Part shown: positions 1 to 64,000 of the stretch, one piece after another
Numbering within the stretch: the first letter of the stretch is position 1
Layout of the letters: each line of letters starts with the position of its first letter
Source of the DNA: Actinacidiphila bryophytorum
GTDB lineage: Bacteria; Actinomycetota; Actinomycetes; Streptomycetales; Streptomycetaceae
Direction: 5' to 3'
Assembly (NCBI RefSeq): GCF_016916835.1
Contig: NZ_JAFFIX010000012.1
Span: 62,001 to 126,000 of the forward strand
DNA: 64,000 nucleotides
Made by a program: the position numbers and the translations under genes
The notes under the pieces: generated by a model
The model's database searches: none
Told to the model about the DNA's origin: nothing
Seen by the model: the letters and a program-made list of their open reading frames with translations, nothing else

Positions 1-159
1 CTGCGCCATCTCGGCTTCCAGCGCCCGGCCCTCGGGGCCGAACGTGCTGCACAGCACGCCGGAGTCGAGCACCCGCAGCACCGCCTCGCGCTCCTCGGCG
101 CCGATCGTCCTGCCGTGCGGATCGAGGACGGAGGGAAGGGGCCTGTCGCGTACGGGCAT
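1..159 (-). CDS. DegT/DnrJ/EryC1/StrS-family aminotransferase, N-terminal 53 residues (cut by window edge)
   Basis: The minus-strand frame from the ATG at 159 is open to the window edge. Its beginning, with LPSVLDPHGRTIGAEER followed by VLDSGVLCSTFGPEG, is typical of the N-terminus of PLP-dependent sugar aminotransferases of the DegT/StrS family. These transfer an amino group, usually from glutamate, to a keto-sugar or keto-cyclitol. The PLP lysine lies outside the window. An AGGA ribosome-binding sequence sits about nine bases before the ATG. The gene is divergent from the enolase-superfamily gene at 417 and shares its 257-bp control region. The family call is firm; the substrate cannot be told. 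Confidence 0.8.
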   Translation of the reverse strand, partial: MPVRDRPLPSVLDPHGRTIGAEEREAVLRVLDSGVLCSTFGPEGRALEAEMAQ

Positions 160-340
160 GACGGCGTGTCCTTTCTGCGCGGTGCGATTATGGCCTGGAC
201 CGGAAGTTACGTCGCACGGCGACGGGGCGTCAAGACACCTCCGCGCACCCGCCGACCGCTCCGGCGGGCACCGCCCGGCCAACTCTGCACCGCCGGGCCT
301 GATATGCCGCCCCGAGATCCTTGTCACCGCAGGCCCGGGG

Positions 341-362
341 AGTTACGGTCTAGACCGTAACT
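341..362. promoter_or_regulatory. Perfect 22-bp palindrome, probable operator
   Basis: The half-site AGTTACGGTCT is followed directly by its reverse complement AGACCGTAACT with no spacer. The core GGTCTAGACC is the core of GntR/HutC-type operators such as DasR sites, but the flanks (AC and GT in place of GT and AC) differ from the DasR consensus. It lies 54 bases before the TTG at 417 and 181 bases before the aminotransferase start, so it could control both divergent genes. No GntR gene is visible in the window. Confidence 0.6.
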
Positions 363-416
363 GGATGTCCTGGCCGGATCGCCTCCAGCCTCCGGCCGAA
401 GCGTCAGGAGCCGCGC

Positions 417-1493
417 TTGAGAATCGCCTCCGTCCGTACGCGTGTCGTCAGCGCCCCGTACGTGCGTCCCTTCGTCATCAGCAGCGGCAGCAGCCCGCAA
501 CTGGTCAGCCTCGTGGCCGAGGTGGAGTGCTCCGACGGGCTCACGGGCTACGGCGAGGCCTCCCCCATGACCGCCTTCACCGGCGACACGATGGCCGGCC
601 TCCAGGCGGCGATCGACGGGCACCTGGCCCCGGCGCTGGCCGGCCGCGACCCGCTCGACCTGGCAGGCGCGCACCAGGCGATGGACACCGCGATACGCGG
701 CCAGCACCTGGCCAAGGCGGCGCTGGACATGGCCCTGCACGACCTGGCGGGCCGCAGCGCGGGCTGGCCGGTGCACCTGCTGCTGGGCGGGCGGATCCGC
801 GAGAGCGTGCCCACCGCGTGGGTCGTGGGCCTGGGCACCCTGGACGAGATGGCGGCGGAAGCCGTCGACTACGCGGGCCGCGGCTTCACCCACATCAAGG
901 TCAAGGGCGGTGTGAACCCCGCCCTTGACGTGGAGCTGGTACGTGCCGTGCGTTCGGCGCTGCCCGCGGGGGTGGAACTGTCGCTGGACGCCAACGAGGG
1001 CTACGACGGCAACAGTGCCGCCCGCACCCTGCGCGCGATGGCCGACGCGGGGCTCGACCTGGTCGAACAGCCGCTGCCGCACTGGGACGTGGCGGGCCTC
1101 GCGGCGCTGCGCGGACAGGTCGGCGTACGGCTGATGGCCGACGAGAGCATGCAGTCCCTGCACGGAGCGCTCGACCTGATCCGCAGGGGCGCGGTGGACG
1201 TGCTGAACATCAAGATCCTCAAGGTGGGGGGGCTCTACCGGGCCCGCCAGATCGCGGCGCTCGCCGAGGCCGCGGGCCTCGCGGTGAAGATCGGCACGAT
1301 GCCCGAGCTGGGTGTGGCGACGCTGGCGGCGGTGCACCTGGCAGCCGCCCTCCCGCATGCCACGGTCCCGGCCGACCTGGTCGGCCCGCTGCTGGTGCAC
1401 GAGGAGCCGCTGGCGCCGTCGGCCTTCGCGTCCGCGTCGGGGGGCTGGGTGAAGGTGCCGACGGGGGCGGGGCTGGGGCACGAACTGGGGTGA
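417..1493 (+). CDS. Enolase-superfamily enzyme (mandelate racemase/muconate lactonizing enzyme family)
   Basis: A cytosolic 358-residue enzyme that should abstract the proton alpha to a carboxylate, helped by a Mg2+ ion. The expected active-site set is present: a Lys-x-Lys pair at 161-163 (KVK), metal ligands D191, E217 (VEQP) and D242 (ADES), and a lysine at 266 (NIK) on the opposite face of the barrel. This fits the muconate-lactonizing/dipeptide-epimerase/succinylbenzoate-synthase side of the superfamily. The TTG start is preceded by AGGAG at 406-410. The gene is divergent from an aminotransferase and convergent with a regulator and sugar transporter, so a role in sugar-acid or amino-acid-derivative catabolism is plausible. 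The substrate is unknown. Confidence 0.8.
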   Translation: MRIASVRTRVVSAPYVRPFVISSGSSPQLVSLVAEVECSDGLTGYGEASPMTAFTGDTMAGLQAAIDGHLAPALAGRDPLDLAGAHQAMDTAIRGQHLAKAALDMALHDLAGRSAGWPVHLLLGGRIRESVPTAWVVGLGTLDEMAAEAVDYAGRGFTHIKVKGGVNPALDVELVRAVRSALPAGVELSLDANEGYDGNSAARTLRAMADAGLDLVEQPLPHWDVAGLAALRGQVGVRLMADESMQSLHGALDLIRRGAVDVLNIKILKVGGLYRARQIAALAEAAGLAVKIGTMPELGVATLAAVHLAAALPHATVPADLVGPLLVHEEPLAPSAFASASGGWVKVPTGAGLGHELG

Positions 1494-1596
1494 GGGCAGT
1501 AGGAGCCCGCGGCCGGAACAGCTGCCGGGCGCGAGAGGGTCCAGGACCTCTGCGCGGAACCGGAGTCGAGGTGCGGCCCCGGAGGCGTACCCGGCC

Positions 1597-2838
1597 TCAG
1601 AGGCGTACGCGGAAGAGGGTGCGCGGGCGGCCCACCGCGGACTCCTCGCGCTGGCTGCCGATGGGTACGGCCAGGCCCGCGCGTTCCAGGCGCTTGAGCA
1701 CGCGGCGGGCGGTGCGCTGCTGTACGGCCAGGTGGTCGGCGACCGCCTGGGCCGTCACACCCTCATCGGGGCGTACGTCGACCAGTTCGCGCAACCTGCT
1801 GAGCGTCTGCACGTTCAGCCCGACCCGGCGGGCCAGCAGCGCCAGGCTCTCGGGCCCCGAGGGCACCGGAAGGTCCTGGCCGTCGTCCCCCGCGGCCGCC
1901 TCGATGACGATGTCCACGTCGTCCCGCATCGACACCACGCCGGCGACCCCGCCGAGCGAGGCCGCCCGGTTCACCGCCCGCCGGGCAAGCGACTCCGCCT
2001 CCGCGGCCGTACGCCCGAGGCCGAAGCCGACGTGGGCCGTGGCGTGCCGGGCGGCCAGCGCGTCGAGCAGCGGGAGCCGGGTGAAGTGCTCGCTGGCCTT
2101 CTCCAGCACCCCCCGGGTGGTGACCACCAGCCGCCGCCCGTCGGGCAGATGGGCCAGCGCGCCGCCGAGCACCGCGAGGTCCGCGGCGAGGTCGTCGTCG
2201 TCGGCCGGCAGGTCAACGATGCCCAGCGCCACCTGGGCGTCTCCGCTGTGCGCCGCCGCCGTCGCCAGCACCAGCGCCTGCAGGGTGTCGCGGATGGAGT
2301 GCCGGGAGGGCGCCAGGCGCACCGCGTGCATCTCGCTGTCGAGGGCGTTGAAGGCCGAGCCCAGGCAGGTGATGGCCACCCGGGTGCCCTTCCTGCTGCG
2401 GGCGTTCAGGTGGAAGTCCACCAGGTCCTGGCCGGTCAGGCCCGGCCGGTAGGGCAGCACGTGCACGTGCTCGGTGGGCAGCTTCGCCTCGGTCAGCGTC
2501 TCCAGGACCTCCGCCCGCTGGAGGGTGTCGATGGAGATACGGGACACGTCGTGCCCGAGCCGCAGCAGTTCCACCAGTGCCCGCAGCAACGTCGCCCCGT
2601 TGTACGGCACATACATCGCCGGGCGGTCCAGCAGCCCTTCCGCGTGGGCCAGTGCGTGCGGCACCACACCGGTGAAGAGCAGGCCGTCGACGTCGGACCT
2701 GGCGCTGCGCACCACGTCGAGGGCGTCGTCCTCGTGCCCGTAGGGCCGGGGCACCAGGCGTACGGTGCCGGAGCCGCGCCCGACGGCCAGCACCTTCTGG
2801 ACCAGGTCCTCGGGGCCGATCACCGCGACCGAGAGCAT
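1597..2838 (-). CDS. Transcriptional regulator of the ABC transporter operon, C-terminal winged helix-turn-helix
   Basis: A 413-residue protein. The last ~110 residues contain a helix-turn-helix (DEGVTAQAVADHLAVQQRTA, then VLKRLERAGLA) and should bind DNA. The N-terminal part looks like a Rossmann or periplasmic-binding-like ligand domain (AVIGPEDLV, LLFTGVVPHAL). A middle segment, GFGLGRTAAEAESLARRAV, resembles the turn seen in GGDEF/GTP-cyclohydrolase-III-like folds. It is the last gene of the operon, beginning two bases after the upstream permease stop, so it is probably the local regulator responding to a transported solute or nucleotide. I do not recognise a characterised relative. The ATG at 2838 was chosen because of the tight spacing; longer upstream reading lies inside the permease gene. 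Confidence 0.65.
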   Translation of the reverse strand: MLSVAVIGPEDLVQKVLAVGRGSGTVRLVPRPYGHEDDALDVVRSARSDVDGLLFTGVVPHALAHAEGLLDRPAMYVPYNGATLLRALVELLRLGHDVSRISIDTLQRAEVLETLTEAKLPTEHVHVLPYRPGLTGQDLVDFHLNARSRKGTRVAITCLGSAFNALDSEMHAVRLAPSRHSIRDTLQALVLATAAAHSGDAQVALGIVDLPADDDDLAADLAVLGGALAHLPDGRRLVVTTRGVLEKASEHFTRLPLLDALAARHATAHVGFGLGRTAAEAESLARRAVNRAASLGGVAGVVSMRDDVDIVIEAAAGDDGQDLPVPSGPESLALLARRVGLNVQTLSRLRELVDVRPDEGVTAQAVADHLAVQQRTARRVLKRLERAGLAVPIGSQREESAVGRPRTLFRVRL

Positions 2839-2840
2839 GT

Positions 2841-3740
2841 TCACCCCTTGATTCCGGTCATGGCGACGCTCTCCTGCACGTACCGCTGCCCGACCAGGTA
2901 GGCCAGGAAGATCGGTACGAGGGCGACGACCGAGCCGGCCAGCACCTGGTTGAGCGGCACGTTCTGCTGGTTCAGCGAGGCGATGCCGGTGGTGAGCGTC
3001 CGCATGTCCGGGCTCTGCCCGATCACCAGCGGCCACAGGAAGTCGTTCCAGTGCCACAGGAAGACGAAGATGCCGAGCGTCGCGAGGACCGGTTTGGTCA
3101 GCGGCAGCACGATGGACACGAAGACCCGCCACTCGGAGCAGCCGTCCAGCCGGGCCGCCTCGAACAGCTCGTCGGGCAGCGACTTGATGAACTGCCGCAT
3201 CAGGAACACCGCCTGGGCGTTCGCCAGCGTCGGCAGGATCAGTCCCCAGTAGGTGTCCACGCCGTTGGTCTCGGCGATCAGGATGAAGGTGGGCACCAGC
3301 GTGACGTGGTAGGGCACCATCACCATCGCGACGAAGGACCAGAAGATCGGCTCCTTGCCGGGGAAGCGCTTCTTGGCGAAGGCGTAGCCGGCCATCGAGG
3401 ACAGCAGCAGCACCATGACGACGGAGACGATCGAGTACACGCCGGTGTTCAGCGTCCAGCGCAGTACGTCCTGCGCGCCGAGGATCGTCGAGTACGCGCC
3501 CCCGTCGAGGTGCCAGGGCGTCAGGCTGCCGGGGAAGTGGATCGCCTCGGCGGGCTTGAGGGACAGGATCACCAGTGCGTAGAAGGGGAAGAGCGCGACC
3601 ACCGACATGACGGCGAGCACCAGGCCGCGCCCGGTCCTGCGCAGCAGCCTGCCGCGGTCGGCGCGGCGGCGGGCGGCGTCGGCGGAGGCCTGCACGCCCG
3701 GGCCGGTCCTGCGGGGGCGGGACTCGGTGACGACGGTCAT
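2841..3740 (-). CDS. Sugar ABC transporter permease, MalG/UgpE type
   Basis: A 299-residue integral membrane protein with about six transmembrane segments and the cytoplasmic EAA loop (ELFEAARLDGCSEWRVF, then VLPLTKP) through which the ATPase docks. It forms the transmembrane channel with the permease encoded just upstream. Its ATG overlaps the upstream stop by four bases (ATGA), a sign of translational coupling. No ATPase gene is nearby; in Streptomyces many CUT1 sugar importers share the MsiK ATPase, and I infer the same here. Confidence 0.88.
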   Translation of the reverse strand: MTVVTESRPRRTGPGVQASADAARRRADRGRLLRRTGRGLVLAVMSVVALFPFYALVILSLKPAEAIHFPGSLTPWHLDGGAYSTILGAQDVLRWTLNTGVYSIVSVVMVLLLSSMAGYAFAKKRFPGKEPIFWSFVAMVMVPYHVTLVPTFILIAETNGVDTYWGLILPTLANAQAVFLMRQFIKSLPDELFEAARLDGCSEWRVFVSIVLPLTKPVLATLGIFVFLWHWNDFLWPLVIGQSPDMRTLTTGIASLNQQNVPLNQVLAGSVVALVPIFLAYLVGQRYVQESVAMTGIKG

Positions 3741-4660
3741 GTGTCCCTCCCCAGGATCAGCCGCTGGATGAGCGCCACGACGAGGGTCATGACGAACAGG
3801 GCGAGGCCGATGGCACCGGAATAGCCGAAGTCCATGTATTTGAAGCCCTGTTCGTACAGATCGAATACGAGAGTGTAGCTGGCGTGCGCGGGGCCGCCGC
3901 TCGTCATCATGTAGACGGAGTCGAAGGCCTGGAAGGACATCGTCGTCTCGATGACGGCGAGGAAGAACAGTGCGGGCCGCAACTGCGGGAAGACGATGTA
4001 GCGGAAGCGCTGCCAGGGTCCCGCGCCGTCCATGGTGGCCGCCTCCTCCAGCTCGCGCGGCACGTTCTGCAGCGCGGCCAGCAGGATGAGCATGCCGTAG
4101 CCGAACCGGGACCACACCCCGACCAGCGCGAGCGCCGGGATGACCATCGTGGTGTCCTCGAGCCAGGCGGTGTGCCCCAGGCCCACCCAGCCCATGACCG
4201 TCGACCAGGGGCCGCCGGCCGAGAAGACCCAGCGGAAGATCGCACCGGTCAGGACCAGGCTGGTGATCACCGGGAGGAAGAAGATCGAGCGGAAGAAGCG
4301 CACCCCGCGGAAGCCCCGCCGGGTCAGCAGCGCCATCCCCAGCGACGCGGCGATCGTGGTCGGCACCGCGAACAGGGCGTAGAGCAGGGTGACTTTGAGC
4401 GCCGACCAGAACACCGGGTCGTGCCACAGGCGCCGGAAGTTGGCCAGGCCCCGCCACTTGGCGGAGCCGCCCACCTGGTAGTCGAAGAAGCCGAGCAGCG
4501 AGCCGGCCACTGCGGGGCCGAAGCGGAAGACCAGGAAGAGCGCGAAGCACGGCAGCACGAACAGCATGCCCGCCACCGCGTCGCGCCGCGCCAGCGGCGA
4601 GCGGCGGCGGCCCTCGGGCGGGGCGAGTCCCCGCTTGCGGACGGTCAGTTGGGTGGCCAC
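3737..4660 (-). CDS. Sugar ABC transporter permease, MalF/UgpA type
   Basis: A 307-residue membrane protein whose N-terminal basic segment (about residues 1-28) precedes six predicted transmembrane helices. The EAA motif is seen near residues 208-230 (ELEEAATMDGAGPWQRFRYI). It pairs with the following permease, which it overlaps by four bases, to form a CUT1-family importer channel. The gene begins 139 bases after the binding-protein stop, and that gap holds a GC-rich hairpin. Confidence 0.88.
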   Translation of the reverse strand: MATQLTVRKRGLAPPEGRRRSPLARRDAVAGMLFVLPCFALFLVFRFGPAVAGSLLGFFDYQVGGSAKWRGLANFRRLWHDPVFWSALKVTLLYALFAVPTTIAASLGMALLTRRGFRGVRFFRSIFFLPVITSLVLTGAIFRWVFSAGGPWSTVMGWVGLGHTAWLEDTTMVIPALALVGVWSRFGYGMLILLAALQNVPRELEEAATMDGAGPWQRFRYIVFPQLRPALFFLAVIETTMSFQAFDSVYMMTSGGPAHASYTLVFDLYEQGFKYMDFGYSGAIGLALFVMTLVVALIQRLILGRDT

Positions 4661-4765
4661 CCGGTTCCTCCTAGCTCGGTTCTTGGCTCGGTTCTTCCTG
4701 CGGGGCGCGGCGCCGACGGCGGGGCGGCAGGTCCGGCCCGCGCCGGTGAGGGCGCGGGCCGGGAC

Positions 4766-4783
4766 GCCGGCCGACGGGCCGGC
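4766..4783 (-). other. GC-rich hairpin between binding-protein and permease genes
   Basis: GCCGGCC and GGCCGGC are separated by a four-base loop, in the 139-bp gap between the solute-binding protein and the first permease. Such stem-loops commonly protect or attenuate the transcript so that more binding protein than permease is made. That role here is inferred. Confidence 0.4.
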
Positions 4784-4799
4784 CGGGACTCGCCGGGGG

Positions 4800-6038
4800 T
4801 CAGCCCGTCATGAACTTGGCTTCCTTGGCCGCGTCCCTGAGCGCGTCCTCTGGGGACTTCTTGCCGATCAGCGCGGCCTGGATCTCCGGGGCCAGCACAC
4901 CCATCACGTCACGCGCCTTCGGCACCAGCGGACCCACGTCGACCTGGTCCAGCGTCTTCTCCATCGCGCTCATCACCGGGTCGTCGGCGTAGAGGTCGTT
5001 GCCTGCCAGCGGGGAGAAGAAGCCGGCCTTCTTGTCGTAGGCGTCCATCTGCGCCTTGGCCGTCACGAAGTTGATCCACTTGGCCGCCGCGTCCTTGTCG
5101 CCGGCCTTCTTGAAGATCGACAGCCCGCCGACGGTTCCGTAGCCCACCTGCTTGACGTCCTTGAACTGCCCGACGACGTGGACGTTCTCCTTGCCCCAGT
5201 ACTGCTGGACGTCGCCCGGCAGGTGCTGCCAGCTGCACGCCACCTTGTTCTGCGCGATGCGGGTCTGCTCGATGTTGGGGCTGGTCTTGGTGATCGGCGC
5301 CTTCTCGACGTAGCCGCCGTCGACGAGCTTCTTGAGGAAGGTCAGCGCCTTGACGCCCGCCGGGCTGTCGAAGGTGACGGACTTGCCGTCCTTGCTGAAC
5401 ACGTCACCGCCGGCCTCCCACAGCAGCGGGTAGAAGCTGATGTTCAGGCTGCCGGTGGCGTCGCCGTTGTAGGTGGTGATGTCGTAGCCCTTGGCCTTGA
5501 ACTCCGGGGCCATCGCAAGCAGTTCGTCCCAGGTGGTGGGGTAGCGGGTCTCCCCCACCGCGTCGAACACCTTCTTGTTGCAGACCAGCGGCTCGGTGCT
5601 CATCAGCAGCGGGGCGTCCATGAGCTTGCCGTCCACGGTGGCCGCCTGGATCGCGGCGGGGCGGTACGCCTGCTTGGCCGCGGGGGTCATGTAGCGGTCG
5701 AAGGGCTCGATGTTCGGTGCGTACTTCGGGACCTGGTCGGGGATCAGATAGGCCACGTCCGGCCCCTTGCCGCCCGCGAGCGCGGTGGTCAGGGCCTCGT
5801 CGCGGTTGGCCCAGGGGAAGATCTCGACCTTGACGTCGTTCTTCGGGTTCGCCTTCTCGAAGGCCGCGACCTGCTCGTCCCAGTACGCGTGGTTCTGCTT
5901 GTCGTCCGCGATCACCGGATACGTCCACATCGTCACCGTGGACTTCCCGCTCCCGGAGTCCCCCGACCCGCCGCACCCTGCCAGCAGTGCACCGGCAACC
6001 GCCAGCGCGGTGGCGGCTATCGCGCTTCTGTGTCTCAT
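4800..6038 (-). CDS. Sugar ABC transporter substrate-binding lipoprotein (family 1 extracellular solute-binding)
   Basis: A 412-residue lipoprotein. A basic start (MRHR), a hydrophobic stretch and the lipobox LLAGC place the lipidated cysteine near residue 22, so the mature protein is anchored outside the membrane. The body carries family-1 binding-protein features, including VTMWTYPVI, an FEKANP segment after the first strand and a C-terminal PEIQAALIGKKSPEDAL. It should capture a sugar or oligosaccharide and deliver it to the two permeases downstream. The start at 6038 places the signal peptide at the N-terminus; a frame extending upstream to 6140 would bury it. The substrate cannot be deduced. 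Confidence 0.88.
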   Translation of the reverse strand: MRHRSAIAATALAVAGALLAGCGGSGDSGSGKSTVTMWTYPVIADDKQNHAYWDEQVAAFEKANPKNDVKVEIFPWANRDEALTTALAGGKGPDVAYLIPDQVPKYAPNIEPFDRYMTPAAKQAYRPAAIQAATVDGKLMDAPLLMSTEPLVCNKKVFDAVGETRYPTTWDELLAMAPEFKAKGYDITTYNGDATGSLNISFYPLLWEAGGDVFSKDGKSVTFDSPAGVKALTFLKKLVDGGYVEKAPITKTSPNIEQTRIAQNKVACSWQHLPGDVQQYWGKENVHVVGQFKDVKQVGYGTVGGLSIFKKAGDKDAAAKWINFVTAKAQMDAYDKKAGFFSPLAGNDLYADDPVMSAMEKTLDQVDVGPLVPKARDVMGVLAPEIQAALIGKKSPEDALRDAAKEAKFMTG

Positions 6039-6111
6039 CTGCGCTTCCTCGTCCTCTCCTGCCGTGACCCCGAGACGCCCGACCGCTGGGACAGCTGCCT
6101 TCCGGCCCGTT

Positions 6112-6128
6112 ATGAGCGCAGCTCTCAT
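6112..6128. promoter_or_regulatory. Imperfect 17-bp palindrome in the 5' leader of the binding-protein gene
   Basis: ATGAGCGCAGCTCTCAT is symmetric apart from one pair. It lies downstream of the predicted start point of the transporter operon and about 75 bases before the start codon, a position suited to a repressor that blocks elongation. Confidence 0.35.
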
Positions 6129-6166
6129 CAGGTCAACCATTTCAGCCTGGACCTTAATTGCCCTGG

Positions 6167-6195
6167 AGTCTGCGCTTGTCAGGGGTGAGTGTCAA
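6167..6195 (-). promoter_or_regulatory. Predicted housekeeping promoter of the sugar transporter operon
   Basis: Read on the minus strand, a perfect TTGACA (6195-6190) is followed after 17 bases by CAGACT (6172-6167), close to the streptomycete -10 consensus. Transcription would begin near 6160 and give a leader of about 120 bases. Confidence 0.5.
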
Positions 6196-6300
6196 TACCC
6201 ATGGGCGGTTCAAGGCACCACCATGGACTGTTCCTTACTTATGTCCAGTACCGAAACTCCTGGCGGCGTCCGCCTCCTGGCCAGGACGCGCCGGTTGCGA

Positions 6301-8127
6301 CTACGGGGTGGCGCCTGGGGCGTCCCGTTCTGTCAGGAGGGGGAGGTTCTTGGTCATGGACCTGTCCCACGTGCCGTCGTGGGACATCTTCTGCAGGGCC
6401 TTCCGCACGTCGTCCTCGATCGGGCTGAGCTTCGGCAGACCGATCCCGTAGTCCTCGTTGCTCAGCCTGAACCCGGCGAGTCTGAGGCTGCCGGCCTGCT
6501 GGTTGGCGTGCCCGGCCAGGTCCACGTCGTCTCCGGCGACCGCGTCGACCTCTCCGCTCGTCAGGGCGGCGATGCAGGCGTCGAGGCCGGGGCGCTCCGT
6601 GACGTCCGCACGGGTGGCCACGGTGGTGCTGACGGTGATGGTGGTGCTGCTGCCCGCCACCGTGCAGATCTTCTTGCCGTCCAGGTCGCCGCTGCTGCGG
6701 ATGTCGGTCGTGTCGTCACGGAGCAGGACGTCGAGGTGGGCGGTCAGGTAGGGGCCGACGAAGTCGACGCGTTTCGCGCGGTCCTGGGTGATGAGGTAGC
6801 TGCCGATGAGGAAGTCGGCCTTCTTGTTCTCCAGGAGGTCTTCACGCCCGCCGGCCGTCACCTCCGTCCAGCGGATGTCGCCGGGCCGGTAGCCGAGTTC
6901 GCGGGCTATGTAGACGGCAGTGTCCACCTCGACCCCCGCATACGTGCCGTCGGGATTCCGCGCGGCGAGACCCGGGTGACCGGTCGTCAGGCCGATGGTG
7001 ATCGTCTTTGCGGCCGTGGTGGCGCCCGTGGCCGCAGGGGCGGAGGCCGGCGTGCCCGACGGGCCCGCGGCCGCTCCGTGCTTCGGAGCGTCATCGGGAA
7101 GAAAGGCCCAGAGCGCCGAGCCGAGAGCTGCGACGGTGAGGGCGACGGCCAGCAGTCGGGCACGCCTGCCGCTGGGACGCCAACGCGTCGGCTGACCGGG
7201 GCGGGGCGGGCCGGGGCGAGCCGGACCACCTACCGGCGCGGGCGCGGCAGCAGGGCGGTTCAGCCGCACGGTGGTGGCGGACGCAGGCACCGGCGGGGCG
7301 GGGGGCGGCTCCAGCGCCTGGGCCAGCAGCCCGTCCAGGGCGGCGGCACCCGGACGCGCCCCGGACGCGCGCACCAGCGTCTGTATCAGCGCGGGCGCCA
7401 GCCGGCCCGCGTGGCGCGGTGGCGGGATGTCCTCGCCGAGTACGGCGGCGAGCGTCGCGAGGGCGTTGGCCCTGCGCAGCGGGTGGTGGCCCTCGACCGC
7501 GACGTACAGCGTCAGCGCCAGCGACCACAGGTCGGCAGCCGGCCCTCCCTCCCCGCCGCGCGCCCGCTCGGGCGCCATGTAGTCGGGGGTCCCGATCATG
7601 GACCCCTCGGTGGTCAGCGGGGACATCCCCTGGATTGCCGCGATACCGAAGTCGGTCAGCACCGGCGTACCGTCGCCTCGCAGCAGGATGTTGCCGGGCT
7701 TGATGTCCCGGTGCTGGATCCCGGCGGCATGCGCGGCCCGCAGGCCCGCCAGCACCCCGCGGCCGAGCGCCGCCGCCTCCTCCGGCCGGAGCGGCCCGGC
7801 AGCCAGCCGGTCCTGGAGCGACCGGCCCTCGACCAGTTCCATCACGATCCACGGGAAGGGGAAGTCGTCGCGGTCGATGACCTCGTGGACGGTCACCACG
7901 TTCGGGTGCTCGACACGCCCCAGCGCCTGCGCCTCGCGCAGCACGCGCGACCGCATCGTCATGGCCGTCCTGGCGTCGTGTTCCCCGAACCGGGGGTCGC
8001 GGGGGCGTACTTCCTTCAGCGCCACCTCCCGGTCCAGGAGCATGTCCCGTGCCCGCCAGACCCATCCCATGCCACCGCCGCCGAGCCGGTCCACAAGCTC
8101 GAAACGGCCATCGACGACGCGCGTCAT
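6301..8127 (-). CDS. Membrane Ser/Thr protein kinase with extracellular solute-binding (SBP_bac_3-like) domain
   Basis: A 608-residue receptor-like kinase. The N-terminal ~265 residues form a Hanks-type kinase: glycine loop LGGGGMG, VALKEV lysine, HRDIKPGN catalytic loop, DFG metal motif and a GTPDYMAPE activation-segment end. A Pro/Ala-rich linker and one transmembrane helix (LLAVALTVAALGSALWAF) follow. The outer ~220 residues resemble family-3 solute-binding proteins for amino acids (TIGLTTGHPGLAARNPDG, YRPGDIRW, DFLIGSYLITQDRA, FVGPYL, IEDDVRKALQKM). The kinase probably senses an extracellular amino acid or small ligand and phosphorylates cytosolic targets. The start at 8127 has GGGAGGGG upstream; an ATG 24 bases earlier is possible. 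The gene appears to be transcribed alone. Confidence 0.88.
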   Translation of the reverse strand: MTRVVDGRFELVDRLGGGGMGWVWRARDMLLDREVALKEVRPRDPRFGEHDARTAMTMRSRVLREAQALGRVEHPNVVTVHEVIDRDDFPFPWIVMELVEGRSLQDRLAAGPLRPEEAAALGRGVLAGLRAAHAAGIQHRDIKPGNILLRGDGTPVLTDFGIAAIQGMSPLTTEGSMIGTPDYMAPERARGGEGGPAADLWSLALTLYVAVEGHHPLRRANALATLAAVLGEDIPPPRHAGRLAPALIQTLVRASGARPGAAALDGLLAQALEPPPAPPVPASATTVRLNRPAAAPAPVGGPARPGPPRPGQPTRWRPSGRRARLLAVALTVAALGSALWAFLPDDAPKHGAAAGPSGTPASAPAATGATTAAKTITIGLTTGHPGLAARNPDGTYAGVEVDTAVYIARELGYRPGDIRWTEVTAGGREDLLENKKADFLIGSYLITQDRAKRVDFVGPYLTAHLDVLLRDDTTDIRSSGDLDGKKICTVAGSSTTITVSTTVATRADVTERPGLDACIAALTSGEVDAVAGDDVDLAGHANQQAGSLRLAGFRLSNEDYGIGLPKLSPIEDDVRKALQKMSHDGTWDRSMTKNLPLLTERDAPGATP

Positions 8128-8445
8128 CCTGCCCCTCCCACAGCCCTCCACGGTGCGTACGCCCGCAGTGATCGTGCGCTCACAGAATTATGGACCGGTA
8201 CGTCTGGGAGCCCGGTTGCAGGCGGGGAGCTTGTTCCGATTCCGGCAAGGGACCCGCGCACCCCGCCGCGGGCACCTGACATCCCGGATCGCAGTCCCCT
8301 GGGGCAGCCTCGTCGCCCACCGCGACCGACGCCTGTGCGACCGGACCGCCCGATGCGAGTCCTGCGGGGTGCCCCCGCGCCAGGTCCGGCGCCCTGCCCG
8401 GTGGCGTGGCGGAATGAGCGGGACGGTGGCCGCGTTGACGCCGGA
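8128..8445. other. Intergenic region between kinase and DksA-like genes
   Basis: These 318 bases separate divergent genes. The only structure noticed is a 10-bp direct repeat GGAATGAGCG at 8411 and 8443, the second copy covering the start codon of the next gene. The AT-richer patch around 8180-8192 is the likeliest promoter area. No small gene is supported. Confidence 0.4.
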
Positions 8446-8832
8446 ATGAGCGTTTCAGGAGGATTTGGCGGCTACGGGGAGGATGCCGCCGACGTCCGGG
8501 AGCGGCTGGACGCCGCCCGGGAGGAGGTGCGGGGGCGGATGGCCGCGCTGGCGCGGGAGTACGAGGGGATCGTCGCCGCCAACGAGCTGGTCGCCGTGGA
8601 CGACGAGCACGACCCCGAGGGGGCGAGCACCGCCTTCGAGCGGGCGCACGTGGGGGCGCTGCTGGAACAGGCGCGGGAGCAGGAAGGCGCCCTGGAGCGG
8701 GCGGCGGAGCGGCTGGAGCAGGGGGAGTACGGGCGGTGCGAGGTGTGCGGCGAGCCGATCGCGGCGGAACGCCTGGAAGTGCTGCCGGCCGCGGCGACCT
8801 GCGTACGGTGCGCCGCGGCCCGCGGAAGGTGA
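8446..8832 (+). CDS. DksA/TraR-family C4 zinc-finger protein
   Basis: A 128-residue acidic helical protein with a C-terminal C4 zinc finger: CEVC and CVRC separated by 17 residues. The N-terminal two thirds is a charged helical hairpin (VRERLDAAREEV, then ALERAAERLEQGEYG), as in DksA and TraR proteins, which reach into the RNA polymerase secondary channel to alter initiation. Whether this short actinobacterial form binds polymerase is not known. No strong ribosome-binding site precedes the ATG. The stop lies six bases before the stop of the convergent MFS gene. Confidence 0.82.
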   Translation: MSVSGGFGGYGEDAADVRERLDAAREEVRGRMAALAREYEGIVAANELVAVDDEHDPEGASTAFERAHVGALLEQAREQEGALERAAERLEQGEYGRCEVCGEPIAAERLEVLPAAATCVRCAAARGR

Positions 8833-8838
8833 ACCGCG

Positions 8839-10026
8839 TCAGCGCTGCGGCTCGGGCAGCAGGAGGCCCAGCGCCAGCGCGACCGGGGGGATGGTGCACA
8901 GCACCGCCAGTGCCCCGCGGGGTCCGTGCGCGTCGGCCACCAGGCCCAGGACCGGGGAGAGCAGGCCGCCGACGCTGACGGCCAGGCCCAGTGTGACGCC
9001 GGCGGCCGTGCCGGGCCTGGTCGGCAGGTAGTCCTGGCCCAGCTTGACCAGCACCGCGAAGGGCAGGTTCAGCGCCACTCCGGTCAGCACCGCGAAAAGC
9101 AGCGGCACGAAGCGGCCGGGCGTCAGCAGAAGACCCGCCAGCATCGGCAGTACCAGCCCGCCGCCGATCTGCACGGTCCGCACCATGCCCAGCCGGTCGG
9201 CGAGCCGCCCGCCCAGCAGGGTGCCGCCGACACCGCCGGCCAGGAAGAGGGTGAGGGCGGCGCCGGCCAGACCGCGGGAGGCGTCGAGGTGGCGGATCCA
9301 GTACAGCTCGATGAAGGTGTTGACGCCGAAGAAGGCCACGGACCGCACCACTTCGACACAGGTCAGCACCGCGAAGGGCCGCCACCGGTCGGTCCCGCCC
9401 TGCGCGGCCCGCGGCGGTGCGGCGGCCTGCCGCCTGCGCTGGTGCCGCAGCAGCGCGAAGGCGGTGAGCACGGCGGGCGGGATGAACAGCGCGGTGGCCC
9501 CCACGCCCCAGGCGATCAGGGCGGGGGTGGCGAGCGCTGGCGCCAGGAAGAAGCCGACGCTGCCGCCGGCCGCGAAGACGCTCATCGCCGCCGCACTGTC
9601 GCCCGCGGACTCGCGGGCCGCCTTGCCGGCCGCCGGGTGGAACATGGCCACGCCGAGGCCGGACAGCAGGATCAGCGACCACACCGCCGCGTAGGAGGGC
9701 ACGAGCCCGGACAGCCCGAGGCCGAGCCCGGCGAGCGCCACGCCCGCCGCCGCGAGCCAGCCCAGCCGCAGCCGGTCGACGGCCACCCCGACGAAGGGCT
9801 GCGGCACCGAACTGCCCAGCGTGGCGGCCAGGGTGAGGCCGGAGGCGGCGACGTAGCTGTAGTGCCGGTCGAGGACGAAGTACGGCACGCTGGCCGGCAC
9901 CAGGCCCTGGTAGAGGTCGTCGACGGCGTGCGCGACGCCCCACAGGCGCATCCGCCGCCAGATGCCGGGACCGGGGGGTGAGCCGGACGTTGCCGAGGCC
10001 GACGCGGGGCCGGTGAGCTGGGTCAT
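8839..10026 (-). CDS. MFS transporter, fosmidomycin-resistance (Fsr) type
   Basis: A 395-residue inner-membrane protein with about 12 hydrophobic segments. The early segment RMRLWGVAHAVDDLYQGLVP and the conserved MFHPAAGKAARESAG loop are characteristic of Fsr-like exporters of the major facilitator superfamily. It probably exports a small toxic compound by proton antiport. It is divergent from an AraC-type regulator with only 54 bases between the start codons, so the two are probably a regulator-exporter pair. Confidence 0.82.
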   Translation of the reverse strand: MTQLTGPASASATSGSPPGPGIWRRMRLWGVAHAVDDLYQGLVPASVPYFVLDRHYSYVAASGLTLAATLGSSVPQPFVGVAVDRLRLGWLAAAGVALAGLGLGLSGLVPSYAAVWSLILLSGLGVAMFHPAAGKAARESAGDSAAAMSVFAAGGSVGFFLAPALATPALIAWGVGATALFIPPAVLTAFALLRHQRRRQAAAPPRAAQGGTDRWRPFAVLTCVEVVRSVAFFGVNTFIELYWIRHLDASRGLAGAALTLFLAGGVGGTLLGGRLADRLGMVRTVQIGGGLVLPMLAGLLLTPGRFVPLLFAVLTGVALNLPFAVLVKLGQDYLPTRPGTAAGVTLGLAVSVGGLLSPVLGLVADAHGPRGALAVLCTIPPVALALGLLLPEPQR

Positions 10027-10080
10027 GGCAACAGCCTCGCCAATGCGCCGCAGCGGGGGCCATCAGTACTCTGCCTGTTT

Positions 10081-10935
10081 GTGTCGCCAACCCGCCAACC
10101 TGCCCGCCAAGGCCCCGACCAGCCTTCCCGGACGCCGGCCGAGACCGAGGCCGCCCGGCCCGAACCGGCCCCCGCCGGCCCCGTCCCGCACGAGCCACTC
10201 CCCGGTCCGACCGACCGCACCCTGACCCACCGCGAACGCATCCACTGGCACTTCCACCGCGAACACCAGCTCATCCACCCCAGCCACGGCGTCCTGCGGG
10301 TCTTCACCGCCGCCGGCGCCTGGGTCGTGCCGCCGCACCGGGCGGTCTGGGTACCGGCCGGAATCGCGCACGCCCACCAGGCGCACGGCCACACCCGTAT
10401 GCGTACGCTGTCCTTCCCCGCGAAAGCGGCACCGCTGCGCACCGACCGGCCGACGGTCCTGGCGGTGGGGCCGCTGCTGCGCGAGGTGATCGTCAGCCTC
10501 AGCGACGACACGGCGGCTCCCGGCCGCACCGCCCGGCAGCGCAGGACGCTTGAACAGGTGGCGATCGACGAGCTGCGGCAGGCCGACGACCTGCCGCTGC
10601 TGCTGCCGGCTCCCGCCGACGACCGGCTGCGGTCCGTGGCGGCACTGCTGCACGAGGACCCGGCCGACCCGCGCACGCTCGCCGAGCTGGGTGCCGCGGT
10701 GGGGGCGAGCGAGCGGACGCTGAGCCGGCTCTTCCGCCGCGAGATGGGCATGAGCTTCCCGCAGTGGCGCACCCAACTGCGGCTGCACCACTCGCTGATC
10801 CTGCTGGCCGCGGGGACGACGGTGACCGCGACGGCCACGGCGTGCGGCTACACGCACACCAGCGCCTTCATCGAGGCCTTCCGGCACGCTTTCGGCACGA
10901 CACCCGGCCGCCACCGCCAGCCGGCTCTCCCCTGA
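10081..10935 (+). CDS. AraC-family transcriptional regulator with N-terminal cupin domain
   Basis: A 284-residue regulator. An N-terminal cupin ligand domain (HREHQLIHPSHG, then WVVPPHRAVWVPAGIAHAH) precedes two helix-turn-helix motifs in the last ~95 residues (LAELGAAVGASERTLSRLF and ATACGYTHTSAFIEAF). Ligand binding in the cupin normally alters how the C-terminal domain contacts the promoter. The first in-frame start, GTG at 10081, has no clear ribosome-binding site, so the mRNA may be leaderless. It shares a 54-bp region with the divergent MFS exporter and probably controls it. Confidence 0.85.
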   Translation: MSPTRQPARQGPDQPSRTPAETEAARPEPAPAGPVPHEPLPGPTDRTLTHRERIHWHFHREHQLIHPSHGVLRVFTAAGAWVVPPHRAVWVPAGIAHAHQAHGHTRMRTLSFPAKAAPLRTDRPTVLAVGPLLREVIVSLSDDTAAPGRTARQRRTLEQVAIDELRQADDLPLLLPAPADDRLRSVAALLHEDPADPRTLAELGAAVGASERTLSRLFRREMGMSFPQWRTQLRLHHSLILLAAGTTVTATATACGYTHTSAFIEAFRHAFGTTPGRHRQPALP

Positions 10936-11043
10936 GGGGCGACTCTCCCCCGAACCCGGCGGAACCGCCCGGGCAAGCCTCCGGCGGAACCTCCAGGGCC
11001 ACAGGAATCCGCTCCCGCCTCCTGGACACCGACGACCTGACGT

Positions 11044-11082
11044 GTTGTCATGCCCATTAAGACAACGTCCTTCCAACGTTGT
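11044..11082. promoter_or_regulatory. Two overlapping inverted repeats upstream of the GH76 gene, candidate operator
   Basis: TTGTC (11044-11048) pairs with GACAA (11061-11065), and ACAACGT (11062-11068) pairs with ACGTTGT (11076-11082), whose inner CAACGTTG is itself palindromic. The layout recalls LacI-family operators before actinomycete glycoside hydrolase genes. It lies about 50 bases before the start codon at 11129. Confidence 0.45.
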
Positions 11083-11128
11083 ACAAGCGCCGCCCGCCGG
11101 CGCACCCGGCCGCGAGAAGGGACCCCCC

Positions 11129-13009
11129 GTGCCCACACCCTGGTCGCCACCCGGCCCGCGACGGGCCGCCGCCACCCTGCTCGCGGCCGCGGCCGCCCTG
11201 GCCACCGCCCTGGCCACGGTCGCCGCCCTGCTCCTCCCGCTGGCGGGCAACGCCACCGCCGCCCCCGCGGTGTGCGCGCTGGCCTGCGACACCCTCGACC
11301 CCTCGCGCGCGCCCGCCGAGACCTTCCCGGTGCCGAACGTGAACCTCAACGGCCGCCTGCTCGAACTGCACGTGGACGACGCCGACGGCATGGCCTGGGC
11401 CAGCATCGACCAGGGCGCCACCGGCGACTCGGTGTGGCTGGACCGCTCCTGGGACGGCGGCGCCACCTGGGACGGCCTGCTCGGCAAGGCGTCGATCCCG
11501 GCCACGTGGACCGGCACCAGGACCCTCATGTACAACCTGTACGACCCGGTCGGCCACCGCCGCGCGGTCCTGCGGGCGTGCGGCGACGCCCAGGGCGTCA
11601 CGTGCACGCAGTGGGCGCGGCAGAGCGTGTGCGCGGCGGCCTGCGACGGCGCGGGCCAGGCGGCGGGCGACACCCAGCCGGTCGCGCCCACCACGTTGAA
11701 CGGCCGCACGATCGCCCTGCACATCGACGGCTCCGGCATGGCCTGGGGCACGGTCTCCGGCGGCACCGCCGGCGACGAGGTCTGGCTCGACCGGTCGTGG
11801 GACGGCGGCGCGAGCTGGCCAGACGGGTCGGGCAAGGGCCGCACCAGCGTGCCCGCAGGCGCGACCGGGACGGGGACCGCGCGGTTCAACACCAGTGATC
11901 CGCTGGGCCGGCTGTACGGGGGCGCGGTGCGCGCCTGCGGGCGGGCGGTGGAGGGCCAGAACGGCAGCTGCACCGCGTGGGCGCGTCCCACTGGCTCGCG
12001 CACGGCGGCCGCCGCCGACGCGCTGATGTACTCCTACGACCCCAACCAGGCCTACTGGCCGTCGAGTTGGTGGAACTCCGCGGTCGCGGTCGCCACCGTG
12101 GTGGACTACGCGCGGCAGACCGGCGACACCCGCTACACCTGGATCGTCGACCGCACCTTCCAGGTGAACAAGGGGACCTTCCCCGCCGGCGCCCGCAGCT
12201 CCGACCCGATCGAGGGCGACTTCGTCAGCCGCGCCACCGACGACGCCGAGTGGTGGGCGCTGGCCTGGATCGACGCCTACGACCTCACGCACGACAGCCG
12301 GTACCTGCACGAGGCGGTGACCATCGCCTCCTACGTCAACGGGCTCTGGGACACCTCCACCTGCGGCGGCGGGGTGTGGTGGGACCGCGAGCGCACGTAC
12401 AAGAACGCGGTGACCAACGGGCTGTGGGTGCGGCTGACCGCCGAGCTGCACAACCGGCTGGCGGGCGACAGCCTCTGGCTCGGGCGGGCGACCACCGCCT
12501 GGACGTGGTTCACCCGCAGCGGCCTGATCAACTCCTCCGGGCTGGTCAACGACGGCCTCACCGCCTCGTGCGGCAACAACGGCCAGACCGTGTGGAGCTA
12601 CAACCAGGGCCTGGCCATCGGCGCCGGGGTGGAGGTCTACCGCGCCACCGGGGACCCCGCGGCGCTGAGCACCGCCCGCCGGCTCGCCGACGCGGCGGTC
12701 GCCTCGCCCGCCCTGGTGGCCTCGGGGCTGCTGACCGAGTCCTGCGACGCGCCCACCGCCGAATGCGACGACAACGGCAAGCAGTTCAAGGGCGTCTTCA
12801 TGCGCTACCTCCAGGACCTGGACGCGGTCACCGGCAACGCCTACCACGCCTTCGCCCAGACCCAGGCGGACAGCATCTGGAACCACGACCGCGACAGCCT
12901 CAACCGGCTCGGCGAGCGCTGGTCGGGCGCCGGCACCACGGCCCACCCGAACGCCAGGGACTGGCGCACCCAGGCCTCCGCCCTGAGCGCGCTCCTTGCC
13001 GCGGGCTGA
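11129..13009 (+). CDS. Secreted glycoside hydrolase family 76 (endo-alpha-1,6-mannanase-like)
   Basis: A 626-residue secreted protein. A long signal sequence (basic, then an Ala/Leu-rich core to about residue 45) is followed by two related ~110-residue beta modules, each with LNGR near its start and GDSVWLDRSWDGG or GDEVWLDRSWDGG, which are probably carbohydrate-binding. The catalytic GH76 domain covers about residues 310-626 and shows the paired catalytic aspartates D371-D372 (RATDDAEWW), then YKNAVTNGLW and WSYNQG. GH76 enzymes cleave alpha-1,6-mannan backbones of yeast walls or actinobacterial lipomannans. The GTG start has GAGAAGGGA upstream. Confidence 0.85.
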   Translation: MPTPWSPPGPRRAAATLLAAAAALATALATVAALLLPLAGNATAAPAVCALACDTLDPSRAPAETFPVPNVNLNGRLLELHVDDADGMAWASIDQGATGDSVWLDRSWDGGATWDGLLGKASIPATWTGTRTLMYNLYDPVGHRRAVLRACGDAQGVTCTQWARQSVCAAACDGAGQAAGDTQPVAPTTLNGRTIALHIDGSGMAWGTVSGGTAGDEVWLDRSWDGGASWPDGSGKGRTSVPAGATGTGTARFNTSDPLGRLYGGAVRACGRAVEGQNGSCTAWARPTGSRTAAAADALMYSYDPNQAYWPSSWWNSAVAVATVVDYARQTGDTRYTWIVDRTFQVNKGTFPAGARSSDPIEGDFVSRATDDAEWWALAWIDAYDLTHDSRYLHEAVTIASYVNGLWDTSTCGGGVWWDRERTYKNAVTNGLWVRLTAELHNRLAGDSLWLGRATTAWTWFTRSGLINSSGLVNDGLTASCGNNGQTVWSYNQGLAIGAGVEVYRATGDPAALSTARRLADAAVASPALVASGLLTESCDAPTAECDDNGKQFKGVFMRYLQDLDAVTGNAYHAFAQTQADSIWNHDRDSLNRLGERWSGAGTTAHPNARDWRTQASALSALLAAG

Positions 13010-13023
13010 TCCCGGCCGCCAGA

Positions 13024-13039
13024 ATTGGTCTACACCTTG
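13024..13039 (+). promoter_or_regulatory. Predicted DasR-responsive element (dre) upstream of hexosaminidase
   Basis: ATTGGTCTACACCTTG agrees with the 16-bp DasR consensus (AGTGGTCTAGACCACT) at 11 positions, including TGGTCTA and ACC. It is 62 bases before the start codon of the GH20 gene. DasR is the GlcNAc/GlcN6P-responsive GntR repressor of chitin and aminosugar genes in Streptomyces, so chitobiose-linked induction is likely. Confidence 0.65.
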
Positions 13040-13100
13040 ACGCCGATGTGGTGGGCGGGTCCCATGGGATGACTGCGTGCGGCCGTTCGGAGGGAGACTT

Positions 13101-14744
13101 GTGAGACTGCTCGGTACGGTTCCCCGGCTCGCCGGATCACTGCTGCTGGTGCTCGCGGCGGGCGCCTCCGCCCTCGGCGTGGCCTCGGCCCACTCCCGAC
13201 CCCACTCCCCCGGCTCGCCCGGCGCCGCGGTGCGGCCGCTCGGCCAGATCGTGCCCGCGCCCGCCCAGGTGCACCCGGCGGGCGCCCCCTTCACGCTCAC
13301 ACCGTCGGCCCGTATCCGGGTCGCCGGGCACGCGCGCGACGTCCGCGACGTCGGCAGCTACCTGGCCGGGCTGCTGCGCCCGTCCACCGGTTACGCCCTG
13401 CCGGTCGTCCAGGACGGCGGCCCCGGCGGCGGCCACGACGTACGGCTCGCCCTCACCTCGGGGGACAGCGCCCTCGGCGCCGAGGGCTACCGCCTCGACT
13501 CGGGTCCCGGCGGCGTCACGCTGACCGCCCGCACCTCTGCGGGCCTCTTCCACGGCGTCCAGACGCTGCGCCAGCTGCTGCCCGCCGCCGTCGAGAAGCG
13601 CACCCCGCAGCACGGCCCGTGGCAGGTCGCGGGCGGCACCGTCACGGACGTGCCGCGCTACGCCTACCGCGGGGCGATGCTCGACGTCTCCCGGCACTTC
13701 TTCACCGTCGCGCAGGTCGAGAAGTACATCGACGAGCTGGCGCTGTACAAGATCAACGAGCTGCACCTGCACCTGTCGGACGACCAGGGCTGGCGTATCG
13801 CGGTCAACTCCTGGCCTCGGCTGGCCGCCTACGGCGGGTCGACCGCGGTCGGCGGCGGCGCCGGCGGCTTCTACACCAAGGCGCAGTACGCGCAGATCGT
13901 CGGCTATGCCGCGTCCCGCCACCTGGAGGTCGTGCCGGAGATCGACATGCCCTCGCACACCGACGCGGCGCTCGCCTCGTACGCGCAGCTCAACTGCGAC
14001 GGTGTCGCACCGCCCCTCTACACCGGCACGGAGGTGGGGTTCAGCTCGCTGTGCGTGCCCAAGGACGTGACGTACGCCTTCGTGGACGACGTGATCCGCG
14101 AGCTGGCCGCGATCACCCCCGGCCGCTACCTGCACATCGGCGGCGACGAGGCGCACTCGACCAGCCAGGCGGACTACGTGGCCTTCATGAACCGCGCGCA
14201 GGCCGTCGTCCAGAAGTACGGCAAGACCGTCATGGGCTGGCACCAGATCACCTCGGCGACACCCGTCCCGGGCGCGGTGGCCGAGTACTGGGGCTACGAC
14301 GAGACCGGCGCCGCCGAGCGCGCCCAGGTCGCCGCGGCGGCCCAGGCGGGCACCCGGCTGGTGCTGGCACCGGCCGACCGCTCCTACCTGGACATGAAGT
14401 ACGACGAGGACACCCGGCTCGGCCAGGACTGGGCGGGCACCGTCGAGGTGGACCGCTCCTACGGCTGGGACCCCGGCACCTACCTGGCGGATGCGGGGGT
14501 GCCGGCGAGCGCGGTGCTGGGCGTCGAGGCGCCGCTGTGGACCGAGACGATCACCAGCAGCGACGACATCGAGGCCATGGCCTTCCCCCGCCTCCCGGGC
14601 ATCGCGGAACTCGGCTGGTCGCCCGCGTCCACGCACGACTGGACGGCCTACAAGGTGCGCCTGGCGGCCCAGGGTCCGCGGATGGCGGCGCTCGGCATCG
14701 ACTTCTACCGCTCGCCCCTGGTCGACTGGCCCGCGAACAGCTGA
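13101..14744 (+). CDS. Secreted beta-N-acetylhexosaminidase (GH20)
   Basis: A 547-residue secreted enzyme that removes terminal GlcNAc or GalNAc by substrate-assisted catalysis. After a signal peptide (to about residue 30), a GH20b-type N-terminal domain (about 45-180) leads to the barrel with YRGAMLDVSRHFF, the HLHLSDDQGWRI strand and the catalytic pair D349-E350 in HIGGDEAHS. A conserved W in MGWHQI also fits. The GTG at 13101 was chosen for its GGAGGGAG ribosome-binding sequence; an upstream GTG at 13077 is less likely. With a dre element upstream and the GH76 gene 91 bases before it, it should act in wall-polymer or chitin-oligomer turnover. Confidence 0.9.
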   Translation: MRLLGTVPRLAGSLLLVLAAGASALGVASAHSRPHSPGSPGAAVRPLGQIVPAPAQVHPAGAPFTLTPSARIRVAGHARDVRDVGSYLAGLLRPSTGYALPVVQDGGPGGGHDVRLALTSGDSALGAEGYRLDSGPGGVTLTARTSAGLFHGVQTLRQLLPAAVEKRTPQHGPWQVAGGTVTDVPRYAYRGAMLDVSRHFFTVAQVEKYIDELALYKINELHLHLSDDQGWRIAVNSWPRLAAYGGSTAVGGGAGGFYTKAQYAQIVGYAASRHLEVVPEIDMPSHTDAALASYAQLNCDGVAPPLYTGTEVGFSSLCVPKDVTYAFVDDVIRELAAITPGRYLHIGGDEAHSTSQADYVAFMNRAQAVVQKYGKTVMGWHQITSATPVPGAVAEYWGYDETGAAERAQVAAAAQAGTRLVLAPADRSYLDMKYDEDTRLGQDWAGTVEVDRSYGWDPGTYLADAGVPASAVLGVEAPLWTETITSSDDIEAMAFPRLPGIAELGWSPASTHDWTAYKVRLAAQGPRMAALGIDFYRSPLVDWPANS

Positions 14745-14751
14745 CCGGCCA

Positions 14752-14785
14752 CCGGCGGCCGGCGCCATCACCCGCCGGCCGCCGG
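14752..14785. terminator. Bidirectional terminator hairpin between GH20 and phzG
   Basis: A perfect 13-bp stem (CCGGCGGCCGGCG with CGCCGGCCGCCGG) encloses an eight-base loop. It lies between the convergent stops at 14744 and 14798. There is no U-tract, as is usual for streptomycete terminators. Confidence 0.7.
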
Positions 14786-14797
14786 AACGGACAGGCC

Positions 14798-15451
14798 CTA
14801 CGGCTGCAGGCGGGTCACCTGCCAGGCCTGGTCCTGGAGTTCGTAGCGCAGCCTGCGGTGGAGGCGGTCGGGGTCGGCGGACCAGAACTCCACCACCGAC
14901 GGGCGCAGCCGGTAGCCGGTGTAGCGGTCAGGGCGCGGCAGGGCGGCGTCGACGGCGGCCAGGCGCGCGGCCTCGTCGCGCAGCGCGGAGACGTCGGGCA
15001 GCGGTTCGCTCTGCCGGGAGGCGACCGTCATGGCGTGCAGCGGGTACGGGCGGCCGTACCACAGGGCGTCGGACTCGGCCTCGGCGCTCTGCTCGACGGG
15101 GCCCGACAGGACGAGCTGCTGGCCGGTCTCGCGCCAGTAGAAGACGCCCGACGCCCAGCCGGTCGCGGCCATGTCGCGGCCCTTGCGGCTGCTGGAGTGG
15201 GTGGTGAACAGCGCCCCGCTGTCGGTCACCTCGATGACGGCGACCATCCGGTTGGAGACCCGGCCCTGCGCATCGGCGGTGGCCAGGGCCATGGCGAGCG
15301 CTTCGCGGACGCCGCGCTCCGCGGCCTGCCCGACCCAGGCGCGCACCAGCCCCATGGGTTCCGGCGGCGGCGCGTCGTACTCGGGGAAGGCCAGGCCGAC
15401 CTCGCCGCTGAGGATCTCCAGCCTGCTGGTGCCCGTACCGGTGTCACTCAT
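14798..15451 (-). CDS. phzG: Phenazine biosynthesis FMN-dependent oxidase PhzG
   Basis: A 217-residue cytosolic flavoprotein of the pyridoxamine-5'-phosphate oxidase fold. PhzG carries out the late oxidations that turn the tricyclic condensation product into phenazine-1-carboxylic or dicarboxylic acids. The sequence shows REALAMALATAD, the FMN-region VSNRMV and FTTHSSSRKGRDM, and the C-terminal RPSVVEFWSADPDRLHRR typical of PNPOx-like oxidases. Length matches known PhzG proteins (about 215-222). It begins 16 bases after phzF, so the two are probably co-transcribed with phzE. Identification rests on fold plus context, as PdxH is similar in sequence. Confidence 0.85.
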   Translation of the reverse strand: MSDTGTGTSRLEILSGEVGLAFPEYDAPPPEPMGLVRAWVGQAAERGVREALAMALATADAQGRVSNRMVAVIEVTDSGALFTTHSSSRKGRDMAATGWASGVFYWRETGQQLVLSGPVEQSAEAESDALWYGRPYPLHAMTVASRQSEPLPDVSALRDEAARLAAVDAALPRPDRYTGYRLRPSVVEFWSADPDRLHRRLRYELQDQAWQVTRLQP

Positions 15452-15467
15452 GCGTTGGCGTCCTCTC

Positions 15468-16301
15468 TCACACGTAGATGGTGCCGCGGGCGACTACTAC
15501 CCCGTGGCCGCCGACCCTGACCTCGTCGATGCGCTCGGCGGACCCCTCGGCGGTGGCCAGCATGCGGGAGGGGCGGCCCAGTTCGACCCCTTGGAAGATC
15601 TCCAGCTCCTCCCCGTATCCGGCCAGCCCGTGCCGGGCCGCGTGGATGGCCAGCGGTCCTGCGGCCGAGCCGGTGGCCGCGTCCTCGACCACACCGTAGG
15701 CGGGCGAGAACATCCGGGTACGCCACCGGGTGCCGCCGCCGGCGAAGCAGTTGGCGGCCATGTCGGGGAACCTGGCGAGCGCCCGGTGGTCGGGTTCGAG
15801 TGCCGACAGGGCGCGCACGCTGGGCAGCCCGACGAAGACGTGCCGGGGGCCGTTGCGGTAGATGTCGACCGGCACCGTGGACGACTCGACGCCGAGCGCC
15901 GCCAGCAGCTCCGAAGCGTGCTCGTACGGCCGCCAGTTGGGCACCGGCTGGCGCATCCGCACGGCCGCGGCCCCGCCGTCCTCGGTGACCTCGAAGGGGA
16001 TGACGCCCATCGCGGTCTCCAGCCGCAGCCGGTCCTTGTGCAGGGACCGGCTCACCGCGACGGCGGTGCCGAGCAGCGGATGGCCGGCGAAGGGCAGTTC
16101 GTTGACGGGGGTGAAGATCCGGATCCTGGCGTCGCCGCCGCTCTCCGGCGGCAGGACGAAGGTGACCTCGGAGAGGTTCATCTCCTTGGCGATCCGCTGC
16201 ATCAGATCGGCCGACAGGTCGGCGGCGTCGAAGAACACGGCCACCGGGTTCCCGGCCAGCGGTTCCCGGGCGAAGGCGTCCACGACGGCGTACTCGTGCA
16301 T
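15468..16301 (-). CDS. phzF: PhzF, trans-2,3-dihydro-3-hydroxyanthranilate isomerase
   Basis: A 277-residue protein (known PhzF about 278) with the diaminopimelate-epimerase-like fold. PhzF isomerises DHHA to the aminoketone that dimerises to the phenazine skeleton. The catalytic glutamate is E45 (MNLSEVTF), the same number as in Pseudomonas PhzF. Other conserved marks are AGNPVAVF near the start, FAGHPLLGTAVA (H73) and EDAATGSAAGPL in the second half. GGAG precedes the ATG. Downstream of the small barrel gene and phzE, upstream of phzG. Confidence in the family is high. A phenazine role is supported by the adjacent phzB, phzE and phzG. Confidence 0.9.
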   Translation of the reverse strand: MHEYAVVDAFAREPLAGNPVAVFFDAADLSADLMQRIAKEMNLSEVTFVLPPESGGDARIRIFTPVNELPFAGHPLLGTAVAVSRSLHKDRLRLETAMGVIPFEVTEDGGAAAVRMRQPVPNWRPYEHASELLAALGVESSTVPVDIYRNGPRHVFVGLPSVRALSALEPDHRALARFPDMAANCFAGGGTRWRTRMFSPAYGVVEDAATGSAAGPLAIHAARHGLAGYGEELEIFQGVELGRPSRMLATAEGSAERIDEVRVGGHGVVVARGTIYV

Positions 16302-16343
16302 GGGATCACTCCAGGGTGGGGGGTCTGCGCTCCAGGGCATGTC

Positions 16344-16673
16344 CTAGGCGGCGAACACCGGGCCGAGCCCGTGCAGTGCCGCCGTCTCGAAGGCGCCCTC
16401 CACCACGGCCTCGACGTCGAAGCCGTAGCGGTGGGTGGGCGGGTAGCCGATGATCTCCGCGGCGCGGTTGGGCGGCATCGCGGCGGGTCTGCCGGCCTCC
16501 CAGAGCATCACCGCACCCCAGCGGTTGTGCTCCCGGTCGGCCATCCAGAACTTCAGCCGCAGCCCCTCGACGGCGCCCCACTGCTCCGCCGTGCCGTCCC
16601 GCAGGTGGTCGCGCAGCGAGTCGACGGTCGCGGCGGAGCCGTCCAGGTCCCACCAGGCGATGTCAACGCGCAT
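16344..16673 (-). CDS. Small YdhR-like dimeric alpha/beta-barrel protein in the phenazine operon
   Basis: A 109-residue protein with no signal peptide. The pattern (VDIAWWDLDGSAATVDSLRDHL, LKFWMADREHNRWGAVMLWE, PPNRAAEIIGYPP) resembles the YdhR-type family of the dimeric alpha/beta-barrel superfamily, some members of which act as cofactor-free monooxygenases. Its ATG lies 11 bases inside the 3' end of phzE, implying translational coupling, so it should serve the same pathway, perhaps as a ring hydroxylase or a helper of the condensation. This gene is not part of the core phz set I know, so its role is a guess. Confidence 0.6.
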   Translation of the reverse strand: MRVDIAWWDLDGSAATVDSLRDHLRDGTAEQWGAVEGLRLKFWMADREHNRWGAVMLWEAGRPAAMPPNRAAEIIGYPPTHRYGFDVEAVVEGAFETAALHGLGPVFAA

Positions 16674-18561
16674 GGCGCAGCGCTCCCCTGATGGTCTCGG
16701 CCACGATGCGCGGCCCGCCCACGGTGAGCACGGACTCGGCGTGGAACTGCAGCGAGGCGAAGTGCGGGCCGCGCAGGGCGTGCACCTCACCGGTGAGCGG
16801 GTCGCGGCTGACCCGCACGGACCCGACGCCCTCGGCATGGTGGGTGTCGCGGGCGCTGCGGGCGGCGAAGGTGTTGTAGAAGCCGACGCGTTCGCGGGCG
16901 CCGAACAGCTCGATCTCCCGCTGCACCCCCTGGTTGGGGGCTTTCAGCCGGGTCAGGTCCAGGCCCAGCCGTGCGCTGAGCACCTGGTGGCTCAGGCACA
17001 CCGCGACGAAAGGGCGGCGCTCGGCCAGCAGGGCGTCGGTCGCCGCCCGCAGGCTGCCGATCTTCGGGTCCCGCTCCGAGCGCGGGTCGCCGGGCCCCGG
17101 CCCCATCACCACCAGGTCGTAGCCGTCCGCGGCGGCCTCGTCGTAGCGGCGGATCTCCACCTGCATGCCCAGGGTGCCCAGCTGCAGGGCGAGCATCGCG
17201 GTGAAGGAGTCCTCGGCGTCGACGACCAGGGTCTTGAGCCCCGCGAGGTCGGCGAGCGCCCCCTGCAGCCGGGTGTCGGGGTCGCGGAGCCAGAAGTCGC
17301 CTATGCCGGTGTTGCGCCGGCGCAGGGTGGCGAGCACGTCGGGGTGGTGGGCGAAGCGCGGCCCCTCGTCGGCCTCCAGCGCGGCCAGCAGCCCGGAGAC
17401 CTTGGCGCGGGTCTCGGCCGCCTCGGCGTCCGGGTCCGAGTGGCGTACGAGGGTGGAGCCGGCCGCGATCCGCACCCGGCCCTCGGCGTCGATGTCGGCG
17501 GTGCGGATCAGGATGGCGGAGTCCATGGTGCGCTCCCCGCCGGCGTCCCTGCCGATCAGTGCGGCGACCCCGCTGTAGTAGCCGCGGCCCGCGGGCTCGT
17601 ACCGGCTGATCACCCGGGCCGCGCTCTCCACCGGGCTGCCGGTGACGGTGGGGGCGAACATCGTCTCCCGCAGCACCTCCCGCGGGTCGCGGTCGGAGCG
17701 GCCCTCCACGAAGTACTCGGTGTGGGCGAGCCGCGACATCTCCCGCAGATACGGGCCGGTGATGCGGGCGCCGCGCTCGCAGATCCTGGCCATGGTCTTG
17801 AGTTCCTCGTCCAGCACCATGTACAGCTCGTCGGTCTCCTTGCGGTCGGCGAGGAAGTCCGTGACGCCGGCGAGGGTGGGACCGCCGGGCGGGTAGCGGT
17901 AGGTGCCGCTGATCGGGTTCATCACGGCGGTGCCGCCGCTGAGCGAGACGTGCCGCTCGGGGCTGGCGCCGACGAAGGTGCGCCGGCCGGTGTGGATGAC
18001 GAAGGTCCAGTACGCGCCCTGCTCCCCGGTCAGCAGCCGGCGGAAGAAGGACAGCGCGTTGCGTACGGAGTAGTCGCCGATGTCCACCAGCAGGGAGCGC
18101 TTGATGACGAAGTTGGCGCCTTCGCCGGTGCCGATCTCGTCCGCGACGACCCGGCGGACGAGGTCGGCGTACTCCTCGTCCTCCACGTCGAAGCGGCGGT
18201 TGCTGAGGGCCGCCGGCGCCTGCGGCACGCGGGCGGCGACCTCGGAGACGGGCAGCTGCTGGTGCCCGCTCACCGACATCGCCAGCAGCGGTTCCCCGTC
18301 GTCGGGTGCCGCGAACCCCCGCTCGGCGAGCTGCCGGTAGGGCACCAGGACCAGCACCTCGGGGCGGGCGCCCGCGGGGGGCAGGTCGGTGAGCGGGAGG
18401 TCGGCCAGCGACGCGTACGGGGACACGTCCCCGACCAGGACGTCGACGGTGCCGGGCGAGCCGTCCGGCCCGAGCCGGTGGAGCAGTGCGAAGGAGGGCG
18501 GTTCCTGGGCCAGGATCCGGTCGAGCAGGTCGCCGTCGGGCTGCGTGGCCGGCGCGTTCAT
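16663..18561 (-). CDS. phzE: PhzE, 2-amino-2-desoxyisochorismate synthase (fused MST and glutamine amidotransferase)
   Basis: A 632-residue bifunctional enzyme, the usual PhzE length. The first ~430 residues are an anthranilate-synthase-type chorismate-binding domain (MNPISGTYRYPPGG, RICERGARITGPYLREMSRL, GSPVESAARVISRYEP, IAAGSTLVRHSDPD). Residues ~440-632 are a class-I amidotransferase with VVMGPGPGDP, nucleophile Cys in FVAVCLSHQ and the His/Glu pair in LQFHAESVL. PhzE diverts chorismate to ADIC using glutamine-derived ammonia, the first committed step of phenazine synthesis. The ATG at 18561 gives the expected length. It is divergent from phzB across a 337-bp region and is the first gene of the minus-strand phz operon. 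Confidence 0.92.
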   Translation of the reverse strand: MNAPATQPDGDLLDRILAQEPPSFALLHRLGPDGSPGTVDVLVGDVSPYASLADLPLTDLPPAGARPEVLVLVPYRQLAERGFAAPDDGEPLLAMSVSGHQQLPVSEVAARVPQAPAALSNRRFDVEDEEYADLVRRVVADEIGTGEGANFVIKRSLLVDIGDYSVRNALSFFRRLLTGEQGAYWTFVIHTGRRTFVGASPERHVSLSGGTAVMNPISGTYRYPPGGPTLAGVTDFLADRKETDELYMVLDEELKTMARICERGARITGPYLREMSRLAHTEYFVEGRSDRDPREVLRETMFAPTVTGSPVESAARVISRYEPAGRGYYSGVAALIGRDAGGERTMDSAILIRTADIDAEGRVRIAAGSTLVRHSDPDAEAAETRAKVSGLLAALEADEGPRFAHHPDVLATLRRRNTGIGDFWLRDPDTRLQGALADLAGLKTLVVDAEDSFTAMLALQLGTLGMQVEIRRYDEAAADGYDLVVMGPGPGDPRSERDPKIGSLRAATDALLAERRPFVAVCLSHQVLSARLGLDLTRLKAPNQGVQREIELFGARERVGFYNTFAARSARDTHHAEGVGSVRVSRDPLTGEVHALRGPHFASLQFHAESVLTVGGPRIVAETIRGALRHAR

Positions 18562-18898
18562 ACGGAGAGAACCCCTTCGAACGTCGGGAGGGCGTGGACG
18601 GGCAGTACCGCACGTTCGGAGACTGCATTTGGTTCGGGTTTCATCTTCATGCGTCCTGCAATTGCAGCGCACAAGTCAACTCGCCGGCAGCTTCTGCAGA
18701 CTAACGACGGCCCGCTCGAAACGTCCAGCAGCCCCTTGGGGATCAGCCAATCGTTGGCCGAAAGAACGATATCCGCTGCCCGCGAACGGCCCCCGCTCCC
18801 CGCGTCGCGGTGCCGACTTGACACCGGCGCCCCCGATCGCTGATGGTCGAAAACGTCGTGCGCCGGGCACGGGTCGAGCACGGGATTGCGAGGTCGTG
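18562..18898. promoter_or_regulatory. Divergent phzE-phzB control region
   Basis: This 337-bp region is richer in A/T than its surroundings. It holds a perfect 12-bp palindrome CTGCAATTGCAG (18656-18667), an inverted repeat GCCAA-TCG-TTGGC (18746-18758) and, on the plus strand, TTGACA at 18818-18823 followed after 17 bases by TGATGG, a possible weak promoter for phzB. No regulatory gene lies in the cluster, so control probably comes from elsewhere in the genome. Confidence 0.5.
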
Positions 18899-19369
18899 AT
18901 GAGTGAATTCGACGAGAACACCGAGTTACGCCGCAGGCATCGCGCGGTGGTCGAGGACTATCTCAGCAGGCAGGGCGAGAACAGGCTGACCCGCTATCTC
19001 CTCTTCACCGAGGACGGCAGCGCGGGACTGTATACGGGTGACAAGACGGAGCCGATCGTCTCCCGCGGTCACGAGAAGCTCAAGGCGCACGGCGAGTGGT
19101 CGCTGAAGATGTTTCCCGACTGGGTGTGGTATGACATCTCGATCTTCGAGACCCAGGACCCCAACCGATTCTGGGCCGAATGCGAAGGTGAGGGCGCCAT
19201 TCTTTACCCGTCCTACCCGCCTGGCCACTACAGGAATCACTTCATTCATTCCTTCGACCTCTCCGACGGAAAGATCGTGACGCAGCGGGAGTTCATGAAC
19301 CCTTTCAACCAGCTGCGCGCGCTCGGCATCGAGATTCCGGTCATCAACCGCGGCGGCATCCCCACCTGA
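18899..19369 (+). CDS. phzB: PhzB (PhzA/B family), phenazine ring-condensation catalyst; contains a TTA codon
   Basis: A 156-residue NTF2-like protein (Pseudomonas PhzB about 162). PhzA/B dimers promote the condensation of two PhzF products into the tricycle. Conserved family landmarks are visible: WSLKMFPDWVWY, NHFIHSFDLSDGKI and REFMNPFNQLRALGI. H64 and E131 have the same 67-residue spacing as the catalytic H73/E140 of Burkholderia PhzA. Codon 10 is TTA (18926-18928), the rare leucine codon read by the bldA tRNA in Streptomyces, so translation should be tied to development. A single A/B-type gene is present, as in most non-Pseudomonas clusters. The GTG directly before the ATG is an alternative start. 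Confidence 0.93.
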   Translation: MSEFDENTELRRRHRAVVEDYLSRQGENRLTRYLLFTEDGSAGLYTGDKTEPIVSRGHEKLKAHGEWSLKMFPDWVWYDISIFETQDPNRFWAECEGEGAILYPSYPPGHYRNHFIHSFDLSDGKIVTQREFMNPFNQLRALGIEIPVINRGGIPT

Positions 19370-19381
19370 GGAGGAACCGGT

Positions 19382-20431
19382 GTGGCAGGAGGTTCCGCAG
19401 TGACGATGGACGGTACGGCGGCGAAGATCGACCTGAAGGCGGCGCAGGAGGCCGTCGAGCTGATCACCGGCGGCTGGCGCGCCCAGTGCCTGCACACCGC
19501 GCTCACCATGGGCATCCCCGACCACCTCGCGGCCGGCCGGACCACCGACGCCCAGCTCGCGGAGGCGACCGGCGCCCTGCAGGAGGGTGTGCACCGCCTG
19601 ATGCGGCTGCTGGTCGCGATGGGCGTGTTCGAGGGCGACGGGGAGGGCGGCTACCGCAACACGGCGGTCAGCGGCGTCCTGCTCGACAGGCCGGACTCGC
19701 TGCGGAACATGTGCCTGCTCTACGGCGCGGAGTTCTACACCGCATGGGGCCACGCGCCCGCCGCGATCAGCACCCTCACCTCCGGCTTCGAACTCGCCTA
19801 CGGTGAACCGCTGTACAGCTACCTCAGCCACGACCACGACGCGAACAAGCGCTTCCAGCTCGCCATGAAGTCCGGCAACCTCTTCTTCGACCACGTCCCG
19901 CAGGCCGTGGACTTCGCCGGCCGCTCCTTCGCCGACATCGGCGGCGGCATCGGCCAGTTGACCGCGGCGATCCTGGCAGCGGTGCCGGACACGCACGGCA
20001 CGCTGCTCGACCGGGAGCACGTGGTGCCCGTCGCGGCCCGCAACCTCGCGGGCTCGGTGGGGCTCGACCGGGTCGAACTCGTCGGCGGGGACATGTTCCA
20101 GGCGGTGCCGCAGGGCAGGGACGTCTACCTGCTGTGCCGGGTGCTCGCGGGGTGGAGCGACGACGCGGTGGTCGGACTGTTCGAGAACTGCCGCAAGGCC
20201 ATGGCCGATCCGTCGGCGCGGCTGGTGATCCTGGAGCGCGTGGTCGCAGACGAGGACTCCTCCGTGCTGGCGGCGCTGTGGGACCTGCACCTGCTGATGA
20301 CCAACGGCGGCCGGCACCGCACCCTCGGCGCATTCACCGCGATGCTCGACCGGGCCGGTTTCGACGTGGAGCGGGTCGCGGAACTGCCGGCCCAGACCAC
20401 CGCCGTGATCGCGGCGCCCCGCACCGTCTGA
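19382..20431 (+). CDS. SAM-dependent methyltransferase of the O-methyltransferase/PhzM family
   Basis: A 349-residue protein. An N-terminal winged-helix dimerisation domain (LITGGWRAQCLHTALTMGIP, then RLMRLLVAMGVFEG) is followed by a Rossmann methyltransferase with the SAM loop FADIGGGIGQL. This is the plant-type O-methyltransferase family that includes PhzM, which N-methylates phenazine-1-carboxylate. Where most members have a catalytic His (LHDW) this one reads VLAGWSDD, so a general base may be missing, compatible with N-methylation or with non-catalytic use. It starts 12 bases after phzB with GGAGGA upstream. Later starts at 19400 (GTG) and 19406 (ATG) are also possible. Tailoring of a phenazine is the likely role. 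Confidence 0.8.
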   Translation: MAGGSAVTMDGTAAKIDLKAAQEAVELITGGWRAQCLHTALTMGIPDHLAAGRTTDAQLAEATGALQEGVHRLMRLLVAMGVFEGDGEGGYRNTAVSGVLLDRPDSLRNMCLLYGAEFYTAWGHAPAAISTLTSGFELAYGEPLYSYLSHDHDANKRFQLAMKSGNLFFDHVPQAVDFAGRSFADIGGGIGQLTAAILAAVPDTHGTLLDREHVVPVAARNLAGSVGLDRVELVGGDMFQAVPQGRDVYLLCRVLAGWSDDAVVGLFENCRKAMADPSARLVILERVVADEDSSVLAALWDLHLLMTNGGRHRTLGAFTAMLDRAGFDVERVAELPAQTTAVIAAPRTV

Positions 20432-20516
20432 CGACCTCCCCGGCCCGGTCCCGGAGCCAGGCTCCTGGACCGGGCCCCGGGCCGGGCACGGCGACGCCTT
20501 CGAAAGGGACCCCTCG

Positions 20517-21413
20517 ATGACCCATGCGGTGAACCTGGACGCGGTCGGCCGCACGGCACTGGTCACCGCCGCGATGCGCGCGGCCGAGACCAGCAGGCCC
20601 GACGCGATCCACCGGGACCCGTACGCGGCGGCCCTGGCCGGCGACCTCGGCCGGCAGCTGCTCGCCGAACTGCTGGCCGCGGTGTCCGAGGCCGGGCCGT
20701 CCGGCGCGCGCACAGGGCGTACGCCGGGTGCGACCGCCGCCGGCTCCGGCAGGCGAGCCGTCAACGCGATCCGCACCCGCTTCTTCGACGACTACCTGCG
20801 TGCCGCCGTCACCGAGGCGGGCCTGCGCCAGGTGGTGGTCGCGGGCGCCGGCATGGACTCCCGCGCCTACCGCATGCAGTGGCCGGACGGCGTGCGCTAC
20901 TTCGAGGTCGACCGGCCGCCCGTGCTGGACTACAAGCGCGAGTGCCTGGCCGCCGAGTCCCCGCGGGCCGACCACCGGTGGGTCCCGGTGGACCTCGCGG
21001 AGCCGTCCTGGCCCGAGGCCCTGGCGGACGCGGGCTTCGACCCGGCGCTCCCCTCGACCTGGCTGCTTGAGGGCCTGCTGTTCTACCTCCCGGAGTCCGC
21101 GGTGCACCGGGTGCTCGGCCAGATCGCGGAGTCGGCCGCACCGGGCAGCCGGATCGCGGCCGACCTGGTGAACGCCGCCGCGCTGACGATGCCCGCCCAG
21201 CGGGCGCTGCTGGAGGTGTTCGCGAGCTGGGGGTGCCCGTGGCTGTTCGGCTGCGACGAGCCGGAGGAGCTGTTCGCGCGGCACGGCTTCGCGGCCGACG
21301 TGGTGCAGCCCGGTGAGCCGGGCGCGGACTTCGGCCGCTGGCCCGACCCGGTGCCGCCGCGCGACCTGCCGGACCTCTACCGGGTCTTCCTGGTCAGCGG
21401 CCGGCGGCACTGA
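20517..21413 (+). CDS. Class I SAM-dependent methyltransferase, leucine-carboxyl-methyltransferase-like (TIGR00027 type)
   Basis: A 298-residue methyltransferase. The N-terminal signature (VGRTALVTAAMRAAETSRPDA with DPYAAALAG), RTRFFDDYL, the SAM motif VVVAGAGMDSRAYRM and WLLEGLLFYLPE are hallmarks of this actinobacterial family related to PPM1/LCM. Some members methylate carboxyl groups or phenols of secondary metabolites. GAAAGGGA precedes the ATG. As the last plus-strand gene of the phenazine group it may methylate a phenazine carboxylate or hydroxyl, but the activity cannot be assigned from sequence. Confidence 0.8.
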   Translation: MTHAVNLDAVGRTALVTAAMRAAETSRPDAIHRDPYAAALAGDLGRQLLAELLAAVSEAGPSGARTGRTPGATAAGSGRRAVNAIRTRFFDDYLRAAVTEAGLRQVVVAGAGMDSRAYRMQWPDGVRYFEVDRPPVLDYKRECLAAESPRADHRWVPVDLAEPSWPEALADAGFDPALPSTWLLEGLLFYLPESAVHRVLGQIAESAAPGSRIAADLVNAAALTMPAQRALLEVFASWGCPWLFGCDEPEELFARHGFAADVVQPGEPGADFGRWPDPVPPRDLPDLYRVFLVSGRRH

Positions 21414-21482
21414 ACCGGCCGCGGCCGGGCTGCACCCTCCGACCCCGCCGCCGGGCTCCTCCGAGTGGTCACGCCGCCCGGG

Positions 21483-22592
21483 TCACCAGCTGACGCCTGC
21501 CGCCACCGGCCGGTGGTCGCTGCCGGTGCGGGGCAGCACCCAGGCGCTCCTCGGCTGCACCCCCCTGACCAGGATCTGGTCGATCCGCAGCACGGGGAAG
21601 GCAGCGGGCCAGGTGAAGCCGAAGCCCTTCCCCGCCACGGTCTGGGCCGAGCGCAGCTGCGAGGTGAGTCCGGAGAAGGCGCGGTCGTCCGTGCTGCCGT
21701 TGAGGTCGCCGAGCAGCACCACGTGCGGGTTGCGCTCAGCGGCCACGGCCTCGGCGAGCGCCTGCGCGCCCCGGTCCCGCTGCGCCGTCCAGAAGCCCGC
21801 CCGGGGGTTCACCCGCGCCGAGCCCAGGTGGGCGACGTACACCGCGAGCGGGCCGCGGGCGGTGGTCACCGTGGTGCGCAGCGCCCGGTTGTAGGGCAGC
21901 TTGTCGGCCGCGGACTTGGTGGCTGCCAGCGGCCCGTAGTCCATGCCGGCGTCGACCGGCCGGGTGTCGGACAGCGGGAGCCTGCTCCACACCCCGACCG
22001 TGCCCTCCACCGCGTGGTAGGGGTACGCGCTCGCCAGCTCCTTCTCGTACGTGCCGAGCGCCTGCTCGGTGACTTCCACCAGGGCCAGGACGTCGGCGCC
22101 CGACGCGGCCAGGTCGCGTGCGGTGGCGGCCGGGTCGTGGTTGCCCGCGCCGACGTTGTGCTCGACCAGGGTGAGGTCGGCGCCCGGGTGCGACTTGTCG
22201 GTGAGCAGCCCGCCGAAGAGGTTCAGCCACACCACGGCGGGCAGCAGCAGCGCGGCCACCGCGGACGGCGAGCGCCGCCACAGCGCCCCGGCCAGCAGCA
22301 GCGGCACGAAGGCGCCGAACCACGGCAGGAAGGTCTCCACCAGGCTGCCGGCGTTCCCGATCCGGTTCGGGACGTGCGCGTGCAGCAGCAGGAGCAGCCC
22401 GAGCAGCACCGCCAGTGCCGTGAGCACCGGGCCGCGCTTCCAGGTCCCGGGGCGGGCCAGGGCTGCTGCGGCCCTGCGGGCGCGCTCGCGCCAGGTCCCT
22501 GCGTGCCGTGCGACGGCGGTGGACAGTCCCCCGGGGAGGAGCCGGCGGACCCGGTCGGTCGCCGTTCGTGCCTGCGGTGCGGTTCGGTGCAT
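21483..22592 (-). CDS. vanJ: VanJ-like membrane-anchored endonuclease/exonuclease/phosphatase-fold protein
   Basis: A 369-residue protein with three hydrophobic helices in residues ~55-130 (PVLTALAVLLGLLLLLHAHV, FLPWFGAFVPLLLAGAL, AVAALLLPAVVWLNLFGGL) followed by an EEP-fold domain outside the membrane: VEHNVG near its start, LALVEV, a YVAHLGS strand, LLGDLN and the terminal SDHRPV. In S. coelicolor, VanJ is such a protein, lies in the vancomycin-resistance cluster and gives teicoplanin resistance. Here the gene is divergent from vanR/vanS-like genes, which supports the name. The ATG at 22592 was chosen; starts a little upstream are possible. Confidence 0.78.
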   Translation of the reverse strand: MHRTAPQARTATDRVRRLLPGGLSTAVARHAGTWRERARRAAAALARPGTWKRGPVLTALAVLLGLLLLLHAHVPNRIGNAGSLVETFLPWFGAFVPLLLAGALWRRSPSAVAALLLPAVVWLNLFGGLLTDKSHPGADLTLVEHNVGAGNHDPAATARDLAASGADVLALVEVTEQALGTYEKELASAYPYHAVEGTVGVWSRLPLSDTRPVDAGMDYGPLAATKSAADKLPYNRALRTTVTTARGPLAVYVAHLGSARVNPRAGFWTAQRDRGAQALAEAVAAERNPHVVLLGDLNGSTDDRAFSGLTSQLRSAQTVAGKGFGFTWPAAFPVLRIDQILVRGVQPRSAWVLPRTGSDHRPVAAGVSW

Positions 22593-22623
22593 GCCGGCAG
22601 TCAAGGCGGTGCGGTGTTGCGGG

Positions 22624-22647
22624 GGCGTATGCGTTTTCCGATACGCC
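22624..22647. promoter_or_regulatory. Inverted repeat between vanJ and vanR, candidate VanR operator or promoter element
   Basis: GGCGTAT and ATACGCC flank a ten-base spacer in the 87-bp divergent region. It is the only symmetric AT-containing element there, about 33 bases before the vanR start. Confidence 0.4.
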
Positions 22648-22679
22648 GACGATATGTGGCGGCTTGTACCCTCGCTGGC

Positions 22680-23352
<673 letters not shown>

Positions 23353-23360
<8 letters not shown>

Positions 23361-24507
23361 CCGCCCCGAGGCGGTCGGCCCGCAGCCCCGCACGGCGGAC
23401 CGGCAGCCCGGGATGAGCGTTCGGCTCAAACTCACCCTCAGCTACGCCGGCTTCCTCATGGTCGCCGGTGTCCTGCTGCTCGCGACGGTGTGGGGCTTCC
23501 TGCTGCGCTACGTCCCCGAGCGCGCGCTGATCGTCCCCGGCTCCACCGGCACCCCCACGGGGGTCTTCCCCGTCCGGTCCAACCTGCTGCACGTCTTCGC
23601 CCCGCGGGCGGCCGCGGTGCTGGCCTTCCTGCTGCTCTTCGGCCTGGTGGGCGGGTGGATCCTGGCGGGGCGGATGCTCGCGCCGCTGACCCGTATCACC
23701 CACGCCACCCGGCTGGCCACGGCGGGCTCGCTCGCGCACCGCATCCGGCTGCCGGGCCGCAGCGACGAGTTCCGCGACCTCGCCGACGTCTTCGACGGCA
23801 TGCTCGAACAGCTCGAAGCGCATGTCGCGGAGCAGCGCAGATTCGCCGCCAACGCCTCGCACGAGCTGCGGACGCCGCTGGCGATCTCCAAGGCGCTGCT
23901 GGAGGTGGCCCGCAGGGACCCGGACGCCGACACCGGCGAACTCCTGGACCGCCTGGAGGCCGTCAACACCCGGGCGATCGACCTCACCGAGGCGCTGCTG
24001 CTGCTCAGCCGCGCCGAGCAGCGGACCTTCACGCGCGAGCCGGTCGACCTGTCCCTGATGGCCGAGGAGGCCACCGAGACGCTGCTGCCGCTCGCCGAGA
24101 AGCACGGTGTAGGCGTCAAGACCGGCGGGGAGGTCGCCACGGCGAGCGGGTCGCCCGCGCTGCTGCTGCAACTGGCCACGAACCTCCTGCACAACGCGAT
24201 CGTCCACAACCTCCCCGAGCACGGCACCGTACGGCTGGGCACCGCGGTGCGCCCCGGCAGCGTGCTGCTCACCGTCGAGAACACCGGAGAGCAGCTCACC
24301 GAGGAGCAGGTCGCGACGCTCACCGAGCCCTTCCAGCGCGGCAGCGATCGCGCACGCAGCGGCCACACCGGCGTCGGCCTGGGCCTGGCCATCGCCAGGA
24401 CCATCACCCAGGCGCACGACGGCACGCTCACCCTCGCCCCGCGCCCGGGCGGCGGGCTGCGCGTGACCGTGGAGCTGCCCGCGGCGGCCCCACACCCCGG
24501 CGGCTGA
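23353..24507 (+). CDS. vanS: VanS-like sensor histidine kinase
   Basis: A 384-residue membrane kinase. After a ~20-residue cytoplasmic start come transmembrane helix 1 (YAGFLMVAGVLLLATVWGFL), a very short extracellular loop (YVPERALIVPGSTG), helix 2 (AAAVLAFLLLFGLVGGWIL), a HAMP linker, the phosphorylated His in FAANASHELRTPLA, and the ATP-binding N and G boxes (NLLHNAIVHN, GVGLGLAIARTI). The short sensor loop is the arrangement found in streptomycete VanS, which binds vancomycin directly. The GTG start overlaps the vanR stop by eight bases. Confidence 0.83.
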
Positions 24508-24533
24508 TCCGGCGGGCGGCGTACGCTGCCGGT

Positions 24534-25424
24534 ATGGACATCCGTGCCGCCGCCGATCCGGCCGGCCAGGCCCCGCACAGCACGGCGGACCTGCCGGGCC
24601 GGGGCGCGGCGGCCCTGGTCCGCTTCCTGGCGGGGCGCGGCCCGGTGGCCGTGCTGAGCGGGGCGGGCCTGTCGACCGAGTCGGGCATCCCCGACTACCG
24701 CGGGGTCACCGGCAGCCTGCGGCGGTCGTCGCCGATGACCTTCCAGGAGTTCACCGGGGACGAGGCGAACCGGCGCCGCTACTGGGCGCGCAGCCACCTG
24801 GGCTGGCGGGCCGTCGCACAGGCCAGGCCCAACGCCGGGCACCTGGCCGTGGACCGCCTGGTGCGGTCGGGCCTGGTCTCCGGGGTGATCACGCAGAACG
24901 TCGACGGCCTGCACACGGCCGCGGGCACCGGCGGCACCATCGACCTGCACGGCAGGCTCGACCGCGTCGTGTGCCTCGGCTGCGGCGAGCGCAGCCCCCG
25001 CACCCGGCTGGACGACCGCCTGGACCAGGTCAACCCCGGTTTCCGCGACCTGGCCGCCACCGCCAACGCGGACGGCGACGCCGAACTGCCCGCGGACCGC
25101 ACGGCGCAGTTCCGTACGGTCGCCTGCGAGGCCTGCGGGACCGGCACCCTCAAGCCTGACGTGGTCTTCTTCGGCGAGAACGTACCGGCCGAGCGCGTCC
25201 ACCGCTGCTACGACCTGGTCGACGCGTCCTTCGCGCTGCTGGTCCTGGGCTCCTCCCTGACCGTGATGTCCGGGCTGCGCTTCGTGCGCAGGGCCGCCCG
25301 GCGCGGCATCGCGGTGGCCATCGTCAACCAGGGCAGCACCCGGGGCGACTCCCTGGCCGCGCTGCGCCTGGACCTGCCGCTCGGCCCGACGCTCACGGCG
25401 CTCGCCGACGGCCTGGGCGCCTGA
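24534..25424 (+). CDS. NAD-dependent protein deacylase of the Sir2 family
   Basis: A 296-residue sirtuin. The NAD motif GAGLSTESGIPDYRG, the TQNVDGLHTAAG loop, the catalytic His in DLHGRLDRV, two CxxC zinc pairs (CLGC and CEAC) and the PDVVFFGENVP segment are all present. It removes acyl groups from lysines, producing O-acyl-ADP-ribose and nicotinamide, and may control CoA-ligases or other metabolic enzymes. It starts 27 bases after vanS and could be read from the same transcript, but a functional link is not known. Its stop is 30 bases from the convergent acyl-CoA dehydrogenase stop. Confidence 0.9.
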   Translation: MDIRAAADPAGQAPHSTADLPGRGAAALVRFLAGRGPVAVLSGAGLSTESGIPDYRGVTGSLRRSSPMTFQEFTGDEANRRRYWARSHLGWRAVAQARPNAGHLAVDRLVRSGLVSGVITQNVDGLHTAAGTGGTIDLHGRLDRVVCLGCGERSPRTRLDDRLDQVNPGFRDLAATANADGDAELPADRTAQFRTVACEACGTGTLKPDVVFFGENVPAERVHRCYDLVDASFALLVLGSSLTVMSGLRFVRRAARRGIAVAIVNQGSTRGDSLAALRLDLPLGPTLTALADGLGA

Positions 25425-25454
25425 GGCCCGCCGCGCCCGCGCCTTGCCCGCGCC

Positions 25455-27113
25455 TCAGACGGGCAGCCGGTCCAGCAGGGCCGCGAAGTCCGTCCCCGGG
25501 GCGAGGGTGCCGAAGGCGAGGCCGCGGTCGCCTGCCAGCCGCGAGGCGCAGAAGGCGTCGGCCACCGCGGGCGGTGCGTGCCGCACCAGCAGGGAGCCCT
25601 GGAGCACCAGGGCGGCACGCTCGATGACCCGGCGGGCCCGCAGCGGCGCGTCCTCGGTGCTCGCCAGTTCGGCCCGTAGCTCCCGCCAGGCCGCGTCCAG
25701 CCGGGCGTCCGCACCGGCGGCGGCCTGGACCTCGGTGCGGAAGGCGTCCAGCGCGGCGGGTTCGCGCTCCAGGGCGCGCAGCATGTCGAGGGCGTTGACG
25801 TTGCCCGAGCCCTCCCAGATGCCGTTGAGCGGGGCCTCGCGGTAGAGCCGCGGCATGCCGGACGCCTCGTCGTAGCCGTTGCCGCCCAGGCACTCCAGCG
25901 CCTCGGCGACCGCTGCGGGCTGCCGCTTGCACACCCAGTACTTGCCCACGGCCGTCGCCAGCCGCAGGAAGGCGCGCTCCGCCTCGTCGCCGCGCTGGGC
26001 GCGGTCGGCGGCGCCCGCCAGCCGCAGCGCCAGGGTGGTGGCCGCCTCCGACTCCAGGGCCAGGTCGGCGACGACGTTGCGCATCAGCGGCTGGTCGGCG
26101 AGCTTGGCGCCGAACACCGTGCGGTACCGAACGTGGTGGGCGGCCTGCGCCAGCGCGGCCCTGGTGCCGGCGGCCGAGCCCAGGACGCAGTCCAGGCGCG
26201 TCATGGTGACCATCTCGATGATGGTCCGCACCCCCCTGCCCTCGGCGCCGACGAGCCAGGCGACGGTGTCGTCGAACTCCGGCTCGCTGCTGGCGTTGGA
26301 GCGGTTGCCGAGCTTGTCCTTCAGGCGCTGGATACGGAAGGTGTTGCGGCTGCCGTCGGGCAGCACCCGCGGCACCAGGAAGCAGGACAGCCCCCCGGGT
26401 GCCTGCGCGAGGACCAGGAAGAGGTCGTTCATCGGGGCGCTGGTGAACCACTTGTGGCCGCGCAACCGCCAGGTCCCGTCGGCCTGCCCGGTGGCCGCTG
26501 TCGTGTTGGCGCGCACGTCGGTGCCGCCCTGCTTCTCCGTCATGCCCATCCCGGCGAGCAGCCCGCGCTTGTCCGCGGGGGCGCGCAGCCCGGGGTCGTA
26601 GACGCGGCTGGTGAGCAGCGGTTCGTAGACCTTGGCGAGGTCGGGCGACTGGCGCAGCGCCGGCACCACCGCGTACGTCATCGACACCGGGCACAGGTGG
26701 CCGGCCTCCAGCATGGTGGCCAGCATGAAACCGGCCGCGCGTGCCACGTGGGCGCCGGGCCTCGGGTCCGACCAGGCCGCACCGGCGAGGCCCGCGCTCA
26801 CCGAGGCGTCCATCAGCCGGTGGTAGGCGGGGTGGAACTCGACCTCGTCGATGCGGTTGCCGTAGCGGTCGTGGGTGCGCAGCTCCGGCTCGTGGCGGTT
26901 GGCCTGGTCCGCCCAGTGCTGCGCCTCCTCGCTGCCCGCGAGCACGCCGAGCCGGTGCAGGTCGGCCAGGTGCCGGCCGGCGCCCTCGCGCCGCACTCCC
27001 TCCAGCAGCACCGGGTCGGCGGCGGTGTCGTGGCCGGCCAGCGGCGGGGGCTGGTTGGTCACCTGGTGGGTCACGGCGGTGGGGTGGCTGTGCGGTGCGG
27101 CGGGCGTGGACAC
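25455..27113 (-). CDS. Acyl-CoA dehydrogenase family protein, AidB-like
   Basis: A 552-residue flavoprotein, longer than typical acyl-CoA dehydrogenases (about 380) but the right length for AidB-type members. Marks include GMGMTEKQGGTDVRAN, GHKWFTSAPMND, KDKLGNRSNASSEPEF, ECLGGNGYDEASGMPRLYRE and NGIWEGSGNVNALDMLRAL, as in AidB and related proteins. E. coli AidB is linked to the alkylation response and binds DNA; others act on bulky acyl-CoA. It lies 95 bases after a TetR gene on the same strand, which probably regulates it. Confidence 0.88.
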   Translation of the reverse strand: MSTPAAPHSHPTAVTHQVTNQPPPLAGHDTAADPVLLEGVRREGAGRHLADLHRLGVLAGSEEAQHWADQANRHEPELRTHDRYGNRIDEVEFHPAYHRLMDASVSAGLAGAAWSDPRPGAHVARAAGFMLATMLEAGHLCPVSMTYAVVPALRQSPDLAKVYEPLLTSRVYDPGLRAPADKRGLLAGMGMTEKQGGTDVRANTTAATGQADGTWRLRGHKWFTSAPMNDLFLVLAQAPGGLSCFLVPRVLPDGSRNTFRIQRLKDKLGNRSNASSEPEFDDTVAWLVGAEGRGVRTIIEMVTMTRLDCVLGSAAGTRAALAQAAHHVRYRTVFGAKLADQPLMRNVVADLALESEAATTLALRLAGAADRAQRGDEAERAFLRLATAVGKYWVCKRQPAAVAEALECLGGNGYDEASGMPRLYREAPLNGIWEGSGNVNALDMLRALEREPAALDAFRTEVQAAAGADARLDAAWRELRAELASTEDAPLRARRVIERAALVLQGSLLVRHAPPAVADAFCASRLAGDRGLAFGTLAPGTDFAALLDRLPV

Positions 27114-27180
27114 GGGATCCTCCGGGCGGACGGGTCGAATCTGCGGGCGGTGGCGGCCGGGCGCCGGGTGGCCTGGCGCC

Positions 27181-27225
27181 AGGCGGCCGGACGTCAGGCG
27201 GCCGGACGTCAGGCGGCCGGGTCGG
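27181..27225. repeat. Three tandem copies of a 15-bp GC-rich unit
   Basis: Two exact copies of AGGCGGCCGGACGTC and a third that diverges in its last bases run across the stop codon of the TetR gene (27209-27211). They probably arose by slippage. No binding role is evident. Confidence 0.7.
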
Positions 27226-27829
27226 CTCCGGCGCAGCGCAGGGCCATCGCGGTCAGCTCCCCGACGAGCACGTCGGTCGCGGCCTGGTCGGGTGAGCCGA
27301 GCGGGTCGAGCGGGTCGACCAGCACCTCGCCGACCGCGCCGGTGAGGGCCGCGGCGGTGACCTCGCCGTTCTGCTCGGGCAGCAGTCCTGCCGCGGTGCC
27401 CTCGCGCACGACCTCGGCGAACAGCGCCCGGTAGCGGCGCCGGAAGGCGAGCCGCTCGGCGCCGACGGCGGGCTCGGCGGGCGCGACGAGCAGCGCGTAG
27501 GCAAGGCCCCGGTTCTCCAGGGCGCGGCGGGCGAAGACCTCGACGCCCCGGCTCAGCCGCCCGACGGGGTCACCGGGTCCGTGCAGCACTTCCCCGAGCA
27601 CCTCGACCTCGCGTCCGGCGGCACGCCGGAAGACCTCCACCGCGAGCGCGGCCTTGGACGGGAAGTGCTGGTAGACCGAGCCGGCCGCGATCCCGGCCGA
27701 GTCGGCGACCGCGGTCACCGACGTCTGCACCCAGCCCACCTCGGCGACGACCGAGGTGGCCCGGGCGACGAGGTGCTCGCGTACGGCGTCGAGCCGGCGC
27801 AGCTCCGCCGGTGTCTTGCGGTAGGCCAT
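27209..27829 (-). CDS. TetR-family transcriptional regulator
   Basis: A 206-residue repressor-type protein. The N-terminal helix-turn-helix reads VTAVADSAGIAAGSVYQHFPSKAAL, followed by an all-helical ligand-binding and dimerisation domain. It lies upstream of, and on the same strand as, the AidB-like gene, so autoregulation and control of that gene are likely. The ATG at 27829 begins MAYRKTPAELRRL, a common actinobacterial TetR start. The inducing ligand cannot be inferred. Confidence 0.85.
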   Translation of the reverse strand: MAYRKTPAELRRLDAVREHLVARATSVVAEVGWVQTSVTAVADSAGIAAGSVYQHFPSKAALAVEVFRRAAGREVEVLGEVLHGPGDPVGRLSRGVEVFARRALENRGLAYALLVAPAEPAVGAERLAFRRRYRALFAEVVREGTAAGLLPEQNGEVTAAALTGAVGEVLVDPLDPLGSPDQAATDVLVGELTAMALRCAGADPAA

Positions 27830-27904
27830 ACAAGAAGTGAAGCACCATTCAGATTTTCCCGCCACGGCCTGGCGCCCTCGCGTCCGCCCTGTGCGGCGGG
27901 TCGG

Positions 27905-29026
27905 TCAGGGGGTCCACCGGACACCGGGGTTGATGTGGCCCGTCCAGTCGAAGAGGGCCATGTTGTCCCAGCCGTCGCCGCTGCCGTTGATGTCGGCCGG
28001 ATCCCATCCGTTGCCGGGGACGGCGTACCAGGTGGGCTCCCAGTAGAAGACGCCGATCGCCCCGGCGCTGCGGGCGGTGTTCTGCACCGCGTCGAACTCG
28101 GCGGCCTGCCCCTGCCAGGTGAGCGGGTAGCCGGAGCATCCCGAGGTGACGGAGTTGCCGGTGCCGTCGGCGTTCGCCGCGGTGAAGGGGTAGGCGGTCT
28201 CGGCGATGACGACGTCCTTGCCGTAGCGGGACCTCATGTCGGATACGACGCCGCCCATGGTCGACAGCGAGCCGTGCCACATGCAGTAGTACGAGAGCCC
28301 GGTGATGTCCCAGGTGACGCCCTTGGCCCTGATCCCGTCGTAGAACCAGCGGGCGTGGGCGTCGCTGTCGGCGTCGGCGGTGTGGATGACGACCTGGGTG
28401 GCGCTGTTGCACGCCTTGGTCGCGTTGTAGCCCGCCTTCAGCAGCAGGCTGAGGTTGGTGAAGTCGTTGTTCACCACCTTGCCGTCGTTCCACAGCATCC
28501 CGGTGTTGATCTCGTTGCCGATCTGCACGCTGTCCGGTGCGGTCCCCTGCGCCTTGAGGCTGCTGCACACGTCGTAGGTGTAGTCGTAGACGTCCGTCTG
28601 CAGTTGGCCGATGCCGTGGCCCGCCCATGCCGCGGGCTTGTTCTGCTGACCGGGGTCGGCCCAGCTGTCGGAGTAGTGGAAGTCGACGAGCAGCTTCATG
28701 CCCCTGGCCTTCACCGACCTCGCGTACTGCAGGACCTTCGCCTTGTTGTTGTAGCCGCTGGCCGGGTTGTTCCAGACGCGCAGGCGGACGTAGTCGGCGC
28801 CGCTGTCCTTGAGGATGTCCAGCGGGTCCCTGGCGTTGCCGCTCGCGTCGTAGTACTTCGCACCGAGGTCGAGTGCGCGCTGCGTTGTCGACATGTCGGC
28901 ACCGCGCATGCTCAGCGAGTTCGCGGCCGACGCGCTGGTGGTGCCGCCGAGCATGGCCGCCGGCAGTACCAGGCCCGCGATCAGCAGCCCGGCCACCGCT
29001 GTGCGGCGGGGTGTGTACGTCAGCAT
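27905..29026 (-). CDS. Secreted arabinogalactan endo-beta-1,4-galactanase (GH53)
   Basis: A 373-residue secreted enzyme that hydrolyses beta-1,4-galactan side chains of pectin. A signal peptide (RRTAVAGLLIAGLVLPAA, cleavage near ASAA) precedes the GH53 barrel: MRGADMST, YVRLRVWNNP, LLVDFHYSDSWADPG, the acid/base E172 in VQIGNEIN and the nucleophile E276 in VIAETAYP. Length is normal for a single-domain bacterial GH53. The upstream gene on the opposite strand is a pectin methylesterase-arabinanase, which fits joint attack on rhamnogalacturonan side chains. Confidence 0.92.
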   Translation of the reverse strand: MLTYTPRRTAVAGLLIAGLVLPAAMLGGTTSASAANSLSMRGADMSTTQRALDLGAKYYDASGNARDPLDILKDSGADYVRLRVWNNPASGYNNKAKVLQYARSVKARGMKLLVDFHYSDSWADPGQQNKPAAWAGHGIGQLQTDVYDYTYDVCSSLKAQGTAPDSVQIGNEINTGMLWNDGKVVNNDFTNLSLLLKAGYNATKACNSATQVVIHTADADSDAHARWFYDGIRAKGVTWDITGLSYYCMWHGSLSTMGGVVSDMRSRYGKDVVIAETAYPFTAANADGTGNSVTSGCSGYPLTWQGQAAEFDAVQNTARSAGAIGVFYWEPTWYAVPGNGWDPADINGSGDGWDNMALFDWTGHINPGVRWTP

Positions 29027-29067
29027 GTCCGATCCCCTTTCCGTGGTCTTTCCGTGGTCCGCATGCC

Positions 29068-29081
29068 TGTGAGCGCGAACA
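29068..29081. promoter_or_regulatory. LacI-type operator-like palindrome near the GH53 start
   Basis: TGTGAGCGCGAACA is symmetric at 10 of 14 positions around a GCGC centre. It is 42 bases upstream of the galactanase start codon. A second GCGC-centred site lies at 29253, in the same divergent region. Confidence 0.4.
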
Positions 29082-29252
29082 GACCTACCAGCCAAGGCCG
29101 TCCGCATCAACAGCCAGGCAGCAGCCCGTACTTGAGTGGTTCAGACCCGGCCAACACTCGGGTGTGCCCGGAAAATTCGGTCCGACGCCTTGCCGACCCG
29201 AGGCGGGCGCCCTACCGTCCACTGAAGCGTTTCATCCGCATCCTCCGGGCGC

Positions 29253-29264
29253 GTTAGCGCTCAC
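29253..29264. promoter_or_regulatory. LacI-type operator-like site upstream of the CE8-GH43 gene
   Basis: GTTAGCGCTCAC is symmetric at 10 of 12 positions with an AGCGCT core, as in actinomycete LacI-family operators such as those bound by CebR. It lies 52 bases before the start at 29316. The responsible regulator is not in the window. Confidence 0.45.
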
Positions 29265-29315
29265 ATACGAGCCCTTGCTGACTCGCCCTCACCCCCCACA
29301 TCCGAGGACGGTCCG

Positions 29316-31304
29316 ATGCTTCCCCTCCCCCGCAGGACGACCCTGACCCCGGTGCTGGCGGGCGTGCTGTGCGCCGCCGGACTGGCCGCCGCCCCCACCC
29401 CCGCGCACGCCGCCGGCCCCGCCGCCGGCGTCACGCTCACCGTCGCCCACTCCGGCGCGCAGTTCTCCACCATCCAGTCCGCGGTCGACGCGGTGCCGGA
29501 CAACTCGGCGACCCCGTACACGATCTCGATCGCCGCCGGGACATACGCCGAGTACCTCACCGTCCCCGCGACCAAGCTGCACCTGACGATGCTCGGCGCC
29601 ACCGGCAACCCCGCCGACGTGCGCATCGACGGCTCCCGCTACAACGGCCTGGCCAAGCCCGGCGGCGGCACGTACGGCACCGAGGGCTCCGCGACCGTCC
29701 ACGTGAAGGCCGACGGCTTCACCGCGGAGCACCTCACCTTCCGCAACCTCTTCAGCCGGCAGGCCAACCCCTCGGTGACCGGCACCCAGGCCGTGGCGCT
29801 GGCCATGGAGGGCGACCGGCAGACCTACCTGGACTGCGACTTCCACGGCCACCAGGACACCCTGCTGTCCTGGAACTCGACCGCGTCCAAGCGCCTGCGC
29901 TCCTACGTCCGGGGCGGCGAGATCGACGGCGACGTCGACTTCATCTTCGGCAACGGCACCCTGGTCGTGGACCGCTCCCGCATCAACCTGCTCAGCGACG
30001 ACGGCTTCACCAGCGGATACCTGGCCGCGCCCGCGACCTTCGGCAGCAACAAGTACGGCATCCTGCTCACCGGCGACACCGTGACCAGCACCTTCGCCGC
30101 CGGCCGGCTCTACCTGGGCCGCGCGTGGAAGCCGTCGGCCGACGCGGTGCCGCAGATGGTGGTGCGCGAGACGTCGCTGCCCGCGGCGATCAGGGCCGCG
30201 GGGCCGTGGACCGGGATCTCCGGCGCGACCTGGACGCCGGGACGCTACGGCGAGTACGCCAACACCGGCCCCGGCGCGACCGTCACCTCGGGCCGCCCGC
30301 AACTGACCGCCGCGGACGCCGCCTCCTACACCGCGGCCGCCTATCTCGCGGGAAGCGACGGCTGGAACCCGGCGGCGACGACGTCCGCGACCGCGGCGGC
30401 CGGTCCGTCGGCAGCCGCCGCCACCTATCCCGACCCCGGACGTGTCACCGGTGACACCGGGGTGCACGACCCGTCGACGGTCAAACGGCCGGGCGGCGGC
30501 TACCTGGTGGCGTACACCGGCAACGACATCGGCCTGAAGACGTCGCAGGACCGTGTCGCCTTCCGCAACACCGGTACGGCCTTCCCGAACGGCGCGTCCT
30601 GGACGTACCCCTACACCGGCAACGGGCGCAGCCTGTGGGCGCCGGACCTGTCGTACCGCAACGGCCAGTACTACATGTACTACGCCGCCTCGACGTTCGG
30701 CTCGAACCACTCGGCGATCTTCCTGGCCACCAGCCCCAGCGGCGACCCCGGCAGCTGGACCAACCGCGGGCTGGTCGTCGCCTCGCAGTCCTCCGACAAC
30801 TTCAACGCCATCGACCCCAACCTCGTGGTGGACGCGCAGGGCCGCTGGTGGCTGGACTTCGGGTCCTTCTGGTCGGGCATCAAGATGATCGCGCTCGACC
30901 CCGCCACCGGCCTGCGCGCGGACTCCTCGATCCGCTCGCTCGCGGGGCGCGGCGGCGGCCCGATCGAGGCGCCGTTCGTCTTCCACCACGGCAGCTACTA
31001 CTACCTCTTCGTGTCCTTCGACTACTGCTGCCGCGGCGCCGCCAGCACCTACCGCATCATGGTCGGCCGCTCCACCTCCGTCACCGGCCCCTACACCGAC
31101 CGCAACGGCACGGCGATGACCGCGGGCGGCGGCACCGAAATCCTCGCGGGGCACGGAAGTATCCACGGACCGGGCGGAGAGGGCGTCTTCGCGGACACCG
31201 ACCACGACATCCTCGACTACCACTACTACGCCGACAGCGGCGCGTCCTACCTCGGCCTCAACTTCCTCACCTACGACACCGCAGGCTGGCCTTACGTGTC
31301 CTGA
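29316..31304 (+). CDS. Secreted pectin methylesterase (CE8) fused to GH43 arabinan endo-1,5-alpha-L-arabinosidase
   Basis: A 662-residue secreted two-enzyme protein. After a signal peptide (to about residue 33, AHAAG), residues ~40-345 form a pectinesterase beta-helix with catalytic D181 (GHQDTLL), D208 (GDVDFIFGNG) and R269/W271 (LGRAWKP). An Ala/Thr-rich linker (~352-370) leads to a GH43 five-bladed propeller (~375-662) with the base D384 (VHDPSTV), the pKa modulator D499 (AIDPNLVVD) and the acid E550 (GPIEAPFVF). It should demethylate pectin and cut arabinan side chains in the same place. Both active sites look intact. Divergent from the galactanase gene. Confidence 0.9.
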   Translation: MLPLPRRTTLTPVLAGVLCAAGLAAAPTPAHAAGPAAGVTLTVAHSGAQFSTIQSAVDAVPDNSATPYTISIAAGTYAEYLTVPATKLHLTMLGATGNPADVRIDGSRYNGLAKPGGGTYGTEGSATVHVKADGFTAEHLTFRNLFSRQANPSVTGTQAVALAMEGDRQTYLDCDFHGHQDTLLSWNSTASKRLRSYVRGGEIDGDVDFIFGNGTLVVDRSRINLLSDDGFTSGYLAAPATFGSNKYGILLTGDTVTSTFAAGRLYLGRAWKPSADAVPQMVVRETSLPAAIRAAGPWTGISGATWTPGRYGEYANTGPGATVTSGRPQLTAADAASYTAAAYLAGSDGWNPAATTSATAAAGPSAAAATYPDPGRVTGDTGVHDPSTVKRPGGGYLVAYTGNDIGLKTSQDRVAFRNTGTAFPNGASWTYPYTGNGRSLWAPDLSYRNGQYYMYYAASTFGSNHSAIFLATSPSGDPGSWTNRGLVVASQSSDNFNAIDPNLVVDAQGRWWLDFGSFWSGIKMIALDPATGLRADSSIRSLAGRGGGPIEAPFVFHHGSYYYLFVSFDYCCRGAASTYRIMVGRSTSVTGPYTDRNGTAMTAGGGTEILAGHGSIHGPGGEGVFADTDHDILDYHYYADSGASYLGLNFLTYDTAGWPYVS

Positions 31305-31379
31305 CGCACACTCATGAGCGGTTCCGCACCACAGTGGCTCCCTGTTCACTCCAGCCCCGCACATAGTACGGTTCTCATA

Positions 31380-31403
31380 GTTGTTTCGCAGTGGCGGAAC
31401 AAC
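31380..31403. promoter_or_regulatory. Inverted repeat upstream of the serine protease
   Basis: GTTGTTTC and GGAACAAC (seven of eight bases pair) flank eight bases in the A/T-rich stretch 28-51 bases before the protease start codon. Probably an operator or part of the promoter. Confidence 0.4.
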
Positions 31404-31430
31404 AATGGCTGCGTGGAGGAACAGAGTCCC

Positions 31431-32321
31431 ATGGACACGAAGAACCGTATTGTGCAAGGCGGTTGGCTGCGGCGGCTGGCCTACGGGGCCGTGGCGCTGG
31501 CCGCGGTCGGCCTGACCGCGGGGCTGGGGACCGCCCAGGCCGCAACTCCCGGTACGTCGGGGGCCGTCACACCGTCGATCATCGGCGGCCACCCGGCGGA
31601 CCAGAACTACTCCTTCATCGTCTCGCTGCAGGTGGAGAAGAACGGCGACCCCGACCACAACCGCTGCGGCGGCACCCTGGTCAGCCCCAACTGGGTGCTC
31701 ACCGCGGCGCACTGCGTCACGGACGTGACGACGGACGGGACGCCCTTCGCGGTGCAGGACCCGGCGCAGTTCCACGTCAGGGTGGGCTCCGACGACCGCA
31801 CGACCGGCGGTACCGTCTCCCTGCTCACCGGCATCGTGGTCAACCCCGGCTACGTCGCCTCCGACACCCGCGCCTCCGGCTCCGACCTGGCCCTGCTGCA
31901 CCTGGCCACCCGGGTGTCGCAGCGGCCGGTCAAGCTGCCCGTCAGCGAGGCCGCGCCGGGCACCAAGGTCCGCGAGCTGGGCTGGGGTTACACCGTGGAC
32001 GCCGACCCGACGACGGTGACGACCTTCCTCCAGCAGCTCGACACCAAGCTGCTGCCGACCGACACCCCCAAGTGCGTCACCGCCGCCAACGGCGACGACT
32101 CCTGGGGCATACGGCCCGGCGACGACTGCGCCGACAACGTGGCCGGCACGTACGGCCCCTGCAACGGCGACTCCGGCTCGCCCATCGTGCGGCTCGTCGA
32201 CGGCGCCTGGGTGCTCGTCGGCGCCGACTCCCGCGGCCCGGAGGAGGTCTGCGGCGCGGGACCCGACATCATCACCAGCGCCAGCCACTTCCGTGGCTGG
32301 ATCACCCAGGTGATCGGCTGA
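31431..32321 (+). CDS. Secreted trypsin-like serine protease (S1)
   Basis: A 296-residue secreted protease. An extended signal sequence (basic 15 residues, then LAYGAVALAAVGLTAGLGTAQA) and a short pro-region precede the mature start IIGGHPA. The catalytic triad is visible as His in LTAAHCV, Asp in SDLALLHL and Ser in GPCNGDSGSP. Cysteines near the active-site His and Ser suggest disulfides. The gene ends exactly where a decayed antisense dehydrogenase pseudogene begins. The cleavage specificity is not determined. Confidence 0.9.
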   Translation: MDTKNRIVQGGWLRRLAYGAVALAAVGLTAGLGTAQAATPGTSGAVTPSIIGGHPADQNYSFIVSLQVEKNGDPDHNRCGGTLVSPNWVLTAAHCVTDVTTDGTPFAVQDPAQFHVRVGSDDRTTGGTVSLLTGIVVNPGYVASDTRASGSDLALLHLATRVSQRPVKLPVSEAAPGTKVRELGWGYTVDADPTTVTTFLQQLDTKLLPTDTPKCVTAANGDDSWGIRPGDDCADNVAGTYGPCNGDSGSPIVRLVDGAWVLVGADSRGPEEVCGAGPDIITSASHFRGWITQVIG

Positions 32322-33175
32322 CAGCAGCCTGCCGTGCTGTTCCCGCATCCCGTCGATGTGCAGCACGTCGCTGGCGTAGTGCAGCCTTGCGTGGCCGTAC
32401 GTTCCGATGACCAGCAGCACCGGGTCGGACGGGGTCTCGGCGCACAGCGTCACCGCGGTCGTGACGACCGTTCCCTTCGCGGTGCGCAGGCGCATGCAGG
32501 AGGTGTCGTCGGCCGCGATGTCCCGTGCGTGCAGCAGCTCGACCTCGATGTCGCCCACGTCGTCCCAGCCCGTGCTGCCGTCCAGCCGCACGGCGGTGGC
32601 GATCATGTGCGCGAAGGGGTTGGTGAGGGCGCCGTCCACCACCGGAACACCGTGCAGCTCGCGCCGGCCGGCCCAGTCGGACCGGGTGTAGCAGCTGTCG
32701 GTGCGCGACCAGGCGCCGTATCCGCCGATGCCGCGGATACGGCCGAGCCGCCCGTCGGCCATCAGCTTGGCGAGCCGGACGACGGCGTGCGAGCCGAGGC
32801 TCTGGAAGCCGGTCTGGGCCACCAGGCCCGCCGCCCGGGCGAGCCGCAGGAGTTCGCGCCAGTCGTCCGCGGTGGGCAGCGGCGGCTTCTCCACCAGCAG
32901 GTGCGCACCGGCGGCCAGCACCTGCCGGGCCAGCGGGAGATGGGTGTGGATGGGCGTGGCGACGATGCCGATGTCCGGACGGTGCTGTCGAGCAGCCTGC
33001 CGAGGTCGGTGTCGAAGGGGCGGTCGCCGACGAGTGCGAGAGCCTGCGGATCCAGCGGCCGGACGTCGCACACCCCGGCCAGCCTGACCAGGCCGGCCGC
33101 CTCCAGCGCGGCGATCTCCGCCAGGTGCGTGCGGCCGTGGCCGGAGGCGCCGGCGAGCACCACGGTCCTGGTCAC
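32322..33175 (-). pseudogene. Gfo/Idh/MocA-family oxidoreductase, frameshifted and 3'-truncated
   Basis: The GTG at 33175 begins an NAD(P)-binding N-terminus (VTRTVVLAGASGHGRTHL, then VCDVRP). Around 32980-32986 the coding continues in another frame (PDIGIVATPIHTHLPLA, LLVEKPPLPTADDW, VAQTGFQSLGS, VPVVDGALTNPFAHM). One missing C in the ACC-GT context would restore the frame. The reading then runs into the antisense of the protease without a stop, leaving about 285 residues of a family usually 330-390 long, so the C-terminus is lost. Family members oxidise sugars or cyclitols. The GTGA overlap with the fragment upstream shows it was once in an operon. Confidence 0.75.
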
Positions 33176-33336
33176 CGCGGCTCCCCCGCCGGCAGCACCA
33201 GGTCGAGCCAGGCCGCGGCGAGCAGTTCGTGCCCGCCGTCGGGCCAGTAGGCCAGCGGCCAGGACTGCAGCGGCACCTGGTCGCCGCCGCTGTCGCGCAG
33301 CGCGAAGGGGGTGCCCGCGGCCACCGTGCCCCGCGG
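33172..33336 (-). pseudogene. N-terminal-type fragment of a YetA/PcRGLX-like (exo-rhamnogalacturonan lyase-like) protein
   Basis: About 54 residues remain, ending in a stop that overlaps the start of the Gfo/Idh/MocA pseudogene. The string TPFALRDSGGDQVPLQSWP and AYWPDGG match the opening beta-domain of the YetA-like family (first domain of PcRGLX), normally 800 or more residues long. Homology begins abruptly near 33336 at PRGTV, so most of the gene is gone. It fits the pectin-degradation setting. The family call rests on a short stretch. Confidence 0.45.
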
Positions 33337-33395
33337 TCGTCTTCCCCGACGGCACGGCGGAAGAGGTGCGGGTGGCGGCGACGCCACCCGCCTGA
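33336..33395 (+). pseudogene. Possible C-terminal scrap of another gene at a deletion junction
   Basis: Nineteen codons reading VVFPDGTAEEVRVAATPPA then TGA have a protein-like composition but no start and no upstream coding frame. They begin at the same point where the minus-strand YetA-like fragment starts, as expected if a deletion joined two unrelated gene pieces. Could also be chance. Confidence 0.25.
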
Positions 33396-33543
33396 CGGTC
33401 CGGCCCGCCGCGCCGACCGGACCGCCGGATGCTCCCGGTGGACCCCGGCCCACCGGCCGGTACTCCACCGGGAGCATGCGCCGAAGCCCGGCGGGCTGCC
33501 GGGGATGCGCACCCGGGCCGCGACAACCAGCCACACTGGGTTC

Positions 33544-34389
33544 ATGCTTCCTCACCGCAAGGCGTCCGCCACCGTGCTCACCGTCGTCGTGCTCGCCCTC
33601 GGGGCGTCGGTCTCCGGATGTTCCGACTCCGGTGACCTCGCCGGGTCCTCGCCGCTGGACAAGCACGCCGCCGCGCGCACCACCACGACGTACACCGCGA
33701 GCCTCGCGGACTCCGGCACGCCCACCGCCGTGGACATGCAGGTGACCGCCGACCGGCTGCGCAAGCGCGCCGCGGCCCTCGGGCTCAAGGACACCGACGT
33801 GACGGTCGCCGGCACCGTCCTCACCGTCGTGGCGCCGCAGAGCAGCGCCGAGCGGCTGGAGCGCGTGACGGCCACGGCCGTGCTGGAGTTCCGGCCGGTG
33901 CTCGACCCGGCGCAGGCCGCGAAGTACGGGCTCGGGCAGCAGTACGACGCGATGGTCTGCGACAAGACCACCCGGGCGACGCCCTCGCAGCCGGACCGGC
34001 CCACCGTCGGATGCGACCCCTCCACCGGCCAGAAGTACCTGCTGGCGCCGACCGGCCTCGGCGGCTCCGACGTGGAGAGCGCGACGGCGGCCTTCGACTC
34101 CGTCAGCGGCAGCGGATGGCTGGTCGACCTGGACTTCAGCCCGGCGGGCAGCGCCACCTTCACCAAGGTCACCGGCACTCTGTCGCAGAACACCCCGCCG
34201 GCCGACCAGTTCGCCATCGTGATCGACGACCACGTGATGTCGGCCCCCGCCGTCAACTCGGCCATCACCGGCGGCAAGGCGCAGATCACCGGGCGCTACA
34301 CGAAGGAGCAGGCGCAGGAGCTCGCCGCGGCGATCTCCAGCGGCGCCCTCCCCGTCCAGCTCGCCGCGGACCCCGCCACCGGCCGCTGA
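33544..34389 (+). CDS. Lipoprotein resembling the periplasmic (P1/head) domain of SecD
   Basis: A 281-residue lipoprotein. The signal (ATVLTVVVLALGASVSGC) ends in a lipobox cysteine near residue 26. The rest lacks membrane helices but matches the extracytoplasmic part of SecD: VDMQVTADRLRKRAAALGLK, then VDLDFSPAGSATF, and near the end FAIVIDDHVMSAPAVNSAI followed by AQITGRYTKEQAQELAAAI and GALPVQL. In SecDF this domain helps pull proteins across the membrane using proton motive force. Here only the head remains, tethered by lipid, so it may act in folding of exported proteins or as a decoy. No secF partner is near. Confidence 0.75.
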   Translation: MLPHRKASATVLTVVVLALGASVSGCSDSGDLAGSSPLDKHAAARTTTTYTASLADSGTPTAVDMQVTADRLRKRAAALGLKDTDVTVAGTVLTVVAPQSSAERLERVTATAVLEFRPVLDPAQAAKYGLGQQYDAMVCDKTTRATPSQPDRPTVGCDPSTGQKYLLAPTGLGGSDVESATAAFDSVSGSGWLVDLDFSPAGSATFTKVTGTLSQNTPPADQFAIVIDDHVMSAPAVNSAITGGKAQITGRYTKEQAQELAAAISSGALPVQLAADPATGR

Positions 34390-34407
34390 CCCGCCGCCCG
34401 CCGGGCG

Positions 34408-35352
34408 TCAGCCGATACGCGCCGCAGGCCCCGCGGACAGGTAGGTGACCCGCAGGTCCTGCCGGCTGTCCACCAGCTCCTGCTGAAGCAGCCGGCCCGT
34501 GCGCGGGTCGACGACGATCGTGACCGTGCCGGCGTTCGCGGTGCCGGCGTGGGCCGTCAGGGACAGCTCGGTGCCGGTGCGGCCCGTGGCGTCGTGCGCG
34601 GTGCCGACCAGCCGCACGCCGGGCATGCGGGCGAGCACCTGGAAGAGGGCGCTGCGGACCTGCGGGGAGACGGGTGCGCTGCCCAGCGCCTCGCTGACGA
34701 CCTGGAAGGTGCCGATGCCGTCGGACCAGTCGCCTTCCAGCCGCCGGGCCAGCTCCGCCGGGTCGGTGGGGAGAGCCGCCAGGTCGTCCCAGTGGACGGC
34801 GTTGGTCGCGTCGCCGAACAGCAGGGTGGACGTGCCGGGTTGAGCGTGGGCGGTCTTGCGTGCCCAGGGCTTGGCGGCCAGACCTGTGGCCATCTCCAGG
34901 GTGAACGTGGTCCGGCTGTAGTACGCGTTCACCGCGCTCGGCGGCTGGTCGCCGCCCACCAGGGTGGCCACCTTCCAGTAGGGCGCGCCTCCCAGGCCGG
35001 GGGCGCCGCCCTTGGCCGCCATCGAGGTCAGGAACTCGGCCGCCTGCGCCGAGGCGCCGGGCCTGCCGCCGCCGAAGTCGACGGTGGGCAGGACGGCCGC
35101 CGCCGCGGCACCTGCGAGGACCACCGCCACCGCGACCGTACGCCGGCGGGGGCGGCGCACCCGTACTCCCCCGGGCGCGGCCTTCTCCCGCTCACCCGCG
35201 GCGCGTACGGCGGCGAGTGCTCCCGCGACGACCCGCTGCTCCGGCGGCGGTACGCGCCCGGCGGCGGCCAGGGTGCCCATACCCGGCAGGTCGAGGCCGA
35301 GGTCCTGCAGGTCCGTGCCGGACGTACCCCGCCCGGTGCTGCTCGTCTTCAT
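34408..35352 (-). CDS. Membrane protein co-encoded with the ECF sigma factor (CU044_5270-like)
   Basis: A 314-residue protein. A cytoplasmic N-terminal ~75 residues precede one transmembrane helix (TVAVAVVLAGAAAAAVL), and the remaining ~220 residues lie outside. The outer part (FLTSMAAKGGAP, PYWKVATL, then VVDPRTGRLLQQELV) has the look of the actinobacterial CU044_5270 family found beside ECF sigma factors. Its start overlaps the sigma gene stop by four bases (ATGA), so it is the probable membrane partner or anti-sigma factor, though no zinc-type anti-sigma motif is seen. Confidence 0.6.
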   Translation of the reverse strand: MKTSSTGRGTSGTDLQDLGLDLPGMGTLAAAGRVPPPEQRVVAGALAAVRAAGEREKAAPGGVRVRRPRRRTVAVAVVLAGAAAAAVLPTVDFGGGRPGASAQAAEFLTSMAAKGGAPGLGGAPYWKVATLVGGDQPPSAVNAYYSRTTFTLEMATGLAAKPWARKTAHAQPGTSTLLFGDATNAVHWDDLAALPTDPAELARRLEGDWSDGIGTFQVVSEALGSAPVSPQVRSALFQVLARMPGVRLVGTAHDATGRTGTELSLTAHAGTANAGTVTIVVDPRTGRLLQQELVDSRQDLRVTYLSAGPAARIG

Positions 35353-35984
35353 GCGGTGTCTCCTGATGTCGTTGCCGTCACGGCGTCGGTGCGGGGCTGC
35401 GGGGCGGCCACCGGGGTCAGCGCTTCGCGCAGGGCGGCGCGGGCGCGGTGCAGCCGGGAGCGGGCGGTGCCCGCGGGTATCCCGAGGGCTGCCGCGGCCT
35501 CCGCGGGGCTGAGCTGCTCCCACACCACCAGGAGCAGCAGCTCCCGCTCCCCCGGCGGGAGTTGCTGCAAGGTGCGGCGGATCAGCGGGGCGACCGCCTC
35601 GGCGTCGAGCCGTTCGTCCACCGCCTGCCACGGGTCGGCCGCGCCCGCCTCCGGCAAGCTGCCGCCCGGGCCCGGGCCGGACGTGCGCCAGTACGCGGCC
35701 AGCACATGGCGGGCGACGCCGAACAGCCATGTCCGTGCCGTCCCCCGCCGCGGGTCGAACCCGGCACGCCCGGCGAAGGCCCGCAGCCAGACCTCGCTCA
35801 GCAGGTCGTCGGCGACCGCCGGCGCCCGCCGTGCCAGATACCCGTGCAGCGCTGCCGAGTGCAGGGCGACAAGCGGCTCGAAGGCCGCCGGGTCCCTCGC
35901 GGACCGCACCAGCGCCTCGTCCCCGTCACCCGGACCTTCCGGCGCACCGCCCCGTCGCCACCGCATATGGCGGATCCCCTCCAT
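35349..35984 (-). CDS. ECF-type RNA polymerase sigma factor
   Basis: A ~211-residue sigma-70-family protein. Region 2 reads FEPLVALHSAALHGYLARR, then ADDLLSEVWLRAFAGRAGFDP and TARTWLFGVARHVLAAYWR. Region 4 reads LQQLPPGERELLLLVVWEQLSPAEAAAALGIPAGTARSRLHRAR. It directs polymerase to a small regulon and is probably held by the membrane protein encoded immediately downstream. Starts at 36020 (GTG), 35984 and 35966 (ATG with GGAGGGG upstream) are possible; I list 35984. Confidence 0.85.
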   Translation of the reverse strand: MEGIRHMRWRRGGAPEGPGDGDEALVRSARDPAAFEPLVALHSAALHGYLARRAPAVADDLLSEVWLRAFAGRAGFDPRRGTARTWLFGVARHVLAAYWRTSGPGPGGSLPEAGAADPWQAVDERLDAEAVAPLIRRTLQQLPPGERELLLLVVWEQLSPAEAAAALGIPAGTARSRLHRARAALREALTPVAAPQPRTDAVTATTSGDTA

Positions 35985-36352
35985 CGGCCCTCGATTCCCG
36001 GCCGGCTCACGCGGCCTCACCGACTACTTGCCGCGGGGCGCCTCCGGCGTTCGCCGGGCGGGAGGCGCCGGGTCAGGGCGACCAGGCGTCGCGGCCGGGC
36101 TTCGCCGCCCGCCCCCGTGCGGGGCGTGGCGCAGGTCACCGAACTGCTCGGCTGGTTCACCGTCGCCGCCCGCCCCCGTGCGGGCGTGGACTGGCGTCAG
36201 CTGGGTGCCGAGATGCCCGCAAGGCGCTGGGCCGGCGGCCCCGGCCCGCCGCGGAGACCGTCCCGGACTTGCGTCCGCAGCCTCCTGGCGCACGGCGCCG
36301 TCCGAGCGGCGAACGGTACGCGGGGAGACCGCGGGCGCGGAGCCCGGGCGGG
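35985..36352. other. Intergenic region between ECF sigma and GH54 genes, with a 22-bp direct repeat
   Basis: These 368 bases hold two copies of TCGCCGCCCGCCCCCGTGCGGG (about 36102-36123 and 36163-36184, 61 bases apart) and otherwise very GC-rich sequence. A plus-strand stretch near 36130-36200 has protein-like composition (VTELLGWFTVAARPRAGVDW) but no start, so it is at most a gene remnant. The sigma promoter should lie at the left end. Confidence 0.4.
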
Positions 36353-38209
36353 TCAGCTCAGGGCGAACTTCTGGGCCGCCGTGCCGTTGCAGTCGTGGAT
36401 CTGCAGCCGGGTGGCGTTGGCGGTGGCGCCGTCCGTGGCGTCGAGGCAGCGGCCCGACTGCGGGTTGAGCAGCGAACCGTCGCCCTGCTGCACCCAGACC
36501 TGGCCACCGACGCCGTTGCAGTCCCACAGCTCGACGGGGGTGTTCTGGGCGGTGCCGTTGCCGTTGACGTCAAGGCAGCGGCCCAGGGTGCGCAGCGCGT
36601 TGGCCGAGGTGTGGACCCAGTGCTGGTCCAGGGCGTAGGACTGGCAGTCGTAGAGCTGGGCGGCAGCGCCGTCGCCCGCGTTGTCGTCGCCGTAGACGTC
36701 GACGCACTTGCCTGCCGGGCCCGCGATGGCACCGCCACCGTTCACGGTGAACTTCTGGGCCGCGGTGCCGTTGCAGTCGTGGATGCGCAGGCGGCTGCCG
36801 TTGGCCGTGGCGCCGCTGGGGGTGTCCAGGCAGCGCCCGGACTGCGGGTTGAACAGGGAGCCGTCGGGGCGCTGCACCCACTTCTGGCCGCCGACGCCGT
36901 TGCAGTCCCACAGCTCCACCTGGGTGTCCTGGGCCGTGCCGTTGCCGTTGACGTCAAGGCAGCGGCCCAGGGTGCGCAGCGAGCGGTCCGGCTCGTGCGT
37001 CCAGTGCTGGTCGGCCGCGGCGCCCTGGCAGTCCCACATCTGCACCGCGGCCCGGTCGCCGCCGACGTCGTCGCCCGAGACGTCGACGCACTTGCCGCCG
37101 GGCGCCCCGACGGTGGCGGGGGCGACGCCCGCGGTGTCGCCCGCGTAGCCGGCCGCCACGATGCCGGCCTGCACGGCGTCGTCGGCCGCGTCGGTGGGGT
37201 AGCCGGCGGTGATGGCGCCCTCGAAGAAGGAGCCGCCTGCGCGGTTGCTGTTGTCGCCGCCGGTGCCCAGGACGATGGAGCCCTCCTGCTGCATGGGCGC
37301 GTAGCCGGGCGGCAGGGCGCCGTTCCACCACGTGGTCAGGCCGCCGCCGCGGGAGTCGCCGCCCTTGAGGGCGAAGGTGTGCTGGCCGTCGTTCTTCAGC
37401 AGTGCGGTGACGAAGGGCGTGCTGTTGCCGCCGTTGCGGCTGTGGGCGTTGGTGTCGGCCTGGAAGATGCCGTTCTCCAGGTCGGCCTGCACCCACGGGC
37501 CGTTGCCCGTACAGGGGTCGCAGGCCCGCGCCGGGGAGATGTTGAGCGCGTCCATGTGGCCGGCCCCGGTGTCCTCCTCCTTGGCCTCGACGTTGCCGAA
37601 GTCGAAGCAGCAGTCGTGGATGGTGTGGGTGCCGCTGGTGACCATGTACATGCCTTCGGGGCGGCCGTCCGTGGCGACGCCCGTGCCCACCGCGTGCCGG
37701 TAGCCGATGCCGGGCTGGACGTAGACCCCGTAGACCGGGTGGCCCGCGACGGTGACATGCAGCGCGTTGGCCAGTGCGCCGACGTCGGCGGCGCCCGCGG
37801 TGCCGGCGCCGGCGACGGCCAGGTCGTTGTGCCGCGGCGACTGGTCGTAGATCCGGGTGATCACGCAGGCTGTGCCGGTGCAGAAGGAGTTCTGGCCCGA
37901 CGCGTCCGCGTAGCCGCCGGTCGCGAGCAGGCCGATGTCGCGGGCGGCGCCGTCGCTGACCCGGGTGACCTGGTAGAGGCTGCCGCCGTAGCCGGAGTAC
38001 AGCGCGCGTACGGTGCTGAAGGCGCCCACGCAGGGGGTGCCGGTGTCGCCGTAGATGTCGCAGGGCAGGGAACCGGCCGCGTGCACGGGGCCGGTGGAGC
38101 CGAGCAGCAGCCCCGCGGCCAGGGCGAGCGTCCCGGCGAAGGCGGTGAGGGCGCGGCGGCAGCGCCGCAGCGCGGAGGTCGGCCGGCTCCTGGGAGGGTG
38201 TGCGGTCAT
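36353..38209 (-). CDS. Secreted alpha-L-arabinofuranosidase (GH54 catalytic domain) with two ricin-type CBM13 modules
   Basis: A 618-residue secreted enzyme. A signal peptide (to about residue 45, VHAAG) is followed by a GH54-type catalytic domain of ~310 residues: LPCDIYGDTGTPCVGAFSTV, CVITRIYDQSPRHNDL, CCFDFGNVE and WWNGALPPGYAPMQQEGSI, as in fungal AbfB. Two ricin B-type beta-trefoils fill the remainder, each with repeats such as GRCLDVNGNGTAQ and QIHDCNGTAAQKF. GH54 enzymes release terminal arabinofuranose from arabinan and arabinoxylan; they usually carry CBM42, so the CBM13 pairing is a variant. A 46-bp block is identical between the two trefoils. GGAGAAAGGG precedes the ATG. Confidence 0.88.
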   Translation of the reverse strand: MTAHPPRSRPTSALRRCRRALTAFAGTLALAAGLLLGSTGPVHAAGSLPCDIYGDTGTPCVGAFSTVRALYSGYGGSLYQVTRVSDGAARDIGLLATGGYADASGQNSFCTGTACVITRIYDQSPRHNDLAVAGAGTAGAADVGALANALHVTVAGHPVYGVYVQPGIGYRHAVGTGVATDGRPEGMYMVTSGTHTIHDCCFDFGNVEAKEEDTGAGHMDALNISPARACDPCTGNGPWVQADLENGIFQADTNAHSRNGGNSTPFVTALLKNDGQHTFALKGGDSRGGGLTTWWNGALPPGYAPMQQEGSIVLGTGGDNSNRAGGSFFEGAITAGYPTDAADDAVQAGIVAAGYAGDTAGVAPATVGAPGGKCVDVSGDDVGGDRAAVQMWDCQGAAADQHWTHEPDRSLRTLGRCLDVNGNGTAQDTQVELWDCNGVGGQKWVQRPDGSLFNPQSGRCLDTPSGATANGSRLRIHDCNGTAAQKFTVNGGGAIAGPAGKCVDVYGDDNAGDGAAAQLYDCQSYALDQHWVHTSANALRTLGRCLDVNGNGTAQNTPVELWDCNGVGGQVWVQQGDGSLLNPQSGRCLDATDGATANATRLQIHDCNGTAAQKFALS

Positions 38210-38336
38210 CGTCGGCCCTTTCTCCTTCGAGTAGGTGCGTACGTCGAGGTGGCGCGGGGTCGTGCGGGCGTACGGGGTCGTGCCGGTGCTCCCGGGCGGC
38301 GGGAATGGCGAGGCCGCCGCCCGTACGGGTGGGGCG

Positions 38337-38396
38337 GTGCGGTGCTGTGCGGTTCCGTGCGGTGCTGTGCGGTCCGGTGCGGTCCCGTGCGGTCGC
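38337..38396. repeat. Six head-to-tail copies of a 10-bp unit GTGCGGTNCN
   Basis: The units are GTGCGGTGCT, GTGCGGTTCC, GTGCGGTGCT, GTGCGGTCCG, GTGCGGTCCC and GTGCGGTCGC with no gaps. The first seven bases never vary. Ten bases is close to one turn of DNA, so the constant part faces the same side in every copy. It lies 128 bases upstream of the GH54 start on that gene's promoter side. Confidence 0.85.
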
Positions 38397-38472
38397 GCAA
38401 GGTCCAGGATGCCCACCGCCGCCGCACCGGATGCACGAACTGCCGCAGCGGCGCCGGGCATCGGCGACACAC

Positions 38473-38505
38473 AGGCAGCGCATAGGGATATCCCTATCGC
38501 TGCCT
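38473..38505. promoter_or_regulatory. 33-bp near-perfect inverted repeat with a 16-bp perfect AT-rich core
   Basis: The core ATAGGGATATCCCTAT (38482-38497) is a perfect palindrome. The flanks AGGCAGC and GCTGCCT extend the symmetry with a single unpaired base on the left. It stands about 100 bases before the M1 peptidase start and is strongly AT-rich for this genome, so a dimeric repressor site is likely; a cruciform or hairpin is the alternative. Confidence 0.6.
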
Positions 38506-38604
38506 GCCGGGTCTTACCCGCGGGGAGCGGTCGTGCTCAGACTCCCCCTACGGCAGCGCCACTTGCCGGCTCATCCCCCCACCTCCGAGAGGACCGATGA
38601 GTAG

Positions 38605-40536
38605 ATGAGGAAACGACTGCTCTCCCTGATGGCCGGCTTCGGGGCGGCCGGGCTCGCCGCCGCGGTGGGCCTCGGCGTGGCCGGGGCGACCGGTGCGACC
38701 GCGGCCGCGGCCCCCGGGTCCGGCGCCGGCGCTCCCGGCGCGGCGCTCGCGGCCTGCACGCCCACCCAGGTGGTCGCCAACGGCGACTTCGAGAACGGGA
38801 CGTCGCCGTGGACGGCCTCCAGCGGCGTGATCACCAGCGGCGGCGGCCAGAGCGCCCACGGCGGCAACGGCTTCGCCTGGCTGGACGGCTACGGCTCCAC
38901 GCACACCGACACCCTCAGCCAGTCGCTGGCGATACCCGCGGGCTGCGGCACGGCCACGCTCACCTTCTGGCTGCACATCGACACCGCCGAGACGACGGCG
39001 TCCACCGCGTACGACAAGCTCACCGCGAAGCTCGGCGGCAGCACCCTGGCCACGTACTCCAACCTCGACGCGGCGACGGGGTACGTGCAGCGGACCTTCG
39101 ACGTGTCGTCCTTCCTCGGGCAGAACGTGAGCCTGGCCTTCAGCGGCGCCGAGGACTCCGGGCTGCAGACCAGCTTCGTGATCGACGACGTGAGCCTGAC
39201 CACCTCCGGTGACGGCACCCCGCCGACCACTCCCCCGACGACCCCGCCCACGACTCCTCCCACCACGCCGCCCGCCGACTCCACGCGGACGCCGGCTTCG
39301 CCCGCGTACACCGTCAGCCTCAGCAGTGACGCGACGGGAGTGACCTGGACGGGTCACGAGAGCGTGACCTTCACCAACGCCTCGGCCACCCCGCTGAACG
39401 AGGTCTACCTGCGGCTGTGGGACAACTACCACGGCTCCTGCCCGACCACGCCGATCACCGTCAGCAACGTGACCGGCGGGACCGCGGGCGCGCTGTCGGT
39501 CGGCTGCACGGCCCTGCCGGTCACGCTGCCCGCGTCACTGGCCCAGGGGCAGTCCGGCACCGTCGGGTTCGACCTGCGGATCGCGGTGCCCAGCGGCGCC
39601 GACCGCTTCGGGCACGACGGCGCCTTCTCCTTCGTGGGCAACGCGCTGCCGGTGCTCGCCGTACGCGACGCGGCGGGCTGGCACCTGGACCCGTACACCA
39701 ACAACGGCGAGTCCTTCTACTCCCTGGCCGCGGACTTCCACGTCACCCTCGACCACCCCACGAGCCTGCTGGTGCCCGCCACCGGAACGTCGGTGGACAC
39801 CCCGGGGACCTCGGGCCGCACCGTGACGACGGCGACCGCCACCAAGGTCAGGGACTTCGCGTGGGGCGCGGGCGCCTTCAGCAAGGTCTCGGGCACCTCG
39901 GCGACCGGCGTGAAGGTCAACGTCTACGCGGTCAGCGGGATCAGTTCGACCAGCGCCCAGTCGATGCTGACCACGTCGATCTCGGCGATCGACGCGCACG
40001 CGGGCCGCTTCGGCGCCTACCCGTACGGCGAGGTGGACGCGGTGCTGGACAACAACTTCTGGTTCGGCGGCATGGAGTACCCGGGCTTCGTGCTCGACCT
40101 GGTGGACAAGACCGCGCTCACCCATGAGCTGGGCCACCAGTGGTGGTACGGCATCGTCGGGGACGACGAGTACAACAGCCCGTGGCTGGACGAGGCCTTC
40201 ACCGACTACTCCACGGACCTCGCGCTCGGCAAGACCGGCACCAACTGCTGGAGCAGCGTGTCGTGGGCGTCGTCGGCCGAGAAGATCACCAACTCGATGG
40301 CGTACTGGGACGCGCACTCGTCGCGGTACTCCACGGTGGTGTACGGCTACGGCAAGTGCGCGCTGCACGACCTGCGGCGGCTCATCGGCGACAGCGCGAT
40401 GACGTCCCTGATGCGCAGTTACGCGCAGGCCCACTGGTACGGGGTCTCCACCACCGCCGAGTTCAAGGCGGCGGCGCAGGCGGCCACGTCGACGGATCTC
40501 ACGTCGTTCTGGAGTACGCACCGGATCGACGGGTAA
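38605..40536 (+). CDS. Secreted M1-family zinc metallopeptidase with N-terminal beta-sandwich domain and TTPP linker
   Basis: A 643-residue secreted protein. A signal peptide (to about residue 36) precedes a jelly-roll-like domain (~50-200: VVANGDFENGTSPW, FVIDDVSLTTSG), then a repeated Pro/Thr linker (TPPTTPPTTPPT, ~205-222). The M1 aminopeptidase-like part follows, with GGMEYPGFV (the GxMEN-like motif) and the zinc site H507-E-x-x-H511 with E530 after 18 residues (HELGHQWW ... LDEAF). These features predict an active gluzincin that trims peptides outside the cell. The usual C-terminal ERAP-like domain is absent, so it is a short form. A strong hairpin terminator follows. Confidence 0.88.
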   Translation: MRKRLLSLMAGFGAAGLAAAVGLGVAGATGATAAAAPGSGAGAPGAALAACTPTQVVANGDFENGTSPWTASSGVITSGGGQSAHGGNGFAWLDGYGSTHTDTLSQSLAIPAGCGTATLTFWLHIDTAETTASTAYDKLTAKLGGSTLATYSNLDAATGYVQRTFDVSSFLGQNVSLAFSGAEDSGLQTSFVIDDVSLTTSGDGTPPTTPPTTPPTTPPTTPPADSTRTPASPAYTVSLSSDATGVTWTGHESVTFTNASATPLNEVYLRLWDNYHGSCPTTPITVSNVTGGTAGALSVGCTALPVTLPASLAQGQSGTVGFDLRIAVPSGADRFGHDGAFSFVGNALPVLAVRDAAGWHLDPYTNNGESFYSLAADFHVTLDHPTSLLVPATGTSVDTPGTSGRTVTTATATKVRDFAWGAGAFSKVSGTSATGVKVNVYAVSGISSTSAQSMLTTSISAIDAHAGRFGAYPYGEVDAVLDNNFWFGGMEYPGFVLDLVDKTALTHELGHQWWYGIVGDDEYNSPWLDEAFTDYSTDLALGKTGTNCWSSVSWASSAEKITNSMAYWDAHSSRYSTVVYGYGKCALHDLRRLIGDSAMTSLMRSYAQAHWYGVSTTAEFKAAAQAATSTDLTSFWSTHRIDG

Positions 40537-40572
40537 CCGTCCGGCTGCAGGCTTTCTCAGGGCCTGGAGAAC

Positions 40573-40609
40573 GGCGGGTGCGCTCCCTTCGCGGTGGGGC
40601 GCACCCGCC
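40573..40609 (+). terminator. Hairpin terminator after the M1 peptidase gene
   Basis: An 11-bp perfect stem (GGCGGGTGCGC with GCGCACCCGCC) encloses 15 bases, 37 bases after the stop codon. No U-tract follows. Confidence 0.65.
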
Positions 40610-40740
40610 GCCGCTTCCGCTGCCTGCCCCCGCCGTTCGCTTTCCGCGGGCGCCGGGCGGATCCCGGCGGGCGGGAGGCGGGATTGACCGCAGGGGCGGG
40701 TGTTCCGACACTGGGGTTCCGCCCCAAGGTTGGCAGGTTC

Positions 40741-43581
40741 ATGGTCAGAGGGATGGGAAAGGCCCGCTCAGACGCGCGGCACACCGGCCGGGGCGCGCTG
40801 CTCACCACCGCCGGGGCCGCGCTGGACGCCGGCGGCAGCGTCCTGCTCACCGGCGAGCCGGGCATCGGCCGCTCCACGGTGCTGGCCGCCCTCGCCGCCG
40901 AGCGGCCGGGCACCCTGGTGCTGCGCTGCGCACCCGCCGAGGCCGACCGGCGCCTGCCGCTCCTCGGCCTCATCGACCTGTTCTCCGAGGTGGACGACGC
41001 GGCCTTCGCCGTACTCCCGCCGCACGAACGGGCCGTGCTCCGCGCCGCCTTGCACCGCCCCGGCGCGGGTGGCCAGGCCCGCCGGGCGGCGTACGGGAGC
41101 CCGCACGCGGACGTCCTGGCCCTGCGGATCGCGCTGCTCGGGGCACTGGCAGCGCTGTGCGAGCGCTCCCCCGTCCTGCTCGCGCTGGACGACGCCCAGT
41201 GGCTCGACCGCCCGAGCGCCGATGCGCTGGCCTTCGTGGCCCGGCGTGTCCGGCGGCTGCCGCTCACCGCGGCCGTGTCCTGGCGCACTCCGTACGACCC
41301 TGCCGAGCCGGTGGGCGGCGAGGCGCTGTGCCCCGGGCGCGTACTGGCCCTGGACGTACCGCCGATGACCGGGCGGGAGGTCGCGGCTCTGCTCTCCGGG
41401 CAGCCTGGTCCCGCGTGGCCGCAGCCGGTGCTTGCCAGGCTGCAGGCGGCGTCCGGAGGGAATCCGTACACCGCCGTCGCCCTCTCCCGTGCGCTCGCCG
41501 ACGAGGTCCGCAGGACCGGGCGCGACCCCGCGGGCGGACCGCTGCCGGTCCCGCCCGCCCTGCGCCGGCTGCTGCTCGGCCGGCTCGCCCCGCTGAGCCC
41601 GCAGGCCCGCCGCACCCTGCTCGCCGCGAGCGCCGCCGCCCGCCCCACCGTCGCGCTGCTGCGCAGGGCCGGCTGCGGCACCGCGCAGGCCGACGTGCAC
41701 GAGGCGGTGCGGCTGGGCCTGGTGGAGCCGTCGGCGGCCGGAACCGTACGGTTCACGCAGCCGCTGACCCCGCGGGTGGTGTACGAGGCGGCCGACCGCG
41801 CAGAACTGCGGCACGTGCACACCGCTTTGGCCGAGGCGGCCGACGACCCGGTCGAACGCGCCCACCACCTCGCGTCGTTGTCGCCCGGCGGAAGCGCGGA
41901 GACCGCCGCAGCGCTCACCGCGGCAGCCGCCACGGCCCGGCGCCGCGGCGCACCCGCTGTCGCCGCCCGGCTCGGCCAGCTCGCCGCCGACCGCACCCCG
42001 TGGGGCGACCCGGCCGCCGACGCGGAACTCCGGCTCACCGCCGCCGAGGACGCGCTGGCCGCGGGCGACTACCCGCTCGCCCGCGGCATCGCGCACGAGG
42101 TGCTGGCAGGGGCGGCCCGCCCCGCGGACCGGGTGCGCGCCTGGATCGTGGTGCTCGACTCCAGCGGGCAGGCCATGGCCGAGGTCACGGACGTCTTCCC
42201 GCGTGCGCTCGAAGACGCCAGCGGCGACCCGGAGTTGCTGGCCCGGCTGCACTACCGGCTCAGCTGGCGCTCCTGGTTGGTGGAGGGCTCGGCAGCCGCC
42301 GCGCTGACGCACGCCGCCCGCTCGGCGGTACTGGCGCTGCACGCCGGCGACCGGCGGACCGAACTCCTGGCGCTCACCCAGCAGTCGGCCCTGGAGTTCT
42401 ACCTCGGCCGCCCGGCGGCCGAGGGCACACTGCGGCGGGCACTGGCCGCACCGCAGGACCCGCGGGTGCTCTTCGACCACAACGGGCCGGTCTTCCTCAA
42501 GCACCGCAGGCACCTGCTGCACGACCGGCTGGACGACGCGAGGACCGAACTGCGGGCGCTGGTCTACACCGTGCGGCACCGCGGTTCCGCGGAGAGCCTG
42601 TGCCACTGCCTGTCGGGCCTCGCGCAGGTCGAGATCCTGCGCGGGCGCTGCGAGGCCGCGATGGACCTGGCCCACCAGGCGCTGCGCGTCACCGAGCAGG
42701 CCGGGCTCAGCCAGGGTCCCGCCTGGTACGCGGTCGCGCTCGCCGAGGCGGCCGGCGGCGCCGCGGACCGGGCGCTGGCCGCCGCCGACCGTGCCAGGCG
42801 GCACAGCGAGGACGACGACGACCAGCTGTTCCTGCCGCGCGCCCTGCACGCCGAGGGCCACGTGCGGCTGCTGCGCGGCGAGCCGGACGCCGCGGTGCAC
42901 GCGCTGCAGCGGGTACGCCTGCTGGAGACCGGGCAGGGCCAGGGCGATCCCGCGGTACGCCGCTGGCAGTCCGACCTCGCCGAGGCGCTGGTCGCCACGG
43001 GCCGCGCGGACGAGGCGGCGGAACTCCTCGCGGAGACCCGGGCGCAGGCGGCCAGGCTGGGCAGGAACGGGCTGCTGGCCGTGCTGGACCGGGCGGCGGC
43101 CCTCGTCACCGAGGCGCACGGCGACCCGGCTGCGGCCGCCGTCCGGCTCGGGCAGGCCGCGGCCAGGCTGGCGGCACTCCCCTACCGCCTGGAGGAGGCC
43201 CGCACCCACCTGGCGCTCGGCCAGGTGCAGGCCCGCCGCGGTGAGACGGGGGCGGCCCGCACCGCGCTGGCCGAGGCCGCACGCCTCTTCACCCGTGCGG
43301 GCGCCCACCCCTGGCTGGCCGTCACGACCGGCGCCCTTGACCGGCTCGACGTTCCCGCGCCCGCATCCGCGGCGGCGCCGGGCCTGGACGCGCTCACGCC
43401 CACCGAGCACCGCGTCGCCCTGCTGGTCGCGCAGGGCGCGAGCAACCGGGAGATCGCCGCCCACCTCACGATCAGCGTCAAGACGGTCGAGGCGGCGCTG
43501 ACCCGCGCCTACCGCAAGCTCTCCGCCCGCTCCCGCGTCTCGCTGGCCCGTGCGGTCCTGGCCCGGTCCGGGCGGCTCTGA
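40741..43581 (+). CDS. LAL-type LuxR-family regulator (AAA ATPase plus C-terminal HTH)
   Basis: A 946-residue regulator. The N-terminal STAND/AAA module has the Walker A GEPGIGRST near residue 36 and a Walker B-like LLALDDAQWLD. A long helical, TPR-like middle region follows. The last ~65 residues are the LuxR DNA-binding domain (LTPTEHRVALLVAQGASNREIAAHL, VKTVEAALTRAYRKL). LAL proteins are large ATP-dependent activators, often of polyketide or sugar genes. It stands alone between terminated genes, so no target is obvious; the secreted ricin-module protein downstream is one candidate. ATGs at 40741 and 40753 are both possible. Confidence 0.88.
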   Translation: MVRGMGKARSDARHTGRGALLTTAGAALDAGGSVLLTGEPGIGRSTVLAALAAERPGTLVLRCAPAEADRRLPLLGLIDLFSEVDDAAFAVLPPHERAVLRAALHRPGAGGQARRAAYGSPHADVLALRIALLGALAALCERSPVLLALDDAQWLDRPSADALAFVARRVRRLPLTAAVSWRTPYDPAEPVGGEALCPGRVLALDVPPMTGREVAALLSGQPGPAWPQPVLARLQAASGGNPYTAVALSRALADEVRRTGRDPAGGPLPVPPALRRLLLGRLAPLSPQARRTLLAASAAARPTVALLRRAGCGTAQADVHEAVRLGLVEPSAAGTVRFTQPLTPRVVYEAADRAELRHVHTALAEAADDPVERAHHLASLSPGGSAETAAALTAAAATARRRGAPAVAARLGQLAADRTPWGDPAADAELRLTAAEDALAAGDYPLARGIAHEVLAGAARPADRVRAWIVVLDSSGQAMAEVTDVFPRALEDASGDPELLARLHYRLSWRSWLVEGSAAAALTHAARSAVLALHAGDRRTELLALTQQSALEFYLGRPAAEGTLRRALAAPQDPRVLFDHNGPVFLKHRRHLLHDRLDDARTELRALVYTVRHRGSAESLCHCLSGLAQVEILRGRCEAAMDLAHQALRVTEQAGLSQGPAWYAVALAEAAGGAADRALAAADRARRHSEDDDDQLFLPRALHAEGHVRLLRGEPDAAVHALQRVRLLETGQGQGDPAVRRWQSDLAEALVATGRADEAAELLAETRAQAARLGRNGLLAVLDRAAALVTEAHGDPAAAAVRLGQAAARLAALPYRLEEARTHLALGQVQARRGETGAARTALAEAARLFTRAGAHPWLAVTTGALDRLDVPAPASAAAPGLDALTPTEHRVALLVAQGASNREIAAHLTISVKTVEAALTRAYRKLSARSRVSLARAVLARSGRL

Positions 43582-43583
43582 GG

Positions 43584-43637
43584 TTCGGGGCGGCTTCGAG
43601 CCGGCTTTGCCCTGGCTTCGGGGCGGCTTCGAGCCGG
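43584..43637. repeat. 21-bp exact direct repeat, 33-bp period
   Basis: TTCGGGGCGGCTTCGAGCCGG occurs at 43584-43604 and 43617-43637, just after the LAL stop. Each copy contains CGGCTTCGAGCCG, a small hairpin, so the pair may act as a terminator or be a slippage product. Confidence 0.6.
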
Positions 43638-43685
43638 TGTACGGCCGTCCCGTCGTCCGACGGCCGCTTCCCGTTCACCCACATC

Positions 43686-43700
43686 ATATGCTGCGCATAT
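43686..43700. promoter_or_regulatory. AT-rich inverted repeat upstream of the ricin-module protein
   Basis: ATATGC-TGC-GCATAT, followed by ATATTTTCTCCGTCATAT, is the most AT-rich stretch in this neighbourhood. It is about 85 bases before the start codon and is probably the promoter with an operator. Confidence 0.45.
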
Positions 43701-43784
43701 ATTTTCTCCGTCATATCGCCGGTGTGGGCTCGCCGTTCGCACAGGACGGGTCCGTCCGGGCTGGTCCGACAAGAGGAGATGCAC

Positions 43785-44873
43785 GTGCGCAGGACAACGG
43801 GCCGCAGTGCGGCCGTCCGCAATGGTGCGGTCGTGATCGCACTCCTGGGTGCCGTACTCGGCGGTGCGACAGCGGCTGCCGCCGCGGCGTCCGACCCCGG
43901 CGGCAGCACCCCGTACAGCACCGCCGTCACCCCGACCGTGCCCCACCCGGCGACGGCCACCGCCGCAGAACTGGCCGCCGCCCCGCCCTCCGACGCGCCC
44001 CCGGCCGCGCACACCACCGCGCCGTCCGCGGGTGCGGTGCTGCCGCAGAGCGCCACGAACGGCGCCCTGTCGCGCGCCGAGATGATCGCGCGGGCACAGC
44101 AGTGGATCAGCGAGGGCGTGCCGTACAGCGAGACCGCGTACTGGACGGACTCCAACGGCACCTACCGGCAGGACTGCTCCGGCTTCGTCTCGATGGCCTG
44201 GCACCTGGACACCAGCCGCACCACCTACACGCTGCCCGCGGTCTCCACCCGGCTGAGCAGCCTCGACGTGCTCCAGCCCGGCGACATGATCGACACCAAT
44301 ACCGCCACCATGCAGCACGTGGTGCTCTTCAAGGCGTGGACCGACTCCTCCCACACCACCGCGACCGTCCTCGAAGAGGCCCACCCGGGCACCGACGCCC
44401 GCGTGGCCCAGTACGCCCGCAGCTACCTCACGGCCAACGGCTTCACCCCCTACCGCTACAACCACGCCCTGGACCACCCGCAGTACGCCAACGCCAAGAG
44501 CGACATGTGCCTTTCGGTATCCGGCGGCGGCAGCACCGCCGACGGCGCCGACATCATCCAGTGGACCTGCAACGGCGGCCCCGAGCAGCAGTGGAGGTGG
44601 GACGGCAGCCGGCTCGTCAACACCAAGAGCGGCAAGTGCCTTTCGGTATCCGGCGGCGGCAGCACCGCCGACGGCGCCGACATCATCCAGTGGACCTGCA
44701 ACACCGGTCCGGAGCAGCAGTGGACGTACCATCCCCACACCGGCAACTGGTCCAACGGCAACGGCAAGTACCTGTCCGTCTCCGGCGGCGGCAGCACCAC
44801 CGCGGGCGCGCAGGTCGTCCAGTGGTCGTCCTCCGGCGGCCCCGAGCAGCAGTGGTGGGCCTCGGCGGCCTGA
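43785..44873 (+). CDS. Secreted NlpC/P60-like cysteine hydrolase with C-terminal ricin-type lectin module
   Basis: A 362-residue secreted protein. The signal peptide (to about residue 35) and a Pro/Ala/Thr-rich stretch lead to an NlpC/P60-like domain (~100-235) with the catalytic Cys in YRQDCSGFVSMAW and a His in MQHVVLFKAW. This family cuts peptidoglycan stem peptides. The last ~125 residues are a beta-trefoil with three QW-type repeats (CLSVSGGGSTADGADIIQW twice, then YLSVSGGGSTTAGAQVVQW). The GTG at 43785 sits six bases after GAGGAG, better placed than the ATG at 43779. Two of the repeats are identical over 67 bases. Confidence 0.8.
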   Translation: MRRTTGRSAAVRNGAVVIALLGAVLGGATAAAAAASDPGGSTPYSTAVTPTVPHPATATAAELAAAPPSDAPPAAHTTAPSAGAVLPQSATNGALSRAEMIARAQQWISEGVPYSETAYWTDSNGTYRQDCSGFVSMAWHLDTSRTTYTLPAVSTRLSSLDVLQPGDMIDTNTATMQHVVLFKAWTDSSHTTATVLEEAHPGTDARVAQYARSYLTANGFTPYRYNHALDHPQYANAKSDMCLSVSGGGSTADGADIIQWTCNGGPEQQWRWDGSRLVNTKSGKCLSVSGGGSTADGADIIQWTCNTGPEQQWTYHPHTGNWSNGNGKYLSVSGGGSTTAGAQVVQWSSSGGPEQQWWASAA

Positions 44874-44916
44874 CCTGCCCGGACAGGACGGCGCAGGGCT
44901 CTCCCGGGAGGAACCG

Positions 44917-45492
44917 ATGCAGCGCGTGGCGGAGTTGTCGGCGGCGGACTGGCTGACCGGATCGCCCGCGGAGCCGATGCGCCTGATCACGTACGGCCCG
45001 CCCGGCTTCGCCGCCTACGGCAGGCTGCGGTACGTCCCCGACCCGCAAGGGCCGGGGACGGCCGAGGCCGACGTCGTCCTGCCCGAAGGGCACCCCACCG
45101 ACATCGCGCAGGCGCGGACCGTGCTGCGGGAGCTGGGCGACCCGGCGGAGCCGTGCTACTTCTGCGTGTGGGAGGGCTACTCAGGCTCCTTCCTCGACCC
45201 GGAGCTGACCCGCGGCCCGCTCGTCGTGCTGCCGCACCGGCGGTACGTGCTGTTCGCCGGCGCGCTGGCGGAGATCGACCGCTGGGAGCAGCACTTCGGC
45301 GGCGGCCGGCCCTGCCCGCCGCCCGCCTTCGCATGGCCCGCGGACCACCGGTGGTGCTTCACCAGCGACGTCGACCCGCACTGGGCGGGCATCGCGGCGG
45401 GCGCATCCGCCCTCGCCGCGCTGACCGCGCGGACGGATGTGGACGTCGTCGCCGCCTCGCCCGGGGATGCGCCGCCGGCGTACGGCAGTTGA
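44917..45492 (+). CDS. Hypothetical protein, 191 residues
   Basis: I do not recognise the family. No signal peptide or membrane helix is visible. The sequence has an N-terminal LSAADWLTGSPAEPMRLITYGPPGFAAYGRLR, a central CYFCVWEGYSG and LVVLPHRRYVLFAGAL, and a conserved-looking RWCFTSDVDPHWAGI near the C-terminus, reminiscent of streptomycete proteins of unknown function. GGGAGGAACC precedes the ATG. It begins 43 bases after the ricin-module gene and is separated by 107 bases from the conflict-system operon, so its link to either is uncertain. Confidence 0.65.
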   Translation: MQRVAELSAADWLTGSPAEPMRLITYGPPGFAAYGRLRYVPDPQGPGTAEADVVLPEGHPTDIAQARTVLRELGDPAEPCYFCVWEGYSGSFLDPELTRGPLVVLPHRRYVLFAGALAEIDRWEQHFGGGRPCPPPAFAWPADHRWCFTSDVDPHWAGIAAGASALAALTARTDVDVVAASPGDAPPAYGS

Positions 45493-45599
45493 GACGAGGG
45501 CTCGCCGGGATCCGCCGACGCGCGATTCCGCGTCCGCGGTGAGGTCGCGTTCGGTAGCGTGAACCGGGAGGGAACTCTCCGGGGGAGGAGCGGGGCTTG

Positions 45600-46757
45600 G
45601 TGTCGTCCCAACCGCAGCCGCGGCTCGGCGTCGTGCTGGTCCACGGGTTCATATCCGGGCCGCAGATGTGGCAGCCGCTGCAGCATCTCATCACCGCCGA
45701 CAGCGACTTGGCCGGCGTCGACACGCTGCCCTTCGGGTACGCCACCGGCCTGTTCATGCCGGCGCCGCACCGCGCCCTGCCCACCCTCGACACGGTCGCG
45801 GACAGCCTCAAGGAGTACCTCGACACGCACGCGGCGGAGTACGGCCGCCTTGTGCTGGTCGCGCACAGCCAGGGCGGCCTCGTCGTCCAGCGCTGGCTGG
45901 CCCGGATGCTCGCCGAGGGGCGGGGCCGCGACCTGGCGGCGGTCGCGCGGGTGGTGCTGCTGGCCTGCCCCAACAACGGCTCGCAGATCGCGCTGTCCCT
46001 GCGCCGGGGCCTGCTGAGGCGCAATCCGCAGGAGCGGCAGCTGAGGCCGCTGACCGAGCAGGTGACCGACACGCAGCGCATCGTGATCCGCGACGTGGTC
46101 AACGCGACGGCGGTGACCGACCGCACGTGCCCGATCCCCTTCTCCGTCTACGCCGGCGAGACAGACCGCGTCGTGCCGCCCGCCTCCGCCCGCAGCGTCT
46201 TCCCGGACGCGGCCGTCCTGCCGGGCGACCACAGGGCGATAGCCCGGCCCGACTCGCCCGACCATCGGGTGTACCGGACGTTGAAGCGGCTGATCCGGGC
46301 GGAGCTGGAGGTGCGGGAAGTGCCGCCACCTGCCGCTCCGGTGACGCCTGCTTCTGCGCCCGCGCCCCTGGCTGCGTCGGCACCCGCAGCCGTGCCCGCG
46401 GCTGCGCCTGTGCCCGCGCCCGCGCCTTCGCGGGAGGCGGTGCGGCCCGCTGCCGCGTACTCCTTCCCCGACACCCTCCGGGTCGTCGCCGCCGCAGAGC
46501 GGATCACCGGCATGGACGACCCGGACGTACGGCTACAGGTCGTGGACCTGATGCGGCAGCGCCTCGCCCCGGAATGGGGCTTCTCCGCCGCCTACCGGGC
46601 CACCACCCGCGATCACCTGGTGGAGATCGTCGAGCGCTGCCGTACGCACGCGGCGGCCCCCGCGGCACTCGGCGCCTTCCTCGCCGCGGTCGTGCTGCTG
46701 CGCCCCGACGAGGCCGCGACGGTCGAACTGCGGCGGATCGTCGGGGATCCACGGTGA
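45600..46757 (+). CDS. Alpha/beta-hydrolase effector with C-terminal effector-associated domain (conflict system)
   Basis: A 385-residue soluble protein. Residues ~8-232 form an alpha/beta-hydrolase: oxyanion region VVLVHGFISG, nucleophile S90 (VAHSQGG), acid D189 (YAGETDRVVPP) and H211 (LPGDHRAI), so it should be an active lipase- or esterase-like enzyme. A Pro/Ala linker (~243-283) leads to a ~95-residue helical domain (~288-382: TLRVVAAAERITGMDDPDVR, then HLVEIVERCRTH) that resembles the effector-associated domains of NTP-dependent conflict systems. The downstream gene overlaps by four bases and carries a related domain. I infer that this is the effector unleashed when the system is triggered. 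The GTG has GGGGGAGGAG upstream. Confidence 0.78.
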   Translation: MSSQPQPRLGVVLVHGFISGPQMWQPLQHLITADSDLAGVDTLPFGYATGLFMPAPHRALPTLDTVADSLKEYLDTHAAEYGRLVLVAHSQGGLVVQRWLARMLAEGRGRDLAAVARVVLLACPNNGSQIALSLRRGLLRRNPQERQLRPLTEQVTDTQRIVIRDVVNATAVTDRTCPIPFSVYAGETDRVVPPASARSVFPDAAVLPGDHRAIARPDSPDHRVYRTLKRLIRAELEVREVPPPAAPVTPASAPAPLAASAPAAVPAAAPVPAPAPSREAVRPAAAYSFPDTLRVVAAAERITGMDDPDVRLQVVDLMRQRLAPEWGFSAAYRATTRDHLVEIVERCRTHAAAPAALGAFLAAVVLLRPDEAATVELRRIVGDPR

Positions 46758-48517
46758 CCCCGGAGGCCGGCCACGGCCGCACCCCGCCGCCCGGCGGTGT
46801 GGTGCGGATGCTGCTCGGCCGGGTGCGCCAGTCCGGGCGTGGCGCCGCGGCGGCACCACCCGCCGCCGGGTCGGCTCCCCCGCCCCCGCCCCCGCCCCCG
46901 CCCCCGCCCCCGGGGAACTGGACGCCCGCGGAGTCAGCCGAACTCTTCCGGGCGCTCACCGCCGTCGCCGACCTGCACCGTCCCGAATTCCTCGACCAGG
47001 TGCTGGCCTTCGCCGGGCGGCAGTTGGACGACGCGGGTACGCCGCTCCCCGTCGCCTACCACGCGCACCCGCGCTCCAGGATCTGGGCGCTCGTCGAAGC
47101 CGTGGACCGGCACCGCGACCCGGACGCGGCGCTGCGGGCGCTGGCCGACGCGCTGGCGGGGCTGCGCGGCGACGAGGCGGCCGTCGCGGCCTTCCTCGAC
47201 GTGGCCGCCCGGCTGGCACCCCCCGGCCGACTGCCCGGCCCCCGGCTGCGCGCCGTCCTGCGCGACCTGGACGGGATGCGCGCCCGGGTGCCGGTGTCCG
47301 CGGCCGACCAGTCGCTGCGGCGGGCGGTACGACCCGGCGAGTCCGCCGCGCTGCGCGGCACCGAGACCGTCGCGGAGATGGTGCTCCGGCTCAGCGACGC
47401 CCGCTCCCCCGCGCCCGGCGACCAGGACGGCGCTGGCGCGGACCCGGCCGACGCCGACCCGCTGGTGCTCCGCTTCCTGGCCGAGCTGGCAGCGGTGCTG
47501 CCCCCGGAGGCAGGCGATGTCCTGCGCGGCCATGTCGCCCGGATCGCCGAGGAGTTGGGCATCGACGGCGCCACGCGGGAAGCCCTCGCCCACCGCGGAC
47601 AGCCCGGCGCCGAACTGGCGGAAGAGGCCTCCGAGGCACCGCCCGACAGCCGGGTGCTCCAGATACGGCTGCGCGAGACCGCGCCGGGCAAGCACGAATA
47701 CGCCCTCGACGGCACCCTCTACGACCGGACCGCGGCAGGGCTGGCCCGGCCCCGCCGCCGGGCCGTCGGAAGTCCGGTCGCCCTGCGGCAGTTGCGGGAC
47801 GTCGGCCGCACCTGCCTGGTCGACTGGGCCGACCTGGCGGCCCGGTTGGACGACGCGGACCAGGTGCGGGTGGAGTTCCTGCTCCCCTGGTCCCTGCTCG
47901 ACCACCCGGTGGAACGCTGGCTGACCGACGGCCACGCCTACCTCGTCGGGCACAAATACCCCGTCGTCGTACGGTCGTTGGACCGGCTCGAACAGCCCGC
48001 CTGGCACCGGGACTGGGCGCACCGCTGGCGGTCCCTGCACCGGACCGGGCCTGCCGCCGCCCGGCAGGGCATCGGCTGGCTGTCGCTGGAGGCCGCGCCC
48101 CCGTCCTTCACACCGCACGGCGGCGTCCTGCACCTGCGCGGTCGGGACGGCGAGGTGCGCGCCTGGCTCGACCGCAACCCCGGCACCCACGGCCTGGGCC
48201 TCGCCTTCGCCTACGATGCGGCCAACCCCCGGCGCGCGCTCGGCCTGCGCGAGGCCATCTGCGAGGGCGTACCCGTCGCCGTATGGCGCCGCGACGACGG
48301 CGACCCCGCGGAACTCGCCCACCGCCTCGCCGAACTCGCCGACGTGCCCGACGACTTCGCGGTACTCCCGGCCCGGCTGCGCATCTGGCGCCGCGCCGCC
48401 GCCCGCGACGACGCCACCGCCATGGACAACCAGCTCACGCTGCTCTGGGACGACCCCGAATGCGTCTTCCGGGAGACCCCGCTGGCAGCACCGACCGCCG
48501 AAGCCCCCGGGCGATGA
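46754..48517 (+). CDS. VMAP (vWA-MoxR-associated protein) with N-terminal effector-associated domain
   Basis: A 587-residue soluble protein. A run of twelve prolines (residues ~42-53) precedes a ~100-residue helical domain (~58-160: ELFRALTAVADLHRPEFLDQ, SRIWALVEAVDRHRDPDAAL) alignable by eye with the C-terminal domain of the hydrolase. The C-terminal ~250 residues (LQIRLRETAPGKHEYALDG, VEFLLPWSLLDHPVERWL, KYPVVVRSLDRL, CEGVPVAVWRRDDGDP) match the VMAP C-terminal domain pattern. VMAPs are the third core part of vWA-MoxR systems and are thought to join the NTPase to effectors. It overlaps the hydrolase gene by GTGA and is followed 28 bases later by moxR. Confidence 0.78.
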   Translation: MTPEAGHGRTPPPGGVVRMLLGRVRQSGRGAAAAPPAAGSAPPPPPPPPPPPPGNWTPAESAELFRALTAVADLHRPEFLDQVLAFAGRQLDDAGTPLPVAYHAHPRSRIWALVEAVDRHRDPDAALRALADALAGLRGDEAAVAAFLDVAARLAPPGRLPGPRLRAVLRDLDGMRARVPVSAADQSLRRAVRPGESAALRGTETVAEMVLRLSDARSPAPGDQDGAGADPADADPLVLRFLAELAAVLPPEAGDVLRGHVARIAEELGIDGATREALAHRGQPGAELAEEASEAPPDSRVLQIRLRETAPGKHEYALDGTLYDRTAAGLARPRRRAVGSPVALRQLRDVGRTCLVDWADLAARLDDADQVRVEFLLPWSLLDHPVERWLTDGHAYLVGHKYPVVVRSLDRLEQPAWHRDWAHRWRSLHRTGPAAARQGIGWLSLEAAPPSFTPHGGVLHLRGRDGEVRAWLDRNPGTHGLGLAFAYDAANPRRALGLREAICEGVPVAVWRRDDGDPAELAHRLAELADVPDDFAVLPARLRIWRRAAARDDATAMDNQLTLLWDDPECVFRETPLAAPTAEAPGR

Positions 48518-48545
48518 CCCCGCCCGGCCGGAAGGACCGTGACCA

Positions 48546-49778
48546 GTGACAACCCCCGACGACGCCACGCCCCGCCCCACGCCGCCCCCGGCGTGGCCGG
48601 CCCCCGGGGACGGCGACGCGGCCCCGGCGCCCGACTCCCCGTGGCCCCCGCCCGGGGTGCCCCGTCCTGAGCGGGTCGCTCCATGGGACTGGCCCTCGTC
48701 AGAGGGCGGTGACGGTGACGGGCCGGGGAACTCGACCCAGGACGTCCCCGGTTGGTGGATCTACCGCGGGGCGGCGGAACCGCACGACGGTATCGACCGG
48801 CTGCCCGAGGCACCCCCCTGGCGTTCGTTCACCGACGGGACACCGCCCGCTGGGCTGCTGGAGCGCCCCGCCCCCGGGGCCGCGGACCGGCGGCGGGCGG
48901 TGCGCGCGTCCCGCTACCAGGCGGACCGGGAGGAGATCCACCTGGTCAACATGGCCCTGCTGCTGCGCCGCCCGCTGCTGGTCACCGGGCGCCCGGGCCT
49001 GGGCAAGTCCACGCTCGCCTACAGCATCGCGCGCGAACTCCGGCTCGGCCCGGTGCTGCGCTGGTCCGTCACCAGCCGCACCACCCTCCAGGACGGGCAG
49101 TACCAGTACGACGCGATCGGCCGCCTCCAGGACGTCGGCCTGCACGAACGGGCCGCCGCTGCCCACCCGCCCACCAAGGGCGCCCACCCCGAACTCCCGG
49201 ACATCGGACGCTACTTGCGGCTCGGGCCGCTCGGCACCGCACTGCTCCCATGGCGGGTGCCGCGGGTGCTGCTGATCGACGAGATCGACAAGAGCGACGT
49301 CGACTTCCCCAGCGACCTGCTGCACGTCTTCGAGGAAGGAGAGTTCACCGTCCCGGAGTTGGCCCGGCTGCACCGGCCGACCGCCGAGGTGATGACCGCC
49401 GACGACGGCGGCCGGGTCACCCTGGAGCACGGGCGGGTGAGCTGCCACGAATTCCCGCTCGTCATCCTGACCAGCAACGAGGAGCGCGAGTTCCCGCCCG
49501 CCTTCCTTCGCCGCTGCATCCGGCTGGAGATCCGCCGCCCCGACCGCCGCAAACTCGCCCGCCTCCTGGCGGCCCACCTCCCCCCGGCCGACGCGGCGGC
49601 CTCCGCCGTCCGCGAGGACCTGATCACGACCTTCCTCCGCAAACAGGACGAGGAGGGCGCCGACCTGGCCAACGACCAACTCCTCAACGCGGTCCAACTG
49701 GCCCGCCAGATATGGGACACCCCGGAGGGCTACGACCTGATATCGGAGCATGCCCTACGCCCGCTCAACGAGGGCTGA
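48546..49778 (+). CDS. MoxR-type AAA+ ATPase of a vWA-MoxR-VMAP system
   Basis: A 410-residue AAA+ ATPase. The first ~115 residues are Pro/acid-rich and disordered-looking. The ATPase core has Walker A LLVTGRPGLGKST (~150), Walker B VLLIDEIDKSD, sensor LVILTSNEEREFPPAF and the arginine-rich RRCIRLEIRRPDRRKL. MoxR proteins act with vWA-domain partners to remodel target complexes using ATP. The gene is the third in the operon; its last codons (NEG-stop) lie in the first of three 89-bp repeats that connect it to the vWA gene. Confidence 0.88.
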   Translation: MTTPDDATPRPTPPPAWPAPGDGDAAPAPDSPWPPPGVPRPERVAPWDWPSSEGGDGDGPGNSTQDVPGWWIYRGAAEPHDGIDRLPEAPPWRSFTDGTPPAGLLERPAPGAADRRRAVRASRYQADREEIHLVNMALLLRRPLLVTGRPGLGKSTLAYSIARELRLGPVLRWSVTSRTTLQDGQYQYDAIGRLQDVGLHERAAAAHPPTKGAHPELPDIGRYLRLGPLGTALLPWRVPRVLLIDEIDKSDVDFPSDLLHVFEEGEFTVPELARLHRPTAEVMTADDGGRVTLEHGRVSCHEFPLVILTSNEEREFPPAFLRRCIRLEIRRPDRRKLARLLAAHLPPADAAASAVREDLITTFLRKQDEEGADLANDQLLNAVQLARQIWDTPEGYDLISEHALRPLNEG

Positions 49779-50038
49779 CGAGCGAGCGGCCGGAGTGGCC
49801 GGCCGAGGCACGAGGCCGTCCACGCAGGGCGCGAGGAGGAAGACCGAACAACAAAAGCGAGGGCTGACGAGCGAGCGGCCGGAGTGGCCGACCGAGGCAC
49901 GAGGCCGTCCGCGCAGGCCGCGAGGAGGAAGACCGAACAACAAAAGCGAGGGCTGACGAGCAAGCACCCCGACTGGCCGGCCGAGGCACGAGGCCGTCCG
50001 CGCAGGCCGCGAGGAGGAAGACCGAACAAGCAAGAAGC
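49770..50038 (+). repeat. Three tandem copies of an 89-bp unit between moxR and the vWA gene
   Basis: Copies begin at 49770, 49859 and 49948. Each opens with GAGGGCTGACGAGC, contains CGAGGCACGAGGCCGTCC and ends with GAGGAGGAAGACCGAACAA. The first copy includes the moxR stop codon in GGGCTGACG, and every copy repeats that stop and a GAGGAGG ribosome-binding-like string. Because 89 is not a multiple of three, the reading frame shifts between copies. The third copy has a few changes and leads into the vWA start. Confidence 0.9.
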
Positions 50039-50054
50039 GAAGGATGAGGAGGAC

Positions 50055-53000
50055 GTGGACGAGGAACCCCGGAGTGGTCAACCGCCCGCCCAGGAGGGGG
50101 ACTTCGATGGGCTGGAGCGCAGCCTCGGGCGGTTGCTCGACGGGCCGGGTGGGGCTTCCGCCGCGGATCTGGCTGATCTGCTGTGGGTGGCGCGGTTCGC
50201 CGGGCGGAGTCTGGCCCCGCAGGCACCCGACGGTGCCGCCGAGCCCGCCGGGCCGCCTGCGGAGCCTGAGCCGCCGCAGGCGGCAGCCCCCGGCCTCGTG
50301 GGCGACCCCGCCCGCGAGGCCCCGGCCCCGGTGGTGCCGCCCGCCGGCGGCGACGGGCCGGTCGGCGTACCGCTGCACGCCGTGTCCGCCGCGGCCCAGG
50401 GCGAGCCGGACCCCGTCGGGTCCCGCCTCGGCGGCACGCCGAAGAGCACCCCCGCCAGGGTCGTTCCCGTGCCCCGGGAGGGCGCGCTGCACGACCGGCT
50501 GGCGATCTCGCGCGCCCTGCGCCCACTGCGGCGGCGGGTCGGTGCGCCGGGGCCGCTCCGGCTCGACGAGGAGGCGACGGCCCGGGCGTCCGGCGAGGCG
50601 TCGCTGCTGTCGCCCGCGTGGCTGCCGCACACCGAGAGCCTGTTCTCGGTGGACCTCGTGGTGGACTCGGGACCGTCGATGGCAGTGTGGCAGCAGCTCG
50701 CCGCCGAGATGCACAGCCTGCTGGGCCAGAGCGCCTTCCGGATGACCCGCGTGTGGTCGCTGGACTCCGCAACCCAAGTGCCGCGCCTGGCAGCCTTCCC
50801 GCGCATGCCGCGGGCAGGGGCGCGGACCTTCTCCCTCGACCAGCTGCGGGACCCCTCGGGCCGCCGCATCGTGCTGCTGCTCACCGACGGCGTCGGGCCG
50901 CTGTGGCGGAACGCGGCGCTGCACGCGGCGATCACCCGGTGGTCGCGGGCTCAGCCGGTGGCCGTGCTCCAGGTCCTGCCGCAACGCTTATGGCACCGCA
51001 CCGCCTTGGTGCCCTCCCGGGTGCTGGCCCGGCCGCCGGCGGCGGGCCGCACGGTGCCGCGCTTCCGCCAGGAGACCCTGTCCGGCGGGGCGGGCGGCCC
51101 GCGCCACGGCGGCTGGGTGCCGATGCTGGAGCTGCGGGCCGACTGGATCGCGCCCTGGGCGGGCCTGCTCGCGGGCACCGCACCCGGCTGGACACCGCTG
51201 CTCGCCTTTCCCACCGGCGGCGAGCTGCCCGCACTCGCGGCAGCGGCGCCCGGCCCGGCGGCCGGGCACGCGCCCGCGGCAGCGGACCTGGTCGAGCGCT
51301 TCCGGGGCGAGGCGTCCCCGGAGGCGTTCGAGCTCGCGGGATACCTCTCGGCGGTGCCCCTCGTCCTCCCGGTGATCCGCCTCGTCCAGCGGGTCATGCT
51401 CCCGGCGTCGACGGGGGCGCACCTCGCGGAGTTCTTCCTGTCAGGGCTGCTCCTGGAGGAGCAGCAGGACCCGCACCCGCCGGCGTACGAGAGCGCGCAC
51501 GGCCGGGCGCGGGCCGGTGTGCACGACGACCTGCGGATGTACGACCTGCTCCCGGGGGTGCGCGACGCGCTGATGGGCACCCTCACCCGGCGGGAGACGC
51601 TGCGCGTCCTCGACGTACTCGGCCGGGTGTCGGGGCGGGTCGCGGAGCGCTTCGGCGGGAGCCTCAATTTCCGGGCGCTCGTCCCGGCGGCTGATGCGCA
51701 GGGCGACTGGCGGCTGCCCGAGGGCAGCCTGCCCTTCGCCCGGATCGCCGCCACCGCGCTGGCCGGGCTCGGCGGCGAGTACCGCCGGATGGCCGCGGCC
51801 CTCACGGCGGGCCTGGCGCGGGAGGGTACGGCGGCCGGCCCCGTGTCGTCCACGCCCGCCGTCCCGCAGCCGCCCCTGCCTCCGCCGGTCTCCGTTCGCC
51901 AACTGCCCACCGTTCAGGGCCGCGTCCTCAGCCAGCCGATGATGTTCGTCGGCCTGGGCGGTACGGGCGTCGCCATCGGAGCGGAGGTGGAGCGTCGGCT
52001 GCGCGACGAGCTGTGCGGCCCCGACGGCCGCGCCCTGTCAGGGTCGCGGGGCCGACTGCCGTACCAGCTGCCGGACTGCGTCCAGTTCGTCTACGCGGAC
52101 CTGGACCAGGGCAGCCTGGCCGACTTGCCGCTGGTCACCCCGGGCACGGTGCCGCGGGGGGCGTACGCCTCCACGTCCCGGATCAGCCCGGACAGCTTTC
52201 CCGAGGACTCCGACTCGTCGGACACCACTCGCCGGCTCCGGCGGCTGCCTGACGCGGACCTCCGCTGGCTGCCTCCCGCCGACGACGAACCGAGGGTGCT
52301 GCCGCTGACCCGCGGTTCCGGACAGCTTCCCACCGTGGCGCGGGCGTCGCTCTTCTCGACCATGCAGCAGAGCCCGACGGCCGTCGCTGAGGCGCTCGGC
52401 GCCGCCGTGGACGCGATCGCACGCTCGGCAGCCGAGTTGCGGGAGATCGGCGGCGGGCACATCACCGGGTGCGACGTCTTCGTCGCGTTCTCCGTCGCGG
52501 GCGGCACGGGCGCCGGGCTCTTCGTGGACTACCTGCACCTGATCGGCGAGGAGTTCGCGAAGCGCCGGTTCCCCGGTCTGCGCATCCACCCGCTGGTGGT
52601 CATGCCGTCCGCCTTCCCGCCGCAGGCGGGCGGCGGGCGCGAAGCAGAACTCAACGGCGCCCGCGCCCTGCTGGACCTGGCCGACCTGGTCGACTGGCAG
52701 AACGCCCCCGCGTCCGACGACCTCGACGACGACCCCGAGCAGCTCACCATCCGCCACCCCGGAGGGCACCCGCTCCGTATGCGGGTCGGCACCATGCCCA
52801 CCGCCTTCCTGCTCGGCCGCCCGCCCGGCGGCACGAGTGCCGACGTACGCCGCTCGGCGGTCTCGCTGGTCATGTCACTGATCGGCGGGGAGGCACCCGA
52901 CGACGCGTACGACACGTGGCGGACCTTCGCGGACTCCTTCCTCGACAACGGCGTACGGCACGCCGCTCCGTCGCCGTCGGGCCTGGGCCGGCGCGGCCTG

Positions 53001-55010
53001 ACCACCAGCGTGTCGGCGTCGTTGAGCATCCCCGTGGAGGCGCTGGCCGACCTGATGACCGAGCGGCTGATGGGTGAGGCGTTCAGAGAACTCTCGACGC
53101 CATCAGCGGAGTCGACGCCTGCGCTCGTACGGCGGTTGATCGCCGACAGCGGCCTGGACCGGCTGCGGGAGGCACCGGTTCCCCCGGTCCGGCGGCCCGC
53201 CGAAGTTCGTGGAACGGCAGCCGTCGTGCAGGCACTGCGCGACCGGGAGGACGAGATGCGGGAGCGGCTGAGCCTTCTGGCCGACTCCGTCGGCCGCGAA
53301 GTCCCGGAGCTGGCCGACCGGTTCGATCCGCGCCTGGCCGTCGCCCTGCTGCTGGAGCGTACCGATCCCTTCTCCGCCCTGGCGGCGTTCGGCAACTTTC
53401 CCGAGCGCGGGGTGTCCCTGGCAGAGGGCACGTTCCTGGGCTGGCTGGTCCGATCGTCGCTCGAACGCAACCCACCCCGGCACCTCCCCGACGAGGCTCC
53501 GACGATTCCCGCGATGCGCGGCCGGCTCGCGGGTGCCGTCCGGGTGCGCTGGACCGACCCCGAGGTGCGGGCGCTGCTCAGGGCGCAGGACGAGTGGTAC
53601 GTCCGGCGCGGTCGCGAGATCTGGTGGGAGGAGTGGGCAGGGCAAGGCCGACGGTGGTTGCTGAAGGCGCAGACCGCAGCGGCCGACCTCGGCCGGCTCG
53701 TGGCGCCTCTGCGCGATCGCGCCGAGACGTCGAACGTGGAGGTCTACCGGCGGATTGCGGCGCTGTACCAGGATCAGGCCACGGCCCATGTCCGCCTCCT
53801 GCCACCGCAGGAACGCCTCGACAGCTTCTTCGCCGACCTGCTGGAGTCGCTGGCCGAACATGAGGGCTTGACGACGGGGCCGGACGGGAGGGTACGGCCG
53901 GTGCTGAGTGGCCTGCTCGCCGGCGGCTGGCGGGAAGCACTTCGCGCCAACCGTCAGCATCCCGACGCGGCGGTTGCGGAAGCCAGAGCGGCGCTGCGCT
54001 CCACGGTCGACAGCCACCTGCTGCGGAGCGACCTGGGGCCGGTGCTGCCGCCGATGAGCCGCATCCTGGCCGCAGCGGCAGGCGACAACGAGGCCCGCGC
54101 GGACGTCAGCGAGGAGTGTCTCGGCGCCTTCACCCACCAGGTCGCCGGCTTGCTCGCCCCGGGGTACGTCGCCGAGGGCAACGGACCGCTGCGGATCATC
54201 GTCACCTACCCCGGCAGGATGAGCCGCGCGGCGGAGGACTATCTGCTCAGAGCACTAACGCTCCCGCGCACCGGCGACGCGCCCGTCGTCCAGTTCGTCA
54301 GCGGCCATGAGGACACGCTGAGCGTCGTGATGGTCCGCAGCGGGATGGGGATCACCCAGGTGCCCGAGGCCCGTGACCTGCTGCGGCTGTGGACGAGCGC
54401 GCAGTATTCGCCCCAGCCCAGCGACGTCCTGCCCTGGCGGCAACGGCTCGGCTACCGCGACGGCTGGCTGCTGGGCTCCGAGCACGACCGGCGCAGGGTC
54501 CTGCACCGGATCCTGGTCAGCCTGTGGAACGGCATCGGTGTGGACGCCCGCGGCCACTCCCCGCGGCGGGTCCGTATCCCCCTCGGCCCCGAGTCGGAGG
54601 CCGGCGTTCGCCGGGCCGACACGAGAGCGGCCCTGACGCTGTCCCTCCCCGACTCCCCGGCCGGTCTGTCCACCTGGCCCGGAGTGCTGGGCGCCTACGA
54701 GCGGTGGGCCATCACCGAGGACCCGCAGCTCACCGAGCCGTACGCGGAAGCGCTGATGTCGGCCGTACCGGCGGGCGGCCAGACGATCCGGCCGCCCGAC
54801 TGGGAGTTCGTACGCCTCGTCACGGAAATCGCCCCCCGGCAGACCGCCCTCCTGGAGCAGATGCGCGAGGCCCCCGGTGGCGCGGAGGACCCCACGCTGG
54901 CACGCCACTGGGAGTTCTGGACCTCGCTCCTCCCGGCCGCCATGCGCCTGCCCTGCCCCGGCGTACGCGGCGAGCCCACCCTGGACCACCTGCTGTCCTC
55001 GATCCGCTGA
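50055..55010 (+). CDS. Giant vWA/tubulin-like GTPase fusion protein of the conflict system; contains a TTA codon
   Basis: A 1,651-residue soluble protein. A short N-terminal helix region (~15-55: LERSLGRLLDGPGG, ADLADLLWVARFAGRSL) resembles the SAV_2336-type N-terminus. After a Pro/Ala linker, a vWA-like domain begins near 197 with the metal-site D204-x-G-x-S208 (VVDSGPS) and D278 (LLTDGVG). From about residue 627 a tubulin-like (Tubulin_2) domain starts with MFVGLGGTGVAIG and carries the GTP loop FSVAGGTGAGLFVDYL near 815. The C-terminal ~550 residues are helical with no clear match. Codon 312 is TTA (50988-50990). GTG at 50055 was chosen because the SAV_2336-like region follows; a GTG at 49884 inside the repeats would add 57 residues. 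Confidence 0.82.
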   Translation: MDEEPRSGQPPAQEGDFDGLERSLGRLLDGPGGASAADLADLLWVARFAGRSLAPQAPDGAAEPAGPPAEPEPPQAAAPGLVGDPAREAPAPVVPPAGGDGPVGVPLHAVSAAAQGEPDPVGSRLGGTPKSTPARVVPVPREGALHDRLAISRALRPLRRRVGAPGPLRLDEEATARASGEASLLSPAWLPHTESLFSVDLVVDSGPSMAVWQQLAAEMHSLLGQSAFRMTRVWSLDSATQVPRLAAFPRMPRAGARTFSLDQLRDPSGRRIVLLLTDGVGPLWRNAALHAAITRWSRAQPVAVLQVLPQRLWHRTALVPSRVLARPPAAGRTVPRFRQETLSGGAGGPRHGGWVPMLELRADWIAPWAGLLAGTAPGWTPLLAFPTGGELPALAAAAPGPAAGHAPAAADLVERFRGEASPEAFELAGYLSAVPLVLPVIRLVQRVMLPASTGAHLAEFFLSGLLLEEQQDPHPPAYESAHGRARAGVHDDLRMYDLLPGVRDALMGTLTRRETLRVLDVLGRVSGRVAERFGGSLNFRALVPAADAQGDWRLPEGSLPFARIAATALAGLGGEYRRMAAALTAGLAREGTAAGPVSSTPAVPQPPLPPPVSVRQLPTVQGRVLSQPMMFVGLGGTGVAIGAEVERRLRDELCGPDGRALSGSRGRLPYQLPDCVQFVYADLDQGSLADLPLVTPGTVPRGAYASTSRISPDSFPEDSDSSDTTRRLRRLPDADLRWLPPADDEPRVLPLTRGSGQLPTVARASLFSTMQQSPTAVAEALGAAVDAIARSAAELREIGGGHITGCDVFVAFSVAGGTGAGLFVDYLHLIGEEFAKRRFPGLRIHPLVVMPSAFPPQAGGGREAELNGARALLDLADLVDWQNAPASDDLDDDPEQLTIRHPGGHPLRMRVGTMPTAFLLGRPPGGTSADVRRSAVSLVMSLIGGEAPDDAYDTWRTFADSFLDNGVRHAAPSPSGLGRRGLTTSVSASLSIPVEALADLMTERLMGEAFRELSTPSAESTPALVRRLIADSGLDRLREAPVPPVRRPAEVRGTAAVVQALRDREDEMRERLSLLADSVGREVPELADRFDPRLAVALLLERTDPFSALAAFGNFPERGVSLAEGTFLGWLVRSSLERNPPRHLPDEAPTIPAMRGRLAGAVRVRWTDPEVRALLRAQDEWYVRRGREIWWEEWAGQGRRWLLKAQTAAADLGRLVAPLRDRAETSNVEVYRRIAALYQDQATAHVRLLPPQERLDSFFADLLESLAEHEGLTTGPDGRVRPVLSGLLAGGWREALRANRQHPDAAVAEARAALRSTVDSHLLRSDLGPVLPPMSRILAAAAGDNEARADVSEECLGAFTHQVAGLLAPGYVAEGNGPLRIIVTYPGRMSRAAEDYLLRALTLPRTGDAPVVQFVSGHEDTLSVVMVRSGMGITQVPEARDLLRLWTSAQYSPQPSDVLPWRQRLGYRDGWLLGSEHDRRRVLHRILVSLWNGIGVDARGHSPRRVRIPLGPESEAGVRRADTRAALTLSLPDSPAGLSTWPGVLGAYERWAITEDPQLTEPYAEALMSAVPAGGQTIRPPDWEFVRLVTEIAPRQTALLEQMREAPGGAEDPTLARHWEFWTSLLPAAMRLPCPGVRGEPTLDHLLSSIR

Positions 55011-55061
55011 CGGCCCCGGCCGCCGTCACTGTCGACGCAGCCGCCGAGCCACCGTCGGAAT

Positions 55062-55592
55062 CACGATCGCCGCCCCGCCCGTACCCGGCTGGACGGCGCC
55101 CTGGTCCCGCTGGCCGAGCAGGACCGTGCGCTGTGGAACCGCGTCTCGGTCACCGAGGGGGTGGCGCTGCTCTCCGGGACGCTGTCCAAGGGCCGGGTCG
55201 GCCCGTACCAGTTGAAGGCGGCGATCGCCGCGGTGCACGACGAGGCACCGGCGATGGACGCCACCGACTGGCCGCAGATCCTGGGCCTGTACGACCTGTT
55301 GGCCCAGGCCGAGCCGAACCCGGTGACCGACCTGAACCGGGCCGTCGCCGTCGCGATGGTCCACGGCCCGCAGGCGGGCCTGGCAGCGGTCGCCGCACTG
55401 GCCCGCAACCCGCGCCTGACGCGCAACCACCGGCTCCTGGCCACCCGGGCGCATCTCAAGGACCTGGCCGGCGACCACCCCGGCGCCGCCGCCGACTACC
55501 GCCGGGCGGCCCTGCTGACCGCCAGCGCACCGGAGCGCCGCTGTCTCACCGCCCGCGCGGCCGAGGCGGAGTCGCGCCCGGCGGCCGGGTGA
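55062..55592 (+). pseudogene. 5'-truncated ECF42-type (DUF6596) RNA polymerase sigma factor
   Basis: From about 55062 the frame reads RRPARTRLDGALVPLAEQDR, then GPYQLKAAIAAVHDEAPAMD, WPQILGLYDLLAQAEPNPVT and LNRAVAVAMVHGPQAGLA, the C-terminal TPR-like half of ECF42 sigma factors. These are about 400 residues long; only the last ~175 remain, and regions 2 and 4 are missing. The match begins about 50 bases after the vWA stop, so the sigma gene was probably cut when the conflict operon arrived or by a later deletion. No other piece of it was found in the window. Codons remain intact to the stop, so the loss may be recent. Confidence 0.75.
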
Positions 55593-55608
55593 CGGCGGCC
55601 ACCGACGG

Positions 55609-56289
55609 TCACTGGGCCGGGGGTTCCGGGCGGACCAGAGCGTTCTGGTAGGCGATCACCACGAGTTGGGCGCGGTCGCGGGCACCGACCTTGGTCATGG
55701 CGCGCTGGATGTGGGTGCGGACGGTCAGGACGCTCAGGACGAGTTCCGCGGCGATCTCCTCGTTGGACTTGCCATGGGCCGCGAGGACGGTGACCTCCCG
55801 TTCGCGCGGGGTCAGGTCGGCGAGGCGTTCCGGCGGGGCGAGGGGCGTACCGGAGGCGGGGGTGGTGAGGAAGCGGGTGATCAGGGCCTGGGTGGCGCCC
55901 GGGGAGAGCAGGGCTTCGCCTGCTGCGACGGTGCGGATGCCGTCGAGCAGCGCGTCGGTGGTGACGTACTTGCCGAGGAAGCCGCTGGCGCCGACCTGGA
56001 GGGCCTGCGCGACGTACTCCTCGGTCTCGAACATGGTCAGGATGAGGACGCGGGTGCCGGCCAGTCCGGGGTCGGCGCAGATCTCGGCGGTGGCGGCGAG
56101 GCCGTCGGAGCCGGGCATGCGGATGTCCATGAGGACGATGTCGGGGCGGTGGGCGCGGGCGGCTTCCACGGCCTGCCGGCCGTCCGCGGCCTCGCCGACG
56201 ACCTCCATGTCCTCGCACGAGTCGATCAGCAGCCGGAAGGTGCCGCGCAGCAGGGCCTGGTCGTCGGCGAGCAGGACGCGGATGGTCAA
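55609..56289 (-). CDS. NarL/LuxR-family response regulator
   Basis: A 226-residue regulator. The receiver domain (MTIRVLLADDQALLRGTFR) has its phosphoacceptor aspartate in DIVLMDIRMPGSDGL, and GASGFLGK holds the conserved lysine. The C-terminal helix-turn-helix (LTPREREVTVLAAHGKSNEEIA, TVRTHIQRAMTKV) binds DNA. It overlaps the kinase gene by four bases and pairs with it. The MMPL exporter upstream on the same strand is the likely target. Confidence 0.9.
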   Translation of the reverse strand: MTIRVLLADDQALLRGTFRLLIDSCEDMEVVGEAADGRQAVEAARAHRPDIVLMDIRMPGSDGLAATAEICADPGLAGTRVLILTMFETEEYVAQALQVGASGFLGKYVTTDALLDGIRTVAAGEALLSPGATQALITRFLTTPASGTPLAPPERLADLTPREREVTVLAAHGKSNEEIAAELVLSVLTVRTHIQRAMTKVGARDRAQLVVIAYQNALVRPEPPAQ

Positions 56290-57515
56290 GGGGTGTCCTC
56301 GGGTCGTGGTCCGGCCGGTGCGTCCGCCGGGGTGCGGGGCCGGAAGGGGAGGGCGGCGGCGACTTCGAAGCCGCCGCCGGGCCGGGGGCCGGCCCGCAGG
56401 TCGCCGCCGACGGAGTGGGCGCGTTCGCGCATGCCCATCAGACCGTATCCGCCGCCGGGCACGGGCGGGGGCGTCCCGCCTGATGGTGTGCCGTCGTTGG
56501 CGACGGTGACGGTCAACTGCGAGCTGTCGTAGCGCAGGCGTACGCGGGCCGTGTGGTCGGGCGCGTGTTTCGTGGCGTTGGTCAGGGCCTCCTGGATGAT
56601 CCGGTACGCCGTCAGGTCCACGCCGGGGGACAGCGGCTGGGGCTCCCCCTCGGTGCTGACGGTGACGGTCAGGCCCGCCGACTCGCAGGCCGCGACCAGG
56701 GTGGGGAGGCGGTCGAGGCCCGGGGTGGGCTCCAGCGGGTCGGCGTCGGGGCCCGCGCTGTGCCGCAGTACGCCGACGGTGGCGCGCAGTTCCAGCAGCG
56801 CGGACGAGGTGGTGCCGACCAGGTCGGCGAGGATCTTGCGGGTCTGCTCCGGGTGGGCGTCCGCGAGGTGGGCGGCGGTGCCGGCCTGGGCGTGGGCGAC
56901 GGCCATGTGGTGGGCGACGGCGTCGTGGAGTTCGCGGGCGATCCGCATCCGCTCCTCGGCGACGCGCAGCCTGGCCTCCTCCTCACGGGTGCGTTCCGCG
57001 TGCGCGGCGCGGGCCTTGACCGACTCGATGTAAGCCCGCCGGAAGCGGCTCATCCCGCCGAGTGACACCGGGAGCAGCAGCCACAGGACCGTACCGGCGG
57101 TCCGCAGCAGGAAGTCGTCGCCGAGCGGTGCGCCGGCCAGCGAGGTGGCCACCAGCACGGCCACGGTGGCCGCGGCCCCGACGCCGGTGGTCCGCGAGTC
57201 GGTGAGCGCGGCCAGCCAGTACAGCGCGGCCATGACGGGGGCCAGCAGCAGGGGGCTGGGCAGGTAGCCCATGGCGGTCAGCGCGGCCGCCGCCGCGGTG
57301 GTGACCGCGAGGGTGGCCCGCGGGCGGGTGCGGGCGGCCGGGACGGCGGCGCAGGAGACGACGATGATCCAGGCGGGCCACAGGGTGCGCGGCGGCGCGG
57401 ACTCCGAGGTGCTGATCTGCGCCCCGAAGAGCGCGCAGACGCACACCGCCACCGCCGTCGCCACGCCGGCGGCACGGGTGTGGCGTTCCGCGTACCGTTC
57501 GAGGTTGCTGGTCAT
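56286..57515 (-). CDS. Sensor histidine kinase (HisKA_3, NarX/DesK type)
   Basis: A 409-residue membrane kinase with about five hydrophobic helices in the first ~150 residues and little extracellular sequence, so it may sense the membrane itself. The phosphorylated His is in RIARELHDAVAHHMAVAHAQ, followed by the ATPase domain (IIQEALTNATKHA N-box, GGGYGLMGMRERAH G-box). It is co-transcribed with the NarL-type regulator and lies 172 bases downstream of an MMPL transporter gene on the same strand. Confidence 0.9.
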   Translation of the reverse strand: MTSNLERYAERHTRAAGVATAVAVCVCALFGAQISTSESAPPRTLWPAWIIVVSCAAVPAARTRPRATLAVTTAAAAALTAMGYLPSPLLLAPVMAALYWLAALTDSRTTGVGAAATVAVLVATSLAGAPLGDDFLLRTAGTVLWLLLPVSLGGMSRFRRAYIESVKARAAHAERTREEEARLRVAEERMRIARELHDAVAHHMAVAHAQAGTAAHLADAHPEQTRKILADLVGTTSSALLELRATVGVLRHSAGPDADPLEPTPGLDRLPTLVAACESAGLTVTVSTEGEPQPLSPGVDLTAYRIIQEALTNATKHAPDHTARVRLRYDSSQLTVTVANDGTPSGGTPPPVPGGGYGLMGMRERAHSVGGDLRAGPRPGGGFEVAAALPFRPRTPADAPAGPRPEDTP

Positions 57516-57687
57516 GGGGCTCTCCGTGAGGGGGCGTGCCGACGTCCATGGTCGCCGACGACGCCGGGGACGGGGGCGAAGGACGGGCGCGATCGGGCGC
57601 GGACCGGCGCCGGCAGGTGCGGTTGGTCACCGGCGGGCGCGAGGACCGCCCGGGCACGTGCCCGGGCGGTCCTGTCGTCGGCGCGGG

Positions 57688-59952
57688 TCAGACGCGTGCC
57701 TCGATCTGCCCGTCCGGGTCGAGGTCCGGGCTCGCGGGCCGTGCCTGGCCCAGGGCCCGGCCTTCGACGTCGACGTGCGGCAGGACGCGGTCCAGCCACC
57801 GCGGCAGCCGCCAGGCCCGCTCGCCGAGCAGCGCCAGGACGGCGGGCACGATCGCCATGCGCACCACGAAGGCGTCCAGGAACACCGAGGCGGCCAGGCC
57901 GACGCCGAGCATCTTGATCAGCGAACCCTCCTCACCGATGAAGCCGGAGAAGACGGCGACCATGATGAGCGCGGCGGCCGTCACCACCCGGGCGCTGTGC
58001 CGGAAGCCGGACACGACCGCCTGTCCGGCGCCCTCCCCGTGGGTGTGGGCCTCGCGCATCCGGGAGACGAGGAAGACCTCGTAGTCCATGGCCAGCCCGA
58101 AGACGATGCCCATCATGAAGATCGGCATCAGGCTCATGATCGGCCCGGTCTGCTCCACCCCGAGCAGGCCCGCCGCGTGCCCCTGCTGGAAGACCAGCAC
58201 CAGCACGCCGAGTGCCGCCAGCACCGACAGGACGAAGCCCAGGGCGGCCTTGACCGGTACCAGCACGGACCGGAAGACCACCAGCAGCAGCACCACCGCG
58301 AGGCCGCCGACGACCGCCAGGTAGGGCACGAGTGCGGACTGCACCTTGGCGGCGACGTCGATGTTCAGCGCGGTCGTGCCGGTGACCTCGAAGGTCGCGG
58401 ACGCCTGCCGCTCCACCGCGGGGCGGTCGTGGCGGATCGTCTCGACCAGGTCCTTGGTCCTGGCGTCCGTGGGGCTGGTCGAGGGGGTGGCGCGGAAGAC
58501 GGCGGTGCCGCCCGCCTTGTCGAAGCGGGCCTGCGAGACGGACACGATGCCGTCGGTGCCCGCGATGCGGTCGCTGACCGTACGCACCGCCGCGTGCGGG
58601 TCGGCGGCTCCCGTGGCGTCCACGACGATGGTCAGCGGGCCGTTGAAGCCGGGGCCGAAGCCGTCGGCGAGCGCGTCGTAGGCGCGGCGCTCGCTGGTGG
58701 CGGTGGACTTGGCCTCGTCGCCGGGCATGCCCAGCTGCAGCGAGGCCGCAGGCAGGGCCAGCGCGCCCAGGCCCAGCACGCCGACGACCAGGACGGCCAC
58801 CGGGCGGCGCAGGACGAAGCGCGCCCAGCGGGCGCCGAGGTTGCCGCGCCCGGCCGGCCCGGCAGGTACGGGGAGCAGGACCGGGGCGGCACCCCGGCTC
58901 CTGCGCGCGGCCTTGCGGGCCTTGCGGGCCTTGCGGGCCTTGCGGGCCAGCACCGCGTCCGGCCAGAAGCCGAGCAGCGCGGGCACCACGGTGAGGGCGA
59001 CGAGTACGGCGACCGCGACGGCTCCCGCCGCGGCCAGGCCCATCTTCGTCAGCGTCGGGATACCGACCACGGACAGTCCGCCGAGGGCGATCACCACGGT
59101 GACCCCGGCGAAGACCACCGCGGACCCCGCGGTGCCGACCGCCACCCCTGCCGCGTCCTGCGGCGCACGGCCGCGCCCGCGCTCCTCCCGGTAGCGGGAG
59201 ACGACGAAGAGGGCGTAGTCGATGCCGACCGCCAGGCCCAGCATCATCCCGAGGGTGAGCGTGTCGGAGGACAGGCCCAGCGGGCCGGCGAGCAGCAGGA
59301 TGCCGCTCAGGCTCACCGCGACGCCGACGACCGCGGTCAGCAGCGGCAGGCCGGCCGCGGCCAGCGAACCGAAGGTGACCAGCAGCACGAAGGCCGCCGC
59401 CGACAGGCCGACGATCTCGGCGGCCCCGCCGGGTCCGCCGTCGCTGTCCATCGCGGAGCCGCCGGTCTCCACGGTCAGCCCGGCCGCCCGCGCCTGGTCC
59501 GCCGCCTTGTCCACCGCGGCCCGGCCGGCGTCGCCGACCTCGGAGGACTCCACCTTGTAGGTGACGGTCGCATACGCCGTCGAGCCGTCGTCGCTGACGG
59601 CCTTCGACGTGAACGGGTCCGTCACGCCCGCCACCTGCGGGCCGCGGCCGAGCGAGCCCACCGCGTCCTCGACGGCGGCGTGCAGATGGCCCGCGGTCAC
59701 CTTCTGGCCGCCGGGGGCGACGAAGACGACCCGGGCGGTGGCGCCGTCCGCGGCCTCGCCGGGGAAGCGCTGCTCCATGAGATCGAACGCCTTCTGCGAC
59801 TCGATCCCCGGCATCGAGAACTCCTCGTCCGATGCCCCGGGCGCCCCCGCGGCGCCCACGGCGAGCGCGGCCAGCACCCCCAACCACACCAACACCACCC
59901 AGCGGCGGCGCAGGAAAGCGCCGCGGCCGAGCCGATACAGAAAAGTCGCCAC
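57688..59952 (-). CDS. MMPL-family RND transporter
   Basis: A 754-residue membrane protein with two halves, each with one N-terminal helix (VVLVWLGVLAALAVGAAG), an external domain and a bundle of about five helices. Typical MMPL strings are DYALFVVSRYREE in the first half and AMDYEVFLVSRMREAHTHG in the second, and DSDGGPGGA precedes the first bundle. Such pumps export lipids, siderophores or drugs using the proton gradient. A Lys/Ala/Arg-Lys-Ala repeat (ARKARKARKARKAARR, ~330-345) sits in the cytoplasmic loop. It lies just upstream of a two-component system, which probably controls it. Confidence 0.9.
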   Translation of the reverse strand: MATFLYRLGRGAFLRRRWVVLVWLGVLAALAVGAAGAPGASDEEFSMPGIESQKAFDLMEQRFPGEAADGATARVVFVAPGGQKVTAGHLHAAVEDAVGSLGRGPQVAGVTDPFTSKAVSDDGSTAYATVTYKVESSEVGDAGRAAVDKAADQARAAGLTVETGGSAMDSDGGPGGAAEIVGLSAAAFVLLVTFGSLAAAGLPLLTAVVGVAVSLSGILLLAGPLGLSSDTLTLGMMLGLAVGIDYALFVVSRYREERGRGRAPQDAAGVAVGTAGSAVVFAGVTVVIALGGLSVVGIPTLTKMGLAAAGAVAVAVLVALTVVPALLGFWPDAVLARKARKARKARKAARRSRGAAPVLLPVPAGPAGRGNLGARWARFVLRRPVAVLVVGVLGLGALALPAASLQLGMPGDEAKSTATSERRAYDALADGFGPGFNGPLTIVVDATGAADPHAAVRTVSDRIAGTDGIVSVSQARFDKAGGTAVFRATPSTSPTDARTKDLVETIRHDRPAVERQASATFEVTGTTALNIDVAAKVQSALVPYLAVVGGLAVVLLLVVFRSVLVPVKAALGFVLSVLAALGVLVLVFQQGHAAGLLGVEQTGPIMSLMPIFMMGIVFGLAMDYEVFLVSRMREAHTHGEGAGQAVVSGFRHSARVVTAAALIMVAVFSGFIGEEGSLIKMLGVGLAASVFLDAFVVRMAIVPAVLALLGERAWRLPRWLDRVLPHVDVEGRALGQARPASPDLDPDGQIEARV

Positions 59953-60040
59953 GTCAGGGTCTCCCTCTCCACAAGCGATGACCGCTCAAGGCTCGCCGGG
60001 GGGCACCCCTGCCGTCGTCATGCGGCTGCGGACACTGCGG

Positions 60041-60078
60041 CCTACCGGAACCGCAGGTCACCCCTACCGGAATCGCAG
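60041..60078. promoter_or_regulatory. Direct repeat, 22-bp period, upstream of the MMPL gene
   Basis: CCTACCGGAACCGCAG (60041-60056) recurs as CCTACCGGAATCGCAG (60063-60078). The spacing of two DNA turns and the position about 100 bases before the MMPL start fit a response-regulator binding site. Confidence 0.5.
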
Positions 60079-60115
60079 TACCCGGCGCTTCTCGGGGCCT
60101 GCGGAGAGCGGCCCG

Positions 60116-60373
60116 TCAGCGGCCCAGTGCGCCTTCCGGGTCCTCGGCGACGGCGCTCAGTGCGGGCAGGTCCCTGATGATCAGGCTGCGGTAACCGGTG
60201 CTGATCAGCCCCAGCTCCCGCAGCCGCTTCATCGCGCGCTCCAGGGTCGGCACCGTGGTGCTGACGATCGCCGCCGGCTCGGGCTGGGTGACCAGGCCCT
60301 CGACCCTGATGCCCGCGGCCTCGGGGCGCCCGTGGCCCTCGGCAAGCTCGCACAGCACCGCCGCCGGCCGCGA
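60116..60373 (-). pseudogene. C-terminal remnant of a Crp/Fnr-family regulator
   Basis: The remaining ~85 residues are the winged-helix end of a Crp/Fnr protein: AAVLCELAEGHGRPEAAG, then VTQPEPAAIVSTTVPTLERA, LRELGLISTGYRSLIIRD and LPALSAVAED. The cyclic-nucleotide-binding domain (about 130 residues) and the linker helix are missing, and the upstream frame closes with TAG near 60412. The DNA-recognition helix also looks degenerate (IVSTTVPTLERAM). Probably non-functional, though a short DNA-binding protein from a GTG at 60358 cannot be excluded. Confidence 0.6.
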
Positions 60374-60528
60374 CGGCGGGCAGTGGCTGCGCCGCCCGCA
60401 GGTCGTCGTCTACCGCCACCACGCGGGCGCCTGACGCGCCGCCGGCACCGCCCCAGGACCGCCGCCGGAGCCGTTGTCAGACCCCGCGCCTACCGTCGGG
60501 AGGAAAGCACGGTGAAAGAGGTGGGGGC

Positions 60529-61125
60529 ATGGGATTCTCCGGGACGCTGGTCTTCTGCCGCAGCGAGCGGCCACTGGCGCAGGCGCCGGTCTTCGGCGGG
60601 CTGCCACAGGAGGTCAGGGACGAGACGGCCGGGCACGGCGAGTGGCGGCCGCGGGCCGGCGGCTGGCGGACGGCGCAGGTCGGCGGCGACTGGTGGGACG
60701 AGGCGATGCTGCGCGACCTGGTCCGGTGGTCGGGGGCGCCGGCCTGCCTCGGCTTCGTCTTCGACAGCGACGTCGTCTACGTCGTCGGACTGTCCCCGAG
60801 CGGACGGGAGTGGTCGGTGACGCTCAATCCGAAGGCGGCCGCCGCGCTGCAGGTCGACCCGCCGGCGGGCACGGCCGACGCGCTGGGGTGGTTCGCCTCG
60901 CCGCAGGGCAGGGAGGCCGTCGCCCGCAGGCTCGCCACCTTCGAGGCGGAGGTGCCCGAGGCGGCGCGGGATGTGCTCGCCTGGGCCGCCGAGGCCGGTT
61001 TCGGCGCGGGCGTGGAGGTGGCCGCGGTCGAACGGATGCTGCGGTCGGAGCCGGAGGTCTTCGCGGAGGAGCTGTTCGCGGACCTGGTCGACGTCCTCGG
61101 CTTCCCCGCGGTGCAGGCCGCCTGA
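60529..61125 (+). CDS. Hypothetical protein, 198 residues
   Basis: I do not recognise a characterised family. The start (MGFSGTLVFCRSERPLAQAP) and a middle strand pattern (ACLGFVFDSDVVYVVGLSP) look like proteins found widely in streptomycetes with no known function. No signal peptide or membrane helix is seen. The C-terminal half is acidic and helical. Its ATG follows AGGTGGGGGC. The stop lies 29 bases from the convergent DUF389 gene stop. Confidence 0.7.
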   Translation: MGFSGTLVFCRSERPLAQAPVFGGLPQEVRDETAGHGEWRPRAGGWRTAQVGGDWWDEAMLRDLVRWSGAPACLGFVFDSDVVYVVGLSPSGREWSVTLNPKAAAALQVDPPAGTADALGWFASPQGREAVARRLATFEAEVPEAARDVLAWAAEAGFGAGVEVAAVERMLRSEPEVFAEELFADLVDVLGFPAVQAA

Positions 61126-61153
61126 GCGGCGGGGGCGGACCCGGCTCGCGGGG

Positions 61154-62122
61154 TCAGGGGGCGGGGGCGCCGGGCGGGGCGGAGCGCTGCTGGCGGCTGC
61201 CGATGCGCTGCCAGACAGCGCGCTGGAAGCGCAGGGTGAAGACGCCGACAACGATGAGCACGACGATGTTCACCAGCAGCTGGATGAGGGATCCGCGGGC
61301 CTCGCGCCAGCTGAAGAAGGCGCAGGAGACCCCGATGTCGGCGGCGGCCGGGATGGTCGTGACCGAGATGAAGACGCCGAGCAGGGCACTGGTGCGCGAC
61401 TCGGTCAGCGACACGATGCCGACCACGCCGGCCAGGACCGCGACGACGACGGAGTAGACGTTGGGGGTGTTGATCAGGTCGGAGACCGGTCTCAGGCCCC
61501 GGTCGAAGGCCTTGGGCTGCAGGTCGAGGCCGCGGATGACCAGGGAGAAGAGGAAGGTGACCAGGACGGCCAGGGTGAATCCCACGGTCAGCGCCGACAG
61601 GCCGGCCCGGATCCTGGCGGGGTGGCCGCGGTCCAGGCCGAGCGCGATGCTGGTGATCGCGCCGTACTCGGGGCCGACCACCATCGCCGCCACGATCAGG
61701 ATCTGCGAGTTGGTGAGGATGCCGACGGAGCCGATGAGGCTGGCGACGGTCAGGTAGACGTAGAAGCGCGGCAGGTAGGTGCCCTCGGCGCGGATGCGCG
61801 ACTCGACCTCCTCCCAGACCGGCGCGTGGGCCATGGCGCCGAGCTGCCGCACCTCGGCTTCCGCCGCGGCGCCGGAGAAGGCCATGTCGACCGGTTCCAC
61901 GGCGACCGAGCCACGCCGGTCGAGGTCCAGGTCGTGCAGGCCGCGCAGCAGGCCGTTGGCGGCGCCGGTCAGCACGTCGCACTCGACCGCGTCGCCTTCC
62001 GGGTGGCTGGCCCGTCCCGGGTGGACGACCAGGTTGAAGACGTAGCGGTCGGCGTGCAGCAGCTCCAGCACACATCCGGTGAGGTCGGGCGGGCTCACCA
62101 GCCGCACGTGCATCATCCGCAT
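61154..62122 (-). CDS. DUF389-domain membrane protein
   Basis: A 322-residue protein. The N-terminal ~110 residues form a soluble alpha/beta domain (VRLVSPPDLTGCVLELL). About six transmembrane segments follow, including YLTVASLIGSVGILTNSQILIVAAMVVGPEYGAI, the DUF389 hallmark with its conserved SQxLxVAAMVVGPE string, and LINTPNVYSVVVAVLAGVVGIVSL. Members are common in actinobacteria; their function is not established. It is divergent from the GH15 gene across 174 bases. Confidence 0.87.
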   Translation of the reverse strand: MRMMHVRLVSPPDLTGCVLELLHADRYVFNLVVHPGRASHPEGDAVECDVLTGAANGLLRGLHDLDLDRRGSVAVEPVDMAFSGAAAEAEVRQLGAMAHAPVWEEVESRIRAEGTYLPRFYVYLTVASLIGSVGILTNSQILIVAAMVVGPEYGAITSIALGLDRGHPARIRAGLSALTVGFTLAVLVTFLFSLVIRGLDLQPKAFDRGLRPVSDLINTPNVYSVVVAVLAGVVGIVSLTESRTSALLGVFISVTTIPAAADIGVSCAFFSWREARGSLIQLLVNIVVLIVVGVFTLRFQRAVWQRIGSRQQRSAPPGAPAP

Positions 62123-62296
62123 GGGCGTCCTTCCGCCGTCGGCCCGCGACCCGCGCCGCCGCCGCAACCTGTCCCTCCATGTGTGACCGGACGGCCCGCT
62201 CCGGTAACACGCCGGGGGCTCGGCTGCCGTGTGGCGGCCTCGATGGGTGCCGTCCGATAGTGGGGTGCGGGGGGCTGGCACGAGCCCGGAGGAGCC

Positions 62297-64000
62297 ATGG
62301 ACCGCTATCCCCCCATCGCCGAGCACGGTCTCGTGGGCGACCTGCAGTGTGCGGCGCTGGTGTCGTCGCAGGGCGTCGTGGACTGGTTCGCGGCGCCCCG
62401 CTTCGACTCGCCGAGCATCTTCGCGGCCTTGTTGGACCACGACCGCGGCGGCTGCTTCCGGCCGGCGGCCGAGCACCCCGACGTGGTGTGCAAGCAGCTC
62501 TACCTGCCGGACACCGCGGTGCTGGTGACCCGGTTCATGTCGCCGGACGGCGTCGGCGAGGTGCTGGACTTCATGCCGCCGGACCGCGGCGGTGCCGCGA
62601 CCGGCCGGCACACGCTCGTCCGGGTGGTGCGGGCGGTGCGCGGCAGCGTCGGGTTCACCCTGCGGTGCCGCCCGCGCTTCGACTACGGCCTGGCCGGCCA
62701 CCGGGTGGAGGCCGAGGGCAGCCGGGCGGCCTTCCACGCCCCGGGCGTGGACGCGCACCTGGGGGCCACCTTCCCGCTGGAGGCCGACGGCGACGACGTA
62801 CGCGGCACGCTGCGGCTCAAGGCGGGCGAGACGGGCTGCGCAGCGTTCACGGTGTGCGAGCCCGGCGGTGAGGCCCCGCCGGCGCCGACCGTCGGGTCGG
62901 CGGAGGAGGCGCTGGCGAAGGTCACGAAGTTCTGGCAGAAGTGGCTGCGCCAGTCGCGCTACCGCGGCCGCTGGCCCGAGCTGGTGCACCGCTCGGTGAT
63001 CACCCTGAAGCTGCTGACGTACGCCCCGACCGGCGCGCTGGTCGCGGCGGCGACGATGGGGCTGCCCGAGCAGGTGGGCGGCGAGCGGAACTGGGACTAC
63101 CGCTTCACCCGGGTGCGCGACGGCTCCCTGTCGGTGCGGGCGATGCTCGACCTGGGCTTCGTGGAGGAGGCGACGGCCTTCATCCACTGGCTGGTGGACC
63201 GGGTCAGAAAGCGCGAGGGCGCGGGCGGCGAGCCGCTGCAGATCATGTACCGGGTGGACGGCAGCCCCGACCTGCCGGAGGAGACCCTGGACCACCTGGA
63301 GGGCTATCGCGGCTCCGCGCCGGTGCGCCTCGGCAACGGGGCCGGGGACCAGCTGCAGCTGGACATCTACGGCGAGGCCGTCTACGCCGTGGCGCAGGGC
63401 CGGGAGATCGGGCAGCAGGCCACGTACGGCGGACGGCACGCGCTGGCGGAGGTGCTGGACTGGCTGGCCGACAACTGGGACCGCCCGGGCGAGGGCATCT
63501 GGGAGACCCGCGGGGGCCGCAAGGACTTCACCTACAGCCGGGTGATGTCCTGGGCGGCCCTCGACCACGGCATGCGGCTGGCGGAGGACTTCCGGCGCCC
63601 CGCGAACATGGCCAAGTGGCGCACCGCACGGGACGCGGTCTTCGAGCAGGTCATGGACCGCGGGTGGAGCGAGAAGGAGCAGGCGTTCGTCCAGCACTAC
63701 GACGGTGACGTCCTGGACGCCTCGCTGCTGCTGATGCCGAGGGTCGGCATGCTTGCGCCCAAGGACCCGATGTGGTTGTCCACGCTGGACGCGATGGACC
63801 GCAAGCTGGTGTCCGACAGCCTGGTCTACCGCTATGACCCGGCCGCCTCGCCCGACGGGCTGCGCGGCTCCGAGGGCACCTTCAGCCTGTGCACCTTCCT
63901 CTACGTGGACGCGCTCGCCCGGGCCGGGCGGGTGGCGCAGGCCCGCTACACCTTCGAGAAGATGCTCACCTACGCCAACCACGTGGGCCTGTTGGCCGAG
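62297..64000 (+). CDS. Glycoside hydrolase family 15 (glucoamylase/trehalase-like), partial at window end
   Basis: 568 codons are open to the window edge; the family is usually about 600 residues, so little is missing. The N-terminal beta-sandwich (YPPIAEHGLVGDLQCAALV, VDWFAAPRFDSPSIFAALL) precedes an (alpha/alpha)6 barrel with GGERNWDYRFTRVRDGSL and the general-acid glutamate in GIWETRGG followed by FTYSRVMSWAALD. The catalytic base should lie near the end of the visible part or just beyond. Bacterial members of this subgroup include trehalases and glucan hydrolases acting in the cytosol; no signal peptide is present. GGAGGAGCC precedes the ATG. Confidence 0.88.
   Translation, partial: MDRYPPIAEHGLVGDLQCAALVSSQGVVDWFAAPRFDSPSIFAALLDHDRGGCFRPAAEHPDVVCKQLYLPDTAVLVTRFMSPDGVGEVLDFMPPDRGGAATGRHTLVRVVRAVRGSVGFTLRCRPRFDYGLAGHRVEAEGSRAAFHAPGVDAHLGATFPLEADGDDVRGTLRLKAGETGCAAFTVCEPGGEAPPAPTVGSAEEALAKVTKFWQKWLRQSRYRGRWPELVHRSVITLKLLTYAPTGALVAAATMGLPEQVGGERNWDYRFTRVRDGSLSVRAMLDLGFVEEATAFIHWLVDRVRKREGAGGEPLQIMYRVDGSPDLPEETLDHLEGYRGSAPVRLGNGAGDQLQLDIYGEAVYAVAQGREIGQQATYGGRHALAEVLDWLADNWDRPGEGIWETRGGRKDFTYSRVMSWAALDHGMRLAEDFRRPANMAKWRTARDAVFEQVMDRGWSEKEQAFVQHYDGDVLDASLLLMPRVGMLAPKDPMWLSTLDAMDRKLVSDSLVYRYDPAASPDGLRGSEGTFSLCTFLYVDALARAGRVAQARYTFEKMLTYANHVGLLAE

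Follow-up and report, generated by a model that had tools for sequence, protein, structure and literature searches.

The question raised by this locus is how a phenazine cluster without a phzD gene could obtain the step from ADIC to DHHA. Within the 64,000-nucleotide stretch of the Actinacidiphila bryophytorum genome that was analysed (the window), the original prediction had described a cluster with phzE, phzF, phzB and phzG but neither phzC nor phzD. This was upheld, as the genes are intact at 14798–21413 and the absence of the other two was found by Pfam searches, that of phzD also by tblastn. All seven ORFs are full length and lie where they had been placed (Table 1), in the interior of a 222-kb contig and away from its end. 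Judged by sequence, PhzE, PhzF, a PhzA/B-type enzyme and PhzG are all predicted members of the phenazine core. The match of PhzE to 3r74 covers residues 7–630, and the stretches of PhzF that contain what we take to be its catalytic residues are conserved in the alignment to 1u1v; an internal Met at codon 14 is a possible alternative PhzF start. The left operon is tightly packed, with an 11-bp overlap between the small protein and PhzE and other gaps of 3 and 16 bp. A Pfam search gave no match for the NosA-like small protein, and homologues of it were adjacent to PhzE in 28 of 80 loci.

Table 1. Features of the phenazine cluster (positions in the window)
Feature	Position	Strand	Basis
PhzG, FMN-dependent oxidase of phenazine biosynthesis	14798..15451	-	NCBIfam equivalog NF038138, 304 bits (cut-off 270); 4hmw, 251 bits
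PhzF, DHHA isomerase	15468..16340	-	PF02567, 4e-72; PhzF 1u1v, 398 bits
NosA-like small protein, directly after PhzE	16344..16673	-	NosA 4za1, 71.5 bits, E 7.5e-19
PhzE, ADIC synthase (chorismate-binding and glutaminase domains fused)	16663..18561	-	PF00425, PF00117; PhzE 3r74, 780 bits
Intergenic gap between divergent phzE and phzB, 337 bp	18562..18898	.	Gene order compared with L017/L032 and L019; blastn, leader alignment
Promoter-like block TGGACG-N18-TAGTCT (putative promoter)	18698..18727	-	Four-leader alignment, pattern match
PhzB, single PhzA/B-type dimerisation enzyme	18899..19369	+	PF03284, 3e-71; 3ff0, 209 bits
PhzM-like methyltransferase	19382..20431	+	PF00891, PF08100; best solved match 2ip2 (phenazine-specific methyltransferase)
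LCM/TIGR00027-type SAM methyltransferase	20517..21413	+	PF04072, 1e-53; TIGR00027, 236 bits (cut-off 93.6)

The make-up of the cluster had been considered unusual, in part because of its two methyltransferases. The pair proved less unusual than claimed, since the first is nearest to PhzM (314 bits to 2ip2, with the next best solved structure at 181) and Streptomyces sp. URHA0041 is described as having a similar pair, a predicted O-methyltransferase next to a PhzM homologue in the description (PMC7591250). The PhzM-like gene has a GTG start, and further starts downstream are possible. Its product is a candidate PhzM-type enzyme for which N5-methylation of phenazine-1-carboxylate is a prediction only, and a methylated phenazine is a plausible product of the cluster.

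The window had also been predicted to contain no isochorismatase or DAHP synthase gene, and the genome-wide Pfam scan agreed. All nine isochorismatase-family (PF00857) matches in the source genome, a draft of 96 contigs (G000), are on other contigs, as is the single match to type II DAHP synthase (PF01474), which lies on contig C45, where a PhzE/TrpEG-type gene is found about 3 kb away. A tblastn search of the window with two PhzD proteins returned a best E value of 0.5, compared with 1e-107 for the PhzB control. No phzD remnant was found in the window with a 55-nt phzD start region, the best match being 31/55 and at chance level.

The clusters of A. paucisporea (G010, loci L017/L032) and a second congener (G027, L019) share with the window the same seven genes, including the two methyltransferases, and the divergent layout. 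They differ in having phzD between phzB and phzE, giving phzB divergent from phzD, phzE, the small-protein gene, phzF and phzG; the missing phzD is the difference, and in these congeners it occupies the site of the 337-bp gap. As in the window, no DAHP synthase match was found in the 20-kb stretches of these two phzD-keeping congeners, and the absence of phzC from the cluster is therefore unremarkable; such a match was nearby in 33 of the 39 phenazine loci scanned, 8 of which were shorter than 20 kb. In an alignment of four leaders, the promoter-like block precedes phzD in two congeners but phzE in the window, where it falls within a blastn block at 18679–18735. The ancestral cluster thus appears to have carried phzD at this place.

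One option of the original prediction, that PhzD is encoded elsewhere, fits the outcome of a search of the rest of the genome. PhzD is missing from the cluster, yet a putative PhzD-type gene is present at C19:36559–37242. It belongs to a different, DHHA-type cluster, in which a second phzE follows it directly, and when the genome was searched with two PhzD queries it was the sole match at E≤1e-20. When solved structures were compared, its protein scored 294 bits to Pseudomonas aeruginosa PhzD (1nf9), 290 and 281 bits to the PhzD entries 1nf8 and 3r77, and at most 205 bits to the remaining solved isochorismatases, placing it nearer to PhzD than to siderophore-type isochorismatases. It keeps the LTKWRYSAF stretch and the Asp for which 1nf8 has Ala. 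The structure title of 3r77 reads 'probable isochorismatase'. No PhzB, PhzF or PhzG was matched in the 20-kb locus that contains the C19 gene (L023).

We considered whether the original phzD had moved to C19 and rejected this, as identity to A. paucisporea was 84% for the window PhzE but only 61.5% for the C19 PhzD, which indicates that C19 carries the gene of another cluster. By blastn, the window leader and C19 had no sequence in common (best E 0.1). A C19-type monooxygenase was found in 3 of 35 genomes of the genus; G000 and the sister species A. cocklensis (G004) carry it and have phenazine clusters without phzD, whereas G010 and G027 lack it and keep phzD.

These results probably reflect a split phenazine pathway, in which the cluster secondarily lost phzD and ADIC hydrolysis is supplied in trans. 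Local PhzE would convert chorismate to ADIC, the C19-encoded PhzD would convert ADIC to DHHA, and local PhzF, PhzB and PhzG would take DHHA to phenazine carboxylate, to be methylated, probably, by the PhzM-like and LCM-type enzymes. The C19 PhzD is presumably expressed together with the cluster, with ADIC or DHHA being shared.

Similar arrangements were found elsewhere in the family. PhzB was carried by 33 of 394 family genomes, with PhzD nearby in 27, distant in 3 and not assignable in 3 (G294, G346 and G015) because of contig breaks or 71% completeness. A PhzD match was present somewhere in all 32 PhzB genomes that were at least 90% complete. An additional PhzD match elsewhere was found in 10 of the 27 genomes with PhzD nearby (one of the 10 partial); a second PhzD is therefore not rare, and finding one in the three split genomes is by itself weak evidence. 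In one congener assembled as a single contig (G030), the cluster is without phzD and phzE, and a PhzD–PhzE pair lies 2.46 Mb away. The cluster of a Streptomyces genome (G376) comprises phzF, the small-protein gene, an OMT, phzB and phzG, likewise without phzD and phzE, and its PhzD–PhzE pair lies 1.8 Mb from the cluster beside homologues of the C19 genes. The sequence after the promoter-like block in G030 is likely a remnant of the phzD start, with 30 of 39 nt matching A. paucisporea; the 55-nt phzD start region scored 38 at this position, higher than anywhere else among 39,890 places across the locus, with the next at 31. We tentatively suggest, as quite possible, that actinomycete phenazine clusters have repeatedly given up phzD (here) or phzD and phzE (G030 and G376) and now depend on an unlinked non-phenazine DHHA cluster of the same genome, with two antibiotic pathways drawing on one precursor supply and the deletion remnant and promoter block being the record of this.

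The main rival reading, conceivable but unlikely, is that the cluster is decaying, with phzD lost first, the pathway blocked at ADIC and the other genes still intact solely for want of time since the loss. The phzD loss may be a decay step, since phzD is also missing from the broken cluster of A. cocklensis. There, a large internal deletion has fused OMT codon 208 to PhzE codon 30, leaving PhzE without its first 29 codons and, close to the join, with no in-frame starts other than two GTG codons; no PhzB was matched genome-wide, and the C19-type cluster has PhzD but not PhzE. Pairwise dN/dS of the cluster genes was below 1 throughout, at 0.09–0.64 for pairs with the window and 0.08–0.45 for the phzD-keeping pair. 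For the six genes other than phzB, synonymous to nonsynonymous changes were 110:56 on the window branch, similar to 77:45 for the broken A. cocklensis cluster (Fisher p 0.62), and neither pairwise dN/dS nor branch counts told function and recent loss apart. The cluster genes are under less constraint than five C45-region genes, for which the window branch gave 103:21; as in the cluster genes, this branch was the longer one, with 103 synonymous changes against 61 on that of A. cocklensis. Against decay stand the seven full-length ORFs, the tight left operon and the retained promoter-like block, and the clusters of G030 and G376 are also without phzD and phzE, yet their PhzF, PhzG and PhzB matches are full length.

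A rewired pathway that skips the isochorismatase step, with ADIC used directly or PhzF and PhzG acting on another substrate, is very improbable. PhzD-free pathways using ADIC exist, as for enediyne benzoxazolinate, and the absence of phzD from the cluster is the sole sequence point in favour. However, PhzF, PhzB, PhzE and PhzG score 209–780 bits against canonical enzymes, the nearest intact relatives carry phzD in the cluster and the near-complete PhzB genomes all have a PhzD match. A bypass of DHHA was accordingly put aside, and the rewiring in the original prediction survives in the weaker sense of a step drawn from another cluster, which is the best reading. Hydrolysis of ADIC by one of the eight other isochorismatase-family proteins is improbable to a similar degree; nine PF00857 matches are available in the genome and in Streptomyces sp. 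NTK937 EntB can substitute for the ADIC isochorismatase (PMC5481532), but the C19 gene alone matched the PhzD queries at the threshold given above. That a real phzD was dropped or collapsed during assembly is hardly credible. The genome is a multi-contig draft, but the leader and gap are coherent within their long contig, and two other genomes without phzD in the cluster each have PhzB and the distant PhzD on one and the same contig.

If the split pathway is true, it offers a testable case in which one biosynthetic cluster relies on a second for a core step, and three examples in different lineages can be compared. In a heterologous host, the cluster by itself should be unproductive unless phzD is added, and genome-mining rules that insist on a complete set of phz genes at a single locus could miss or misinterpret clusters of this kind.

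Several known systems share parts of this arrangement. The mfq and second phenazine clusters of Streptomyces sp. S4.7 resemble the present case in dividing core enzymes over two clusters of one genome, and heterologous production of phenazine-1,6-dicarboxylic acid needed a gene from the other cluster (PMC12814520). In S4.7, however, the absent gene is phzF and the second cluster is also of the phenazine type, whereas in the present genome the absent gene is phzD and its likely source has no PhzB, PhzF or PhzG match in the 20 kb covered. For the caboxamycin producer NTK937, isochorismatase paralogues including EntB are described as replacing the ADIC isochorismatase in trans; as in our proposal, the ADIC/DHHA steps can come from unlinked paralogues, cbxH being dispensable through a paralogue and EntB, but the caboxamycin cluster keeps its own isochorismatase and its product is a benzoxazole (PMC5481532). 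Limazepine Lim5/Lim6 form a PhzD–PhzE pair whose DHHA goes into a product other than a phenazine, a role that C19 may share; unlike in our proposal, we found no phenazine cluster described there as dependent on the pair (PMC5958127). The canonical cluster of Streptomyces lomondensis S015, lphzGFEDCB, includes phzC (PMC4549113), and the locus of another S. lomondensis strain (L035) resembles the window in its PhzB, PhzE, PhzF, PhzG and small-protein homologues but has phzD inside the cluster. The Dermacoccus abyssi cluster was published as 'phzBCEFGH', with phzD unnamed (PMC7143476); in G600 (3.2 Mb, 60 contigs), which has a similar layout and is presumably this species, a PhzD match directly precedes PhzE, so the absence is probably an annotation gap. 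Phenazine genes at two loci in Streptomyces cinnamonensis are already in print, and in the open-access literature we found no report of a phenazine cluster without phzD in which the gene is supplied from elsewhere. Split phenazine cores (with phzF missing) and in-trans isochorismatase back-up are thus already known; in the present cluster the missing gene is phzD.

Seven full-length genes were found in the phenazine cluster, in agreement with the original prediction of phzE, phzF, phzB and phzG, and neither PhzD nor a type II DAHP synthase was found in the window, as had also been claimed (of phzD and phzC). The cluster is flanked by genes for a GH20 hexosaminidase and an endonuclease/exonuclease/phosphatase-family protein, and lies away from the contig end, since its contig C4, one of 96 in the 8.05 Mb assembly, spans 222 kb with the window at 62001-126000.

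Genes of the window cluster, in operon order
Gene	Position	Strand	Operon	Spacing
PhzE	16663-18561	-	left	
Small protein	16344-16673	-	left	11-bp overlap with PhzE
PhzF	15468-16340	-	left	3-bp gap to small protein
PhzG	14798-15451	-	left	16-bp gap to PhzF
PhzB	18899-19369	+	right	
First methyltransferase	19382-20431	+	right	12-bp gap after PhzB
Second methyltransferase	20517-21413	+	right	85-bp gap after first methyltransferase

Matches to solved structures scored 780 bits for PhzE (3r74), 398 for PhzF (1u1v), 209 for PhzB (3ff0) and 251 for PhzG (4hmw). The top solved match of the first methyltransferase was the phenazine-specific methyltransferase 2ip2 (PhzM; 314 bits, second best 181). Judged by sequence, the phenazine core is canonical and would thus be expected to need DHHA. 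The small protein matched NosA (4za1) at E 7.5e-19; among 80 PhzE loci, a homologue was present in 31 and adjoined PhzE in 28, and 11 of the 31 lacked phenazine genes by analyst-set thresholds. Such a protein is encoded next to PhzE both in phenazine clusters and in DHHA clusters of other kinds; in the D. abyssi gene table, its counterpart has a YdhR family protein as best homologue.

Genome contigs were scanned with the window PhzE and the best 80 of 148 relatives kept, a PhzE-selected set from which genomes very close to the window may be missing. In 79 of these 80 loci the end of a PhzD gene is no more than 400 nt from the PhzE start, the single exception being A. cocklensis (L033); 39 of the 80 were phenazine loci by analyst-set thresholds, 38 of them with PhzD. 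In the congeners A. paucisporea and G027 the order is B<>D-E-small-F-G, with both methyltransferases present, and the window layout is the same minus D. The 337-bp window gap contains the block TGGACG-N18-TAGTCT, corresponding to TGGACG-N18-TAGGCT upstream of D in those two genomes.

The single-contig genome of another congener, G030, carries small-F-G-B-OMT-LCM on one strand (OMT and LCM being the two methyltransferases), with no D or E match in the 20-kb stretch and a PhzD-PhzE pair 2.46 Mb away. The same block is followed there by a likely remnant of the phzD start (MTGVPRIRPCLPP vs MTGLPPISAYPLP; 6/13 residues, 30/39 nt), which continues into the small-protein gene. When a 55-nt stretch from the start of the A. 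paucisporea phzD was compared with the G030 locus, the best of 39,890 places had 38 matches and the second 31; the count at the remnant was also 38. In LG+G4 trees with ultrafast bootstrap, the window and A. cocklensis grouped apart from the others with support of 100 (PhzF, PhzG and small protein), 93 (PhzF) and 72 (both methyltransferases), so the phzD losses in the window and G030 are best read as independent. The window and A. cocklensis also grouped in the PhzE tree (support 93), from which the PhzE-less G030 cluster was absent.

The suggestion that PhzD is encoded elsewhere fits the genome-wide matches. Of nine isochorismatase-family matches, none was on C4, and one PhzD-type gene, at about C19:36553-37239, was the sole match to PhzD queries at E<=1e-20 (294 bits to PhzD 1nf9 vs at most 205 to vibriobactin-specific and other isochorismatases). 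Immediately after it lies another PhzE gene, whose product shares 57% identity with the PhzE of the window. Neighbouring genes encode NAT, KAS III, SDR, zinc dehydrogenase, AMP-ligase, FAD monooxygenase, polyketide-cyclase-like and enoyl-CoA hydratase proteins. PhzB, PhzF and PhzG seeds gave no match in the 20-kb C19 stretch, which therefore looks like a separate DHHA-using cluster. An IS701-family transposase lies nearby (L171 18130-19428). Among 35 genomes of the genus, three matched the C19 monooxygenase at E<=1e-100 (the window's own, A. cocklensis and G023), and A. paucisporea and G027 did not.

Of 394 genomes surveyed across the family, 33 had PhzB, 32 of them with a PhzD match; the other, G015, is 71% complete. 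By coordinates, 27 of the 33 have D no further than about 12 kb from B, and three have it far away: on another contig in the window's genome, and on the same contig in G030 and the Streptomyces genome G376. The remaining three (G015, G294, G346) were left out of this split for incompleteness or contig breaks. In the G376 genome, likely Streptomyces sp. MP131-18, the cluster (L235, C1:5232001-5252000) lacks D and E and has F, small protein, OMT, B and G; a PhzD-PhzE pair lies 1.8 Mb off, adjoining homologues of C19 genes, and an additional PhzD match is at C1:2283083. As statistical support for supply in trans, a distant PhzD in all three split genomes is weak, because 10 of the 27 genomes that keep D near B also have a further PhzD match elsewhere (one of the 10 partial). 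In a phylum sample, PhzB occurred in 3 of 398 genomes, two belonging to the family. A Dermacoccus-like phenazine cluster (L259, G600:C21:13001-33000) has a PhzD match upstream of PhzE; the D. abyssi cluster has been published as phzBCEFGH, and its missing phzD is probably an annotation gap.

The main rival is early decay of the window cluster following phzD loss. In the sister species A. cocklensis the cluster is broken, with OMT codon 208 fused to PhzE codon 30 (about 8388 in L161 on contig C113, a locus without Ns), two in-frame GTG codons as the only PhzE start options near the join, and no PhzB match in the genome. Its C19-type cluster (L160 9248-10916, on contig C67) has PhzD; neither PhzE nor KAS III was matched in that locus, and a genome search for a PhzE besides that of the broken cluster gave only a TrpEG-like match on C64. 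Decay in this lineage is thus a plausible alternative for the window as well. The gene after PhzD in that cluster resembles the one after PhzE on C19. Pairwise dN/dS (NG86) was 0.09-0.64 in pairs including the window, highest for PhzG against G030, and 0.08-0.45 for the D-keeping pair A. paucisporea/G027. Changes were counted by branch in six cluster genes, with PhzB omitted and OMT cut to 144 codons owing to the deletion in A. cocklensis. The window branch had 110 synonymous and 56 nonsynonymous changes, against 77 and 45 on that of A. cocklensis (p 0.62); for five C45-region genes the window branch had 103 and 21. Constraint on the window cluster is therefore present, weaker than on the C45 genes and indistinct from that on the broken sister cluster. 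Overall, early decay appears unlikely, and the window probably holds a split phenazine pathway for which the C19 PhzD supplies the missing step in trans.

The open-access literature searched yielded no phenazine cluster that lacks phzD and has a likely supplier of it in a non-phenazine cluster, and the available text on MP131-18 names just a predicted phenazine cluster (PMC5301196). According to PMC7591250, all known producers carry the core genes, and its reference set tolerated one absent gene. Split phenazine cores are already published: phzF is absent from the mfq cluster, and with phzF from a second cluster a heterologous host made phenazine-1,6-dicarboxylate (PMC12814520); S. cinnamonensis has two loci (cited in PMC5712208). 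Supply of an isochorismatase in trans has been demonstrated for caboxamycin (PMC5481532), and limazepine Lim5/Lim6 are a PhzD/PhzE pair outside phenazines (PMC5958127). The window cluster is a real and informative feature, not a categorically new one.
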